47,712 bases of DNA from Pengzhenrongella frigida (GTDB lineage: Bacteria; Actinomycetota; Actinomycetes; Actinomycetales; Cellulomonadaceae): positions 1-47,712 of the forward strand of contig NZ_SDWW01000037.1 in the NCBI RefSeq assembly GCF_004168625.1, written 5' to 3'. Under the pieces are notes generated by a model that was not told the origin of the DNA, ran no database searches, and saw only the letters and a program-made list of their open reading frames with translations. A program made the position numbers and the translations under genes. The first letter of the stretch is position 1; every line of letters starts with the position of its first letter. Shown here in pieces: positions 1-47,712 of this stretch.

Positions 1-45
1 GAATACGAGACCATCATGACCACTCAGGTCGCACTCGCCGCCTGA
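1..45 (+). CDS. C-terminal tail of a transposase (partial, probable IS3 family)
   Basis: Only the last 14 codons are in the window, reading EYETIMTTQVALAA and then TGA. A tail of the form (V)EYETI-M-T near the stop is typical of the integrase-core (orfB) subunit of IS3-family transposases in actinobacteria; this rests on recall of the family. The stop is followed within 8 bases by a TG...CA sequence that looks like the terminal inverted repeat of the same element. Everything upstream lies outside the window, so intactness cannot be judged. Confidence 0.5.
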   Translation, partial: EYETIMTTQVALAA

Positions 46-72
46 GCCCGACTGTCACCTATCGGTGCAGCA
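1..72 (+). mobile_element. Right end of an insertion sequence (IS3-like)
   Basis: This is the transposase stop plus a 20-base terminus at 53-72, TGTCACCTATCGGTGCAGCA, starting TG and ending CA as IS3-family ends do. A closely related terminus (16 of 20 bases identical) lies in the opposite orientation at the far end of the window (47638-47657). The outer boundary at 72 is inferred from the CA terminus, since the other end of the element is not visible. Confidence 0.5.
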
Positions 73-170
73 GACCCGACCGCGCTATCCACAACCAGCC
101 GCCGCAACCCCCGCCCAGGCAGCCGATCGTGGCCCCATGGGAGAAGGCCCCAGAGGAAGGGAGCAGGACG

Positions 171-524
171 ATGACCGAGTTCAATGCCGTCGACCCGACG
201 GCCACTTGGATGCAGATCATCGCGATCCTGACGGCCGCAGCTGACAGCCCACAGAAGACGGTGGCGGGCGGGCCGGACCTGCAATCTCTGGCTCTGGGCG
301 CACAGATCGTTGCGTCAAGGGCTGTGGCGCTCCTGCCCATCGACTCCGACGACGACCTCGAGGACCTCGTCCTGGAGGTCGCTGCGTCGTCCGCTGTGGG
401 AGAGCTCATCCGGGCGGCGGCAGAGGCTGCCCGTCGGTACCCGATCGACAAGTTCCCCGCCGGTGCCGCCGCAGTGATTTCCGAGCTAGACGACTTGGTC
501 GCCGAAACCGAGGTCGCATCGTGA
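171..524 (+). CDS. Hypothetical protein, first gene of integrase-linked pair
   Basis: A 117-residue acidic, alanine-rich protein that I do not recognise. The ATG at 171 is chosen over an in-frame GTG at 129 because a purine-rich Shine-Dalgarno stretch (GAGGAAGGG, 153-161) sits at the right distance before it. The sequence looks helical, with a cluster of acidic residues (DSDDDLEDL) near the middle and no membrane segment, signal peptide or cysteine. Its TGA overlaps the GTG of the next gene by 4 bases, so the two are probably translated together and may form a complex. Its place between an IS end and a tyrosine integrase marks it as cargo of a mobile element. Confidence 0.6.
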   Translation: MTEFNAVDPTATWMQIIAILTAAADSPQKTVAGGPDLQSLALGAQIVASRAVALLPIDSDDDLEDLVLEVAASSAVGELIRAAAEAARRYPIDKFPAGAAAVISELDDLVAETEVAS

Positions 525-1966
525 CGGCGGCGAGAGGGGCGTCGTCCGCCACCGCGCCGCCGGTGCCGCCCGACGAGCGGACGGTGGGAGATCTGCTGCA
601 CGACGCCGACTTCGCCGCACGTGAGCTCTTATGGGAGGCACCGCCACATATGGCCAAGGCCAGGGTGCGTTCGTGGGGCGAGGTCGTTGAGGCGGCGGCC
701 GGATTGTGGGCGTCGATCCCGGATCGGACCGGGGACCCGAGCATGGGGCGGATTCACAGGCTTGCTCTGGGGATGCACCGCACCCAGCTGCGGACCGGTT
801 GGCCGGGCGTCGGTGAGGGCGACCCGCTCCTGGAACGCGCTGTGGAGAATCTCTGGCTGGCAGCTGAGATGGTCGCCGCCCGCCGACACCCCACTGCGCC
901 GCTCAGCGAGCCGGGGCACCTGGACTCCGAGGCCGCCCGAACTCGGATCATGCACGTGGTCTACGTCGCCTCGCACGGCGTAGGCCAGGCGCTGGACAAC
1001 TACAACCGCGACCTGCGCCGCGTGCTCGACGCGAAGCACCGCGTCGAGCCGGGGCAGTCGGCAGAGCAGTCGCGTGACCTTCTGGTGCGGGTGGGAACGG
1101 CCGAGCAGTTGGCGGCGTCCTATCTGTCCGGCCGCTGGCCCGCCGCGCTGACCGGGCAGCACCTCGACCCCGTCGAGCCAGGCCGCCTCGAACGCGCCGT
1201 CGCTCGCTGGGACGTCCAAGCTCGCCGGACGCTGGCGGCATCGCCGACCGCAACGGATGTCCTATTCACTGTGAAGGTCGAACGGGACCTAACCGTGACC
1301 GGCGCCAGAATCTTCACCGCGGCCGCTCACCTCGGTGCCATCGACGCCGACCAGCACGCGAACCGTCTGCAGCCGGCGCTCGGTTCGCTCGACGACGCCT
1401 GGGCGCAACTGGGTGTCGACCTCCAGCAGATCGCCGGACGCGCCCGCAGAATCGACCCCGACCTCCTGCACGCTGGCGCCGAGCTGCGCGCGTCCCTGCG
1501 GGAGATCACCGCAGACCTCGGCGGCCACGCCGGACCGGAAACGATGGCGCAGCGCGTCGACCTGCGCGCGGCGAGCCGGGAGGTGCAGCGCGGGCTGGTC
1601 GCCGCGGTCGACTTTGGCTACGTCCTGCGCGAGGCGGTCACGGATCCCGAGTTCTTCGCCCCGGCCCGTGGTGTGGCGGCCGCGTGCACGGTTCTTTTCG
1701 TCCGGTCCGACGACGCGGCCTGGGTCGAGCTAGGGGACCTGTACGCCAACCGTGCGATACCCATCCCCCAAGCCCTCCGCGAGTCTTTGGCCGAGCGCAG
1801 CGCCGACGTCGTGGAAGCGGCGGTGCAGGTCGACTCGGCCAGCACGTTCCTGGGTGCGAACCGTGACATCAGCCCAGCCGGCCCGCGGCTGAATGGGCGC
1901 GGCCACGAGGAGCGCGGGATCGGTGTGCCGCCAGGCCCGGGCCCGGCATATGGCTGCGAGCGGTGA
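521..1966 (+). CDS. Hypothetical protein, second gene of integrase-linked pair
   Basis: A 481-residue predicted soluble protein that I cannot assign to a family. It starts with GTG inside the stop of the preceding gene (GTGA overlap). Residues 1-440 or so are rich in Ala, Arg and Leu and look largely helical, with recurrent helix-length segments around 130-170 and 255-330. The last 40 residues are Gly/Pro/Arg-rich and probably disordered. There is no transmembrane segment and no obvious nucleotide-binding, nuclease or helix-turn-helix motif. Codon use resembles the neighbouring core genes, so any transfer was probably from another high-GC actinobacterium. Possible roles include element maintenance, transfer or defence, none of which the sequence shows. 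Confidence 0.6.
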   Translation: MTAARGASSATAPPVPPDERTVGDLLHDADFAARELLWEAPPHMAKARVRSWGEVVEAAAGLWASIPDRTGDPSMGRIHRLALGMHRTQLRTGWPGVGEGDPLLERAVENLWLAAEMVAARRHPTAPLSEPGHLDSEAARTRIMHVVYVASHGVGQALDNYNRDLRRVLDAKHRVEPGQSAEQSRDLLVRVGTAEQLAASYLSGRWPAALTGQHLDPVEPGRLERAVARWDVQARRTLAASPTATDVLFTVKVERDLTVTGARIFTAAAHLGAIDADQHANRLQPALGSLDDAWAQLGVDLQQIAGRARRIDPDLLHAGAELRASLREITADLGGHAGPETMAQRVDLRAASREVQRGLVAAVDFGYVLREAVTDPEFFAPARGVAAACTVLFVRSDDAAWVELGDLYANRAIPIPQALRESLAERSADVVEAAVQVDSASTFLGANRDISPAGPRLNGRGHEERGIGVPPGPGPAYGCER

Positions 1967-2000
1967 CGGACCGGTGACGAGACGATCGAGAGGAAATGCC

Positions 2001-2342
2001 ATGCGAAGCAGGGACCCGGTTGGCGACGCGATCGCGGCTTTGACCGAGGCAGCACGGGGCACCCGGACCATCGGCGCGGGTTCCCCGCACGAGCACAGTG
2101 AGCCGGTCGACTTCGGGGAGATCGCCTGTCACGTCCGGACTGCCGTGGCGGCCAACGTCGGCGGGGTCGAGCGGCTGCTCTCCGGTCGTCCCGGATCATG
2201 GGAAGCCGACTATGTCCGGCAGATCGTTCTGAGCACGGCTGGCGAAGGTAGCCAGGAGCTGTTGCGCTGGCGAACCGAAGCATCTCGGCTCTCGCCAACG
2301 GGTGGGGATGCCGACGATGGCCAGCATCACCAAGCGCCCTGA
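2001..2342 (+). CDS. Small hypothetical protein upstream of integrase
   Basis: A 113-residue protein with a good ribosome-binding site (GAGAGGAAA, 1988-1996) before the ATG at 2001. The N-terminal 90 residues are probably helical, and the C-terminus becomes His/Asp/Gly-rich where it overlaps the integrase start by 26 bases. A small gene just upstream of and overlapping a tyrosine integrase is where an excisionase or directionality factor often lies. However, I see no winged-helix or MerR-like motif, so that role is only a possibility. Confidence 0.5.
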   Translation: MRSRDPVGDAIAALTEAARGTRTIGAGSPHEHSEPVDFGEIACHVRTAVAANVGGVERLLSGRPGSWEADYVRQIVLSTAGEGSQELLRWRTEASRLSPTGGDADDGQHHQAP

Positions 2343-3453
2343 CGGGGTGTGGCGGGCTCGGTACCGCGATGAGGTGGGCCGCGAATACTCCAAGCACTTC
2401 CAGCGCAAGCTTGACGCGCAGCGGTGGCTGAACGAGGTGACCACGGCGGTGGGGACAGGTACCTACCTGGACCCGGAGATCGCGCGCACGACGGTGGAGG
2501 AGTGGTGCACCTCGTGGCTGGCCGGCTATGGCACCCGGCGCGCGTCGACCGTCCGCCAGGGACGCGTGCACGTGGCGCGGATCGTCGCGGAGTTCGGACC
2601 GAGGCGGCTGGCGAACGTGCGCCCCTCCCACGTGAAGGCGTGGACGGCCAAGCTCAAGGCCGAGGGTGTGTCCGACTCCTACGTCTACGCACTGCACGCC
2701 CGCCTCGCGCAGATCATGGCCGACGCGGTCCATGACGGCCTGATCGCGCGCTCGCCCTGCTCGCGGCGCACCTCACCGGGCGCTGGCAAGCAACGGCCCT
2801 ACGTCGCCACGGAGATCCAGGTGTGGGCGCTTGTCGACACCGTGCCCGAGTACCTGCAGCCGGCGGTCTTGCTGGCCGCGTTCGCCGGCCTGCGCGTCGC
2901 TGCGGTCTGCGGGCTCCGAGTCACTGACGTGGACTTCGCGCGAGGTGTCATCAACCCGGCGGTGCAGTACCCGCAGGAGCCGCTCAAGACGGCCACGGCG
3001 CGCATCGCGATTCCGATCCCGCAGGCGCTGGTGGTCGAACTTGCGGACGGAGCAGGTGGGCGCAAGTGGATCGTCGAGACGAGCGCGGGGGAGCAGGTCG
3101 CCCCGTGGAAGATCGATCGGGCCGTCCGTGCGGCACGAGCCGCACTCAAAGCGAGGGCGGAGAAAACGGTGCAGCAGCCGACGGCGGAGCTCGTCGAGGT
3201 CGAGGCGGCGCGAGCCGCCGCGCTGCCCGTGGGCTTTCGGTTCCACGATCTGCGGCACTTCTACGCGTCGCTGCTGATCGCGTCCGGCGCCGACGTGAAG
3301 GTCGTCCAGGCGCGGCTTCGGCACGCGTCCGCTAAGACGACTCTCGACACCTACGCCCACTTGTGGCCGGATACCGAAGAGTCCACCCGCGCGGCCGTTG
3401 GAGCAGCGATGGCGGCGCGTGCGGACTCGGTGCGGACCAAGACGTCCTCGTGA
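2317..3453 (+). CDS. Tyrosine site-specific recombinase (phage-type integrase)
   Basis: A 378-residue tyrosine recombinase expected to integrate and excise the adjacent element. The N-terminal region (about 1-55) carries an AP2-like arm-binding segment (RPDGVWRARYRDEVG), followed by a SAM-like core-binding domain (about 60-150) and the catalytic domain (about 165-370). Catalytic residues are visible: the box I arginine in FAGLRVAAVCGLR, HDLRHFY (HxxR) in box II, and LRHASAKTTLDTYAHLWP with the second His and the nucleophilic Tyr. The ATG at 2317 is preferred because a G-rich ribosome-binding site lies 9 bases upstream; GTG 2302 and ATG 2308 are alternatives. A decayed copy of its C-terminal part follows at 3596-3820. 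Confidence 0.9.
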   Translation: MASITKRPDGVWRARYRDEVGREYSKHFQRKLDAQRWLNEVTTAVGTGTYLDPEIARTTVEEWCTSWLAGYGTRRASTVRQGRVHVARIVAEFGPRRLANVRPSHVKAWTAKLKAEGVSDSYVYALHARLAQIMADAVHDGLIARSPCSRRTSPGAGKQRPYVATEIQVWALVDTVPEYLQPAVLLAAFAGLRVAAVCGLRVTDVDFARGVINPAVQYPQEPLKTATARIAIPIPQALVVELADGAGGRKWIVETSAGEQVAPWKIDRAVRAARAALKARAEKTVQQPTAELVEVEAARAAALPVGFRFHDLRHFYASLLIASGADVKVVQARLRHASAKTTLDTYAHLWPDTEESTRAAVGAAMAARADSVRTKTSS

Positions 3454-3837
3454 ACGCGGTTGCGCTGCCTAGAGGCAACTCCATGTCAGAAGCCATCAAC
3501 GGTGACGGCGAACCTGATGAGCCTGGGAATGAAGTCCACCGGGGAACCGCGATCAGGACCATACTCCAGTCCCCGCCCGCGACCACTTCTGGTCTGAGGA
3601 TCTCCGGCACTTCTATGGCTCGTCACTGATCACCTCCGGCCCTTCCGCATTGGCCATCCAGGCACGGGTTCGGCACGCGTTGGCGAGGCCCCGCTCGACA
3701 CCCAACGCCCACCCGTGGCCGGACGCAGAAGAGCCCGCAAACGCCGACGTTTCAGGAGTGCTGTCGGCGCTTGCGGACTCTGTGCGGACTAGACCGACCT
3801 CACGCCTGCGTTTGTGCAGGTCAGAGGCATATCTTCG
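3454..3837. other. Junction between integrase and glnA
   Basis: This 384-base gap has no intact gene. Its first 140 bases hold nothing I recognise, and the rest is the integrase relic. I looked for a tRNA gene or a direct repeat that would mark an attachment site and found neither; the left end of the element may lie outside the window. Confidence 0.6.
3596..3820 (+). pseudogene. Decayed 3' fragment of a second tyrosine integrase
   Basis: In one frame this stretch reads EDLRHFYGSSLITSG, then IQARVRHALARP and PWPDAEEP, then LADSVRT. These match in order the intact integrase segments HDLRHFYASLLIASG, VQARLRHASAKT, LWPDTEES and ADSVRT. The nucleophilic tyrosine region is destroyed (DTYAHLWP has become TPNAHPWP), and no upstream recombinase domain is present. 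It is therefore a relic rather than a gene, ending about 20 bases before the glnA stop. It suggests that an earlier related element was inserted at the same place. Confidence 0.85.
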
Positions 3838-5262
3838 TCAGCAGTCGTAGTAGAGCTCGAACTCGTGCGGGTGCGGCCGCAGGCGGATCGGGTCGATCTC
3901 CTGGGTGCGCTTGTAGTCGATCCACGTCGAGATCAGGTCGGGGGTGAAGACGTTCCCGGCCGTGAGGTAGTCGTGGTCGGCCTCGAGCGCGTCGAGGACC
4001 TCGCCGAGGCTGCCCGGAACCTGGGCGATCGCGGCGTGCTCCTCGGGGGGCAGCTCGTACAGGTCCTTGTCGACCGGCTCGGGCGGCTCGATGCGGTTCT
4101 GGATACCGTCGAGACCGGCCATGAGCATCGCGGCGAAGGCCAGGTACGGGTTGGACGACGGGTCGGGGACCCGGAACTCGATGCGCTTGGCCTTCGGGTT
4201 CGATCCCGTGACCGGGATGCGGATGCACGCGGAGCGGTTGCGGGCCGAGTAGACCAGGTTGACCGGCGCCTCGAAGCCCGGGACCAGGCGGTGGTAAGAG
4301 TTCACCGTCGGGTTCGTGAACGCGAGCAGCGACGGCGCGTGCTTGAGCAGGCCACCGATGTACCAGCGCGCCATGTCAGACAGGCCGCCGTAGCCCTTCT
4401 CGTCGAAGAACAGCGGCACGCCGTCCTTCCACAGGGACTGGTGGACGTGCATGCCCGAGCCGTTGTCGCCGAACAGCGGCTTCGGCATGAAGGTGGCCGT
4501 GCGGCCGGCTTCGTGCGCCACGTTCTTCACGACGTACTTGAACAGCTGGACCTTGTCGGCCGAGATGGCGAGCTTGTCGAAGCGGTAGTTGATCTCCGCC
4601 TGGCCGCCGGTGCCGACCTCGTGGTGCGAGCGCTCGATCTGCAGCCCCAGAGCGTCGAGCTCCAGACAGATCCGGTCGCGGATGTCGATGAAGGAGTCGA
4701 CCGGCGCGACGGGGAAGTAGCCACCCTTGTAGGGGATCTTGTGGCCGAGGTTGCCGCCCTCTTCGACGCGGGCCGAGTTCCAGGCCCCTTCGATGGAGTC
4801 GACGATGTACGACGCAGAGTTGGACTTCGTCTCGAACCGGACGTCGTCGAAGATGTAGAACTCGGCCTCGGGGGCGAAGAACGCCGTGTCCGCGATGCCG
4901 GTCGAGAGCAGGTACGCCTCGGCCTTGGCGGCCACCTGGCGCGGGTCGCGGCTGTACGGCTCGTTGGTGTACGGGTCGACGATCGCGAAGTTGATGTTGA
5001 GGGTCTTTTCCTTGCGGAAGGGATCCAGGTAGGCCGTGGTGATGTCCGGGATGAGCTTCATGTCGGACTCGTGGATCGCCTGGAAGCCGCGGATCGAGGA
5101 TCCGTCGAACATCTGACCCTCGGTGAAGAAGTCCTCGGGAAGCGAGTAGGCCGGCACGTTGAAGTGCTGCATCACGCCCGGAAGATCACAGAACCGCACG
5201 TCGACGAACTTGACGTCGTTGTCCTTGATGAACGTCAGGACTTCCTCGGGATTACTGAACAT
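3838..5262 (-). CDS. glnA: Glutamine synthetase type I (GSI-beta)
   Basis: A 474-residue ATP-dependent glutamine synthetase that condenses ammonia and glutamate in the cytoplasm, normally as a dodecamer. The length fits GSI. Family motifs include DLPGVMQHF near the N-terminus, FDGSSIRGF, the ATP-binding [12 protein letters not shown] loop and the RIPVTG segment. The adenylylation loop DLYELPPEE carries the modifiable tyrosine at residue 402, which indicates the GSI-beta subtype controlled by an adenylyltransferase. An AGGAGCAAC ribosome-binding site precedes the ATG. Upstream lies a four-half-site GlnR-like box (5321-5358), so nitrogen control is expected. The 3' end abuts a mobile-element junction, but the stop and the conserved C-terminus (FELYYDC) are intact. 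Confidence 0.98.
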
Positions 5263-5304
5263 CCGTTGCTCCTCGGTTCGGTGTGCCCGGTGCGGGCGGT
5301 CTCG

Positions 5305-5310
5305 ACGCTA
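5305..5310 (-). promoter_or_regulatory. Possible -10 element of glnA
   Basis: TAGCGT on the minus strand, about 42 bases upstream of the glnA ATG. No convincing -35 is present; the GlnR-like box covers that position, as expected for an activator-dependent promoter. Confidence 0.35.
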
Positions 5311-5320
5311 GGTGAGTGGC

Positions 5321-5358
5321 GTTAACCAACCGTGTACCTCGTGTTTCCGCCGTGTTAA
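5321..5358 (-). promoter_or_regulatory. GlnR-like operator with four half-sites
   Basis: Read on the minus strand, the box contains TTAAC, GAAAC, TACAC and TTAAC, at plus-strand positions 5354-5358, 5343-5347, 5332-5336 and 5321-5325. Their starts are spaced exactly 11 bases apart. This matches the known actinobacterial GlnR arrangement of alternating GTnAC and GAAAC sites separated by 6 bases. The second site is perfect, the first matches closely, and the last two are weaker. It lies between glnA and the divergent RDD gene and just upstream of the proposed glnA -10. AmtR-type sites were not seen. Confidence 0.75.
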
Positions 5359-5389
5359 GTCGACGCCGGATCGCACGAGATCCGGTCGT

Positions 5390-5395
5390 TAGGCT
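5390..5395 (+). promoter_or_regulatory. -10 of leaderless promoter, RDD gene
   Basis: TAGGCT lies 6 bases before the ATG at 5402 and there is no Shine-Dalgarno sequence, which suggests transcription starting at or next to the start codon. Confidence 0.5.
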
Positions 5396-5401
5396 ACCGG
5401 G

Positions 5402-5899
5402 ATGGCAGCGCGGGACGACATCGGCTCATGGTTGGACGGCACCGGGTCCGGCGACGGGACATCTGGTGCCGGCCGCCGGCTCGGGCTGCCGTCGACCGGC
5501 CCCGGCTCGCTCGCGTCGCTGGTCCGCCGGGTCGCGGCGATCGGCGTGGACTGGGCGCTGTGCCTGCTCATCTCGGCCGCGTTCTTCGACGGTGACCCGA
5601 TCGCCACGCTCGCGGTGTTCGCCGTCGAGAACGTGCTGCTGGTCGGCACGATCGGCCACACGCTCGGGCACCGCCTGCTGGGGATCCACGTGCGGCGCGC
5701 ACCGTCCGGCGGGGGAGCCGACGGCGGTCGTTCCGGCGGTGGGCCTGCTGCGTCGCTCTCCGGCCCGGGCGCCGTCGGCATCCCGCGAGCCGCGCTGCGC
5801 ACCGTGCTCGTGTGCCTCGTGATCCCCGCCGTCGTCTGGGACGGTGACGGCCGTGGCCTGCACGACCGGGCCGCCGGGACCGTCATCGTCCGGCTCTGA
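5402..5899 (+). CDS. RDD family membrane protein
   Basis: A 165-residue integral membrane protein. The family landmarks are present: an Arg/Asp-bearing first segment (RRVAAIGVDWAL, about 43-54), the GHTLGHRLLGIHV turn (about 88-100) and the C-terminal GRGLHDRAAGT signature (about 148-158). Two or three hydrophobic spans separate them. The N-terminal 35 residues and a Gly-rich stretch near 105-120 are probably disordered. RDD proteins have no settled function; some have been linked to ion or solute transport. The gene is divergent from glnA across the GlnR-like box, a position conserved in many actinobacteria as I recall, but control by GlnR is unproven. Confidence 0.85.
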   Translation: MAARDDIGSWLDGTGSGDGTSGAGRRLGLPSTGPGSLASLVRRVAAIGVDWALCLLISAAFFDGDPIATLAVFAVENVLLVGTIGHTLGHRLLGIHVRRAPSGGGADGGRSGGGPAASLSGPGAVGIPRAALRTVLVCLVIPAVVWDGDGRGLHDRAAGTVIVRL

Positions 5900-5972
5900 C
5901 CTCGCCTCCACGCAACGACCTCGGCGACCTCGGCCGCACGCACCCGGCGCACCCGGCGCACCTGGCAGCCGC

Positions 5973-6018
5973 AAAAGAAAGGCCGGCTCCCGGGGAACGT
6001 ATCCCCGAAGAGCCGGCC
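5973..6018 (-). terminator. Rho-independent terminator downstream of DUF4191 gene
   Basis: GGCCGGCTC (5981-5989) pairs with GAGCCGGCC (6010-6018), and CGGGGA pairs with TCCCCG inside. On the minus strand the hairpin is followed by TTTCTTTT (complement of 5973-5980), giving a true U-rich tail for the DUF4191 transcript. It also separates the convergent RDD gene. Confidence 0.85.
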
Positions 6019-6032
6019 GTCGGCGAAAGCGG

Positions 6033-6758
6033 TCAGCGTCCGCGCATCCCCTTGCGGTCCGGGCGGGCCCGGGTCGGGTCGATGCCCTTCGGGACGGGCA
6101 GGCGCACGCCGCCCAGCGCGGTGAGTCGCTTGGAGATCTCGGACGTCTCCTGCTTGGTCAGCGTGGGGCGCAGCTTCTGCACGCGTCGCGGCAGCTTGCG
6201 CAGCGGCACCTGCCCCTCGTCGGAGCCGGCCTGGATCAGGGTGATCGGGACGTTCGGCAGCACGCGGGCGGTGCGCTTGCGCTCGGTGTCGAGCAGCTTG
6301 GCCGCGCGCGCCTTCGGCCCCTCGCTGACCAGCACGACGCCGGCGCGCCCGATCCCGCGGAACACGAGATCCTGCGTGCGGGGGTCGACGGCGACGGGCT
6401 CCTCGGCGAAGCTCCAGCCGCGGCGGATCGTGCCCAACGCCGCGCGGGACGCTCCCGGCTGGCCCTCGATCTGCGAGTACGCAGCCGTCTCGGCCCGGCG
6501 GGCGAGGATGAACATCGCCGCCAGGGCGCCGAACGGCAGCCCCAGGAACAGCGTGTAGATGACGTGGCCCCACCAGAGGCCGATCAGCAGCGCGACGGCG
6601 ACGATGCCGAGGAACGCTGCCAACATCAGCCAGGTGACCGCCGGATCCTGCTTGCGGGTCATCTGGTACGCCTGCCACACCTGCGTGTACCAGCGGGTCT
6701 TCTTCTGCTTTACCGGCTTGGCGGCGGGTGTGTTCGCCCCGGTGCTCTGACGTGCCAT
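6033..6758 (-). CDS. DUF4191 integral membrane protein
   Basis: A 241-residue membrane protein of the actinobacterial DUF4191 family, whose function is unknown. A basic N-terminus (about 1-35) precedes two adjacent transmembrane helices (about 42-85: WLMLAAFLGIVAVALLIGLW and IYTLFLGLPFGALAAMFIL). A long cytoplasmic domain follows that is rich in Arg/Lys and includes PVAVDPRTQDLVFRGIGRAG and a conserved basic C-terminus ending RKGMRGR. In actinobacteria this gene commonly lies beside lipA, as here. A possible leaderless -10 (TAGACT) lies 8 bases before the ATG, so it need not depend on readthrough from lipA. Confidence 0.85.
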   Translation of the reverse strand: MARQSTGANTPAAKPVKQKKTRWYTQVWQAYQMTRKQDPAVTWLMLAAFLGIVAVALLIGLWWGHVIYTLFLGLPFGALAAMFILARRAETAAYSQIEGQPGASRAALGTIRRGWSFAEEPVAVDPRTQDLVFRGIGRAGVVLVSEGPKARAAKLLDTERKRTARVLPNVPITLIQAGSDEGQVPLRKLPRRVQKLRPTLTKQETSEISKRLTALGGVRLPVPKGIDPTRARPDRKGMRGR

Positions 6759-6766
6759 GGAGCGAG

Positions 6767-6772
6767 AGTCTA
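6767..6772 (-). promoter_or_regulatory. -10 of leaderless promoter, DUF4191 gene
   Basis: TAGACT on the minus strand, 8 bases before the ATG at 6758, with no ribosome-binding site between them. Confidence 0.45.
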
Positions 6773-6809
6773 GACGGTCCAGACTGACGGCTCGGGCCGC
6801 AGCGGCGCG

Positions 6810-7820
6810 TCAGCGGGCGAGCAGGCTCGCGGCCTCCTGCCGAGCGGTCCGCGCCTCGCCGAGGTGCGCGAGGGCGGCGGGGATCTCCTGGCCGCGCCGG
6901 CGCATCGCCTGCCCCCACAGCCGTCCGGCCCGGTACGACGAGCGCACCAGCGGCCCGGCCATGACCCCGAGGAAGCCGATCCGCTCGGCCTCGTCGGACA
7001 GCTCGACGAACTCCTCGGGCCGGACCCACCGGGCCACCGGGTGGTGGCGCACGGACGGGCGCAGGTACTGGTTGATCGTGATGAGGTCGCAGCCGGCCGC
7101 GTGCAGGTCGACCAGCGCCTCGCGGACCTCCTCGGTCGTCTCGCCCATCCCGAGGATGAGGTTGGACTTCGTGACGAACCCGGCCGCGCGGGCGGAGGTG
7201 ATCACCGAGAGCGACCGCTCGTAGCGGAACGCGGGCCGGATCTGCTTGAAGATGCGGGGCACGGTCTCGAGGTTGTGCGCGAGGACCTCGGGCCGCGAGG
7301 AGAAGACCTCGGCGAGCTGGTCGGGCACGGCGTTGAAGTCGGGGATCAGCAGCTCGACGCCGGTGCCGGGGTTGAGGGCATGGATCTGGCGGACGGTCTC
7401 GGCGTACAGCCACGCACCGCCGTCGGCCAGGTCGTCCCGGGCCACGCCGGTGACGGTCGAGTACTTCAGCCCCATGGCCTGGACCGACTCGGCCACGCGG
7501 CGCGGCTCGTCGCGGTCGAGGTCGGCCGGCTTGCCCGTGTCGATCTGGCAGAAGTCGCACCGCCGCGTGCACTGGTCGCCGCCGATGAGGAAGGTCGCCT
7601 CGCGGTCCTCCCAGCATTCGAAGATGTTGGGACAGCCCGCCTCCTCGCACACGGTGTGCAGGCCCTCGCGCTTGACCAGGCCCTTGAGCTCGGAGTACTC
7701 GGGCCCCATCGTGGCGCGGGTCTTGATCCAGGCGGGCTTGCGTTCGATGGGGGTCTCAGCGTTGCGGGCCTCGACCCGCAGCATGCGGCGTCCTTCGGGT
7801 GCGATCGTCACCTTCGCCAC
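6810..7820 (-). CDS. lipA: Lipoyl synthase
   Basis: A 336-residue radical-SAM enzyme that inserts two sulfur atoms into octanoyl groups on lipoyl domains. The auxiliary-cluster cysteines are C58, C63 and C69 ([12 protein letters not shown]). The SAM-binding cluster CxxxCxxC is C84, C88 and C91 (CTRRCDFC). The C-terminal RSSYRAG motif, whose serine ligates the auxiliary cluster in this family, is present. It starts with GTG only one base after the stop of the MFS gene, so the two are probably cotranscribed and translationally coupled. Its partner lipB lies about 2 kb upstream and its substrate SucB about 9 kb further on. Confidence 0.97.
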
Positions 7821-7821
7821 A

Positions 7822-9117
7822 CTACGTCAGGGGTTCGGCCCCGACGGCGGCGGTCTCGCGGCGGCCGCTGCGGCCCACCGATCCCCGGGCCAGCAGCCCG
7901 ACGACGGCGAGCGCGGCCGCGGCGGTCACCGGGACCCCGAACGCCGCCTGGACCCCCGCCGCCTCAGCGACGGCGCCGGCCCCCGCCGCGCCGATCGCGC
8001 CGCCGACCACGTTCGCGCTGACCAGGAGGGTCATGACCGTGCCCGCGCGTCCGACCGGCGACACGTTGCCGCCGACGGTGAAGATCGTCACCATCGCCGG
8101 TCCGATGAACAGGCCGGTCACGCCCAGGACGGCCACGATCGGACCGACGCCGGTCACGACGAGGGTGGCCGAGCTCACGATCGTCATCCCCGTCGCGGCC
8201 ACCACCCAGCGTCGACGCGGGTCGATCCGGTCGGGCAGGGCGACGACGGCGAGCGCGGTGGCCGCCGAGCCGACGCCCATCGCGGCGTAGAGCAGGCCGG
8301 CGAGCCCCGGGTTGCCCGCGTCGGTGGCGAACGCCGTCACGGCGGCCTGCGAGCCGCCGAAGAAGACCCCCATCGCCGCCATCCCGAGCAACGGGGCGCC
8401 GGCCAACGGCAGCAGACGGCGGACCGGCCAGCGCGCCGCCACCGCGCGGTGCGCGGTCCGATCGCCGTCGGCCGGGCGCGTGATCCGGGCGGTGGGATGC
8501 GCCGCGAACGCCAGCCCGAAGACCGCGGTGAGCAGGGCCGCCGCCAGCAGGGTCAGCTCGGGGCTGGCCGCGGCGCTGATCAGCCCGACGAGGGCGGGGC
8601 CGAGCACGAACGTGAGCTCGTCCACCGTGCTCTCGTAGCCCATCGACGCCGCCAGCGTGGCCGGGTCGTCCCGGGTCAGGGCGATCCAGCGCACCCGCGC
8701 GAACGCGCCGACCTGGGGCGAGGTCGCGCCGGTCGCGAAGCACGCCACGAGCGTCACCGCGAGCGGGGCGCCCCGGTGGGCGGCCAGCACGACGGCGACC
8801 ATCGCGGCGGCGTTGGCCGTCACGGCGATCGAGACGACGGGCCGTTGACCGAAGCGGTCCGCGAGGTTGCCGTGCACGGCGCCGAACAGGGCCGTGCCGA
8901 GGGAGGACGCCCCGGTGGCCAGGCCGCCGGTGGCGACCGAACCGGTGCTCGTGGTGACCAGCAGCATGATGCCCAGCGCGGTCATCGAGAACGGCAGCCG
9001 GGCGAGGAGGGCGATGGGGAGGAACGAGCGCCCGGCGAGCCGCGGCAGCGCCCGATAGGTCGCGAGCGGCCCGGCGTGCGGACGGGACGGGTGGGGTGGT
9101 GCGGGAGTTCGGGTCAT
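7822..9117 (-). CDS. Major facilitator superfamily transporter
   Basis: A 431-residue transporter with about 12 hydrophobic spans in two halves joined by a charged loop near residues 215-235 ([15 protein letters not shown]). The MFS motif between helices 2 and 3 is recognisable as [13 protein letters not shown] (about 82-94). The substrate cannot be read from the sequence; drug/H+ antiporter-like proteins are the closest resemblance. The gene ends one base before lipA, so lipA may depend on this promoter (-10 TAGAAT at 9192-9197). Whether the transporter has any lipoate-related role is not shown. Confidence 0.85.
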
Positions 9118-9191
9118 GGCCTCGGGGTTCGTCGAAGATCGCGCGCCGACCCACCCAATTCCCGACGCGCACGAGACCCTGTGCGTCGCTC

Positions 9192-9197
9192 ATTCTA
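9192..9197 (-). promoter_or_regulatory. -10 of probable MFS-lipA promoter
   Basis: TAGAAT on the minus strand, 74 bases upstream of the MFS start. The hexamer about 17 bases further upstream reads GTGGCA, a partial match to TTGACA. Confidence 0.45.
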
Positions 9198-9343
9198 TCG
9201 GTCGTCGGCGATCGTGCCACGTTTGGGCCGTTCTGGGCGTTGCGCCTGGGACCTCTGGCCCACGCGGACCGCGGCTCGATTCGTGAACCTGGGCCAAGGC
9301 GGTGTGCAACGCGGCGGGTCGCCTCAGAGCTCTGGGAGGCGCC

Positions 9344-9892
9344 ATGCACGTTCTCGTGACGGTCGGATCGCGGCACGGCTCGACCCGGGAGATCGGCGAC
9401 AGCCTCGCCGGGGTGCTCGAACGGGAGGCGCACACGGTGGCGCAGGTCGACCCCGACGACGTCACCTCCCTGGTCGGCTACGACGCCGTCGTCCTGGGTT
9501 CGGCCATCTACGCCGGCCAGATGACGGAGTCGGTCCGCGCGCTGGTGCGTCGGCTCGAGGCTGCGCTGGTCGACATCCCCCTGTGGCTCTTCTGGTCGGG
9601 CCCGATCGGCGCGCGCGCTCGGCCGGTGGGTGAGCCCGACGACGTCCGGCTCCTCCAGCGACGGCTCAAGCCGCGCGGGGTGCACATGTTCGGCGGTCAG
9701 CTGGCGACCGCCGGGCTCGGGATGGCGGAGCGTTCGCTCGTGGCCGCGGTGGGTGCCGTGCCCGGTGACTACCGCGACTTCGAGGCGGTCGACAGCTGGG
9801 CCGAGCAGATCGCGGTCGAGCTGCGGGCGAAGGCGCGGCCGGGGATCGAGATCCCGCCGTCGGGGCAGTGGCGGGGGCTGGGGCCGGCCTAG
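9344..9892 (+). CDS. Flavodoxin domain protein (HemG-like)
   Basis: A 182-residue flavodoxin-fold protein expected to bind FMN and move electrons. The N-terminus MHVLVTVGSRHGSTREIGD has the phosphate-binding loop form seen in flavodoxins and in menaquinone-dependent protoporphyrinogen oxidase (HemG). YDAVVLGSAIYAGQM (about 46-60) is the second flavin-contact loop. The ATG at 9344 is chosen because GGGAGG (9334-9339) precedes it. It is divergent from the MFS-lipA pair and convergent with lipB. No electron-transfer partner is encoded next to it. Confidence 0.8.
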   Translation: MHVLVTVGSRHGSTREIGDSLAGVLEREAHTVAQVDPDDVTSLVGYDAVVLGSAIYAGQMTESVRALVRRLEAALVDIPLWLFWSGPIGARARPVGEPDDVRLLQRRLKPRGVHMFGGQLATAGLGMAERSLVAAVGAVPGDYRDFEAVDSWAEQIAVELRAKARPGIEIPPSGQWRGLGPA

Positions 9893-9899
9893 ACCGGCC
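9882..9899. terminator. Weak GC-only hairpin at flavodoxin stop
   Basis: GGCCGG and CCGGCC are separated by six bases that include the stop codon. The stem is short and lacks a U-tract, so terminator function is doubtful. Confidence 0.3.
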
Positions 9900-9906
9900 G
9901 GCGTCC

Positions 9907-9957
9907 GCGGCCGGGGGACCTACGCGGCCGGGGGACCTACGCGGCGGGAACACCTAC
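9907..9957. repeat. 17-bp tandem repeat, three copies, at the lipB stop
   Basis: GCGGCCGGGGGACCTAC occurs twice without mismatch (9907-9923, 9924-9940) and a third time as GCGGCGGGAACACCTAC (9941-9957). The third copy contains the lipB stop codon, and the array lies between convergent genes. Confidence 0.85.
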
Positions 9958-10613
9958 GCGGCGGGGCGGCCGACGGCGAGCAGCGGCGCGAGCGCCTGGT
10001 CGACGTGGGTCCGCACGGGGTCCAGGACGTCCGCGATCCGCACCCGGCGTCCGGTCTCGGCCGAGAGCGAGGTGACGTCCGCATCCGGCAGGCCGCAGGG
10101 CACGATCCGCCCGAACTCGGCGAGGTCAGGCTCGCAGTTCAGCGCGAACCCGTGCATCGTGACGCCCCGGGCGACGCGCACCCCGATCGCGGCGACCTTG
10201 CGCTCACGGCGCCCCGCGTCGGCCGGGAACCACACCCCGCTGCGGCCGTCGACGCGGATCGCCGCGAGGTCGAGCTGCGTGCACACGGCGATCAGGGCGT
10301 CTTCGAGCGCGCGGACGTAGGCGACGACGTCGATCGGGTCGCCCAGCCGCACGATCGGGTACCCGACGAGCTGACCCGGGCCGTGCCAGGTGATCTTGCC
10401 GCCGCGGTCGACGTCGACCACCGGCGTGCCGTCCTGGGGGCGGTCCAGCGAGGCGGTGCGCCGACCCGCGGTGTAGACGCTCGCGTGCTCGCAGAGCAGC
10501 ACGGTGTCCGGGCGGGTGCCGTCGGCGACCTCGGAATGGACCGCGCGCTGCAGGTCCCACGTCTCGCGGTAGTCGGCGAGGCGGGTTCCGAGGTCGAGCT
10601 CGACGAACTGCAT
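9954..10613 (-). CDS. lipB: Octanoyl-[acyl carrier protein]:protein octanoyltransferase
   Basis: A 219-residue transferase that moves octanoyl from acyl carrier protein to lipoyl domains, the first step of lipoate assembly before LipA. The family signature [18 protein letters not shown] is at about 70-87. The catalytic lysine is K139 ([10 protein letters not shown]) and the catalytic cysteine C173 (IVPCGL). A leaderless -10 (TAGCCT) lies 6 bases before the ATG. It is transcribed separately from lipA, although both serve the same pathway and the lipoylated SucB lies 6.5 kb away. Confidence 0.97.
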
Positions 10614-10619
10614 CGGGTC

Positions 10620-10625
10620 AGGCTA
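10620..10625 (-). promoter_or_regulatory. -10 of leaderless promoter, lipB
   Basis: TAGCCT on the minus strand, 6 bases before the lipB ATG, with no ribosome-binding site. Confidence 0.55.
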
Positions 10626-10663
10626 ACCGCCCGACGCCGGACCGCGGGTTCGGCGTCGGGCCG

Positions 10664-11149
10664 CTACGCCGGGTCGGTCGGCTCGGGGCGCGCCTGGATC
10701 ATCAGGGTGAGGAGCTCGCGCATGGTCGCCACCTGTTCCGGGGTCAGGCCGCGGGCCGACATGGCCTCGGCCGGGCCGGGCCGGGCGGCCTCGCGGAGCA
10801 CGCGCTCACCCGCCGGGCTGAGCGCGATGACGTGCCGACGCTTGTCGTCCCCGTGCGGGGTGCGGGTCAGGTAGCCGGTGCGCTCCATCCGCGCGAGGAT
10901 GCGGCTCATCGTCTGTTCCGTCACACCGACGGCGGACGCGAGCTGGCGCTGGGAGTGGTCGCGCTGGGCGAGCAGGACGAGGACCGGGAAGCTCGCGTGG
11001 TTGAGATCCCAGGCGAACAGGTGGTGGTTCCACTCCCGCTCGACGTGGCGCGCGGCGCTCGACAGCATGCGCCCGGTCGACCACCTCGTCATGTCCTGCA
11101 TGTACGCCTTCACCGCCTCCGGCTTGCCCCAGGGCGGGACTAGCCTCAT
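10664..11149 (-). CDS. MarR family transcriptional regulator
   Basis: A 161-residue winged-helix dimer-type regulator. The core shows a recognition-helix region QLASAVGVTEQTMSRILARM (about 84-103), then GYLTRTPHGDDKRRHVIALS, the DxRxxxxxLT-like wing, and a C-terminal dimerisation helix. The start is uncertain. ATG 11149 is used; ATG 11161 would add four residues, and ATG 11101 has the better ribosome-binding site (GAAGG) but loses 16 residues. The first two starts lie within or beside the 18-bp palindrome 11152-11169, which is the likely operator. It is divergent from mmpL and so probably represses that transporter and itself, with ligand unknown. Confidence 0.9.
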   Translation of the reverse strand: MRLVPPWGKPEAVKAYMQDMTRWSTGRMLSSAARHVEREWNHHLFAWDLNHASFPVLVLLAQRDHSQRQLASAVGVTEQTMSRILARMERTGYLTRTPHGDDKRRHVIALSPAGERVLREAARPGPAEAMSARGLTPEQVATMRELLTLMIQARPEPTDPA

Positions 11150-13466
11150 GATACTCAGCATGCTGAGTAATTCCAGATCTGCCGCCGCGCTCCGGGCCCT
11201 TGTCATCGTGCTGCTGATCGCCGTCTGGCTGGGGGTCGGCGCGATCGGTGGCATGGCCCAGGGAAAGCTCTCCGAGGTGCAGAGCAACGACGCTGCCTCG
11301 TTCCTGCCTGCGTCCGCGGAGTCGACTCGAGCCGCCGAGCTCAATCGGGCCTTCGTCGACTCAGAGACTTTACCCGCGCTCGTGGTGCTCACCGCGCCCG
11401 AGGGTGGTGCCATCTCGCCGGAGCAGCTCGCCGCGGTCGAGGACTTCGCCGCCGGCATCCCGGCGCTCCCGATCACCGGCGCAGACCCGGCGGCCGGGGA
11501 CCCCGCCACGATCGGCGACGTGCTCACGGCCGACCCCGTCGTCGTGCCCTCCGAGGACGGCGCCGCGCTGCTCGTGCCGCTCTCGCTGGACGGCCCCGCC
11601 GCCGAGGAATCGCTCGCGGACGACTCGAGCGTCGTGGGCGGGGTGGTCGGATCGCTGCGGGACGCGCTGAGCTCCGACCTGGGGGCCACGTCCGAGTCGG
11701 TCGGTGCGGTCGGGCTCAACGCGTGGGTCACCGGACCGGCCGGGTTCGTCGCCGACCTCGTGACCGCCTTCGGCGGGATCGACGTCACCCTCCTGCTCGT
11801 GGCGCTGGGGGCGGTCCTCGTCATCCTCGTGGTGGTCTACCGCTCGCCGTTCCTGCCGTTCCTCGTCATCTTCACGGCGGTGTTCGCGCTCTCGGCCGCC
11901 TCGCTCGTCGTCTACCACCTCGCGAAGAACGACCTCATCACCCTCAACGGGCAGACGCAGGGGATCCTGTCGATCCTCGTGGTCGGCGCCTCGGTCGACT
12001 ACGCGCTGCTGCTCGTGGCCCGCTACCGCGAGGAGCTGCGGCACGTCGAGAGCCCGTTCGTGGCCATGGCGCGTGCGATGCGGGTCTCGGTGGCCCCGAT
12101 CGCCGCCAGCGCGGGGACTGTGATCGCCGGGCTGCTGTGCCTCACCCTCTCGGACCTCGGCTCGAACAAGGCCCTCGGGCCCGTCGGGTCGCTCGGCATC
12201 GTCGCGGCCTTCGTGGCGGTCATGACCCTGCTCCCCGCGTTCCTGCTCGTCCTCGGCAAGCGCTCGCGGGCGCTGTTCTGGCCCCGGGTGCCGCGCCAGG
12301 TCGACGCCGGCACGCACGCCACCGTCCCGGGGACGCTGTCCACCGCCGAGATCCTGTCCGGCGGCTGGGGCCGGCTGGCCGGGTTCGTCGGCCGCCACCC
12401 GCGCCGCGTCTGGGTCGTCACCGCGCTGGCCCTGCTGGCAGGTGCGGCGTTCCTGCCCACCCTCCAGGCGAGCGGCACCAGCCAGACCGACATCTTCCTC
12501 ACCAAGGTCGACGCCGTGTCCGGTCAGAAGGAGCTCGCCGAGCACTTCCCGGCGGGCGCGGTCCAGCCCGCCGTCGTCATCACCCCGCAGGGCGACGCCG
12601 ACGCGGTCGTGGCCGCCGCGCAGGGCGTCGACGGGGTGGACTCGGTCTCGGTCTACACCGGTCCGCAGACGGGGCCGCCGAGCGCCGTTGCGGCGCCGCC
12701 GCTGGTCGTGGACGGCAACGTGCGCGTCGACGTCGTCACGACCGCCTCGGCCGACTCGCTGGCCGCGGTGGGCACCATCGAAGCGGTCCGTGACGCGGTG
12801 CACGCGGCGTCCCCCGACGCCCTCGTCGGCGGCGCCAGCGCGGAGTCGCTCGACACCCAGAACGCGAGCACGCGGGACCTCAAGGTGATCGTGCCGGTCG
12901 TGCTGCTCGTCATCCTGCTCATCCTCGGCCTGCTGCTGCGGTCCGTGCTCGCGGCGCTGCTCCTCATCGCGGCGAACGTGCTGTCGTTCGCCGCCGCCCT
13001 GGGGATCTCGGCCATCGTGTTCAACCACGTGGTCGGCTTCCCGAGCGCCGATCCGTCGGTCCCGCTGTACGCCTTCACGTTCCTGATCGCGCTCGGCGTC
13101 GACTACTCGATCTTCCTGATGACTCGCGTGCGGGAGGAGTCGGTGCTCTACGGGACGCGCGAGGGCGTGGTGCGGGGGCTCGCGGTGACGGGCGGGGTGA
13201 TCACGTCCGCCGGTGTCGTGCTCGCCGCGACGTTCGCCGCCCTGGGCATCATCCCGCTGCTGTTCCTCGCCCAGCTCGCGCTGATCGTGTCGATCGGGGT
13301 CCTGATCGACACGCTGGTGGTGCGCAGCCTGCTCGTCCCCGCCCTCGTGCACGACATCGGCCCGCGGATCTGGTGGCCGAGCAGGCTCCGCCACGAGGCG
13401 CCCCGGGTGCACGCCGACGGTGCCCCGGAGCCGGAGGGTGAGGAGTTCGCGCGCACCCTGCGCTGA
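11148..13466 (+). CDS. MMPL/RND family transporter
   Basis: A 772-residue membrane transporter of the MMPL family, which in actinobacteria exports lipids or drugs using proton motive force. It has the two-fold repeat layout: TM1 (about 13-34), an extracytoplasmic domain (about 35-205), a helix bundle with SVDYALLLVARYREEL (about 284-299), a second TM and extracytoplasmic domain (about 430-585), and a second bundle with GVDYSIFLMTRVREE. The Asp-Tyr pairs of the proton relay are present in both halves. Start ATG 11148 is used; ATG 11160 is possible. AGGGCGGG lies 9 bases upstream of 11148. The divergent MarR protein is its likely regulator. Confidence 0.92.
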   Translation: MILSMLSNSRSAAALRALVIVLLIAVWLGVGAIGGMAQGKLSEVQSNDAASFLPASAESTRAAELNRAFVDSETLPALVVLTAPEGGAISPEQLAAVEDFAAGIPALPITGADPAAGDPATIGDVLTADPVVVPSEDGAALLVPLSLDGPAAEESLADDSSVVGGVVGSLRDALSSDLGATSESVGAVGLNAWVTGPAGFVADLVTAFGGIDVTLLLVALGAVLVILVVVYRSPFLPFLVIFTAVFALSAASLVVYHLAKNDLITLNGQTQGILSILVVGASVDYALLLVARYREELRHVESPFVAMARAMRVSVAPIAASAGTVIAGLLCLTLSDLGSNKALGPVGSLGIVAAFVAVMTLLPAFLLVLGKRSRALFWPRVPRQVDAGTHATVPGTLSTAEILSGGWGRLAGFVGRHPRRVWVVTALALLAGAAFLPTLQASGTSQTDIFLTKVDAVSGQKELAEHFPAGAVQPAVVITPQGDADAVVAAAQGVDGVDSVSVYTGPQTGPPSAVAAPPLVVDGNVRVDVVTTASADSLAAVGTIEAVRDAVHAASPDALVGGASAESLDTQNASTRDLKVIVPVVLLVILLILGLLLRSVLAALLLIAANVLSFAAALGISAIVFNHVVGFPSADPSVPLYAFTFLIALGVDYSIFLMTRVREESVLYGTREGVVRGLAVTGGVITSAGVVLAATFAALGIIPLLFLAQLALIVSIGVLIDTLVVRSLLVPALVHDIGPRIWWPSRLRHEAPRVHADGAPEPEGEEFARTLR
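11152..11169. promoter_or_regulatory. 18-bp perfect palindrome, probable MarR operator
   Basis: TACTCAGCATGCTGAGTA is an exact palindrome. It contains one possible start codon of marR (minus, 11161-11159) and one of mmpL (plus, 11160-11162), and it sits 2 bases from the other pair. MarR proteins usually bind palindromes of about this size in the space between divergent genes. Confidence 0.8.
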
Positions 13467-13475
13467 CCGGGTGAT

Positions 13476-13481
13476 TAGGGT
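13476..13481 (+). promoter_or_regulatory. -10 of leaderless promoter, oxidoreductase gene
   Basis: TAGGGT lies 6 bases before the ATG at 13488, only 9 bases after the mmpL stop, so this gene probably has its own start site. Confidence 0.5.
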
Positions 13482-13487
13482 GTCCGC

Positions 13488-14531
13488 ATGAGTGAGCAAG
13501 GTGCAGGCCAGCGGCTCCGCGTCGGGTTGATCGGGTACGGCGATGCCGGACGGGGGATCCATGCCCGGCTGCTGCGCGCGGCGGGGCACGTCGTCACCCA
13601 CGTCGCGGTTCGCAACACCGAGCGCGCGGCCGCCGCGCAGGCCGACTGGCCTGGCGTCGTCCTCGTGCCCAGCGTGGCGGCGCTGGTCGAGCTGGGCGGC
13701 GACCTCGATCTCGTCGTCATCGCGAGCCCGACCGGGAACCACGTCGAGAACGCCCTCGCCGTGATCGCGGCGGGTCTGCCCCTGGTCATCGACAAACCCC
13801 TGGCGCCGGACTCGGCCGGGGCGCAGGCCGTGGTGGCGGCCGCCACGGCCGCCGGCGTGCCGCTGACGGTGTTCCAGAACCGCCGGTGGGACTCCGAGCA
13901 GCTCACCCTGCGTGCGCTGCTCGCGGACGGCACGCTCGGCACGGTGCACCGGTTCGAGCGCCGCTGGGAGCGGTGGCGCCCGGTCCCCAAGGACCGTTGG
14001 CGGGAGAACGACCCCATCGCGGGCGGGCTCCTGCTCGACCTCGGGGCGCACCTGGTCGACTCGGCGGTCCAGCTCTTCGGCCCCGCGACCAGCGTCTATG
14101 CGGAGATCCGTGCGTTGACGACCCCGACCCCCGACGACGTCTTCCTCGCGCTGCAGCACCCGGGCGGCGTCGTCAGCCACCTGTGGGCGGGTGGGCTGAC
14201 CGGAGCACCCGGCCCGCGCACCCGGGTGCTCGGCAGCGCGGGGGCGTACCTGGTGACGTCCTTCGAGGGGGAGCCGACCCCCTTCGCGGAGCTCGACGAG
14301 GCCGCGCCGGGCGGGTCCGAGGGTCACGAGGGCTGGTTGGTGCACGGATCGGACCGGGTAGCCGTCCCGCGGGTGAGCGGTGGGCATGTCGACTTCTACC
14401 GCGCGGCCGGGCGCTGGATCCTCGCCGGCGGACCCGTCCCGGTCGACCCGCAGGACGCCGTTCGCACCGCCCGGGTGCTCGAGGCCGCCGTCGTCAGCGC
14501 GCGCGAGCAGCGGGTGGTCCAGCTCGGCTGA
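13488..14531 (+). CDS. Gfo/Idh/MocA family NAD(P)-dependent oxidoreductase
   Basis: A 347-residue dehydrogenase. The N-terminal Rossmann fold carries LRVGLIGYGDAGRGIH (about 10-25). DKP near residue 104 holds the conserved lysine of the usual EKP motif. The C-terminal domain begins around 125 and contains GGLLLDLGAHLVD with the family histidine (about 178-190). The substrate, usually a sugar or polyol derivative, cannot be inferred and no sugar-pathway gene adjoins. Resemblance to the YvaA/scyllo-inositol dehydrogenase branch (FQNRRWDSE) is noted from recall. Confidence 0.92.
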   Translation: MSEQGAGQRLRVGLIGYGDAGRGIHARLLRAAGHVVTHVAVRNTERAAAAQADWPGVVLVPSVAALVELGGDLDLVVIASPTGNHVENALAVIAAGLPLVIDKPLAPDSAGAQAVVAAATAAGVPLTVFQNRRWDSEQLTLRALLADGTLGTVHRFERRWERWRPVPKDRWRENDPIAGGLLLDLGAHLVDSAVQLFGPATSVYAEIRALTTPTPDDVFLALQHPGGVVSHLWAGGLTGAPGPRTRVLGSAGAYLVTSFEGEPTPFAELDEAAPGGSEGHEGWLVHGSDRVAVPRVSGGHVDFYRAAGRWILAGGPVPVDPQDAVRTARVLEAAVVSAREQRVVQLG

Positions 14532-14627
14532 CGGCCCCCGTGGCCGTCGGGGGAGGCCGCGCAGGCGCAGCGCACTGACGCTGTGGACAACCCCGGTCGG
14601 CACCCGGGCGGACGGTTCGATGGGCGG

Positions 14628-16172
14628 ATGGAGACCGACCTGGTGCCGCCCGACCTGGCCGCCGCGCTGCGCGCCGCCGGGTACCGCGTGGGTGGGCCGG
14701 TCGGGGTCGGCTCGCACGGGCCGGCCTGGGCGGCGGTCGGGCACGCCGGTGGCTCGTCGGCCGGGACCCGGGTCGTGGCCACGGTGCTCACCGTGCCGGC
14801 CGGCTCGGGCGGGACGGAGCTGCGCCGGCGACTGGTCACGCTGCGCGCCCTCACCCATGACCACCTCGCGGAGATCGTCGACGTCGTCCCGATCGACGGT
14901 GCCGGTGCCGACCTCCCGCCGCCCGCTGGTTCCCCGCAGGCCGCGCAGTGGGCGGTGCTGCTCGCGGAGGTCCCCGGTGTGAACCTGGCGACGCTGCTCG
15001 CCGCGCGGCCGCCGCTGGCCGACGGCGAGGTCGTCACGCTCGTCGTCCCCCTCGCGCAGGCGCTCGCCGCGCTGCACGACGCCGGCCTCGTCCACGGGGA
15101 CGTCTCGCCGGCCAACGTCGTGGTGCGCCCAGACGGGCGGCCCGTGCTCGTCGACCTGCTCGGCGCCCTCACCGGGCAGGCCGGAACCCGGGACGGGCGC
15201 GGCACGCCGGCGTTCGCGGCTCCCGAGGTCGAGCGCGGCCACCGGCCGGGCCCGGGCGCGGACGTGCACGCCCTGGCCCGGGTCGCGCTCGCGGGGCTCG
15301 CCCCGGGCGGTCACCCGGGCCTGCGGAGCCTGATCGAGCGGGCCTGCGCCGCGGACCCGGGGCGTCGGCCGTCCGCCGCCGACCTCGCGGACCGGTGCTA
15401 CGCCGCGGTGGCTCCTGAGCCGCTGGCCCTGCCCGACGCCGCCGTCCTTGCTCGGACCACGCTCGCGCGGCTGGCGGGCGAGCGTGGTCCCCGCTCGGCG
15501 GTCACGATCCGGCCCGCGGGTTCCCGGCACCGCGCCGCCCGGCGGGGGCCGGGTGCGGTCCAGGCGCTGGTGGCCGCCGGGGCCGTCCTCACCTGCGCCG
15601 CGGTCGTGGTCGCGCTCATCGCGCGCGGCCCCGCCGTCGGGAGTGCCGACGCGCGGACCGCAGCACCAACCCCGTCGGGGGGAGTCGACCCGAGCGGGGC
15701 CGCGGGCCCGGCCGATGGTCGGCGCGTCTCGTCGGGCCCGGCCGATCCTGTCGCCGCAGCCAAGGCGCTCACCGAGCGGCGGGCCGTGCTGCTCGCCGCC
15801 GACGACCCGGACGCCCTGGCCGAGGTCGAGGTCGTCGGCTCCGACGCGCAGCGCGCCGACCTGGCCATGCTCGCCGGCGTGCGTGCTGCCGGGCAACGCA
15901 TCCGTGGCCTGTCGGCCGAGGTCGCCTCGGTGCGGCTGGTCGACGCCGGCGTGGGGGAGCCGCTCACCGAGGCCAGGGTCGAGGTGAGCTCGGCGCTGAC
16001 GGCGCACCGTCGCGTCGCCGCCGACGGCACGGTCGCTGCGGAGATCCCTGCCCAGCCGGCGCGCACCGTCGTGCTGACCATGGCGTGGACCTCGGCGGGC
16101 TGGCGGGTCGTCCAGGTCGCCGGTTCGCCGACCGGCGCGCCGGTGGATGGGGTCAGCGGGACCGGGGGGTGA
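14628..16172 (+). CDS. Serine/threonine pseudokinase-like membrane protein
   Basis: A 514-residue protein with a kinase-like domain (about 10-255), a single transmembrane helix (about 307-331) and an extracytoplasmic domain of about 180 residues. In the kinase domain the catalytic loop is HGDVSPANVVV, which keeps Asp and Asn, and GTPAFAAPEV matches the APE segment. The beta-3 lysine expected in VAxK is absent (VVATVL), the HRDxK lysine is Ser, and DFG is DLL. It is therefore probably catalytically dead and may act as a scaffold or sensor. Start ATG 14628 is chosen on domain fit; GTG 14583 would add 15 residues. Its 3' end overlaps the convergent epimerase gene by 20 bases. Confidence 0.75.
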   Translation: METDLVPPDLAAALRAAGYRVGGPVGVGSHGPAWAAVGHAGGSSAGTRVVATVLTVPAGSGGTELRRRLVTLRALTHDHLAEIVDVVPIDGAGADLPPPAGSPQAAQWAVLLAEVPGVNLATLLAARPPLADGEVVTLVVPLAQALAALHDAGLVHGDVSPANVVVRPDGRPVLVDLLGALTGQAGTRDGRGTPAFAAPEVERGHRPGPGADVHALARVALAGLAPGGHPGLRSLIERACAADPGRRPSAADLADRCYAAVAPEPLALPDAAVLARTTLARLAGERGPRSAVTIRPAGSRHRAARRGPGAVQALVAAGAVLTCAAVVVALIARGPAVGSADARTAAPTPSGGVDPSGAAGPADGRRVSSGPADPVAAAKALTERRAVLLAADDPDALAEVEVVGSDAQRADLAMLAGVRAAGQRIRGLSAEVASVRLVDAGVGEPLTEARVEVSSALTAHRRVAADGTVAAEIPAQPARTVVLTMAWTSAGWRVVQVAGSPTGAPVDGVSGTGG

Positions 16173-17073
16173 CTCCGCGGCCCGTCACCCAGGCGGCGAC
16201 GTCGGGCACATCGGGGTGGGTCCAGGTGAAGCCGCTGTCGACCAGGGCGGTGGGCAGGGCGCGGACGGAGCCGAGGACCTCCTGGGCGAACTCCCCGAGG
16301 ACCAGCCGCACAGCGAATGCGGGCACCTTGATCACGGCGGGACGGTGGGCCGCCCGCGCGAGAGCGCTCGTGAGCTCGGCGTTGGTCGCCGGGTGCGGGG
16401 TGGTGAGGTTCACCGGACCCGCCACCGGCGCCTGCAGCAGGTGCACGATCGCGCGGACCTCGTCGACCAGGGAGATCCAGCTCCAGTACTGGCGGCCGGA
16501 GCCGAGCGGCCCACCGACGCCCAGGCGGACGATGGGCAGGAGCCGCCCGAGCGCTCCGCCGGAGGGCGCCATCACGATGCCGGAGCGGAGGTGCGCGACC
16601 CGGATCCCTGCGTCCTCGGCCGGGGAGGCCGCGCCTTCCCATGCCCGCACGATCCCGGCGAAGAAGGTGTCCCCGAGCGCCGAGGTCTCGTCCAGCACCT
16701 CGTCGCCACGGTCCGCATAGGTGCCGTACGCACCGATTCCCGAGGCCTGCAGCAGCACCGACGGCGGCGTGTCCATCCCCGCGATCGTGCTCGAGAGCAA
16801 CGACGTCGTGCGGGTGCGGGAGGTGAGCACGACCCGCTTGTACTTGTCCGTGAGCCGGTGGTCCGCGACGCCTGCCCCGGCGAGATTGATCACGGCGTCG
16901 GTGCCGGCGAGGTCGCGGGGGTCGAGACGACCCGCGTCGGGATCCCAGGCGATCTCGGTCGGACCCGACGGCGCGCGCCGCACGAGCCGGCGGACGTCAT
17001 GCCCGCCGCGCGTGAGCTCCGTGACCAGCGCGTTGCCGATCAGCCCGGACGATCCTGCGACGACGACCTGCAT
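16153..17073 (-). CDS. TIGR01777 family epimerase (SDR superfamily)
   Basis: A 306-residue NAD(P)-binding protein of the atypical extended short-chain dehydrogenase type. VVVAGSSGLIGNALV at the N-terminus is the glycine-rich cofactor loop, and INLAGAGVADHRLTDKYK is the TIGR01777 signature. The active-site tyrosine is probably in SGIGAYGTYADRGDE. The C-terminal domain ends with FTWTHPDVPDVAAW, typical of the family. The substrate is unknown. ATG 17073 is chosen because AAGGTG lies 6 bases before it; GTG 17082 would add three residues. It lies downstream of sucB on the same strand and may be cotranscribed with lpdA and sucB. Confidence 0.88.
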   Translation of the reverse strand: MQVVVAGSSGLIGNALVTELTRGGHDVRRLVRRAPSGPTEIAWDPDAGRLDPRDLAGTDAVINLAGAGVADHRLTDKYKRVVLTSRTRTTSLLSSTIAGMDTPPSVLLQASGIGAYGTYADRGDEVLDETSALGDTFFAGIVRAWEGAASPAEDAGIRVAHLRSGIVMAPSGGALGRLLPIVRLGVGGPLGSGRQYWSWISLVDEVRAIVHLLQAPVAGPVNLTTPHPATNAELTSALARAAHRPAVIKVPAFAVRLVLGEFAQEVLGSVRALPTALVDSGFTWTHPDVPDVAAWVTGRGVTPRSR

Positions 17074-17186
17074 GGTGGGCACCTTGGGTTCGGGCCGCGG
17101 ACGACGACCGTCCGCGCCCCGCCGGTCGAACGGACCGGGGAACGCGGACGGGCGGCGTCAGGGACGCTGGGCGAGCAGGCGAGGGG

Positions 17187-18935
17187 TCAGAGCCCGACTT
17201 CGGACTCGAACGCCCCTTCCTCGAGACGGTTCTTGACCGCGGTGAGGTATCGCGCGGCGTCGGCACCGTCGATCAGGCGGTGGTCGTACGACAGCGACAG
17301 GTAGACCATCGACCGGATCGCGATGATGTCGGACCCGTCCGCATCCTTGGCGATGACCGGGCGCTTGACGATCGTGCCGGTGCCGAGGATGGCCACCTGC
17401 GGGAGCGCGACGATCGGCGTGTCGATCAGCGCGCCGCCCGAACCGGTGTTGGTGATCGTGAACGTGCCACCCGTGAGGTCGTCCGGACCCACCTTGTTCA
17501 CGCGGGTGCGCGCGGCGAGGTCGGCGATCTTCCGGGCGATCCCGGCGAGGTTGAGGTCGCCGGCGTCCTTGATGACGGGCACGACCAGGCCGCGCTCGGT
17601 GTCGACCGCGATGCCGAGGTTCTCGGAGCCGTGGTAGATGATCTGGCTGCCGTCGATGCTCGCGTTGATCTTCGGGTAGGTCTTGAGCGTCTCGACGGCG
17701 GCCAGGGCGAAGAACGGGAGGAACGTGAGGTTCACGCCCTCGCGCGCCCGGAAGTCCGTCTTGGCCCTGGCCCGCAGGCGGGCCACCTTGGACACGTCCA
17801 CCTCGACGACGGTCGTGAGCTGGGCCGAGGTCTGCAGGGACTCGACGAGCCGGTCGGCGACCAGCTTGCGCAGCCGCGACATCTTCTCGGTCGTGCCTCG
17901 CAGCGGGGAGACGGCCACGGGCGCGGCCTTCGCCGGGGCCGTGGCGGCGGCGGGTGCCGGGGTGGCAGCAGCAGCAGCGGCGGCGGCCTCGGCCTTGGCA
18001 GCGGCCTCAAGGACGTCCTCCTTGCGGACGCGCCCTCCGACGCCGGTGCCGGTGATCGTGGCCAGGTCGACGCGCTTCTCCGCGGCGAGCTTGCGCACGA
18101 GCGGGGTGAGGTAGCTGCCGGACACCGTCGCGGCGGCGGCCGGGGCCGACGGAGCGACGTGCTGCGCCGGGGTTGCCACGGGTGCCGGGGCGGGAGCCGC
18201 GACCGGGGCCGGTGCGGCGGCCGGAGCAGCAACGGGGGCGGGAGCCGCGACCGGAGCGGGAGCGGCCACGGGGGCCGGCGCCACGGAAGCGGGAGCTGCC
18301 ACCGGTGCGGCGCCCGCGCCGAGCACCGCAAGGGCGGTGCCGACCGCGACGGTCTCGTCCTCCTGCACGAGGATCTGCTGGAGCGTGCCCGCGAACGGCG
18401 ACGGGATCTCGGTGTCGACCTTGTCCGTGGACACCTCGAGCAGCGGCTCGTCGACCGCGACGTCGTCGCCGACGGCCTTGAGCCACCGGGTGACGGTGCC
18501 CTCGGTCACGGACTCGCCGAGTGCCGGCATCGTCACCTGGACGCCGTCGGACGGGGCGGCGGCGGCCGGGGCGGGAGCAGCCTGCGGCGGTGCCACGGGC
18601 TCGGGCGCGACGGCGGCCGGCTCGGCGGCGGCAGGCGGTGCCTGCTCGACGGGCGGTGCTGCCTGCGCGGCGGGGGCGCCGCCGTCGGCCACGGCCGCGC
18701 CGGTGCCGATCACGGCGAGCGCGGTGCCGACCGCGACGGTCTCGTCCTCCTGGACGAGGATCTGCTCGAGCACGCCCGCGAAGGGCGACGGGATCTCGGT
18801 GTCGACCTTGTCGGTCGACACCTCGAGCAGGGGCTCGTCGATGGCGACGGTGTCCCCGATCGCCTTGAGCCAACGGGTAACGGTTCCCTCGGTGACGCTC
18901 TCACCGAGCGCCGGCATCTGCACGGAGTCAGCCAT
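17187..18935 (-). CDS. sucB: Dihydrolipoyl acyltransferase, E2 of 2-oxo acid dehydrogenase complex
   Basis: A 582-residue E2 subunit. Two lipoyl domains (about 5-77 and 134-205) carry the modified lysines K43 and K172 in [13 protein letters not shown] and are nearly identical to each other. They are joined by Ala/Pro-rich flexible linkers, the second with repeated APVA units. A peripheral subunit-binding domain (about 283-318, [15 protein letters not shown]) follows. The C-terminal catalytic domain contains [17 protein letters not shown], whose His and Asp are catalytic. In many actinobacteria this protein serves as the pyruvate dehydrogenase E2 despite the sucB name. It lies 29 bases after lpdA (E3), forming an E3-E2 operon. 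Confidence 0.95.
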
Positions 18936-18964
18936 GACCGCTCGTGTCTCCTTCGATCGTGGGG

Positions 18965-20350
18965 TCAGTTGTGGGCGTGCAGCGGCTTGCCGGCCAGGGC
19001 CAGGAAGGCCTCGCCGAGCGCTTCGTTCTGGGTCGGGTGGGCGTGCACCAGGCTGGCGACGTCTTCCGGGTACGCCTCCCAGTTCACGATGAGCTGGCCT
19101 TCGCCGATGAGCTCACCGACGCGGGCGCCGATCATGTGCACCCCGATGACGGGGCCGTCCTTCTGGCGGACCAGCTTGACGAAACCTGTCGTGCCCAGGA
19201 TCTGGCTCTTGCCGTTGCCGCCCAGGTTGTACTCGAGCACCTCGACGGCGTCGTCCCCGTGGATCTCCTTGGCCTTGGCCTCGGTCAGACCCACCGAGGC
19301 GACCTCGGGGTCGGAGTAGGTGACGCGCGGGATGCCGGACTCGAGGATGGACACGGGCGCCAGGCCCGCGATCTCCTCGGCGACGAAGATGCCCTGCGCG
19401 AACCCGCGGTGCGCGAGCTGCAGGCCGGGCACGATGTCGCCGACGGCGTAGATGTTGCCGACACCGGTGTGCAGGCGCTCGTTGGTGATGACGAAGCCGC
19501 GGTCGAGGGTCAGACCCTGGTCCTCGTACCCGAGACCGGCCGTGCTCGGTCCGCGGCCGACGGCGACGAGCAGCAGCTCGGCGTCGAACGTCTTGCCGTC
19601 CTCGAGCGAGACGTGCACGCCGGCGTCGTCCTGCGTGACGCCCGCGAAGCGGACCCCGAGGTTGAAGTTGATGCCGCGCTTGCGGAACGCCCGCTCGAAC
19701 GCCTTGCACAGCGCGAGGTCCTCGTTCGGGACGAGGTGGGGGAGCGCCTCGATGATCGTGACGTCCGTCCCGAAGGACTTCCAGACGCTCGCGAACTCCG
19801 AGCCGATCACGCCGCCACCGAGCACGACCACGGACTTCGGCACGTAGTCGAGCTGCAGCGCCTGGTCGGACGTGATGACCCGCCCGCCGATCTCGAGACC
19901 GGGGAGCGACCGGGCGTAGGAGCCGGTGCCGAGCACGATGTTCCGGCCGGTGATGCGCTCACCGTTGACCTCGACGGCGTCGGGGGCGACGAGCTTGCCC
20001 CAGCCCTCGAAGACGGTGACCTTGCGCGACTTCACGAGTCCCTGCAGGCCCTTGTAGAGCCGGGCGACGACGCCGTCCTTGTACGCGTTCACGCCGGTCA
20101 TGTCGATCCGGTCGAGGGTGGTGTGCACCCCGACGTGGGCACCCTCGCGGGCGTTGTCGGCGAGCTCGGCCGCGTGCAGCAGCGCCTTGGTCGGGATGCA
20201 GCCGTTGTGCAGGCAGGTCCCGCCGAGCTTGCCTCCCTCGACCAGGGCCACGCTCAGGCCGAGTTCTGCGCCGCGCAGCGCGGTGGCGTACCCGCCGCTG
20301 CCTCCGCCCAGGACCACGATGTCAAAAACGGTGCCGTTCGTGTCGGCCAC
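18965..20350 (-). CDS. lpdA: Dihydrolipoyl dehydrogenase (E3)
   Basis: A 461-residue FAD-containing enzyme that reoxidises the dihydrolipoyl groups of SucB with NAD+. FAD is bound by [20 protein letters not shown] near the N-terminus. The redox-active disulfide is in [13 protein letters not shown]. The NAD-binding loop is [16 protein letters not shown], and the C-terminal interface carries the catalytic [13 protein letters not shown] histidine and glutamate. It starts with GTG after a strong GGAGGAG ribosome-binding site, so the transcript has a leader, unlike many neighbours. A 17-base inverted repeat (20389-20450) lies upstream and could be regulatory. Confidence 0.97.
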
Positions 20351-20388
20351 GTGTCACTCCTCCGGCGCAGGCTGTGGGGTTCTTTCGA

Positions 20389-20450
20389 ATACTCGCGGCC
20401 CATCCTGTCACCGCCCGGGCCTTGCCCCTAACCGGATGGGGGTCGAGTAT
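20389..20450. promoter_or_regulatory. Imperfect inverted repeat upstream of lpdA
   Basis: ATACTCGCGGCCCATCC (20389-20405) and GGATGGGGGTCGAGTAT (20434-20450) are complementary at 14 of 17 positions, with a 28-base spacer. The position, 39-100 bases upstream of lpdA, suggests a pair of regulator sites or a structured leader. No regulator is identified. Confidence 0.5.
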
Positions 20451-20525
20451 GTGTGAGCCTCAGAACATTCATCCCATGACTTGACCGGCGCTCGGAACCT
20501 TCAGCGTTCGCCCAGGCACGGCCGC

Positions 20526-20531
20526 TATTCT
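20526..20531 (+). promoter_or_regulatory. -10 of leaderless promoter, small conserved gene
   Basis: TATTCT lies 6 bases before the ATG at 20538, with no ribosome-binding site. Confidence 0.55.
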
Positions 20532-20537
20532 GGGCCG

Positions 20538-20948
20538 ATGGCTCTGTTCTTCCGACGTCAGCGCACCTCTGACGCGACCGCTCAGCCGTCGGCGCGCGAG
20601 GCGCAACAGGCCACCGTCGACCATTTCCGGGAGTTCGTCCGCACCCAGGTCGGCGTCGAGGCCTATCTCGAACCCGTCACGAGCTCGACGCCGATGACGC
20701 TCATGCTGATCGCGACCTCGGGGGAGTGGACCAGGCGCAAGGTGCCTGACGCCCGCGCCGCGCACTCCCTCGCGCACGACCTGGGCATCCCGATCTACGA
20801 CGTGCACCGCACGGGCTACCCGCAGCGGATGCGCGACTGGAGCAGCCGCCAACGCATCCTCGCCAAGCGCGCCCGACAGGCGAGGACGTCGCCGGGTTCA
20901 CAGCCCGTGCGGGCGGATCCCGGCGACGTCGGTCGCACCGGCTTCTAG
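20538..20948 (+). CDS. Conserved hypothetical protein between lpdA and pepA
   Basis: A 136-residue soluble protein of unknown function. The N-terminus MALFFRRQR is hydrophobic then basic. A compact domain (about 20-105) includes VDHFREFVRTQVGVEAYLEP, then GEWTRRKVPDARAAHSLAHDLGIPIYDVHRTGYPQRM, and the C-terminal 30 residues look disordered. Similar proteins lie at this position in other actinobacteria, as I recall, sometimes labelled oxidoreductase without support. The start is set by the leaderless -10; an upstream in-frame start at 20481 would place that -10 inside the gene. Confidence 0.75.
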   Translation: MALFFRRQRTSDATAQPSAREAQQATVDHFREFVRTQVGVEAYLEPVTSSTPMTLMLIATSGEWTRRKVPDARAAHSLAHDLGIPIYDVHRTGYPQRMRDWSSRQRILAKRARQARTSPGSQPVRADPGDVGRTGF

Positions 20949-20970
20949 CGGCGACTCGGCTTCTCGCGAC

Positions 20971-20990
20971 GTCGCCCCTCGCGGGGCGGC
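20971..20990. terminator. Possible hairpin between convergent genes
   Basis: CGCCCC (20973-20978) and GGGGCG (20983-20988) form a short stem with a TCGC loop between the conserved small gene and pepA. There is no U-tract. Confidence 0.35.
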
Positions 20991-21003
20991 GTGCCCGCTC
21001 GGA

Positions 21004-22503
21004 CTACTTCTTCGCTGCGACCTTCGCCGCGCGCGCCTCGATGACCGCGAGCATCGTCCGGACACCGACTCCGGTGCCACCCACGGACGTGTAGCCGTGC
21101 GCGGCCTTCTCGTTGTACGCGGGGCCGGCGATGTCGAGGTGGGCCCACGGCGTCGATCCGACGAACTCCTTCAGGAAGAGCCCGGCGGTGAGCATCCCGC
21201 CCCACCGGTCGCTGATGTTGGCCAGATCGGCGAACTTCGAGTTCAGCCCCGGGCGCAGGTCCTCGGGCAGCGGCATCGGCCAGAACTGCTCGCCGGCGAC
21301 GCCCGCGGCGTCGATGACCTCGGCGCGCACGTCGTCGGTGCCCATCACCGCGGACACGCGATTGCCGAGGGCGACCATCTGGGCGCCGGTGAGCGTCGCG
21401 ATGTCGAGCACGACGTCGGGCTTCTCCTCGACGGCGGCCACCAGGCCATCGGCCAGGACCAGGCGGCCCTCGGCGTCGGTGTTGAGGACCTCCACGGTCT
21501 TGCCGCCGCGGATGGTGATGACGTCCGACGGCCGCTGGGCCGAGCCCGACGGCATGTTCTCCGCGATGCAGAGCCAGCCGGTCACGGCGACGGGCAGCTC
21601 GAGCCGGGCCGCTGCGATCACGGTGTGCAGCACGGCGGCGGCACCGGACATGTCCGACTTCATCGCCTCCATGCCGGCCGCGGGCTTGATCGAGATGCCG
21701 CCCGAGTCGAACGTGATGCCCTTGCCGACCAGCGCGACCTTCGCCGACGGACGCGAGGGGGCGTAGCTGAGCTTCACCAGGCGCGGTCCGCGGGCCGAAC
21801 CCTGCCCGACGGCGAGGATGCCGCCGTACCCGCCGGCCGCGAGCGCCTTCTCGTCGAGCACGGTGACCTTGACGCTGGTGCCCTTGGCCGCGGCCTTGGC
21901 CAGGTCGGCGAAGGCCTCCGGGAACAGGTCGTTCGGCGCGGCGTTGATCAGGTCGCGCGTGGCGTGGACCGCGGCGGCGATCGCCTCGGCGCGGGCGACC
22001 GCGGCCTTGGCCGCACCCTCGCGCACGAGCGGGGTGACGATCTCGAGCGCGGTGGGCGGGGCGGACTTGGCGGCCGCCTTCGCGTCGCGGTAGCGCGTGT
22101 AGGAGTAGGCCCCGAGCAGGGCGCCCTCCACCACGGCCGCGAGCAGCTCGACGTCGTCGGCCGGCAGGGCCAGCGCGACCGACTCCGCACCGGCGAGCTC
22201 GCGCGTGGCGGCACCGGCCGCGCGGCGCAGGGTCTCGGCGGAGTAGCGGTCGGTCTTGGCGCCCAGACCCGTCAGGACGAGCACGGGCGCGGCGATCTCG
22301 CCGGCGGTCGGGACCTTGCGGACCTCGTCGGCGGCTCCCGTGATGCCGAGGGTCACCGCCGCCCGCAGGATGTGGTTGCGCAGCGCGGCGGGCAGCGCGT
22401 CGGCGGACACGAGCACGACGCCGTCGTCGGTGGTGGCCGTCGCGACGACGAGGGCGTCGGCAGCGAGGCGGGCGGGGTCTTTGGCAGTCAGGGTCAGTGG
22501 CAC
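21004..22503 (-). CDS. pepA: Leucyl aminopeptidase (M17 family)
   Basis: A 499-residue cytosolic di-metal aminopeptidase that removes N-terminal residues, normally as a hexamer. The catalytic C-terminal domain begins near residue 180. VGKGITFDSGGISIKPAAGM holds the metal-binding lysine and aspartate, MKSDMSGAAAV follows, and NTDAEGRLVLAD is the M17 signature. The N-terminal macro-like domain is more divergent and Ala-rich. The start is GTG at 22503. A TACCAT -10 element 6 bases upstream suggests a leaderless message. Confidence 0.96.
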   Translation of the reverse strand: MPLTLTAKDPARLAADALVVATATTDDGVVLVSADALPAALRNHILRAAVTLGITGAADEVRKVPTAGEIAAPVLVLTGLGAKTDRYSAETLRRAAGAATRELAGAESVALALPADDVELLAAVVEGALLGAYSYTRYRDAKAAAKSAPPTALEIVTPLVREGAAKAAVARAEAIAAAVHATRDLINAAPNDLFPEAFADLAKAAAKGTSVKVTVLDEKALAAGGYGGILAVGQGSARGPRLVKLSYAPSRPSAKVALVGKGITFDSGGISIKPAAGMEAMKSDMSGAAAVLHTVIAAARLELPVAVTGWLCIAENMPSGSAQRPSDVITIRGGKTVEVLNTDAEGRLVLADGLVAAVEEKPDVVLDIATLTGAQMVALGNRVSAVMGTDDVRAEVIDAAGVAGEQFWPMPLPEDLRPGLNSKFADLANISDRWGGMLTAGLFLKEFVGSTPWAHLDIAGPAYNEKAAHGYTSVGGTGVGVRTMLAVIEARAAKVAAKK

Positions 22504-22509
22504 CTCTCG

Positions 22510-22515
22510 ATGGTA
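22510..22515 (-). promoter_or_regulatory. -10 of leaderless promoter, pepA
   Basis: TACCAT on the minus strand, 6 bases before the pepA GTG start. Confidence 0.5.
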
Positions 22516-22592
22516 GTCGCCCGGCGCGCGGCTGCCATGGGTGCGTGGTGGGCGTCACCACCGGACGGCGGCTGTCGCGCGGGTGCCGCCAC

Positions 22593-22598
22593 TAGCCT
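22593..22598 (+). promoter_or_regulatory. -10 of leaderless promoter, membrane-protein gene pair
   Basis: TAGCCT lies 7 bases before the GTG at 22606. Confidence 0.45.
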
Positions 22599-22605
22599 GT
22601 GGACC

Positions 22606-22965
22606 GTGGTCATCCCCCTCGCGCTCACCGTCGTGATCCTCGCGCTCGCGCTGGCGGCGTGGGCCGGGGTCTTCGCGGTGCGTGACCGCGCCGTCGTGCT
22701 CCGTCAGCTGTGGGGTGCGGCCGTGGTCGAGGGTGCCCTCCTCGTCCAGGCGGTGGTCGCGATCGTCGTCGCCGTCTCCGGGACGCAGGTCCACGACGCC
22801 GTGACGTTCTGGGGGTATGTCGCGTGCTCCCTGATCGTCCTGCCGATCGCCGCCGCCTGGGCGTTCGCCGAGCGGACCCGCTGGAGCTCGGTGGTGCTGG
22901 TGGTCGCGGCAGTGACTGTCGCGTTCCTCCAGTGGCGGCTGCTCCAGATCTGGGGCGCGGCATGA
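22606..22965 (+). CDS. Small integral membrane protein, hypothetical
   Basis: A 119-residue protein with about four hydrophobic spans: an N-terminal helix from residue 1, then spans near 35-55, 65-85 and 92-112. I do not recognise the family. The GTG start follows a -10 element by 7 bases. The stop overlaps the next ATG by 4 bases (ATGA), so the two membrane proteins are probably made together and may interact. Confidence 0.65.
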   Translation: MVIPLALTVVILALALAAWAGVFAVRDRAVVLRQLWGAAVVEGALLVQAVVAIVVAVSGTQVHDAVTFWGYVACSLIVLPIAAAWAFAERTRWSSVVLVVAAVTVAFLQWRLLQIWGAA

Positions 22966-23399
22966 GCGCGCCGAGCGCGACGGCCGCATCGACGGCGCGG
23001 GGGCCGGGGCGCGTGCTCGTGGCCGTCTATGCCGTGTTCGCACTCGCCGCCAGCGCGCGGGCGGGGGTGCAGCTCGTGCGGGACTGGCACGAGGCCCCGC
23101 TCGCGTACGCGCTGTCGGGGCTGGCCGCCGTCGTGTACGTCGTGGCGACCCTCGCCCTGGCCCGGGGCTGGCGCGTCGTCGCGACCGCGGCCGTCAGCGT
23201 CGAGCTGGTCGGGGTGCTCGTGGTCGGCGCGTTCTCGCTCGCGGACCCGGCCGCCTTCCCGCGTGCCACCGTCTGGTCGGCGTTCGGGCAGGGGTACGGC
23301 TACGTGCCGCTCGTGCTGCCGCTGCTCGGCCTGCTCTGGCTCCGGCACACGCGGCCGCGGCCGACGGAACCCGCGCGGTCGACCTTCGAGCCGGCGTGA
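22962..23399 (+). CDS. Integral membrane protein, hypothetical
   Basis: A 145-residue protein with four predicted membrane helices (about 18-38, 48-68, 70-92 and 108-128) and a Pro/Arg-rich cytoplasmic tail. It resembles small actinobacterial integral membrane proteins found upstream of pyrD, whose function is unknown. It overlaps the preceding gene by 4 bases. pyrD starts 74 bases later with its own probable promoter. Confidence 0.7.
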   Translation: MSAPSATAASTARGPGRVLVAVYAVFALAASARAGVQLVRDWHEAPLAYALSGLAAVVYVVATLALARGWRVVATAAVSVELVGVLVVGAFSLADPAAFPRATVWSAFGQGYGYVPLVLPLLGLLWLRHTRPRPTEPARSTFEPA

Positions 23400-23460
23400 C
23401 CCGTGCGGGCGCGACCCGCGCAGTGGTGAACGCAGGCCCCCGATCCCTGCCCGCGACGGC

Positions 23461-23466
23461 TAAGTT
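23461..23466 (+). promoter_or_regulatory. -10 of leaderless promoter, pyrD
   Basis: TAAGTT lies 7 bases before the GTG at 23474 and supports this start over an in-frame ATG-like start 78 bases upstream. Confidence 0.5.
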
Positions 23467-23473
23467 GGGCGGC

Positions 23474-24532
23474 GTGTACCCCCTTCTCTTCAACCTCGTC
23501 TTCCGTCGGATGGACCCCGAGCGCGCGCATGAGATCGGCTTCCGGGCCATCCGGGCCGCGGCCGCCGTGCCGCCGCTCGCCGCCGTCCTGCGCCGCGCGC
23601 TCGCGCCGGGTGCGGGCGCCCGCGTACGCGCGTTGGGGATCGACTTCCCGGCGCCGTTCGGCGTCGCGGCGGGCTTCGACAAGAACGCCGTCGCGGTCCG
23701 CGGGCTGACGATGCTCGGGTTCGGCTTCGTCGAGGTCGGCACGATCACCGCGCACGGGCAGCCCGGGAACCCTAAGCCGCGGCTGTGGCGGGTGCTCGAC
23801 GAGCGTGCGATCCGCAACCGGATGGGCTTCAACAACGAGGGCGCCGCGGCGGTCGCCGCCCGGCTGCGTCGCCTGCGGGCCACCCCAGCCGGGCGGGCGC
23901 TCGTCGTCGGGGTCAACATCGGCAAGACCAAGGTGACGCCCGCGGCCGACGCCGCCGCCGACTACGCGACGAGCGCGGGACTCCTCGCCCCATACGCGGA
24001 CTACCTGGTCGTCAACGTCTCGTCCCCGAACACCCCCGGCCTGCGCGACCTGCAGTCGGTCGATGCGCTGCGCCCGATCCTCGTGGCGGTCCGGGCCGCG
24101 GCCGACGCCGCGCCGTCGCCCCGCGGGTCCGGCGTCCGCGTCCCGCTGCTCGTCAAGATCGCTCCCGACCTGTCCGACGACGACATCGACGCGATCGCCG
24201 ACCTCGCGACCGAGCTGGGCCTGGACGGTGTGGTGGCGGTGAACACGACGATCGCGCACAGCTACGGCGAGGGCGGGCTGTCGGGCCCGCCGGTCTTCGA
24301 GCGCGGGCTCGACGTCGTGGCCCGGCTGCGGACCCGGCTCGGGCCCGCGCCGGTGATCATCGGCGTCGGCGGCATCTCGACGCCGGCCGACGCGCGCGAG
24401 TACCTCGCGGTCGGCGCCACGCTGGTGCAGGGCTACACCGGGTTCATCTACCGCGGGCCGTTCTGGGCCGCACGGATCAACCGGGCGCTCGCAGCCGACG
24501 GCGCGCAGCGCACCGATCCGGTGACGGCATGA
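23474..24532 (+). CDS. pyrD: Dihydroorotate dehydrogenase (quinone), class 2
   Basis: A 352-residue FMN enzyme that oxidises dihydroorotate to orotate in pyrimidine synthesis and passes electrons to the quinone pool at the membrane. The class 2 N-terminal extension ([20 protein letters not shown]) forms the membrane-associated helices. [10 protein letters not shown], then NRMGFNNEG, then [15 protein letters not shown] (with the class 2 catalytic serine) and the FMN-phosphate loop [12 protein letters not shown] follow. The GTG at 23474 gives the usual family N-terminus. The stop overlaps the next ATG by 4 bases. Confidence 0.96.
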
Positions 24533-24734
24533 TCCGCGCGCAGTGGGAGTGGGCGCTCGAGGACGCAGCCGGCGTGCGTCTCGACCGCCCGATCAGCCCC
24601 GTGTTCGGCAACCAGTTCGACGCCGAGCAGTGGCTGGGGGAGAACTGGCGCGACCTCGCCAAGCAGTCCGCCGCCGTCGCGCGCCTCCTGCACGACGGCG
24701 TCCAGGCCGCGGCGCCCGTCACCCTCCGGATCCC

Positions 24735-24738
<4 letters not shown>
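24529..24738 (+). CDS. Small conserved hypothetical protein downstream of pyrD
   Basis: A 69-residue soluble protein, [18 protein letters not shown] to VTLRIP, with several tryptophans and no membrane segment. It is coupled on both sides by 4-base overlaps (ATGA with pyrD and GTGA with the next gene), so it is probably real. Similar short WEW-rich proteins occur in actinobacteria as I recall, with no known function. Confidence 0.7.
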
Positions 24739-25493
<755 letters not shown>

Positions 25494-25511
25494 GCACCGC
25501 CCGCTCCCGGC

Positions 25512-25552
25512 CGCGCTGGTCCGGGAGTCGCAGGACTCTCCGGACCAGCGCG
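25512..25552. terminator. Long hairpin between convergent genes
   Basis: A 13-bp stem (25512-25524 with 25540-25552), one bulged T (25539), a further 5-bp stem and a GCAG loop lie between the YczE-like gene and the aldo/keto reductase. There is no U-tract on either side, but strength and position suit a bidirectional terminator. Confidence 0.7.
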
Positions 25553-25566
25553 CCGGCGCGTGAGCC

Positions 25567-26580
25567 TCAGACCGGGCGGGTCTGCGGCGCGGTGCGCGCG
25601 GTCATGGCCGCATCGCGCACGACGGCGTCGCCGAGCACCTCGTCGATGCGGGCCAGCAGCTCCGCCGGGATCGTCACGCCCGACGCCTTCGCGTTCTCGA
25701 CGACCTGCTCCGGCCGGGAGGCGCCGATCAGGGCCGCCGCGACGTTGTCGTTCTGCAGCACCCACGCCACCGCGAGCTGCGCGAGGGACAGGTCGAGCTC
25801 CGCGGCGATCGGGCGCAGGCCCTGCACCCGGGCCAGGACGTCGTCGTTCATGAACCGCTTGATCATGTTCGCGCCGCCCTTCTCGTCGGTCGCACGCGAA
25901 CCGGCCGGCAGCGGCTGACCGGGCACGTACTTGCCGGTGAGCACGCCCTGGGCGACGGGCGACCACACGATCTGAGACATGCCGAGCTCGCGTGACGTCG
26001 GGACGACCTCGGGCTCGATCACGCGCCACAGCATCGAGTACTGCGGCTGGCTGGAGATGAGCTGGAACCCGAGCTCCTTGCTCAACGCGTGGCCCGCGCG
26101 GATCTGGTCGGCCGTCCATTCGCTGACGCCGATGTAGAGCGCCTTGCCCTGCCGGACGATGTCGGCGAACGCCTGCATCGTCTCGGCGAGCGGGGTCTCG
26201 GTGTCGTACCGGTGGGCCTGGTACAGGTCCACGTAGTCGGTCCGCAGGCGCCGCAGCGAGCCGTCGATCGACTCCATGATGTGCTTGCGCGACAGCCCGC
26301 AGTCGTTCGGGCCGCCGGGGCCGGTCGGCCAGTACACCTTGGTGAAGATCTCGGTCGACTCGCGGCGCACCCCCGCCAGCGCCTCGCCGAGCACGGTTTC
26401 CGCCGCGGTGTTCGCGTAGACGTCCGCGGTGTCGAAGCTCGTGATGCCGACGTCGAGCGCGGCGCGCACGCACGCCTTCGCGGCGTCGTTCTCCACCTGC
26501 GAGCCGTGCGTGAGCCAGTTGCCGTAGGTGATCTCGGAGATCTTCAGACCGGAGTTGCCAAGGTAGCGATGGTTAACCAT
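25567..26580 (-). CDS. Aldo/keto reductase
   Basis: A 337-residue NADPH-dependent oxidoreductase with the (beta/alpha)8 fold. The catalytic tetrad is visible as D50 and Y55 (FDTADVYANT), K81 (IFTKVYWP) and H123 (DLYQAHRYD). The C-terminal cofactor segment is ALIGASRPEQVVEN. It looks like the voltage-gated potassium-channel beta-subunit/YghZ branch. The natural substrate is unknown. A leaderless -10 (TAGGGT) lies 6 bases before the ATG. Confidence 0.93.
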   Translation of the reverse strand: MVNHRYLGNSGLKISEITYGNWLTHGSQVENDAAKACVRAALDVGITSFDTADVYANTAAETVLGEALAGVRRESTEIFTKVYWPTGPGGPNDCGLSRKHIMESIDGSLRRLRTDYVDLYQAHRYDTETPLAETMQAFADIVRQGKALYIGVSEWTADQIRAGHALSKELGFQLISSQPQYSMLWRVIEPEVVPTSRELGMSQIVWSPVAQGVLTGKYVPGQPLPAGSRATDEKGGANMIKRFMNDDVLARVQGLRPIAAELDLSLAQLAVAWVLQNDNVAAALIGASRPEQVVENAKASGVTIPAELLARIDEVLGDAVVRDAAMTARTAPQTRPV

Positions 26581-26586
26581 GGCTCG

Positions 26587-26592
26587 ACCCTA
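26587..26592 (-). promoter_or_regulatory. -10 of leaderless promoter, aldo/keto reductase
   Basis: TAGGGT on the minus strand, 6 bases before the ATG at 26580. Confidence 0.5.
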
Positions 26593-26678
26593 CGACCTGG
26601 GTCCGACACGCTTGCGCCGGGCTCCGCCGCGCCGCGCTGCGGTCGGGTCGCCCCGCCGCCGTCAGCGAACCGAGCGGG

Positions 26679-27278
26679 TCAGACCGGGTACTCGCCGTGC
26701 TTGACCTGCGGCTTCGGCAGGCGTGCCCGGCGGATCTGGAACCCGCGCATGACGGCGTACATCGCCAGGCCCTTGAGATAGGTGTCGGCCCCGAACTTCG
26801 TGAGGATCCGCTTCTTGAGCCCGCGCCACATGACGAACGCGTCGATCACTGTGACCAGCACCACGACGTACAGGGTGAGCACCACGACCGTCGACACGGC
26901 CGCGTTGGTCGCGAACGCGAACGTCATCACGACGAAGACCATCGCGATCGGCAGGAAGAACTCGCCGAGGTTCCAGCGGGCGTCGACGTGGTCGCGCACG
27001 TAGCGGCGGACCGGCCCCTTGTCCTTGGCCGGCAGGTACTTCTCGTCGCCGGTCTGCATCGCCTGGTACTCGCGATCCCGCTGGGCGCGGGCAGCGACGC
27101 GGGCCGTCTTGCCAGCAGCCTTGCGGTCGGCCGGGACCAGGGGGCGCTTGTTCAGCGCCTCGGAGGTCTTGCGCTTCGGGGTCGGGTGGCCCTTGCCCGC
27201 CTGGACGGTACGGCTAGCGGCCGCATCGTCCTCGGGGACGGTCGGCTGGGCAGAGTTCGACTTGCTACGGAAGAGCAC
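26679..27278 (-). CDS. DUF3043 membrane protein
   Basis: A 199-residue protein of the actinobacterial DUF3043 family, function unknown. The N-terminal half is very basic (TPKRKTSEALNKRPLVPADRKAAGKTARVAARAQ), followed by YLPAKDKGPVRRYVRDHVDAR, which is family-typical. Two transmembrane helices lie at about 108-128 and 132-155, and a basic C-terminus follows. The start is GTG at 27278, 6 bases after a TATCCT -10 element. It shares a 41-base divergent control region with the M20 peptidase gene. Confidence 0.85.
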   Translation of the reverse strand: MLFRSKSNSAQPTVPEDDAAASRTVQAGKGHPTPKRKTSEALNKRPLVPADRKAAGKTARVAARAQRDREYQAMQTGDEKYLPAKDKGPVRRYVRDHVDARWNLGEFFLPIAMVFVVMTFAFATNAAVSTVVVLTLYVVVLVTVIDAFVMWRGLKKRILTKFGADTYLKGLAMYAVMRGFQIRRARLPKPQVKHGEYPV

Positions 27279-27284
27279 GCCCCC

Positions 27285-27290
27285 AGGATA
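27285..27290 (-). promoter_or_regulatory. -10 of leaderless promoter, DUF3043 gene
   Basis: TATCCT on the minus strand, 6 bases before the GTG. It occupies the place where the divergent M20 promoter would have its -35 element. Confidence 0.6.
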
Positions 27291-27305
27291 GTCGAGGCCC
27301 GGGGG

Positions 27306-27311
27306 TAGCGT
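27306..27311 (+). promoter_or_regulatory. -10 of leaderless promoter, M20 peptidase gene
   Basis: TAGCGT lies 8 bases before the GTG at 27320. It occupies the place where the divergent DUF3043 promoter would have its -35 element. Confidence 0.5.
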
Positions 27312-27319
27312 GGTCGCTC

Positions 27320-28702
27320 GTGACCGAGCCGAGCACGACCCCCACGGACCCCACCGAACTCCTGCGCCCACGCGTCGCGGCCGCCTTCCCGGGGCTGCGC
27401 GCCGATCTGGAGGCCCTCGTCCGGATCCCGAGCGTCTCGAGCGGCGCGTTCGACCAGGCGCACGTGGCCGCGAGCGCCGCAGCCGTCGCCGAGCTCCTGC
27501 GCGGCGTCGGTCTGCCCGAGGTCCAGGTCCTGCAGGCCGACCGCCCGGACGGCCGTCCCGGCGCCCCCGCGGTGATCGCTCGCCGGCCCGCTCCGGCCGG
27601 GGCCCCCACCGTCCTGCTCTACGCGCACCACGACGTGCAGCCCCCGGGCGCCGACGAGGGCTGGGACACCGTGCCGTTCGAGCCCACCGAGCGCGACGGG
27701 CGCCTCTACGGGCGCGGCGCGGCGGACGACAAGGCCGGCGTGATCGCGCACGTCGGTGCCCTGCGGGTGCTGGCCGACGAGCTCGGGGTCGGCGTGACGG
27801 TGTTCGTCGAGGGGGAGGAGGAGGTCGGGTCGCCGTCGTTCGGCGCCTTCCTGGCGAAGTACGCCGACCTGCTCGCCGCCGACGTGATCGTCGTCGCCGA
27901 CTCGGCCAACTGGAAGGTCGGCGTCCCCGGCCTGACCACCTCCCTGCGCGGGCTCGTGGACCTCTCGGTCGAGGTCGCCGTCCTGGACCACGCGGTGCAC
28001 TCCGGGATGTTCGGCGGCCCGGTGCTCGATGCCCTCACGCTGCTGTCTCGCCTGATCACCACCCTGCACGACGACGCCGGGGACGTCGCCGTCGCGGGCC
28101 TCGTCAGCGCCCCGGACCCGGTGGTCGACTACGACGAGGCCGAGCTGCGGGCCGACGCCCATCTGATCGACGGCGCCCATCTGGCCGGGACGGGACCGCT
28201 CACCGCGCGGCTCTGGACCCGCCCGGCGCTGGCCGTCATCGGCATCGACGCGCCGAGCATCGCGCTGTCGTCCAACACCGTCGTCCCGCGGGCGACCGCG
28301 AAGCTGTCGCTGCGGATCGCCCCGGGACAGGACCCGGCCGCGGCCTACGACGCGCTGCGCGCCCACCTGGTGGAGCACGCGCCGTTCGGTGCCCGGGTGA
28401 CCGTGACACCCGGTGAGCTCGGCCGCCCGTTCAAGGCGCCGGCAGACTCCGAAGCGATGCGGGCCGCGCGCTGGGCCTTCGAGCAGGCCTGGGGCACCGC
28501 ACCCGTCGACATCGGCATCGGCGGTTCGATCCCGTTCATCGCCGACCTGCTCGAGGCCTTCCCGGACGCCGCCATCCTCGTGACCGGCGTCGAGGACCCG
28601 GACTCGCGCGCGCACGGCGCGAACGAGTCCGTCCACCTCGGCGAGCTCGAGAAGGTGATCCTGGCGGAGGCTCTCCTCCTGACGAAGCTGGCCGAGAGCT
28701 GA
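27320..28702 (+). CDS. M20 family metallopeptidase (dipeptidase)
   Basis: A 460-residue di-zinc hydrolase acting on dipeptides or N-acyl amino acids. Metal ligands and catalytic residues appear as LLYAHHDVQPPG (His and Asp), GRGAADDKAG (bridging Asp), EGEEEVGSPS (catalytic and ligand Glu), VVADSANW (Asp) and the C-terminal HGANESVHLGE (His). The dimerisation lid domain is at about 200-330. The start is GTG with no ribosome-binding site. The specificity is unknown. Its stop is 24 bases from that of the convergent thioesterase gene. Confidence 0.94.
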   Translation: MTEPSTTPTDPTELLRPRVAAAFPGLRADLEALVRIPSVSSGAFDQAHVAASAAAVAELLRGVGLPEVQVLQADRPDGRPGAPAVIARRPAPAGAPTVLLYAHHDVQPPGADEGWDTVPFEPTERDGRLYGRGAADDKAGVIAHVGALRVLADELGVGVTVFVEGEEEVGSPSFGAFLAKYADLLAADVIVVADSANWKVGVPGLTTSLRGLVDLSVEVAVLDHAVHSGMFGGPVLDALTLLSRLITTLHDDAGDVAVAGLVSAPDPVVDYDEAELRADAHLIDGAHLAGTGPLTARLWTRPALAVIGIDAPSIALSSNTVVPRATAKLSLRIAPGQDPAAAYDALRAHLVEHAPFGARVTVTPGELGRPFKAPADSEAMRAARWAFEQAWGTAPVDIGIGGSIPFIADLLEAFPDAAILVTGVEDPDSRAHGANESVHLGELEKVILAEALLLTKLAES

Positions 28703-28726
28703 GGCCACCCGGCGCGCCGGACCAGG

Positions 28727-29275
28727 TCAGGTGAGGCGGATCGCGCGGGACCAGGTGCTGACCTCGTCGGGGAGCTCGGGGCTGACGCGGTCCGCGCCGA
28801 ACGACTCCGCGACGTCGGGCGCCGGGACCCCGCCGCCGGTCCGGGCGAGGAAGCGGGCCGCGACGATCGCCTCGGCCACCACCTCGACGTCCCCGGAGGG
28901 ACGGCGGCGCTCGAAGACCTGCTCGAGGTAGACCACCCGGTCGTCCCAGCCCAGGACGCGGGTCTCGATCTCGAACCGCTCCCACAGCTGCAGCGAGCGC
29001 CGGAAGCGGATGGACTCGCCGACCACGACCGGGTACCACCCCTGCGCGGACACCGCCGCGTGCACGCCGGTCCGGAGCATCATGTCCACCCGGCCGAGGT
29101 CCATCAGTGACAGGTAGACGCCGTTGTTCATGTGCCGCAGCAGGTCGAGGTCGTTGGGCAGCACGCGCAGCGCCGTGCGGCGCGGGACGAACGGCGAGTC
29201 CGCCTGCCAGCCCGCCCGCCGTGCGTCGAGTCGGGCGCGAGCGACGATCCAGGCGAGGCGCAGCAGGCGATTCAT
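28727..29275 (-). CDS. Acyl-CoA thioesterase, hotdog fold (4HBT)
   Basis: A 182-residue hotdog-fold protein. LPNDLDLLRHMNNGVYLSLMDLGRVD (about 39-64) contains the D-x-x-x-H-x-N-N segment typical of FcbC/YbgC-like thioesterases. ESIRFRRSLQLWERFEIET follows, with beta strands to the C-terminus. It probably hydrolyses an acyl-CoA, with the acyl group unknown. ATG 29275 is chosen on family fit. A weak -10 (CACGAT) lies 7 bases upstream. Confidence 0.85.
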   Translation of the reverse strand: MNRLLRLAWIVARARLDARRAGWQADSPFVPRRTALRVLPNDLDLLRHMNNGVYLSLMDLGRVDMMLRTGVHAAVSAQGWYPVVVGESIRFRRSLQLWERFEIETRVLGWDDRVVYLEQVFERRRPSGDVEVVAEAIVAARFLARTGGGVPAPDVAESFGADRVSPELPDEVSTWSRAIRLT

Positions 29276-29460
29276 GTGCGCGATCGTGCCATGCGCGCCC
29301 GCCGCCGGGGCACAGAACGGTGCGGGCAGCCGCGCGTGGGGCGGCAGTGACGGAAGTGGCGGGAGGGACGTCCCGCGCGTCGCACCAGCACCACGCGTCA
29401 CCCGCGCGGCTGTGCGCACCGGCGGGCGACGGTCAGACGGGGCAGACGGGCGGGCGGCGG
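29276..29460. other. Intergenic spacer between thioesterase and DJ-1-family genes
   Basis: A GC-rich spacer of 185 bases with a repeated CGGTCAGACGGGG motif near 29429-29475. The second copy runs into the stop of the DJ-1-family gene. Nothing else was recognised. Confidence 0.4.
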
Positions 29461-30060
29461 TCAGACGGGGGGCGACGGGTCGTACTGGATCGCGCGTCGC
29501 ACCTGGGCGGCCACCTCGCGGCTCTCCAACCGGGCGACCAGGTGCAGGGCCATGTCGATGCCGGCGGACACCCCGGCGGCGGTGATCACGTCGCCGTCGT
29601 CGACGAACCGCGCCTCGGTGTCGGGCAGCACGCTCGGCTCGATCGCGGCGAGCTCGTCGAACGCCCCCCAGTGGGTGGTCGCGGGCCGGCCGGCGAGCAG
29701 CCCGGCCGCCGCGAGCACGAGCGCGCCGGTGCAGACGCTGGTCACGAGCGGGGTCTCGGCGCGGATCGACCGGACCCAGTCGAGGTGCTCGGAGTCCTTG
29801 GCCAGGACCCGGGTCCCGCCGCCGCCGGGATAGACCAGCACGTGCAGCGGGACGACGTCGTCGGCCGCGCGGTCGGGCACGATCCGCAACCCCTTGGCCA
29901 GCCGTACGCCCGAGCCGTCGGTGGAGAAGGTCAGGACCTCGGGTCTCAGCTCGGACAGGGCGGCCCACGCTGCCAGCACCTCGTAGGGCCCGACGACGTC
30001 GAGCTCCTCCGCATCGTCGAACACGAAGATGCCCACCCGCAACGGGCTGCCGGTACTCAT
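29461..30060 (-). CDS. DJ-1/PfpI family protein (isonitrile hydratase-like)
   Basis: A 199-residue class I glutamine-amidotransferase-like protein. FVFDDAEELDVVGPYEVL (about 12-29) carries the conserved glutamate. SVCTGALVLAAAGLL (about 105-119) is the nucleophile elbow with the catalytic cysteine, matching isonitrile hydratase and the sensor domain of FtrA-type regulators. There is no AraC domain. ATG 30060 is chosen for its GGAGGAGAG ribosome-binding site. It lies downstream of nadA on the same strand with a 58-base gap. The substrate is unknown. Confidence 0.88.
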   Translation of the reverse strand: MSTGSPLRVGIFVFDDAEELDVVGPYEVLAAWAALSELRPEVLTFSTDGSGVRLAKGLRIVPDRAADDVVPLHVLVYPGGGGTRVLAKDSEHLDWVRSIRAETPLVTSVCTGALVLAAAGLLAGRPATTHWGAFDELAAIEPSVLPDTEARFVDDGDVITAAGVSAGIDMALHLVARLESREVAAQVRRAIQYDPSPPV

Positions 30061-30118
30061 CGGGGTCTCTCCTCCTGTGCCGGCGTGCCTCCCGGCCCGC
30101 CGCATCTGGACAGCCGGG

Positions 30119-31318
30119 TCAGTGTCCGGGCAGCGCGAGCATCTGATCGAGGGCCACCTTGGCCCAGTGCGCATCGTCGGGGTCGACGACGATGCGGTTC
30201 ACCGTGCGTCCGGCGAGGAGCGACTCCATCGTCCAGACGAGGTGCGGCAGGTCGATCCGGTTCATGGTGGAGCAGAAGCAGACGGTCGAGTCCAGGTAGT
30301 GCACCCGCTTGTCCGGGTGGGCGAGCGCGAGGCGGCGCACGAGGTTCAGCTCGGTGCCCAGGGCCCAGGCGGACCCGGGCTCGGCGGCGTCGAGCTGCTT
30401 GATGATGTACTCCGTCGAGCCGACGAAGTCCGCGGCCTCGACGACCTCGTTCGTGCACTCCGGGTGCACCAGCACGTTCACGTCCGGGACGGCGGCGCGG
30501 ATGTCGAGCACGTTGCGCACGGAGAACCGGCCGTGCACGGAGCAGTGCCCGCGCCACAGGATCATCCGGGCGGCGGCCAGCTGGTCCGCGGTGAGTCCGC
30601 CGTTCGGCTTGCGGGGGTCGAACACGACGCAGTCCTCGAGCGACAGCCCGAGCTCGCGGACGGCGGTGTTGCGACCGAGGTGCTGGTCGGGCATGAACAG
30701 GACCTTGCCGGTGCCGTCCACGCCGCCGACCTTGTCGAACGCCCACTTCAGCGCGACGTGCGCGTTCGACGACGTGCACACCGTCCCGCCGTGGCGGCCG
30801 GTGAACGCCTTGATCGCCGCCGAGGAGTTCATGTAGGTGACGGGCACGGTCGCCTCGGCGATGCCGGCGTCGGCCAGCACGTCCCACGCGTCCTCGACCT
30901 GGTGGATCGCGGCCATGTCGGCCATCGAGCAGCCGGCGGCCAGGTCCGGGAGCAGCACCTGCTGGTCGTCCGTGGTGAGGATGTCGGCCGACTCGGCCAT
31001 GAAGTGGACGCCGCAGAAGATGATGAACTCCGCCTCGGGGCGGGCGGCGGCCTCGCGGGCGAGCTTGAACGAGTCGCCGGTGACGTCGGCGAAGTCGACC
31101 ACCTCGTCCCGCTGGTAGTGGTGGCCGAGCACGAAGACCCGGCTGCCCAGCGCGGCGCGGGCGGCCCGGGCCCGCTGCACGAGGTCGGGGTCGCTCGCGG
31201 CCGGCAGTGCGCCCACGCACTCCACGCCGCGTTCGGAGGCGAGGTCGACCCCGCGCCCGAGCAGCAGCAGGGCCGACGGCGCGGGCTCGGTGAAAGGACT
31301 GGTGGCGGTGGTGCTCAC
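30119..31318 (-). CDS. nadA: Quinolinate synthase
   Basis: A 399-residue [4Fe-4S] enzyme that condenses iminoaspartate with dihydroxyacetone phosphate to quinolinate in NAD synthesis. Cluster ligands fit C102 (IIFCGVHFMAES), the cysteine of VCTSSNAH and one in VCFCSTMNRI. LGHHYQRDEV and PDQHLGRNT are substrate-site segments. nadB and nadC are not adjacent in the window. The start is GTG at 31318 with a possible AAGATT -10 6 bases upstream. Dependence on Fe-S assembly fits the nearby A-type carrier gene, though they are on opposite strands. Confidence 0.96.
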   Translation of the reverse strand: MSTTATSPFTEPAPSALLLLGRGVDLASERGVECVGALPAASDPDLVQRARAARAALGSRVFVLGHHYQRDEVVDFADVTGDSFKLAREAAARPEAEFIIFCGVHFMAESADILTTDDQQVLLPDLAAGCSMADMAAIHQVEDAWDVLADAGIAEATVPVTYMNSSAAIKAFTGRHGGTVCTSSNAHVALKWAFDKVGGVDGTGKVLFMPDQHLGRNTAVRELGLSLEDCVVFDPRKPNGGLTADQLAAARMILWRGHCSVHGRFSVRNVLDIRAAVPDVNVLVHPECTNEVVEAADFVGSTEYIIKQLDAAEPGSAWALGTELNLVRRLALAHPDKRVHYLDSTVCFCSTMNRIDLPHLVWTMESLLAGRTVNRIVVDPDDAHWAKVALDQMLALPGH

Positions 31319-31324
31319 GGCATC

Positions 31325-31330
31325 AATCTT
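31325..31330 (-). promoter_or_regulatory. Possible -10 of leaderless promoter, nadA
   Basis: AAGATT on the minus strand, 6 bases before the GTG. It matches the TAnnnT consensus only partly. Confidence 0.35.
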
Positions 31331-31435
31331 CCCACAACCGTCTTCCGACGATCGATGCTGCGACGACCAGTTCGTCCCGGCCGCACCCGAGGTGCGCGCC
31401 GTGGGGCGCGGTCCGGGCCCGGCGTGGGCCTGTGC

Positions 31436-31441
31436 CAGGAT
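31436..31441 (+). promoter_or_regulatory. Possible -10 of leaderless promoter, glycerate kinase
   Basis: CAGGAT lies 7 bases before the ATG at 31449. It matches the consensus only at the second and last positions. Confidence 0.35.
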
Positions 31442-31448
31442 CCAACGC

Positions 31449-32636
31449 ATGCGCGTTGTGATCGCCCCCGACTGCTTCGGCGGAACCCTGACCGCCACCG
31501 AGGCCGCTGCGGCGCTGCGGGACGGTTGGTTCCGCGCGGCCCCGCAGGACGTCGTCGACCTGTGCCCGCTGGCCGACGGCGGGCCCGGGTTCCTCGACAC
31601 GGTGCACGCCAGCCTCGGCGGCACGCTGCTGGCCGCCACCGTGCGCTCGCCGGTGCACGACGACGTCCCGGCGGCCGTGCTGGTCGTGGACGGACCCGAC
31701 GCGGTGCGCACCGCCTACCTCGAGAGCGCCCAGGCCGCCGGGCTCGCCCTGGTGGCGCCCGAGCGACGCGATCCGACGGTGACCACGACGTACGGCGTCG
31801 GCCAGCTGCTCCGGGTGGCGCTCGACACCGGCGCACGACGGATCGTGGTCGGGCTCGGCGGCTCGGCGACCAACGACGCCGGCGCGGGGATGCTCGCGGC
31901 CCTCGGGGTCGGTGCCCCGGACGGGATCCTGACCCGCGGCGGCGGGACGCTCGGGCTCGTGGCGCCGACCGACCTGACCGGGCTCGCCGAGCTGCGTGCC
32001 TCGCTGTCGGGGGTCGAGCTGGTGGTCGCCACCGACGTCGATGTGCCGCTGCTCGGCCTGCACGGCGCGAGTGCCGGATTCGCCCCGCAGAAGGGCGCCA
32101 CGCCCGAGCAGGCGCAGGAGCTCGAGCGCGCGCTCGGGCACTTCGCGCACGCCGCGGTCGCCGGGCTCGGTCCGGATGCGGTCCGACCCGACCTGCTCGC
32201 GTCGTCCCGGACCGCGTCGCCCGCGGCGCGCCTGACGGGGTTGCCGGGTGCGGGCGCGGCCGGGGGGCTGGGGTTCGCCCTCGCCCTGCTCGGTGCGCGG
32301 ATCGTGTCCGGCTCGGGCCTCGTGGCCGACGTCGTGGGGCTCGGCGCGCGGATCGCGGCCGCGGACCTGGTGGTAACGGGGGAGGGGCGGCTCGACTGGC
32401 AGTCCCTGCACGGCAAGGTGGTCGCCGCCGTCGCGCACGCCGCGCTCGCGGCCGGGGTGCCGACGGTCGTGATCGCCGGACAGGTCGAGGTGGGTCGCCG
32501 CGAGTGGGCGGGCGCCGGGATCGCCGGGGCCTACGCGGTGGCCGACACCCCCGAGCAGCTCGTCGCGTCGCTCGCCGACCCGGCCGGCACCCTGTCCGAC
32601 CGGGCCCGGCGGGTCGCCCGGACCTGGTCGCACTGA
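31449..32636 (+). CDS. Glycerate kinase (GK-I family)
   Basis: A 395-residue kinase that phosphorylates glycerate with ATP. The N-terminal MRVVIAPDCFGGTLTATEAA resembles the IAPDSFKGSL opening of the GarK/GlxK family. ADGGPGFLDT, GLGGSATNDAGAGMLAALG (about 137-155) and VVTGEGRLDWQSLHGKV are conserved active-site segments. ATG 31449 is preferred over a GTG at 31290 because the family N-terminus starts there. No glyoxylate-pathway genes adjoin. The usual lysine of DSFKG is replaced (DCFGG), which may be worth checking. Confidence 0.9.
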   Translation: MRVVIAPDCFGGTLTATEAAAALRDGWFRAAPQDVVDLCPLADGGPGFLDTVHASLGGTLLAATVRSPVHDDVPAAVLVVDGPDAVRTAYLESAQAAGLALVAPERRDPTVTTTYGVGQLLRVALDTGARRIVVGLGGSATNDAGAGMLAALGVGAPDGILTRGGGTLGLVAPTDLTGLAELRASLSGVELVVATDVDVPLLGLHGASAGFAPQKGATPEQAQELERALGHFAHAAVAGLGPDAVRPDLLASSRTASPAARLTGLPGAGAAGGLGFALALLGARIVSGSGLVADVVGLGARIAAADLVVTGEGRLDWQSLHGKVVAAVAHAALAAGVPTVVIAGQVEVGRREWAGAGIAGAYAVADTPEQLVASLADPAGTLSDRARRVARTWSH

Positions 32637-32667
32637 CGACCTACTGGGGTGCGCGGCGAAGTCGACG

Positions 32668-32673
32668 TACCCT
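32668..32673 (+). promoter_or_regulatory. Possible -10 upstream of A-type Fe-S carrier
   Basis: TACCCT lies about 95 bases upstream of the ATG. A 10-base palindrome, AGCACGTGCT (32693-32702), lies within the presumed leader. Confidence 0.3.
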
Positions 32674-32768
32674 GAACGGGAACAACCGGGCGAGCACGTG
32701 CTGTTGACCCGTTAACGAGCTTCTCGGGAGATCGCGTCCTGGGGACCGTCGAGACCTTCGGAGTGATG

Positions 32769-33131
32769 ATGAGCGAAACCACTGAGACCACCACCGAGAC
32801 CGCGACGCACGGCGTCAAGCTCAGCGATGTGGCCGCGGCCAAGATCCGCAGCCTGCTGGAGCAGGAGGGTCGCGACGACCTGCGCCTGCGCGTCGCCGTG
32901 CAGCCCGGCGGATGTTCCGGCCTGATCTACCAGCTGTACTTCGACGAGCGCGTGCTCGACGGCGACGCGCTGCGCGACTACGACGGCGTCGAGGTTGTCG
33001 TCGACCGCATGAGCGTGCCGTACCTCGACGGCGCGACGATCGACTTCGCCGACACGATCGAGAAGCAGGGCTTCACGATCGACAACCCGAACGCCGGCAG
33101 CTCGTGCGCGTGCGGCGGCTCGTTCGGCTGA
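32769..33131 (+). CDS. erpA: A-type iron-sulfur carrier (HesB/IscA/ErpA family)
   Basis: A 120-residue Fe-S carrier or insertion protein. The three cluster cysteines are C49 (GGCSGLIYQL), C113 and C115 (SSCACGGSFG), the full A-type pattern. ATG 32769 is used because GGAG (32760-32763) lies 5 bases upstream; ATG 32766 and GTG 32763 are in frame. The N-terminal 14 residues are Thr/Glu-rich. Clients could include NadA, LipA and the Rieske protein encoded in this window, which is inference. Confidence 0.92.
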   Translation: MSETTETTTETATHGVKLSDVAAAKIRSLLEQEGRDDLRLRVAVQPGGCSGLIYQLYFDERVLDGDALRDYDGVEVVVDRMSVPYLDGATIDFADTIEKQGFTIDNPNAGSSCACGGSFG

Positions 33132-33198
33132 TCGTTCGCCCCGCTCCGACAGCACCACATCTCGACGGCACGACACTCTGACAGCCACGACACGCTGA

Positions 33199-33244
33199 CA
33201 GCAGAGCCCCGCAGCGTCCGGACGGACACCGCGGGGCTCTGCTG
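33199..33244. terminator. Hairpin terminator between erpA and tusA-like gene
   Basis: CAGCAGAGCCCCGC (33199-33212) pairs perfectly with GCGGGGCTCTGCTG (33231-33244) over 14 bp, with an 18-base loop. It sits between convergent genes and lacks a U-tract. Confidence 0.8.
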
Positions 33245-33248
33245 CGTC

Positions 33249-33515
33249 TCAGCCGCTCGTGCGGACCGTGATGGCGAGGACGTCGCCGTCGGTCATCGCG
33301 ACGCGGTCGCTTCCCGATACGGTCTCGATCGACACGAGCGCATGGCCCCGCAGCCGGGCCCACGCAGGCACGTCGTGCCGGGCCGCCGGATCGGTGGTGA
33401 GCACGGTCAGGACGGTGCCGCCGGGAGCGTCGCGGGCCGCCTTGGCCAGCTCGATGACGGGCAGCGGGCAGCGCAGGTGCCGCGCATCGACGACGACGGG
33501 CTCGGCGCCGGTCAC
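33249..33515 (-). CDS. TusA family sulfur carrier protein
   Basis: An 88-residue TusA/SirA-fold protein. VDARHLRCPLPVIELAKAARD (about 8-28) contains the CPxP signature whose cysteine carries persulfide. The beta strand LTVLTTDPAARHDVPAWAR and the C-terminal strand VLAITVRT complete the fold. The GTG start overlaps the stop of the desulfurase-like gene by 4 bases, so the two are translationally coupled. TusA takes sulfur from cysteine desulfurases, which makes the pairing meaningful, but its partner here lacks a PLP lysine. Confidence 0.88.
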   Translation of the reverse strand: MTGAEPVVVDARHLRCPLPVIELAKAARDAPGGTVLTVLTTDPAARHDVPAWARLRGHALVSIETVSGSDRVAMTDGDVLAITVRTSG

Positions 33516-34672
33516 AGGTCGCGCACCCCGAGCACGTCGCGGACCCGGGCGACCGCAGCCGGCAGCACCGCGAGGAACCGGTCGACGTCGTCGTCGCGCA
33601 CGCCGACGGGCAGCGTGAGCCGCACGTTGCCGTGGGTCAGCACTCCCATCGCGGCCAGCACGTGGCTCGGCTCCAGCGCGCTCGACGTGCACGCCGAGCC
33701 GGAGCCGACGGCGAAACCCTGCCGGTCCAGCTCACCGGTGAGCGCCTCGCCGTCGACGAACAGGCAGGAGAACGTGACGACGTGGGGGAGCCGGTCGGTG
33801 GGGTCGCCGACGACCTCGACGTCGGGCACCGTCGCCGCCACCGTGCGCCGGATGCGGTCGACGAGCCCGCGGCGATGGGTGTCCGCGGCGGCCCGCTCGG
33901 CGACGGCGTGCTCGAGCGCCACCGCGGCGGCCAGGGCGGCCGGCACGCTCACCCCGCCGGGGAACCACGCGTCCTCGTCCGCCGGCCAGTCCGGCGACCA
34001 GCGCACGCGCGAGCGCACCACGAGCACGCCCAGCCCGCCGAGGCCGCCCCAGTCGCCGGGATCGGCGGCGAGCACGTCCCAGTCGTCGGGGATCGCGACG
34101 TGCCCGACGGCGGCGCCCGCGTCGACGAGCAGCGGTACCCCGGCGCGGCGGGCCGCCGCCGCGACCGCGGGGACCGGTTGCAGCGTCCCGACCTCACCGT
34201 TGGCCACCTGCAGCGCGGCGAGCGCCACGCCCGGTGCGGCGACGGCGTCGGCCATGGCCGCGACGTCGACCCGGCCGAGGCCGTCGACCCCGACGATCAC
34301 CCGGCGGCCCGGGGCCGCACCCGGCGCACCGGCGGCGACGAACTCGGCGGCGGCCAGGACGGCGGCCCGTTCGACCGCGGACACCACCACATCGCGGCCC
34401 ACCCGCCGTCGACCCCGGGCGATGCCGCGGACCGCCGCGTGCAGCGACGCGGTGTGCGAGCCGGACAGGAACACCTCTTCGGTCCGGGCGCCGAGCGCGG
34501 CGGCCAGCGCGGCGCGCGCGCCGTCGAGCAGCGCGCGGGCGCGGCGCCCCTCGGTGTGCAGCCGACGAGGGTCGGCCCACCCCTCGTCCAGGGCCTGGTC
34601 AAAGGCCGCGCGGGCCGCCGGGTGCAGCGGCGCGTGGCCGCTCGCATCCAGGAACGTGCGTCGGTTCGTCAT
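33512..34672 (-). CDS. Cysteine desulfurase-like protein lacking any lysine
   Basis: A 386-residue protein with the fold-type I NifS/IscS layout: LDASGHAPLHPAAR opening, GSHTASLHAAVRG, ALQVANGEVGT (the NHEVGT equivalent) and GSGSACTSS with the sulfur-accepting cysteine loop near residue 328. Where the PLP-binding histidine-lysine and GPxGxG should stand, it reads AADPGDWGGLGGLGVLVV (about 197-214), and the whole protein contains no lysine. It therefore cannot form the usual PLP Schiff base. It may be a persulfide relay, a regulator or a novel enzyme. Coupled to a TusA gene downstream and divergent from ctaC. ATG 34672 is used; GTG 34684 is possible. Confidence 0.85.
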   Translation of the reverse strand: MTNRRTFLDASGHAPLHPAARAAFDQALDEGWADPRRLHTEGRRARALLDGARAALAAALGARTEEVFLSGSHTASLHAAVRGIARGRRRVGRDVVVSAVERAAVLAAAEFVAAGAPGAAPGRRVIVGVDGLGRVDVAAMADAVAAPGVALAALQVANGEVGTLQPVPAVAAAARRAGVPLLVDAGAAVGHVAIPDDWDVLAADPGDWGGLGGLGVLVVRSRVRWSPDWPADEDAWFPGGVSVPAALAAAVALEHAVAERAAADTHRRGLVDRIRRTVAATVPDVEVVGDPTDRLPHVVTFSCLFVDGEALTGELDRQGFAVGSGSACTSSALEPSHVLAAMGVLTHGNVRLTLPVGVRDDDVDRFLAVLPAAVARVRDVLGVRDL

Positions 34673-34835
34673 GGCGTGCGTCACACCCGCCGGGAGGTGC
34701 CTGGGGGCTGTGGGGTGCCTGTGCTGCTCACCCCCCGCACGCTAGTGCCCGCGCCGGTGGGTGACGTGCTGCGGCGGGTCCGGCGGGCGGTCGCACCGAG
34801 GCCGGGTCCGACCGCGCGCGAGGCCAGATGCACGC

Positions 34836-34841
34836 TACTAT
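34836..34841 (+). promoter_or_regulatory. -10 of probable ctaC promoter
   Basis: TACTAT lies about 83 bases upstream of the proposed TTG start. No good -35 is visible. An in-frame ATG at 34828 overlaps this -10 and so is unlikely to be the start. Confidence 0.5.
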
Positions 34842-34923
34842 GCGCGAGACGAGGACGAAGGTCCCGCACCAGCGGTGCAGTGATCCGGCGGCCGCTGACG
34901 GACGTGACGCGAGAGGTCGTACC

Positions 34924-35807
34924 TTGCACTCGGATTCCACCCGCCGACACCGGCGCCCGGCACTGAGGGTCGCAGCAGTCGCGGCCCTGGTCGCGATCGT
35001 GCTCACTGGTTGCTCCGCCGAGGCGCAGCGGGGCTTCCTGCCCGGTTTCACCGACGGCGAGGTCACGAACCAGACCGCCCGCATCACGAGCCTGTGGGTC
35101 GGTTCCTGGGAGGCCGCGCTCGCGGTCGGTGTGCTCACCTGGGGCCTGATGCTCTGGGCGATCGTGGTGTACCGCAAGCGGAAGAACGACGACACGCTGC
35201 CGGTGCAGCTGCGCTATCACGTGCCCCTCGAGATCATGTACGTGATCCTGCCGATCCTCATGATCGGGGTGCTGTACTTCTACACGGCCCGCGACATGAG
35301 CGCGATCACCGACACCACGACCCATGAGCCCGATCTCACGGTCCAGGTGATCGGCAAGCAGTGGAGCTGGGACTTCAACTACGTCGACGAGGACGTCTAC
35401 GAGACCGGGGTGCAGGCCGAGGACGTGGGCGCGTCCGGCAGCCTGGACCTCCTGCCGACGCTCTACCTTCCGGTCGACCAGCGCGTGGAGTTCGTGCTGG
35501 ACTCCCGCGACGTCATCCACTCGTTCTGGGTCCCGGCGTTCCTGTACAAGCTCGACGTGATCCCCAACCGGACCAACACGTTCCAGATCGTCCCCACCCG
35601 TGAGGGCGTCTACACGGGCAAGTGCGCGGAGCTGTGCGGTGAGGAGCACTCGTCGATGCTGTTCAACGTGGCTGTCGTCTCGCAGGCCGAGTACGACAAG
35701 CAGATGGAAGCCCTGCGTGACAAGGGACAGACAGGGCAGCTCGGCATCGAGTTCAGCCGGCTGCAGGATGCGCGGACCTCGCTCGGTCCGCAGGAGATGG
35801 ACAACTG

Positions 35808-35808
<1 letters not shown>
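34924..35808 (+). CDS. ctaC: Cytochrome c oxidase subunit II
   Basis: A 294-residue lipoprotein subunit of the aa3 oxidase. It has a signal peptide with lipobox LTGC (acylated C30), two transmembrane hairpin helices (about 58-80 and 100-122) and an extracytoplasmic cupredoxin domain. The CuA ligands are visible as VIHSFWVP and [16 protein letters not shown]-type aromatic electron-entry residues are in [15 protein letters not shown] start at 34924 is chosen because GAGAGG lies 7 bases upstream and the lipoprotein signal then has normal length. The TGA overlaps the ctaD ATG by one base (TGATG). Confidence 0.95.
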
Positions 35809-37540
<1,732 letters not shown>

Positions 37541-37544
<4 letters not shown>

Positions 37545-37939
37545 AGGTCGAGACCAGGCTCTTCCTGTGGATGGCGCCGTTCTTCGGGCTCTGCGCCGCC
37601 GTGTACGGCTTCTGGAGCGGGTGGGAGCCGGTCGGGTCGGCCGCGCTCATCATGGTCGCGCTCCTCATGGCGATGATCGGCGCGTACTTCACGCTGCTGA
37701 TCAAGCGGATCGACTCCCGACCGGAGGACGACCCGCTGGCCGAGATCGAGCAGGGCGCCGGCGACCAGGGCGTGTACAGCCCGTGGAGCTGGTGGCCGCT
37801 GGTCATCGCGCTCGCTGCCGCGATCGCGTTCCTCGGCCTGGCGATGGGCTGGTGGATGCTCCTCATCGCGATTCCCGTCGCCGTCGTCGGCCTGTGCGGC
37901 TGGGTCTTCGAGTTCTCCACCGGTCAGCACGCGCACTAG
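37541..37939 (+). CDS. ctaF: Cytochrome c oxidase subunit IV (actinobacterial CtaF)
   Basis: A 132-residue protein with four membrane helices in two pairs (about 8-28, 32-54, 85-105 and 108-128) around a cytoplasmic loop containing [24 protein letters not shown], a typical CtaF segment. It is an accessory subunit found in the actinobacterial bc1-aa3 supercomplex. It overlaps ctaD by 4 bases (ATGA). Confidence 0.93.
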
Positions 37940-37954
37940 CCCCGATCCAGACGA

Positions 37955-37993
37955 ACGAAGCGCCGGTGACCTCGAGGGTCACCGGCGCTTCGT
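37955..37993. terminator. 17-bp hairpin terminator between ctaF and sodA
   Basis: ACGAAGCGCCGGTGACC (37955-37971) pairs perfectly with GGTCACCGGCGCTTCGT (37977-37993) around a 5-base loop. It separates convergent genes and ends both transcripts; no long U-tract is present. Confidence 0.88.
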
Positions 37994-38006
37994 CGTATGG
38001 GGGAGG

Positions 38007-38633
38007 TCAGGCGGGAACGATGAGGCCTGACGTCTGGGTGGTCGCCCGGGCGAAGCGCTCAGCGGCGTCGGCCCAGTTGACGATGTTCCACCAGGCCTTG
38101 ACGTAGTCGCCCTTGACGTTGACGTAGTCGAGGTAGAAGGCGTGCTCCCACATGTCGAGGACCACGATCGGGACCAGGCCGAGCGCGATGTTCCCCTGCT
38201 GGTCGTGCAGCTGCACGATCACGAGGCGCTGGCCGATCGAGTCCCAGGCCAGGATGGACCAGCCGGAGCCCTGGATGCCCAGTGCGTTCGCCGTGAAGTG
38301 CTTCTGGAAGCCGTCGAACGAGCCGAAGTGCTCGGTGATCGCGGCGCTGAGCTCACCGGTGGGCTTGTCGCCGCCGTCGGGCGAGAGGTTCTTCCAGAAG
38401 ACCGAGTGGTTGACGTGCCCACCGAGGTTGAACGCAAGGTTCTTCTCGAGGAAGGACACGGTCGCGAACGAGCCGCTCGTGCGTGCCTCGGCCAGCTGCT
38501 CGAGGGCGGTGTTCGCGCCGGCGACGTAGGCAGCGTGGTGCTTGTCGTGGTGGAGCTCCATGATGCGGCCGGAGACGTGCGGCTCGAGGGCCGAGTAGTC
38601 GTAGGGCAGGTCCGGGAGGGTGTAGTCAGCCAT
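38007..38633 (-). CDS. sodA: Superoxide dismutase (Mn/Fe family)
   Basis: A 208-residue cytosolic superoxide dismutase. The four metal ligands are H28 ([10 protein letters not shown]), the His of [13 protein letters not shown], and the Asp and His of [24 protein letters not shown] and the [10 protein letters not shown] loop favour the Mn-type, although iron use cannot be excluded. A GGAGAGG ribosome-binding site precedes the ATG. It sits between ctaF and qcrB, the two halves of the respiratory locus, but is on its own transcription unit. Confidence 0.95.
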
Positions 38634-38711
38634 GGATGCGAAGCCTCTCCAAGTCAGGCCGCAGCTCGCTGCGGCGATCGGGGTACCACCTTGCGGTGCC
38701 CCCAAGTTAGC

Positions 38712-38732
38712 GGCGTTCAGCGGGTGAACGCC
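38712..38732. promoter_or_regulatory. Inverted repeat between qcrB and sodA
   Basis: GGCGTTCA and TGAACGCC (8-bp arms, 5-base spacer) lie 28 bases after the qcrB stop and about 80 bases upstream of sodA. It could end the qcr transcript or be an operator for sodA; the sequence does not decide. Confidence 0.45.
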
Positions 38733-38759
38733 ATTGCCTGGTCCAACCAAATGGTCGGA

Positions 38760-40526
38760 TCAATAATTCCGGGTGTCGGAACCCAGGTCGTCGTCGTGGT
38801 CCGCAAGCCGTCGACCGCCGCCCGAGACGGCGCCGCCGACCAGGGGGGCCTCCGTGGCTGCACCGACGGCCTCGTGCCCGCCGTGCGGCTCGGCGCTCTC
38901 GAGGGCGTCGTGCGCCCCGTGGGCGTGTGCGGCGGCAAGCTCGGCGGGCGTGACCGGCTCGACCCGATCCTCGAAGAACGTGCGGGACACCCGCTGGCGC
39001 AGGAGATCACGGCGGTAGCCCTTGCGGCGCACCCCGCGAGAGTCGTGGGCCGGCGCGATCTGGAGCGGCGCGTGGGCGTCGTAGTTGACCCGGAGCCACC
39101 GCTCCTCGTCGCTCAACGGCTTGTGGACCTCGATGTACTCGCCATGGGCGAAGCGCACGATCCGGCCGGTCTCGTGACCGTGCAGCACCAGCTCGCGGTC
39201 CTTGCGCTGCAGGCCCAGGCAGATGCGCTTGGTGACCCAGAACGCGATCGCGGGCACCACGAACAGCAGCACCCGCAGGGTCCAGGTGATGTCGTTGATC
39301 GACAGGCTGAAGTGGTCGGCGATGATGTCGTTCGCGCCGGACAGGATCAGCACGATGAAGGCCGAGAGGACCGAGACCCCGGTGGCGGTGCGGAAGGGCA
39401 CGTTGCGGGGCCGGTCGAGCACGTTGTGCACCCGCTTGTCGCCGGTCGCGAACGCCTCGATGAACGGGTAGAGCGCGAGCACCCCGAAGAGCACCCCGGG
39501 AACCACCATGGCGGGGACCAGCACGTTCAGCGAGAGCGTGAAGCCGGCGATGACGAACTCCGTCTGGCCCGGCATCAGTCGGACGGCGCCGTCGAGGAAG
39601 AGCATGTACCAGTCGGGTTGGGCGCCCGAGGACACCGGCGACGGGTCGTACGGGCCGTAGTTCCAGACCGGGTTGATCGACATCGTCGCGGCCATCAGGG
39701 CGATCACGCCGAAGACGATGAAGAAGAACCCACCGGCCTTCGCGGCGTAGATCGGGAAGAGCGGGTAGCCGACGACGTTCTTGTCGGTGCGTCCGCCACC
39801 CGGGTACTGCGTGTGCTTCTGCAGGAACACCAAGAACAGGTGCGCGCCGATGAGCGCGAGGATCAGCGCCGGCACGAGCAGGACGTGGATGGTGAACAGG
39901 CGCGGGATCAGGTCCTGGCCGGGGAACTCGCCACCGAAGATCCAGTACGAGAGGTAGGTGCCGATCACAGGGACCGCCATGACGATGCCGTCGGTGATCC
40001 GCAGGCCGTTGCCCGACAGGACGTCGTCGGGCAACGAGTAGCCCGTGAAGCCGGCGACCAGGCCCAGGATCATCAGCGTGAAGCCGATCAGCCAGTTGAG
40101 CTCGCGCGGCTTGCGGAAGGCGCCGGTGAAGAAGACCCGCATCATGTGCGTGACGATCGCGGCCATGAACAGCAGCGCCGCCCAGTGGTGGACCTGCCGC
40201 ATGAGCAGCCCGCCGCGCACCTCGAACGACAGCCGCAGGGTCGAGGCGAACGCCTCGGACATCGGCACGCCGTTCATCGCGGCCCAGGGGCCGTCGTACT
40301 CCGTCTCGGCCATGCTCGGCACGAAGAACGCCGTGAGGAAGACGCCCGAGATGAGCAGCACGACGAACGAGTACAGCGCGATCTCGCCCAGCATGAAGGA
40401 CCAGTGGTCCGGGAAGATCTTGCGGGACAGGCCCTTCACGGCGGCGGCGATGCCGGTGCGCTGGTCCAGGTAGTCGGCGGTGGCACCCGCTGCGCGGGCA
40501 CCGCCCGAGGGGGTCGTCGTGGTCAT
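38760..40526 (-). CDS. qcrB: Cytochrome bc1 complex cytochrome b subunit
   Basis: A 588-residue cytochrome b, longer than mitochondrial forms as is usual in actinobacteria. The two haem groups are held by histidine pairs such as RQVHHWAALLF and FTIHVLLVPALILALIGAHL. The quinol-site PDWY motif is in GAQPDWYMLFLDGA. Eight or more membrane helices precede a C-terminal cytoplasmic extension (about 430-588) that is Arg-rich and then His/Ala-rich (HAHGAHD, PHGGHE). Its ATG overlaps the qcrA stop by 4 bases. It oxidises menaquinol in the bc1-aa3 supercomplex. Confidence 0.97.
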   Translation of the reverse strand: MTTTTPSGGARAAGATADYLDQRTGIAAAVKGLSRKIFPDHWSFMLGEIALYSFVVLLISGVFLTAFFVPSMAETEYDGPWAAMNGVPMSEAFASTLRLSFEVRGGLLMRQVHHWAALLFMAAIVTHMMRVFFTGAFRKPRELNWLIGFTLMILGLVAGFTGYSLPDDVLSGNGLRITDGIVMAVPVIGTYLSYWIFGGEFPGQDLIPRLFTIHVLLVPALILALIGAHLFLVFLQKHTQYPGGGRTDKNVVGYPLFPIYAAKAGGFFFIVFGVIALMAATMSINPVWNYGPYDPSPVSSGAQPDWYMLFLDGAVRLMPGQTEFVIAGFTLSLNVLVPAMVVPGVLFGVLALYPFIEAFATGDKRVHNVLDRPRNVPFRTATGVSVLSAFIVLILSGANDIIADHFSLSINDITWTLRVLLFVVPAIAFWVTKRICLGLQRKDRELVLHGHETGRIVRFAHGEYIEVHKPLSDEERWLRVNYDAHAPLQIAPAHDSRGVRRKGYRRDLLRQRVSRTFFEDRVEPVTPAELAAAHAHGAHDALESAEPHGGHEAVGAATEAPLVGGAVSGGGRRLADHDDDLGSDTRNY

Positions 40527-41566
40527 TTCAGGCGCTCCCAGAAGCTCGGACCCACTGGTTCGGTGAAGTCGCTCTGCGCGATCAGGTAGCCCTCGTCGTC
40601 GACCTCGATCGGCAGCTGCGGCAGCGGGCGCTTGGCGGGGCCGAACAGCACCTTGGCGCCGTCGGCGACATCGAACGTGGACTGGTGGCACGGGCAGAGC
40701 AGGTGGTGCGTCTGCTGCTCGTACAGGGCGACCGGGCAGCCGACGTGGGTGCAGATCTTGGAGTAGGCGACGATGCCGTCGTAGGACCAGCCCTTGCGGT
40801 CCTCGGCCTCGGTGAGGTCGCGGGGGTCGAGCCGGATGAGGAGCACGACCGCCTTGGCCTTCTCGTCGAGGGGGTGCTCGGTGTCCTCGAGACCCTCGGG
40901 GATCACGTGGAAGACGGAACCGATCGTCAGGTCGGACGCCTTGATCGGCCGACCGGAGGGATCGATGGTCAGCTTCATGCCCTTGCGCCACATCGTGCTC
41001 TTGAACTTCGAGACGTCCCAGTCCTCGCCGACGTTGCCGACGAGCGGGACGACGACGGTGAGGGGAGCGAGCAGGAGGGCCGAGACCATCGCGCCCTTGA
41101 GCACCCCGCGGCGGCCGATGGCGGAGTCCTGCGCACCCTCGCGCAGCATCTCGACGGCGGCCGCCCGGGTCTCGTCCGAGCTGCGCAGCGTGTGCCGGTC
41201 CTCGGCCTTCTCCTCGGAGTTCATCAGCGACTTGGCCCAGTGCACCACGGCTGCGCCGATCCCGAACATGCCGAGGAACAGGCCGAGTCCGAGCAGCAGG
41301 TTCGACTGCCGCATGCTGGCCACCGTCTCGCCCGGCGGTACGGCGAAGTAGGCGACCAGGAAGCCGATCGTGCCGAGCACGGACACCGCGAACAGCAGGA
41401 CGACCTGCCGCTCGGCCCGCTTGTTGGCCGCCGGGTGGAGGTCGGACTGCCTCGGCTGGTGCTCGGGGTGGCCCGGGTCGGTGAAGTGGGTGGGGACGCC
41501 GGCCTGCCCGTCCGGTGCGGCGAGGTCCTGCGACGGGTGGCCCTTGGCCGGGTTCTGCTGGTTCAT
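40523..41566 (-). CDS. qcrA: Cytochrome bc1 complex Rieske iron-sulfur subunit
   Basis: A 347-residue Rieske protein with three N-terminal membrane helices, as in other actinobacteria (about 55-75, 90-110 and 150-175), and a C-terminal [2Fe-2S] domain. The cluster ligands are C272 and H274 (CTHVGC) and C291 and H294 (CPCHQSTF); C277 and C293 form the stabilising disulfide. It overlaps qcrC and qcrB by 4 bases on each side, so the three are translationally coupled. Confidence 0.97.
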   Translation of the reverse strand: MNQQNPAKGHPSQDLAAPDGQAGVPTHFTDPGHPEHQPRQSDLHPAANKRAERQVVLLFAVSVLGTIGFLVAYFAVPPGETVASMRQSNLLLGLGLFLGMFGIGAAVVHWAKSLMNSEEKAEDRHTLRSSDETRAAAVEMLREGAQDSAIGRRGVLKGAMVSALLLAPLTVVVPLVGNVGEDWDVSKFKSTMWRKGMKLTIDPSGRPIKASDLTIGSVFHVIPEGLEDTEHPLDEKAKAVVLLIRLDPRDLTEAEDRKGWSYDGIVAYSKICTHVGCPVALYEQQTHHLLCPCHQSTFDVADGAKVLFGPAKRPLPQLPIEVDDEGYLIAQSDFTEPVGPSFWERLK

Positions 41567-42348
41567 GAGGACTTGGCTCCGATCCAGACGGCGCAACCGA
41601 GCAACAGGCCCATGCCGACGACCCACACCCACAGGCCTTCGCTCACGGGGCCGATGGCGCCGAGGTCGGCGCCGCCCGGCGAGCCGGACCGCTGCGCCTC
41701 GACGTACGAGATGACGTCGCGCTTCTCTTCTGCGGTGAGGACGTTGTCGTTGAAGACCGGCATCGACTGCGGGCCGGTGAGCATGGCCTGGTAGATGTTC
41801 CGCGCACTGGTGTCCCACAGTGCGGGGGCGTACTTGCCGCCCGAGAGGGCGCCACCGGCGCCGACCGCGTTGTGGCACATCGCGCAGTTGGTGCGGAACA
41901 GCGCCATGCCGTTGGCGACGTCGCCCTGCGAGCCGTCGATCTCCTCGTCCGTCGGGATCGCGGGACCGGCGCCGAGGGAGGCGACGTAGGCGGCGAGCTG
42001 TGCGGTCTGCTCCTCGTTGAACTGGGGCGTCTTGGCGGGGGCCTGCGGGCCGTTGGCCTGCATCGGCATGCGGCCGGTGCTCACCTGGAAGTCGACCGCG
42101 GCAGCGCCGACGCCGATCAGGGACGGCACACCCTCGGAGCCCTGGGCGTTCATGCCGTGGCAGGTGGCGCAGTTCGCCTGGAACAGCTTCATGCCGAGCT
42201 CGACGTCGCTGGCGGTCGCGACGGATGCGGTGGCGGTGGCCGTGCTCGGAGCGAGGGCGGCGTACAGACCGCCGGTGATCAGCAGTGCCAGCAGGAGCAG
42301 GGCCGTCGGGGCGAACCGGCTGCGCCTGCGGGTGGCGAGTGCCTTCAC
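41563..42348 (-). CDS. qcrC: Cytochrome bc1 complex di-haem cytochrome c subunit
   Basis: A 261-residue membrane-anchored cytochrome with two CxxCH haem sites, C60-H64 (CATCH) and C155-H159 (CAMCH). This is the actinobacterial QcrC that replaces a free cytochrome c and passes electrons directly to subunit II of the aa3 oxidase. It has an N-terminal signal-anchor helix (about 13-34) and a C-terminal transmembrane helix (about 238-258). GTG 42348 is chosen because GACGAGGA lies upstream at normal spacing; an ATG at 42369 would add seven residues. Confidence 0.96.
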   Translation of the reverse strand: MKALATRRRSRFAPTALLLLALLITGGLYAALAPSTATATASVATASDVELGMKLFQANCATCHGMNAQGSEGVPSLIGVGAAAVDFQVSTGRMPMQANGPQAPAKTPQFNEEQTAQLAAYVASLGAGPAIPTDEEIDGSQGDVANGMALFRTNCAMCHNAVGAGGALSGGKYAPALWDTSARNIYQAMLTGPQSMPVFNDNVLTAEEKRDVISYVEAQRSGSPGGADLGAIGPVSEGLWVWVVGMGLLLGCAVWIGAKSS

Positions 42349-42415
42349 GATTGGATCCTCGTCTCGCATGGGGGAGTGGCGGAGGTGCTGGTGGCGGCCG
42401 CGGCGGCGCGGGCGG

Positions 42416-43063
42416 TCACTGGATCAGGTAGATCACGGAGAACAAGGCGATCCAGACGACGTCGACGAAGTGCCAGTAGTACGACACCACGATCGCCGTC
42501 GTGGCCTCGTGGTGGCCGAAGCGCTTGGCGGTGAAGGAGCGGCCGAGCAGGAACAGGAAGGCCAGCAGCCCACCCACCACGTGCAGGCCGTGGAACCCGG
42601 TCGTGAGGTAGAAGACCGAGCCGTAGGGGCTCGACGCGATCGTGAGGCCCTCGCTGACGAGGCCGGCGTACTCGTAGATCTGTCCGCCGATGAACACCGC
42701 GCCCATGAGGTAGGTGAGCGTCATCCACTCGTTCATGCCCCAGCGGTTGACCTGGACGAGCGAGCCGCTGCGTCGGGGTTGGAACCGCTCCGCGGCCCAC
42801 ACGCCCATCTGGCACGTCACCGACGACAGCACCAGGATCGTGGTGTTCACCACCGCGAACGGGAGATTGAGCAGCGGCGTCTCCCGCGCCCACTCGTCGG
42901 GGACCGTCGACCGGAGAGTGAAGTACATCGCGAACAGGCCGGCGAAGAACATGAGTTCGCTGGCCAGCCACACGATGGTGCCCACCGACACCGGATTGGG
43001 ACGGTTGACGCTCACGTGGAGGGAGGCGCTCGGAGCAGCCGTTGAGGTCGACACGTTCGCCAT
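42416..43063 (-). CDS. ctaE: Cytochrome c oxidase subunit III
   Basis: A 215-residue membrane protein with about five helices, the short bacterial form of subunit [23 protein letters not shown] and [19 protein letters not shown] are family segments, and [22 protein letters not shown] is the conserved C-terminal helix. It is the first gene of the ctaE-qcrC-qcrA-qcrB operon, 67 bases before qcrC. ATG 43063 is chosen because the N-terminus MANVSTST is family-typical; ATG 43095 is an alternative. Confidence 0.94.
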
Positions 43064-43262
43064 TATGGAGGAAAGTCCCGGGGAATGGGTCATTAGACCT
43101 AGGCGAAGTGCGGTCGTGTGTGTCACAGATTCGTCACAGTCGCAGATCGGGGCCGTTTCGGCGGTGGCGCACGGCACGGTTCCGCCCGCGCGTGCGGTCC
43201 CCGGCGCCGTGGCGTGCCAAGATGCCAGGACCAGTGCACGGCAAGCACCAGCGAGGGCGAGC
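43064..43262. other. Divergent spacer between ctaE and receiver-like gene
   Basis: A 199-base control region. On the minus strand TAGGTCTAAT near 43091-43100 could hold the ctaE operon -10. No operator was recognised. Confidence 0.35.
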
Positions 43263-43697
43263 ATGACCACGGAACTGCAGGACACGGCAGGCACGACGGC
43301 GAGCGCGAGCGGTCCCCGCGTGCTGCTCTACAGCGACGACAGCGACACCCGGGCGCAGGTGCTGCTCGCCGTCGGGCCCCGCCTGTCGCGAGGCGCGCCC
43401 GACATCGAGTGGGTGCAGACGGCGACCCACGCGGCCGTGCTCACCCACGCGGACGCCGGGGGCTTCGATCTGCTCGTGCTCGACGGCGAGGCGGCGAAGT
43501 CCGGCGGGATGGGCCTGTGCCGCCAGCTCAAGGACGAGCTGTTCCAGTGCCCGCCGATCCTCGTCCTGACCGGCCGCCCGGAGGACGCCTGGCTGGCCTC
43601 GTGGTCCCTCGCTGACGGGGTGATCGCCCGACCGTTCGACCCGATCGAGCTGCAGAGCACCGTCGCCCGCCTGCTGGCGGCACCCGTCACCCCATGA
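43263..43697 (+). CDS. Response-regulator receiver-like protein
   Basis: A 144-residue stand-alone receiver fold with a disordered N-terminus (about 1-17). The acidic pair is in [10 protein letters not shown] (D25 and D26), the likely phosphoacceptor is D74 ([11 protein letters not shown]) and the conserved threonine is T103 (VLTGRPED). The invariant lysine near the end of the domain is replaced by arginine (R123 in ARPFDP). No output domain and no adjacent kinase are present. It overlaps trpD by 4 bases. Its role beside trpD and ctaE is unknown, although I recall a similar gene there in related actinobacteria. Confidence 0.75.
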
Positions 43698-44737
43698 CCG
43701 AGACCACCTGGCCCGAGCTGCTGACCTGCCTCGTCGGCAGGCAGGACCTGTCCGAGCGACAGACGTCCTGGGCGATGGACCAGGTCATGGCCGGTGAGGT
43801 TCCGCCGGCGCGTCTGGCCGGGTTCCTCGTCGCGCTTCGCTGCAAGGGCGAGACCGTCGAGGAGCTGACCGCGCTCTCCGACACGATGCTCGCGCACTCG
43901 CTCCGGTTCGCCGTCCCCGGGCGCACCGTCGACCTGGTCGGCACCGGGGGCGACCGGGCGCACACCGTGAACATCTCGACCATGGCGGCCCTCGTCGTGG
44001 CCGGGACCGGCACCACCGTCGTCAAGCACGGCAACCGCGCGTCGTCGTCGTCGTCCGGATCGGCCGACGTGCTCGAGGTGCTCGGCATCCGGCTCGACCA
44101 GCCCGTCCAGCGGGTCGCGGCGATGGCGGGCGAGGTCGGGATCACCTTCTGCTTCGCGCAGGTGTTCCACCCCTCGATGCGGCACTCCGCGGCGGCTCGG
44201 CGTGAGCTGGGGATCGCGACCGCGTTCAACTTCCTCGGGCCGCTCACCAACCCGGCGCAGCCGGGCGCGACGGCGGTCGGGGTCGCGGATGCGCGGATGG
44301 CGCCGCTCGTCGCGGGCGTCTTTGCGCGCCGCGGCACCGATGCGCTCGTGTTCCGCGGCGAGGACGGACTCGACGAGCTCGCGCCCACGGCGCGGTCGCA
44401 CATCTGGGAGGTCCGCAACGGGGAGGTCACCGCCTCGGTGCTCGATGCCGTGGCCGACCTCGGCCTGGCGCCCACGACCGTCGACGACCTGCGGGGCGCC
44501 GACGCCGGCTACAACGCCGAGGTCGCCCGTCGCGTGCTCGCCGGAGAGACCGGTCCGGTGCGCGACACCGTCCTGCTCAACGCCGCCGCAGCCCTCGTGG
44601 CCGACGGCGTGCTGGCCGGCACCGCCACCGGGTCGCTGGCCGACCGGCTCCTGGCCGGCATGGGACACGCCGCTCGCGCGGTCGACGACGGCGCGGCGGC
44701 CGACGTGCTGGCCCGCTGGGTCACAGCCTCGGCGTAG
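43694..44737 (+). CDS. trpD: Anthranilate phosphoribosyltransferase
   Basis: A 347-residue enzyme joining anthranilate to phosphoribosyl pyrophosphate in tryptophan synthesis. The PRPP-binding loop is LVGTGGD (G83-D87), followed by [15 protein letters not shown] (from K111). The metal-binding acidic DGLDE is present around residue 222. The protein is complete. It is away from other trp genes in this window and is translationally coupled to the receiver-like gene upstream. Confidence 0.97.
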
Positions 44738-44740
44738 CCT

Positions 44741-44779
44741 GCCGGCGCACCGGGCCCTCCCGCCGGCGCACCGGGCCCT
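44741..44779. repeat. 18-base direct repeat after trpD
   Basis: GCCGGCGCACCGGGCCCT occurs at 44741-44758 and again at 44762-44779, a period of 21 bases, directly after the trpD stop codon. Confidence 0.85.
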
Positions 44780-44804
44780 GCACCCACCGAGCTGCGGTGG
44801 GTGC
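44780..44804. terminator. Hairpin terminator between trpD and Lrp-like gene
   Basis: GCACCCACC (44780-44788) pairs with GGTGGGTGC (44796-44804) around a 7-base loop, between convergent genes. There is no U-tract. Confidence 0.75.
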
Positions 44805-44806
44805 GG

Positions 44807-45088
44807 TCAGTCCTCGATGCCGAGGGCGAAGGCCTGCTCCAGGTCGTGCTTCGAGTAGGTCCGGAACGCGATGTAGGTCTGGGTGCGCAGGACGCCCTCG
44901 ACCTTGCTCACCTGGTCGGCGATGACGTCGGCCAGCTCCTCGTGCTCGCGGACCCGCACCATCGCGATCAGATCGACCTCGCCCGTGACCGAGTACACCT
45001 CGCTCACGCCCGGGAGATCGGCGATCGCCGCGGCGACCTCCGGGATTCGGCTGGCGTCGACGTCGATCAGGACGATGGCAGTGAGCAT
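44807..45088 (-). CDS. Stand-alone Lrp/AsnC ligand-binding domain protein
   Basis: A 93-residue protein consisting only of the effector-binding (RAM) domain: MLTAIVLIDVDASRIPEVAA, GVSEVYSVTGEVDLIAMVRV (about 29-48) and the C-terminal strand TQTYIAFRTY. The DNA-binding helix-turn-helix is absent. A GGAGGAAAC ribosome-binding site before the ATG supports this short start. Such stand-alone proteins may bind amino acids or join full-length Lrp proteins; its target is unknown. Confidence 0.88.
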   Translation of the reverse strand: MLTAIVLIDVDASRIPEVAAAIADLPGVSEVYSVTGEVDLIAMVRVREHEELADVIADQVSKVEGVLRTQTYIAFRTYSKHDLEQAFALGIED

Positions 45089-45137
45089 GGGTTTCCTCCG
45101 ACGGCGGCAATGCGGGACCTGCGGGTGTGGTCTCCCA

Positions 45138-46922
45138 TCATGCCGTGCGCGCCGGCGCGGGGACGGCGAGCCGCAGCCGGGCGACGATCGCCGCCGTGCG
45201 CGCCGGGTCGGTGTAGGCGTCCGCGCCATGCACCGGGCAGCACCGGCCGGACACGGTCGGGTCGTGCTGCGTCGGGTCGTGGTCGGTCGGGTCGTGCTGC
45301 GCCGGGTCGTCGTGTGCCGTGGGATCGCGCGGCGGGGCGAGGTCGACGAGCCGGACGCCCGGTGCGTCCAGCCAGGCGAGCAGCAGGTCCGCCTCCTCGG
45401 GGTGGGCGGCCGGTGCCGGCGAGGTGGGCGCCGCGACCTGTTCGGCGGTCAGGCGAAGGGCGGCGATGGCCGCGCGCGGATCGGTCCGCCGGTCCACCGC
45501 GGCGGTACCGGCGAGCCGGCCGTACCGCACGAGGACGATCTCCCAGCCGCCGGCGTCCGTCCGGCACGCGGCGATCATCTCCGCGCAGCTCGCGAGCGGG
45601 GCCAGGCGCTGGGCCCGGGCGGCGCCGCGGACGAACGCGTCGAGCCGGTTGCGCACGTCACCGGCCTCCTCGAAGCGCTCGGCCTCGATGTAGGTCGCGA
45701 TCCGTGCGGCGTGGGCGAGCACGACGGGTGCCGGGTCGGTGAGCATCGCGGCCCGGACAGCGAGGATGCTCCCGACCTCGAGGACCGTGGTCCCGCGGGT
45801 GCCCGGGGTGCGGGGGACGAACGTCGCGTGCAGCGCGTCGACGGCGAGCTGCGCGGCCGACCGCGCAGAGAACGGCCCGATGTGCGCCAGACCGGGCTGG
45901 ACCTCCCGGACGATCTGGAGCCGTGGTCGAGTGCCCTCGACCAGGCGGATCCACGGCATCCGCTCCGGGAACCGTGAGCGTCGGTTGTATCGCGGAGAGT
46001 GCTCGGCGATCAGCCGCAGCTCGCGCACGCGTGCCTCGAGCGTCGTCGCGCACACCACCGGCGTGACGGCGTGCGCGAGGCGGACCATCTCCGTCATCCG
46101 ACCGCGCTTCTCCGCCGCGGTGAAGTAGCTGCGCACGCGGGTCCGGATCGAGCCGGACACCCCGACGTACAGGACCTCCTCGCCGGGGCCACGGAACATG
46201 TACACCCCGGGGGCATCGGGCAACCCGTCAGCGAGCGTCCGCTTGCGGCGCACGTCCGCCGGCACCGGGTCGGTCGCGGTCGCGAGGTCCTCGAGGTGCG
46301 TGATCCCGAGCGGGGCCAGGCGGGACAGCAGCGCGTGCAGCACGTCCACGGTCGCGCGGGCGTCCGACAGGGCGCGGTGGTCGGGGGTCACCGACGCGCC
46401 GAACAAGGCCGCGAGGGTGCCGAGCTTGTGGTTGGGGGCCTCGTCGCGCAGCACCACCCTCCGGGCGAGCTTCACGGTGTCGAGCACCTGGTTGCCCGGC
46501 CACGGATGCTCGCAGCGCGCGGCTGCCGCCTTGAGGAAGCCGATGTCGAACGGCGCGTTGTGGGCGACCAGCACCGAGCCGCGCGCGAACTCCAGGAAAG
46601 ACGGCAGCACCTGTTCGATGCGGGGTGCGCCGGCGACCATCGAGGTGGTGATCCCGGTGAGGGTCTGGATGAAGGCCGGCACCGGGGTGCCCGGGTTGAC
46701 CAGGGTCTGGAACTCGCCGAGCACCTCGCCGCCGCGGACCTTCACGGCGCCGATCTCCGTGATCGCACAGGTGAGCGGCGTGCCGCCCGTGGTCTCGAGG
46801 TCGACGACGACGAACGTGACCTCGTGCAGCGGGGTGCCGAGCTCGTCGAGTCCGAGCTGGACCGGTCGCCCGACCGTCGAGGGGACGAGATCCTCGCGGC
46901 GCAGGCGACGCACTGTTGGCAT
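45138..46922 (-). CDS. DEDDh exonuclease fused to UvrC-like GIY-YIG domain
   Basis: A 594-residue two-domain nuclease. The N-terminal 3'-5' exonuclease shows D41-x-E43 (VVVDLETTGG), HNAPFDIGFL and HRALSDARATVDVL, the complete DEDDh set. A GIY-YIG domain (about 235-315) shows PGVYMFRG, LYVGVSGSIRTRVRSYF and a glutamate in ARVRELRLIAEHSPRYN, as in the UvrC N-terminal half. ERFEEAGDVRNRLDAF resembles a UvrB-binding motif. The C-terminus has HDPT repeats and CCPVHG. A role in DNA repair or proofreading is likely. ATG 46922 follows a leaderless -10. Confidence 0.9.
   Translation of the reverse strand: MPTVRRLRREDLVPSTVGRPVQLGLDELGTPLHEVTFVVVDLETTGGTPLTCAITEIGAVKVRGGEVLGEFQTLVNPGTPVPAFIQTLTGITTSMVAGAPRIEQVLPSFLEFARGSVLVAHNAPFDIGFLKAAAARCEHPWPGNQVLDTVKLARRVVLRDEAPNHKLGTLAALFGASVTPDHRALSDARATVDVLHALLSRLAPLGITHLEDLATATDPVPADVRRKRTLADGLPDAPGVYMFRGPGEEVLYVGVSGSIRTRVRSYFTAAEKRGRMTEMVRLAHAVTPVVCATTLEARVRELRLIAEHSPRYNRRSRFPERMPWIRLVEGTRPRLQIVREVQPGLAHIGPFSARSAAQLAVDALHATFVPRTPGTRGTTVLEVGSILAVRAAMLTDPAPVVLAHAARIATYIEAERFEEAGDVRNRLDAFVRGAARAQRLAPLASCAEMIAACRTDAGGWEIVLVRYGRLAGTAAVDRRTDPRAAIAALRLTAEQVAAPTSPAPAAHPEEADLLLAWLDAPGVRLVDLAPPRDPTAHDDPAQHDPTDHDPTQHDPTVSGRCCPVHGADAYTDPARTAAIVARLRLAVPAPARTA
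45255..45325 (-). repeat. In-frame repeats encoding an HDPT-rich tail
   Basis: GGTCGGGTCGTGCTGCG recurs at 45255-45271 and 45285-45301, a 30-base period, with further GGGTCGT copies. On the minus strand they encode repeated His-Asp-Pro-Thr units near the C-terminus of the nuclease. Confidence 0.8.
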
Positions 46923-46928
46923 GGACGG

Positions 46929-46934
46929 ACCGTA
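46929..46934 (-). promoter_or_regulatory. -10 of leaderless promoter, DEDDh nuclease
   Basis: TACGGT on the minus strand, 6 bases before the ATG at 46922. Confidence 0.45.
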
Positions 46935-47066
46935 GCCGTTGGTGCTGACAGGGTTTCGCGCCGTCGCGGCACGACCGGCAGACGAGCAGGTCAGTGCACG
47001 AGGCTCACATCCTCGTGGCCGCATCCGATGGGGAGGAGAACGCGCACAGCGAGTGCGTCTGGCAGA

Positions 47067-47072
47067 CAGGAT
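47067..47072 (+). promoter_or_regulatory. Possible -10 of leaderless promoter, small membrane protein
   Basis: CAGGAT lies 5 bases before the GTG at 47078, a weak match. Confidence 0.3.
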
Positions 47073-47077
47073 GTCGC

Positions 47078-47569
47078 GTGGCAGGGTCGAGAGCCGTCAC
47101 GACGGCGATGCAGCCGGGTCGGCTTCCCGGGTCGGGGGGCGCGACCGGCGCGTTCCCGCGCACCGCGCTGCGGCCTCGGCCCGCCCCGAGCCTGGGGCAG
47201 TGGCTGGCAGAGGTCCCCGCCGCGTTGCGGACCCCCAGCTGGCGGCGCGCGTTCGCGTACTGGGCGCTCGTCGGTGCGCTCCTCGACATGGCCACCACGA
47301 TGATGCTCGGACGGGTCGACGGCATCTACGAGGCGAACCCGCTCTCGGCCGCGGGCCAGGCGTTCGTCGGGTCGGTGCCGATCTACATGATCGCGACGAC
47401 GTTGGTCGTCGGTCTGGTCGTGCTGGTCCTGGCGGTGAAACCGGTCGGGCTTGCGACCCGCCTGGTCTGGTGGGCCGTCGCCGGCCTCGGCGCGGCGAAG
47501 ATCGCGGTGGCCGTGCACAACCTCGTCGTGCTCCAGGTCGCGGTGAACGCCTCGATCGACCGGCTCTGA
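47078..47569 (+). CDS. Small membrane protein, DUF5658-like
   Basis: A 163-residue protein. A disordered basic/proline-rich N-terminus (about 1-55) precedes three hydrophobic spans (about 60-80, 98-120 and 125-155). ALLDMATTMMLGRVDGIYEANPL (about 68-90) resembles DUF5658 membrane proteins, from recall. The start is uncertain: GTG 47078 is used on the -10 position, and ATG 47108 is possible. Its stop lies in the first unit of a 16-base tandem repeat. Confidence 0.65.
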   Translation: MAGSRAVTTAMQPGRLPGSGGATGAFPRTALRPRPAPSLGQWLAEVPAALRTPSWRRAFAYWALVGALLDMATTMMLGRVDGIYEANPLSAAGQAFVGSVPIYMIATTLVVGLVVLVLAVKPVGLATRLVWWAVAGLGAAKIAVAVHNLVVLQVAVNASIDRL

Positions 47570-47613
47570 CGCGCTGCGACCCTGACTCGCTGCGCCCCTG
47601 ACGCGCTGCGCGC
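47566..47613. repeat. 16-bp tandem repeat, three copies, over a stop codon
   Basis: CTGACGCGCTGCGACC, CTGACTCGCTGCGCCC and CTGACGCGCTGCGCGC lie head to tail. The first contains the stop codon of the preceding gene. Confidence 0.85.
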
Positions 47614-47637
47614 TGCGCAGGCCCGCGTCGAAGGTCG

Positions 47638-47712
47638 TGATGCTCCTATAGGTGTCAAGCGGCCTGAAGCCATTGGCGGTAGGCGTCGGCGAGTTCGTCG
47701 TCGCGGGTCAGT
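47638..47712 (-). mobile_element. Right end of a second insertion sequence, inverted
   Basis: On the minus strand 47657-47638 reads TGACACCTATAGGAGCATCA. It matches the left-window IS end at 16 of 20 positions, including the TG and CA termini. The reading frame before it points leftward, so the two elements face each other across the window. The boundary at 47638 is inferred. Confidence 0.45.
47655..47712 (-). CDS. C-terminal tail of a protein, possibly transposase (partial)
   Basis: The last 18 codons in the window read LTRDDELADAYRQWLQAA and then TGA. I do not recognise the tail with confidence. The stop codon forms the first bases of a TG...CA terminus related to the IS end at the left of the window, which makes a transposase the best guess. 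The rest lies beyond the window. Confidence 0.4.
   Translation of the reverse strand, partial: LTRDDELADAYRQWLQAA

Follow-up and report, generated by a model that had tools for sequence, protein, structure and literature searches.

A lysine-less relative of cysteine desulfurases encoded beside TusA and ctaC in Pengzhenrongella frigida, a candidate persulfide relay or scaffold

Among archaea, IscS of Archaeoglobus fulgidus (PDB 4eb5, 4eb7, and 4hvk, with 4r5f for the D199K mutant) has the NifS/IscS fold and keeps the sulfur cysteine, with aspartate at the position of the PLP lysine. PMC7585200 reports that this protein lacks desulfurase activity and is paired with IscU, and that Methanosarcina acetivorans IscS1 is without the essential lysine; the latter protein is also archaeal, is paired with IscU1, and has only a putative function there. 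In Escherichia coli, the IscS-TusA pair (PDB 3lvj) combines the same fold and a Cys328 loop with a TusA bearing CPxP. TusA proteins with CPxP and two conserved aspartates are described in PMC2854127. A literature search recognized no paper on the actinobacterial NifS family considered here, which does not imply absence from print; subscription journals were mostly outside the search.

The window of this study, a stretch of 47,712 nucleotides from P. frigida, encodes a NifS-like protein that resembles A. fulgidus IscS in its fold, its Asp at the PLP-lysine position, and its retained cysteine, and resembles the E. coli pair in its fold, cysteine loop, and CPxP-bearing TusA. However, A. fulgidus IscS is archaeal, has IscU as partner, and keeps a His104-type residue (VEH), whereas the window protein has Arg102, a TusA partner, and a respiratory cluster around it, and lysine-less forms of it turn up repeatedly across its bacterial class. 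E. coli IscS differs in being an active PLP enzyme with many partners. The original prediction of a new sulfur-transfer arrangement claimed too much, because a lysine-to-aspartate IscS was already known in A. fulgidus. The features of the locus are these:

33512..34672, minus strand: lysine-less NifS/IscS-like protein, 386 aa (Pfam Aminotran_5, 93.8 bits; predicted model pLDDT 93.4; Foldseek against IscS, TM about 0.9)
34052..34054, minus strand: codon of Asp207, in the PLP-lysine column (Lys206 in E. coli IscS) by alignments
34367..34369, minus strand: codon of Arg102, in the column of the PLP-stacking His104 by alignment
33689..33691, minus strand: codon of Cys328, the sulfur-carrying cysteine of the flexible loop, kept in 89/89 lysine-less chains
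33249..33515, minus strand: TusA, 88 aa, GTG start, RCPLP (Pfam TusA, 68.6 bits against a cut-off of 28.6)
33468..33470, minus strand: codon of the TusA acceptor Cys16 (CPLP); CPxP intact in 65/65 TusA at lysine-less loci
32763..33131, plus strand: ErpA/HesB-type A-type Fe-S carrier, convergent neighbour (profile matches)
34828..35808, plus strand: ctaC, cytochrome aa3 oxidase subunit II, divergent neighbour (profile matches)
35808..37544, plus strand: ctaD, aa3 oxidase subunit I (1025.6 bits)
38760..43294, minus strand: qcrB, qcrA (Rieske), and ctaE of the bcc-aa3 chain (ORFs 38760-40991, 40523-41878, and 42416-43294)

Columns are named by E. coli IscS numbering and were anchored on L002, a lysine-bearing paralogue from the same genome; Lys206 and Cys328 are the numbers named in PMC8300815 and PMC2854127. 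The translation of the NifS-like gene has no lysine among its residues, and the stretch around the PLP-lysine site (residues 202-215) reads AADPGDWGGLGGLG. The columns of His104 and His205 hold Arg102 and Gly206 in the alignment, both PLP-contacting histidines being absent. Cys328 sits in GSGSACTSS, an IscS-type loop that fits the consensus given for the SSGSACTS-type sulfur cysteine in PMC8300815. The class V aminotransferase fold is present; with the predicted model, Foldseek places both Mycobacterium tuberculosis IscS and A. fulgidus IscS at a TM of about 0.9, and the latter is also the top PDB sequence match, its Asp aligned with Asp207. The protein misses the NCBIfam equivalog cut-offs for both NifS (200.1 against 530.75 bits) and IscS (110.5 against 643.2 bits). 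Confidence in the model falls below a pLDDT of 50 at residues 327-333, around Cys328, which fits published descriptions of the IscS loop as long and flexible. Most of what had been read from this protein alone therefore stands: a NifS-like chain without any lysine, the overall fold markers, an intact sulfur-accepting cysteine loop, and the loss of classical PLP chemistry, with the two histidine columns changed in addition to the lysine. Judged from these residues, PLP-based cysteine desulfuration by the window protein is very unlikely.

The NifS-like and tusA genes share four bases (33512-33515), the GTG start of tusA lying over the upstream stop, and the window TusA has both conserved aspartates in addition to the CPxP cysteine; the four-base overlap with an intact TusA was correctly foreseen, as were the divergent ctaC and the Fe-S and respiration genes of the surroundings. 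The four scanned neighbours of the gene encode TusA, ErpA/HesB, glycerate kinase, and COX2, with no IscU among them. Across 83 loci of the protein family, compared with up to 3 kb of flank per side, ctaC lies directly upstream and divergent in 33/33 lysine-less and 45/50 lysine-bearing loci, and ErpA is near the NifS-like gene in 25/33 and 33/50, respectively. The shared placement of ctaC indicates that the chains are orthologues at one place, and orthologues adjoining ctaC were found across the class. The lysine-bearing orthologues share this ctaC-side locus with the window protein and some are fused to TusA; they differ in having an intact SAHKWGG-type site and are presumably active.

Genome searches spanned the family, order, class, and phylum of the window and selected genomes. 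An orthologue was counted in 186 of the 221 genomes of the taxonomic family (best E of 1.1e-55 or lower); in the remaining 35, some of them incomplete, the best E was 5.8e-43 or weaker, or there was no match. Among the plasmid records searched, none matched 80% of the query at a single place. The sequence-level reading comprises 160 full-length chains of the protein family (160 records), with lysine in the PLP-lysine column of 71 and another residue in 89; within the taxonomic family it rests on 46 chains, the window's included, out of the 186 genomes with the gene. Outside the 160 stand L060, L137, L142, L183, L184, and L189, which are shorter than 335 aa, and L150, L177, and L181, in which the NifS-like gene was matched in separate pieces, pointing to a possible split or frameshift there; L040, which matched weakly and in part and fell below the later threshold, was left out. 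Genus g24 (11 genomes), together with G179 and G182 from the genus of the window, yielded neither the NifS-like gene nor a close TusA; both G179 and G182 have ctaC, as do 6/11 g24 genomes, those being 99-100% complete.

In the order of the window, 69/69 full-length chains are without the PLP lysine (46 of them from its family), and carry D, E, S, A, G, or T in that column. Seven further loci were counted apart: those from Sanguibacter, Cellulomonas, Actinotalea, Lapillicoccus, and two MAGs (L038 and L039) are lysine-less, and that from Motilibacter is lysine-bearing. In other orders of the class, 70/84 chains have the PLP lysine, and the 14 lysine-less chains belong to families f40, f41, f44, f48, f50, and f51. 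The loss is thus conserved among homologues within the order, but mostly not in other orders. The original prediction had also allowed for local decay, with lysine in all homologues at the same locus; this is contradicted by the 89 of 160 chains without it. A sequencing error or decay in a single genome is rejected on the same count.

TusA is adjacent or fused in 65/89 lysine-less chains, every one of these TusA having an intact CPxP (L053 and L179 included), and in 67/71 lysine-bearing chains, with CPxP intact in 70/70 when three outgroup rows are included. Fusions of NifS and TusA account for 14 chains, 13 lysine-bearing and one lysine-less (L165), and family f37 has fused proteins of this kind; the predicted model of L165 has a pLDDT of 81.8, with the linker at 378-397 below 50. 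Within the taxonomic family, a close TusA (E of 1e-12 or lower) is found in 143/186 genomes with the NifS-like gene versus 0/35 without it (Fisher 3e-19, kinship ignored). The coupling to TusA first proposed from the window holds in that TusA is intact, overlapping, and usually adjacent, but it is not obligatory: in 43/186 family genomes the NifS-like gene is present but a close TusA is not, and for 24/89 lysine-less chains no neighbouring TusA was found. TusA therefore cannot be the sole reason the protein persists. In 23 family genomes ctaC occurs without the NifS-like gene, so the oxidase as such does not require the protein. All 12 family genomes in which ctaC is absent also lack the NifS-like gene; 7/12 are less than 80% complete, and as the genes are neighbours, shared gaps inflate this co-absence.

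The retention of Cys328, and usually of TusA, despite loss of the PLP lysine suggests that the protein probably no longer acts as an enzyme and serves as a passive relay for sulfur or as a platform for docking. On balance, the lysine-less protein is probably a desulfurase that has lost its PLP function and has been retained as a scaffold or relay for persulfide, in most cases together with TusA. Its ancestor would have been a class I cysteine desulfurase, of which the descendant is catalytically dead and PLP-independent, with selection preserving the Cys328 loop and a docking surface. The P. frigida genome contains lysine-bearing SufS-like and IscS-like proteins, as well as other class V proteins with the lysine, so a supply of sulfur in trans is possible; Cys328 might be charged by TusA itself or by a canonical desulfurase (IscS-like L002 or L003, SufS-like L221), and might then hold the persulfide sulfur, or pass it on, for use by TusA or in Fe-S work (ErpA, or the Rieske protein QcrA). 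On this view, the protein would relay sulfur or act as a scaffold without producing any sulfur itself. One other TusA domain is found in the genome, inside a reductase-rhodanese-like fusion (the other domains named by eye). As a separate observation, L220:90-180 on contig C54 is a short in-frame repeat in a fusion gene with CoA-disulfide-reductase-like, rhodanese-like, TusA, and DsrE-like parts, all but TusA named by eye.

A role like that in Archaeoglobus, in which Cys328 carries no sulfur and is one of the ligands of a [2Fe-2S] cluster on a partner protein, either ErpA or some other scaffold, ranks second after the relay or scaffold and is rather unlikely. The same lysine-to-aspartate column occurs in A. 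fulgidus IscS, which is the top sequence match and among the best fold matches, and for which PMC7585200 reports both the loss of activity and the cysteine ligand. ErpA is a frequent neighbour, and Cys328 is kept in 9/9 full-length chains examined from those family genomes in which no close TusA was found; however, the usual partner is TusA, fusions included, and not IscU, which is missing from the scanned neighbours.

Clustering at 80% identity gave 116 representatives, 46 lysine-bearing and 70 lysine-less (136 of 187 rows with the outgroup included). Cys328 is present in 46/46 and 70/70 of these, respectively. His205 is present in 43/46 lysine-bearing versus 0/70 lysine-less representatives, His104 in 46/46 versus 15/70 (with Arg in 48/70), and Thr76 in 44/46 versus 33/70, while the lysine-less representatives keep Asn155 (70/70), Asp180 (69/70), and Trp208 (66/70). 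Asn155 and Asp180 touch PLP in canonical desulfurases, and their conservation means that a cofactor or ligand may still sit in the site. PLP or another cofactor bound non-covalently, with slow or different chemistry, would also accord with constraint on the K-site stretch (residues 196-216), where pN/pS is 0.158 in lysine-less and 0.120 in lysine-bearing pairs. This is nevertheless an improbable reading: the Schiff-base lysine and His205 are gone in every lysine-less representative, His104 and the phosphate-side Thr/Gly are gone in many, and no internal aldimine with lysine is possible in the 53/89 lysine-less chains that hold no lysine at all. Arg102 occurs together with Asp or Glu207 in 41/70 lysine-less representatives and His104 never occurs with Asp; from this pairing, a salt bridge filling the vacated PLP pocket is possible. 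The PLP lysine is the sole lysine of the chain in 27/71 lysine-bearing orthologues, and total absence of lysine is mostly compositional, the informative fact being the loss at the single PLP column. Loss of the substrate arginine (R379 column) was dropped as an argument, because that column varies in lysine-bearing outgroup rows as well.

Three side observations concern the same sites. The Thr243 column has Phe in 31/46 lysine-bearing representatives, and Thr in the canonical paralogue L002, so the PLP site of the lysine-bearing orthologues may already be loosened. In another class of the phylum, L200, L202, and L209 are a separate NifS paralogue with an intact SSGSACTS loop in which Asp-Leu replaces the PLP-site His-Lys; they form another lysine-less line, distinct from the window's protein family. 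L210 and L213 (family f62) are the mirror image, with the PLP lysine intact and Ser or Arg in the sulfur-cysteine column.

A regulatory dimer partner, which would pair with or mimic a canonical desulfurase and control access to TusA, is compatible with the retained fold and with the canonical desulfurases of the same genome; such a role would not on its own demand an invariant Cys328, and the same locus holds lysine-bearing orthologues in other orders, which makes it quite improbable. Pooled pN/pS within the protein family is 0.191 for 14 lysine-less close pairs and 0.240 for 15 lysine-bearing pairs, and in the Cys-loop stretch (residues 291-352) it is 0.086 and 0.108, respectively. By this measure, purifying selection on the lysine-less chains is as strong as on the lysine-bearing ones, and the Cys loop is under strong selection for its retention. 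A decaying, functionless gene, as might be read from the 35 family genomes in which no orthologue was found (some incomplete) and from the pieces in L150, L177, and L181, is scarcely credible given the pooled ratio, the invariant Cys328, and the presence of the gene in all families of the order with chains read.

The number of losses depends on the tree considered. The NifS tree of 84 rows (84 of the 136 representatives, with the long-branched L149 and L151 excluded) requires at least six state changes, but a single lysine-less clade is not rejected (AU p 0.55), and the tree with all lysine-less rows held together scored 3.95 log units better. A quick NifS tree of all 136 rows requires at least four changes, including one within the outgroup (paralogue L200/L202). 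The ctaC-ctaD tree, built from trait-free genes (74 of 79 rows, near-duplicates removed), requires at least six changes and rejects one lysine-less clade with a p of 4e-54; joining the order of the window with others gave p values of 0.003 for f51/f48, 0.041 for f44, and 0.0005 for L145. A single origin of the lysine-less state is therefore rejected by the ctaC-ctaD tree, though not by the NifS tree. Repeated lysine loss at one locus is the simplest reading of these trees; alternatively, transfer of the NifS-TusA pair into the same site could reconcile them. A broader proposal, more doubtful than the relay or scaffold itself, is that PLP-free persulfide docking or relay for TusA arose repeatedly at this respiratory-cluster locus across the class, that sulfur made elsewhere is delivered locally there, and that enzyme activity may be optional even in lysine-bearing members.

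The locus can be regarded as a natural experiment that splits the halves of a cysteine desulfurase, in which the PLP half goes and the persulfide half stays, apparently several times at one locus, and the window protein as the equivalent, in bacteria and linked to TusA, of the lysine-less IscS of archaea. If the reading as a relay is true, then sulfur traffic would include a non-enzymatic docking step, and many actinobacterial desulfurase-like proteins would not be sulfur sources.
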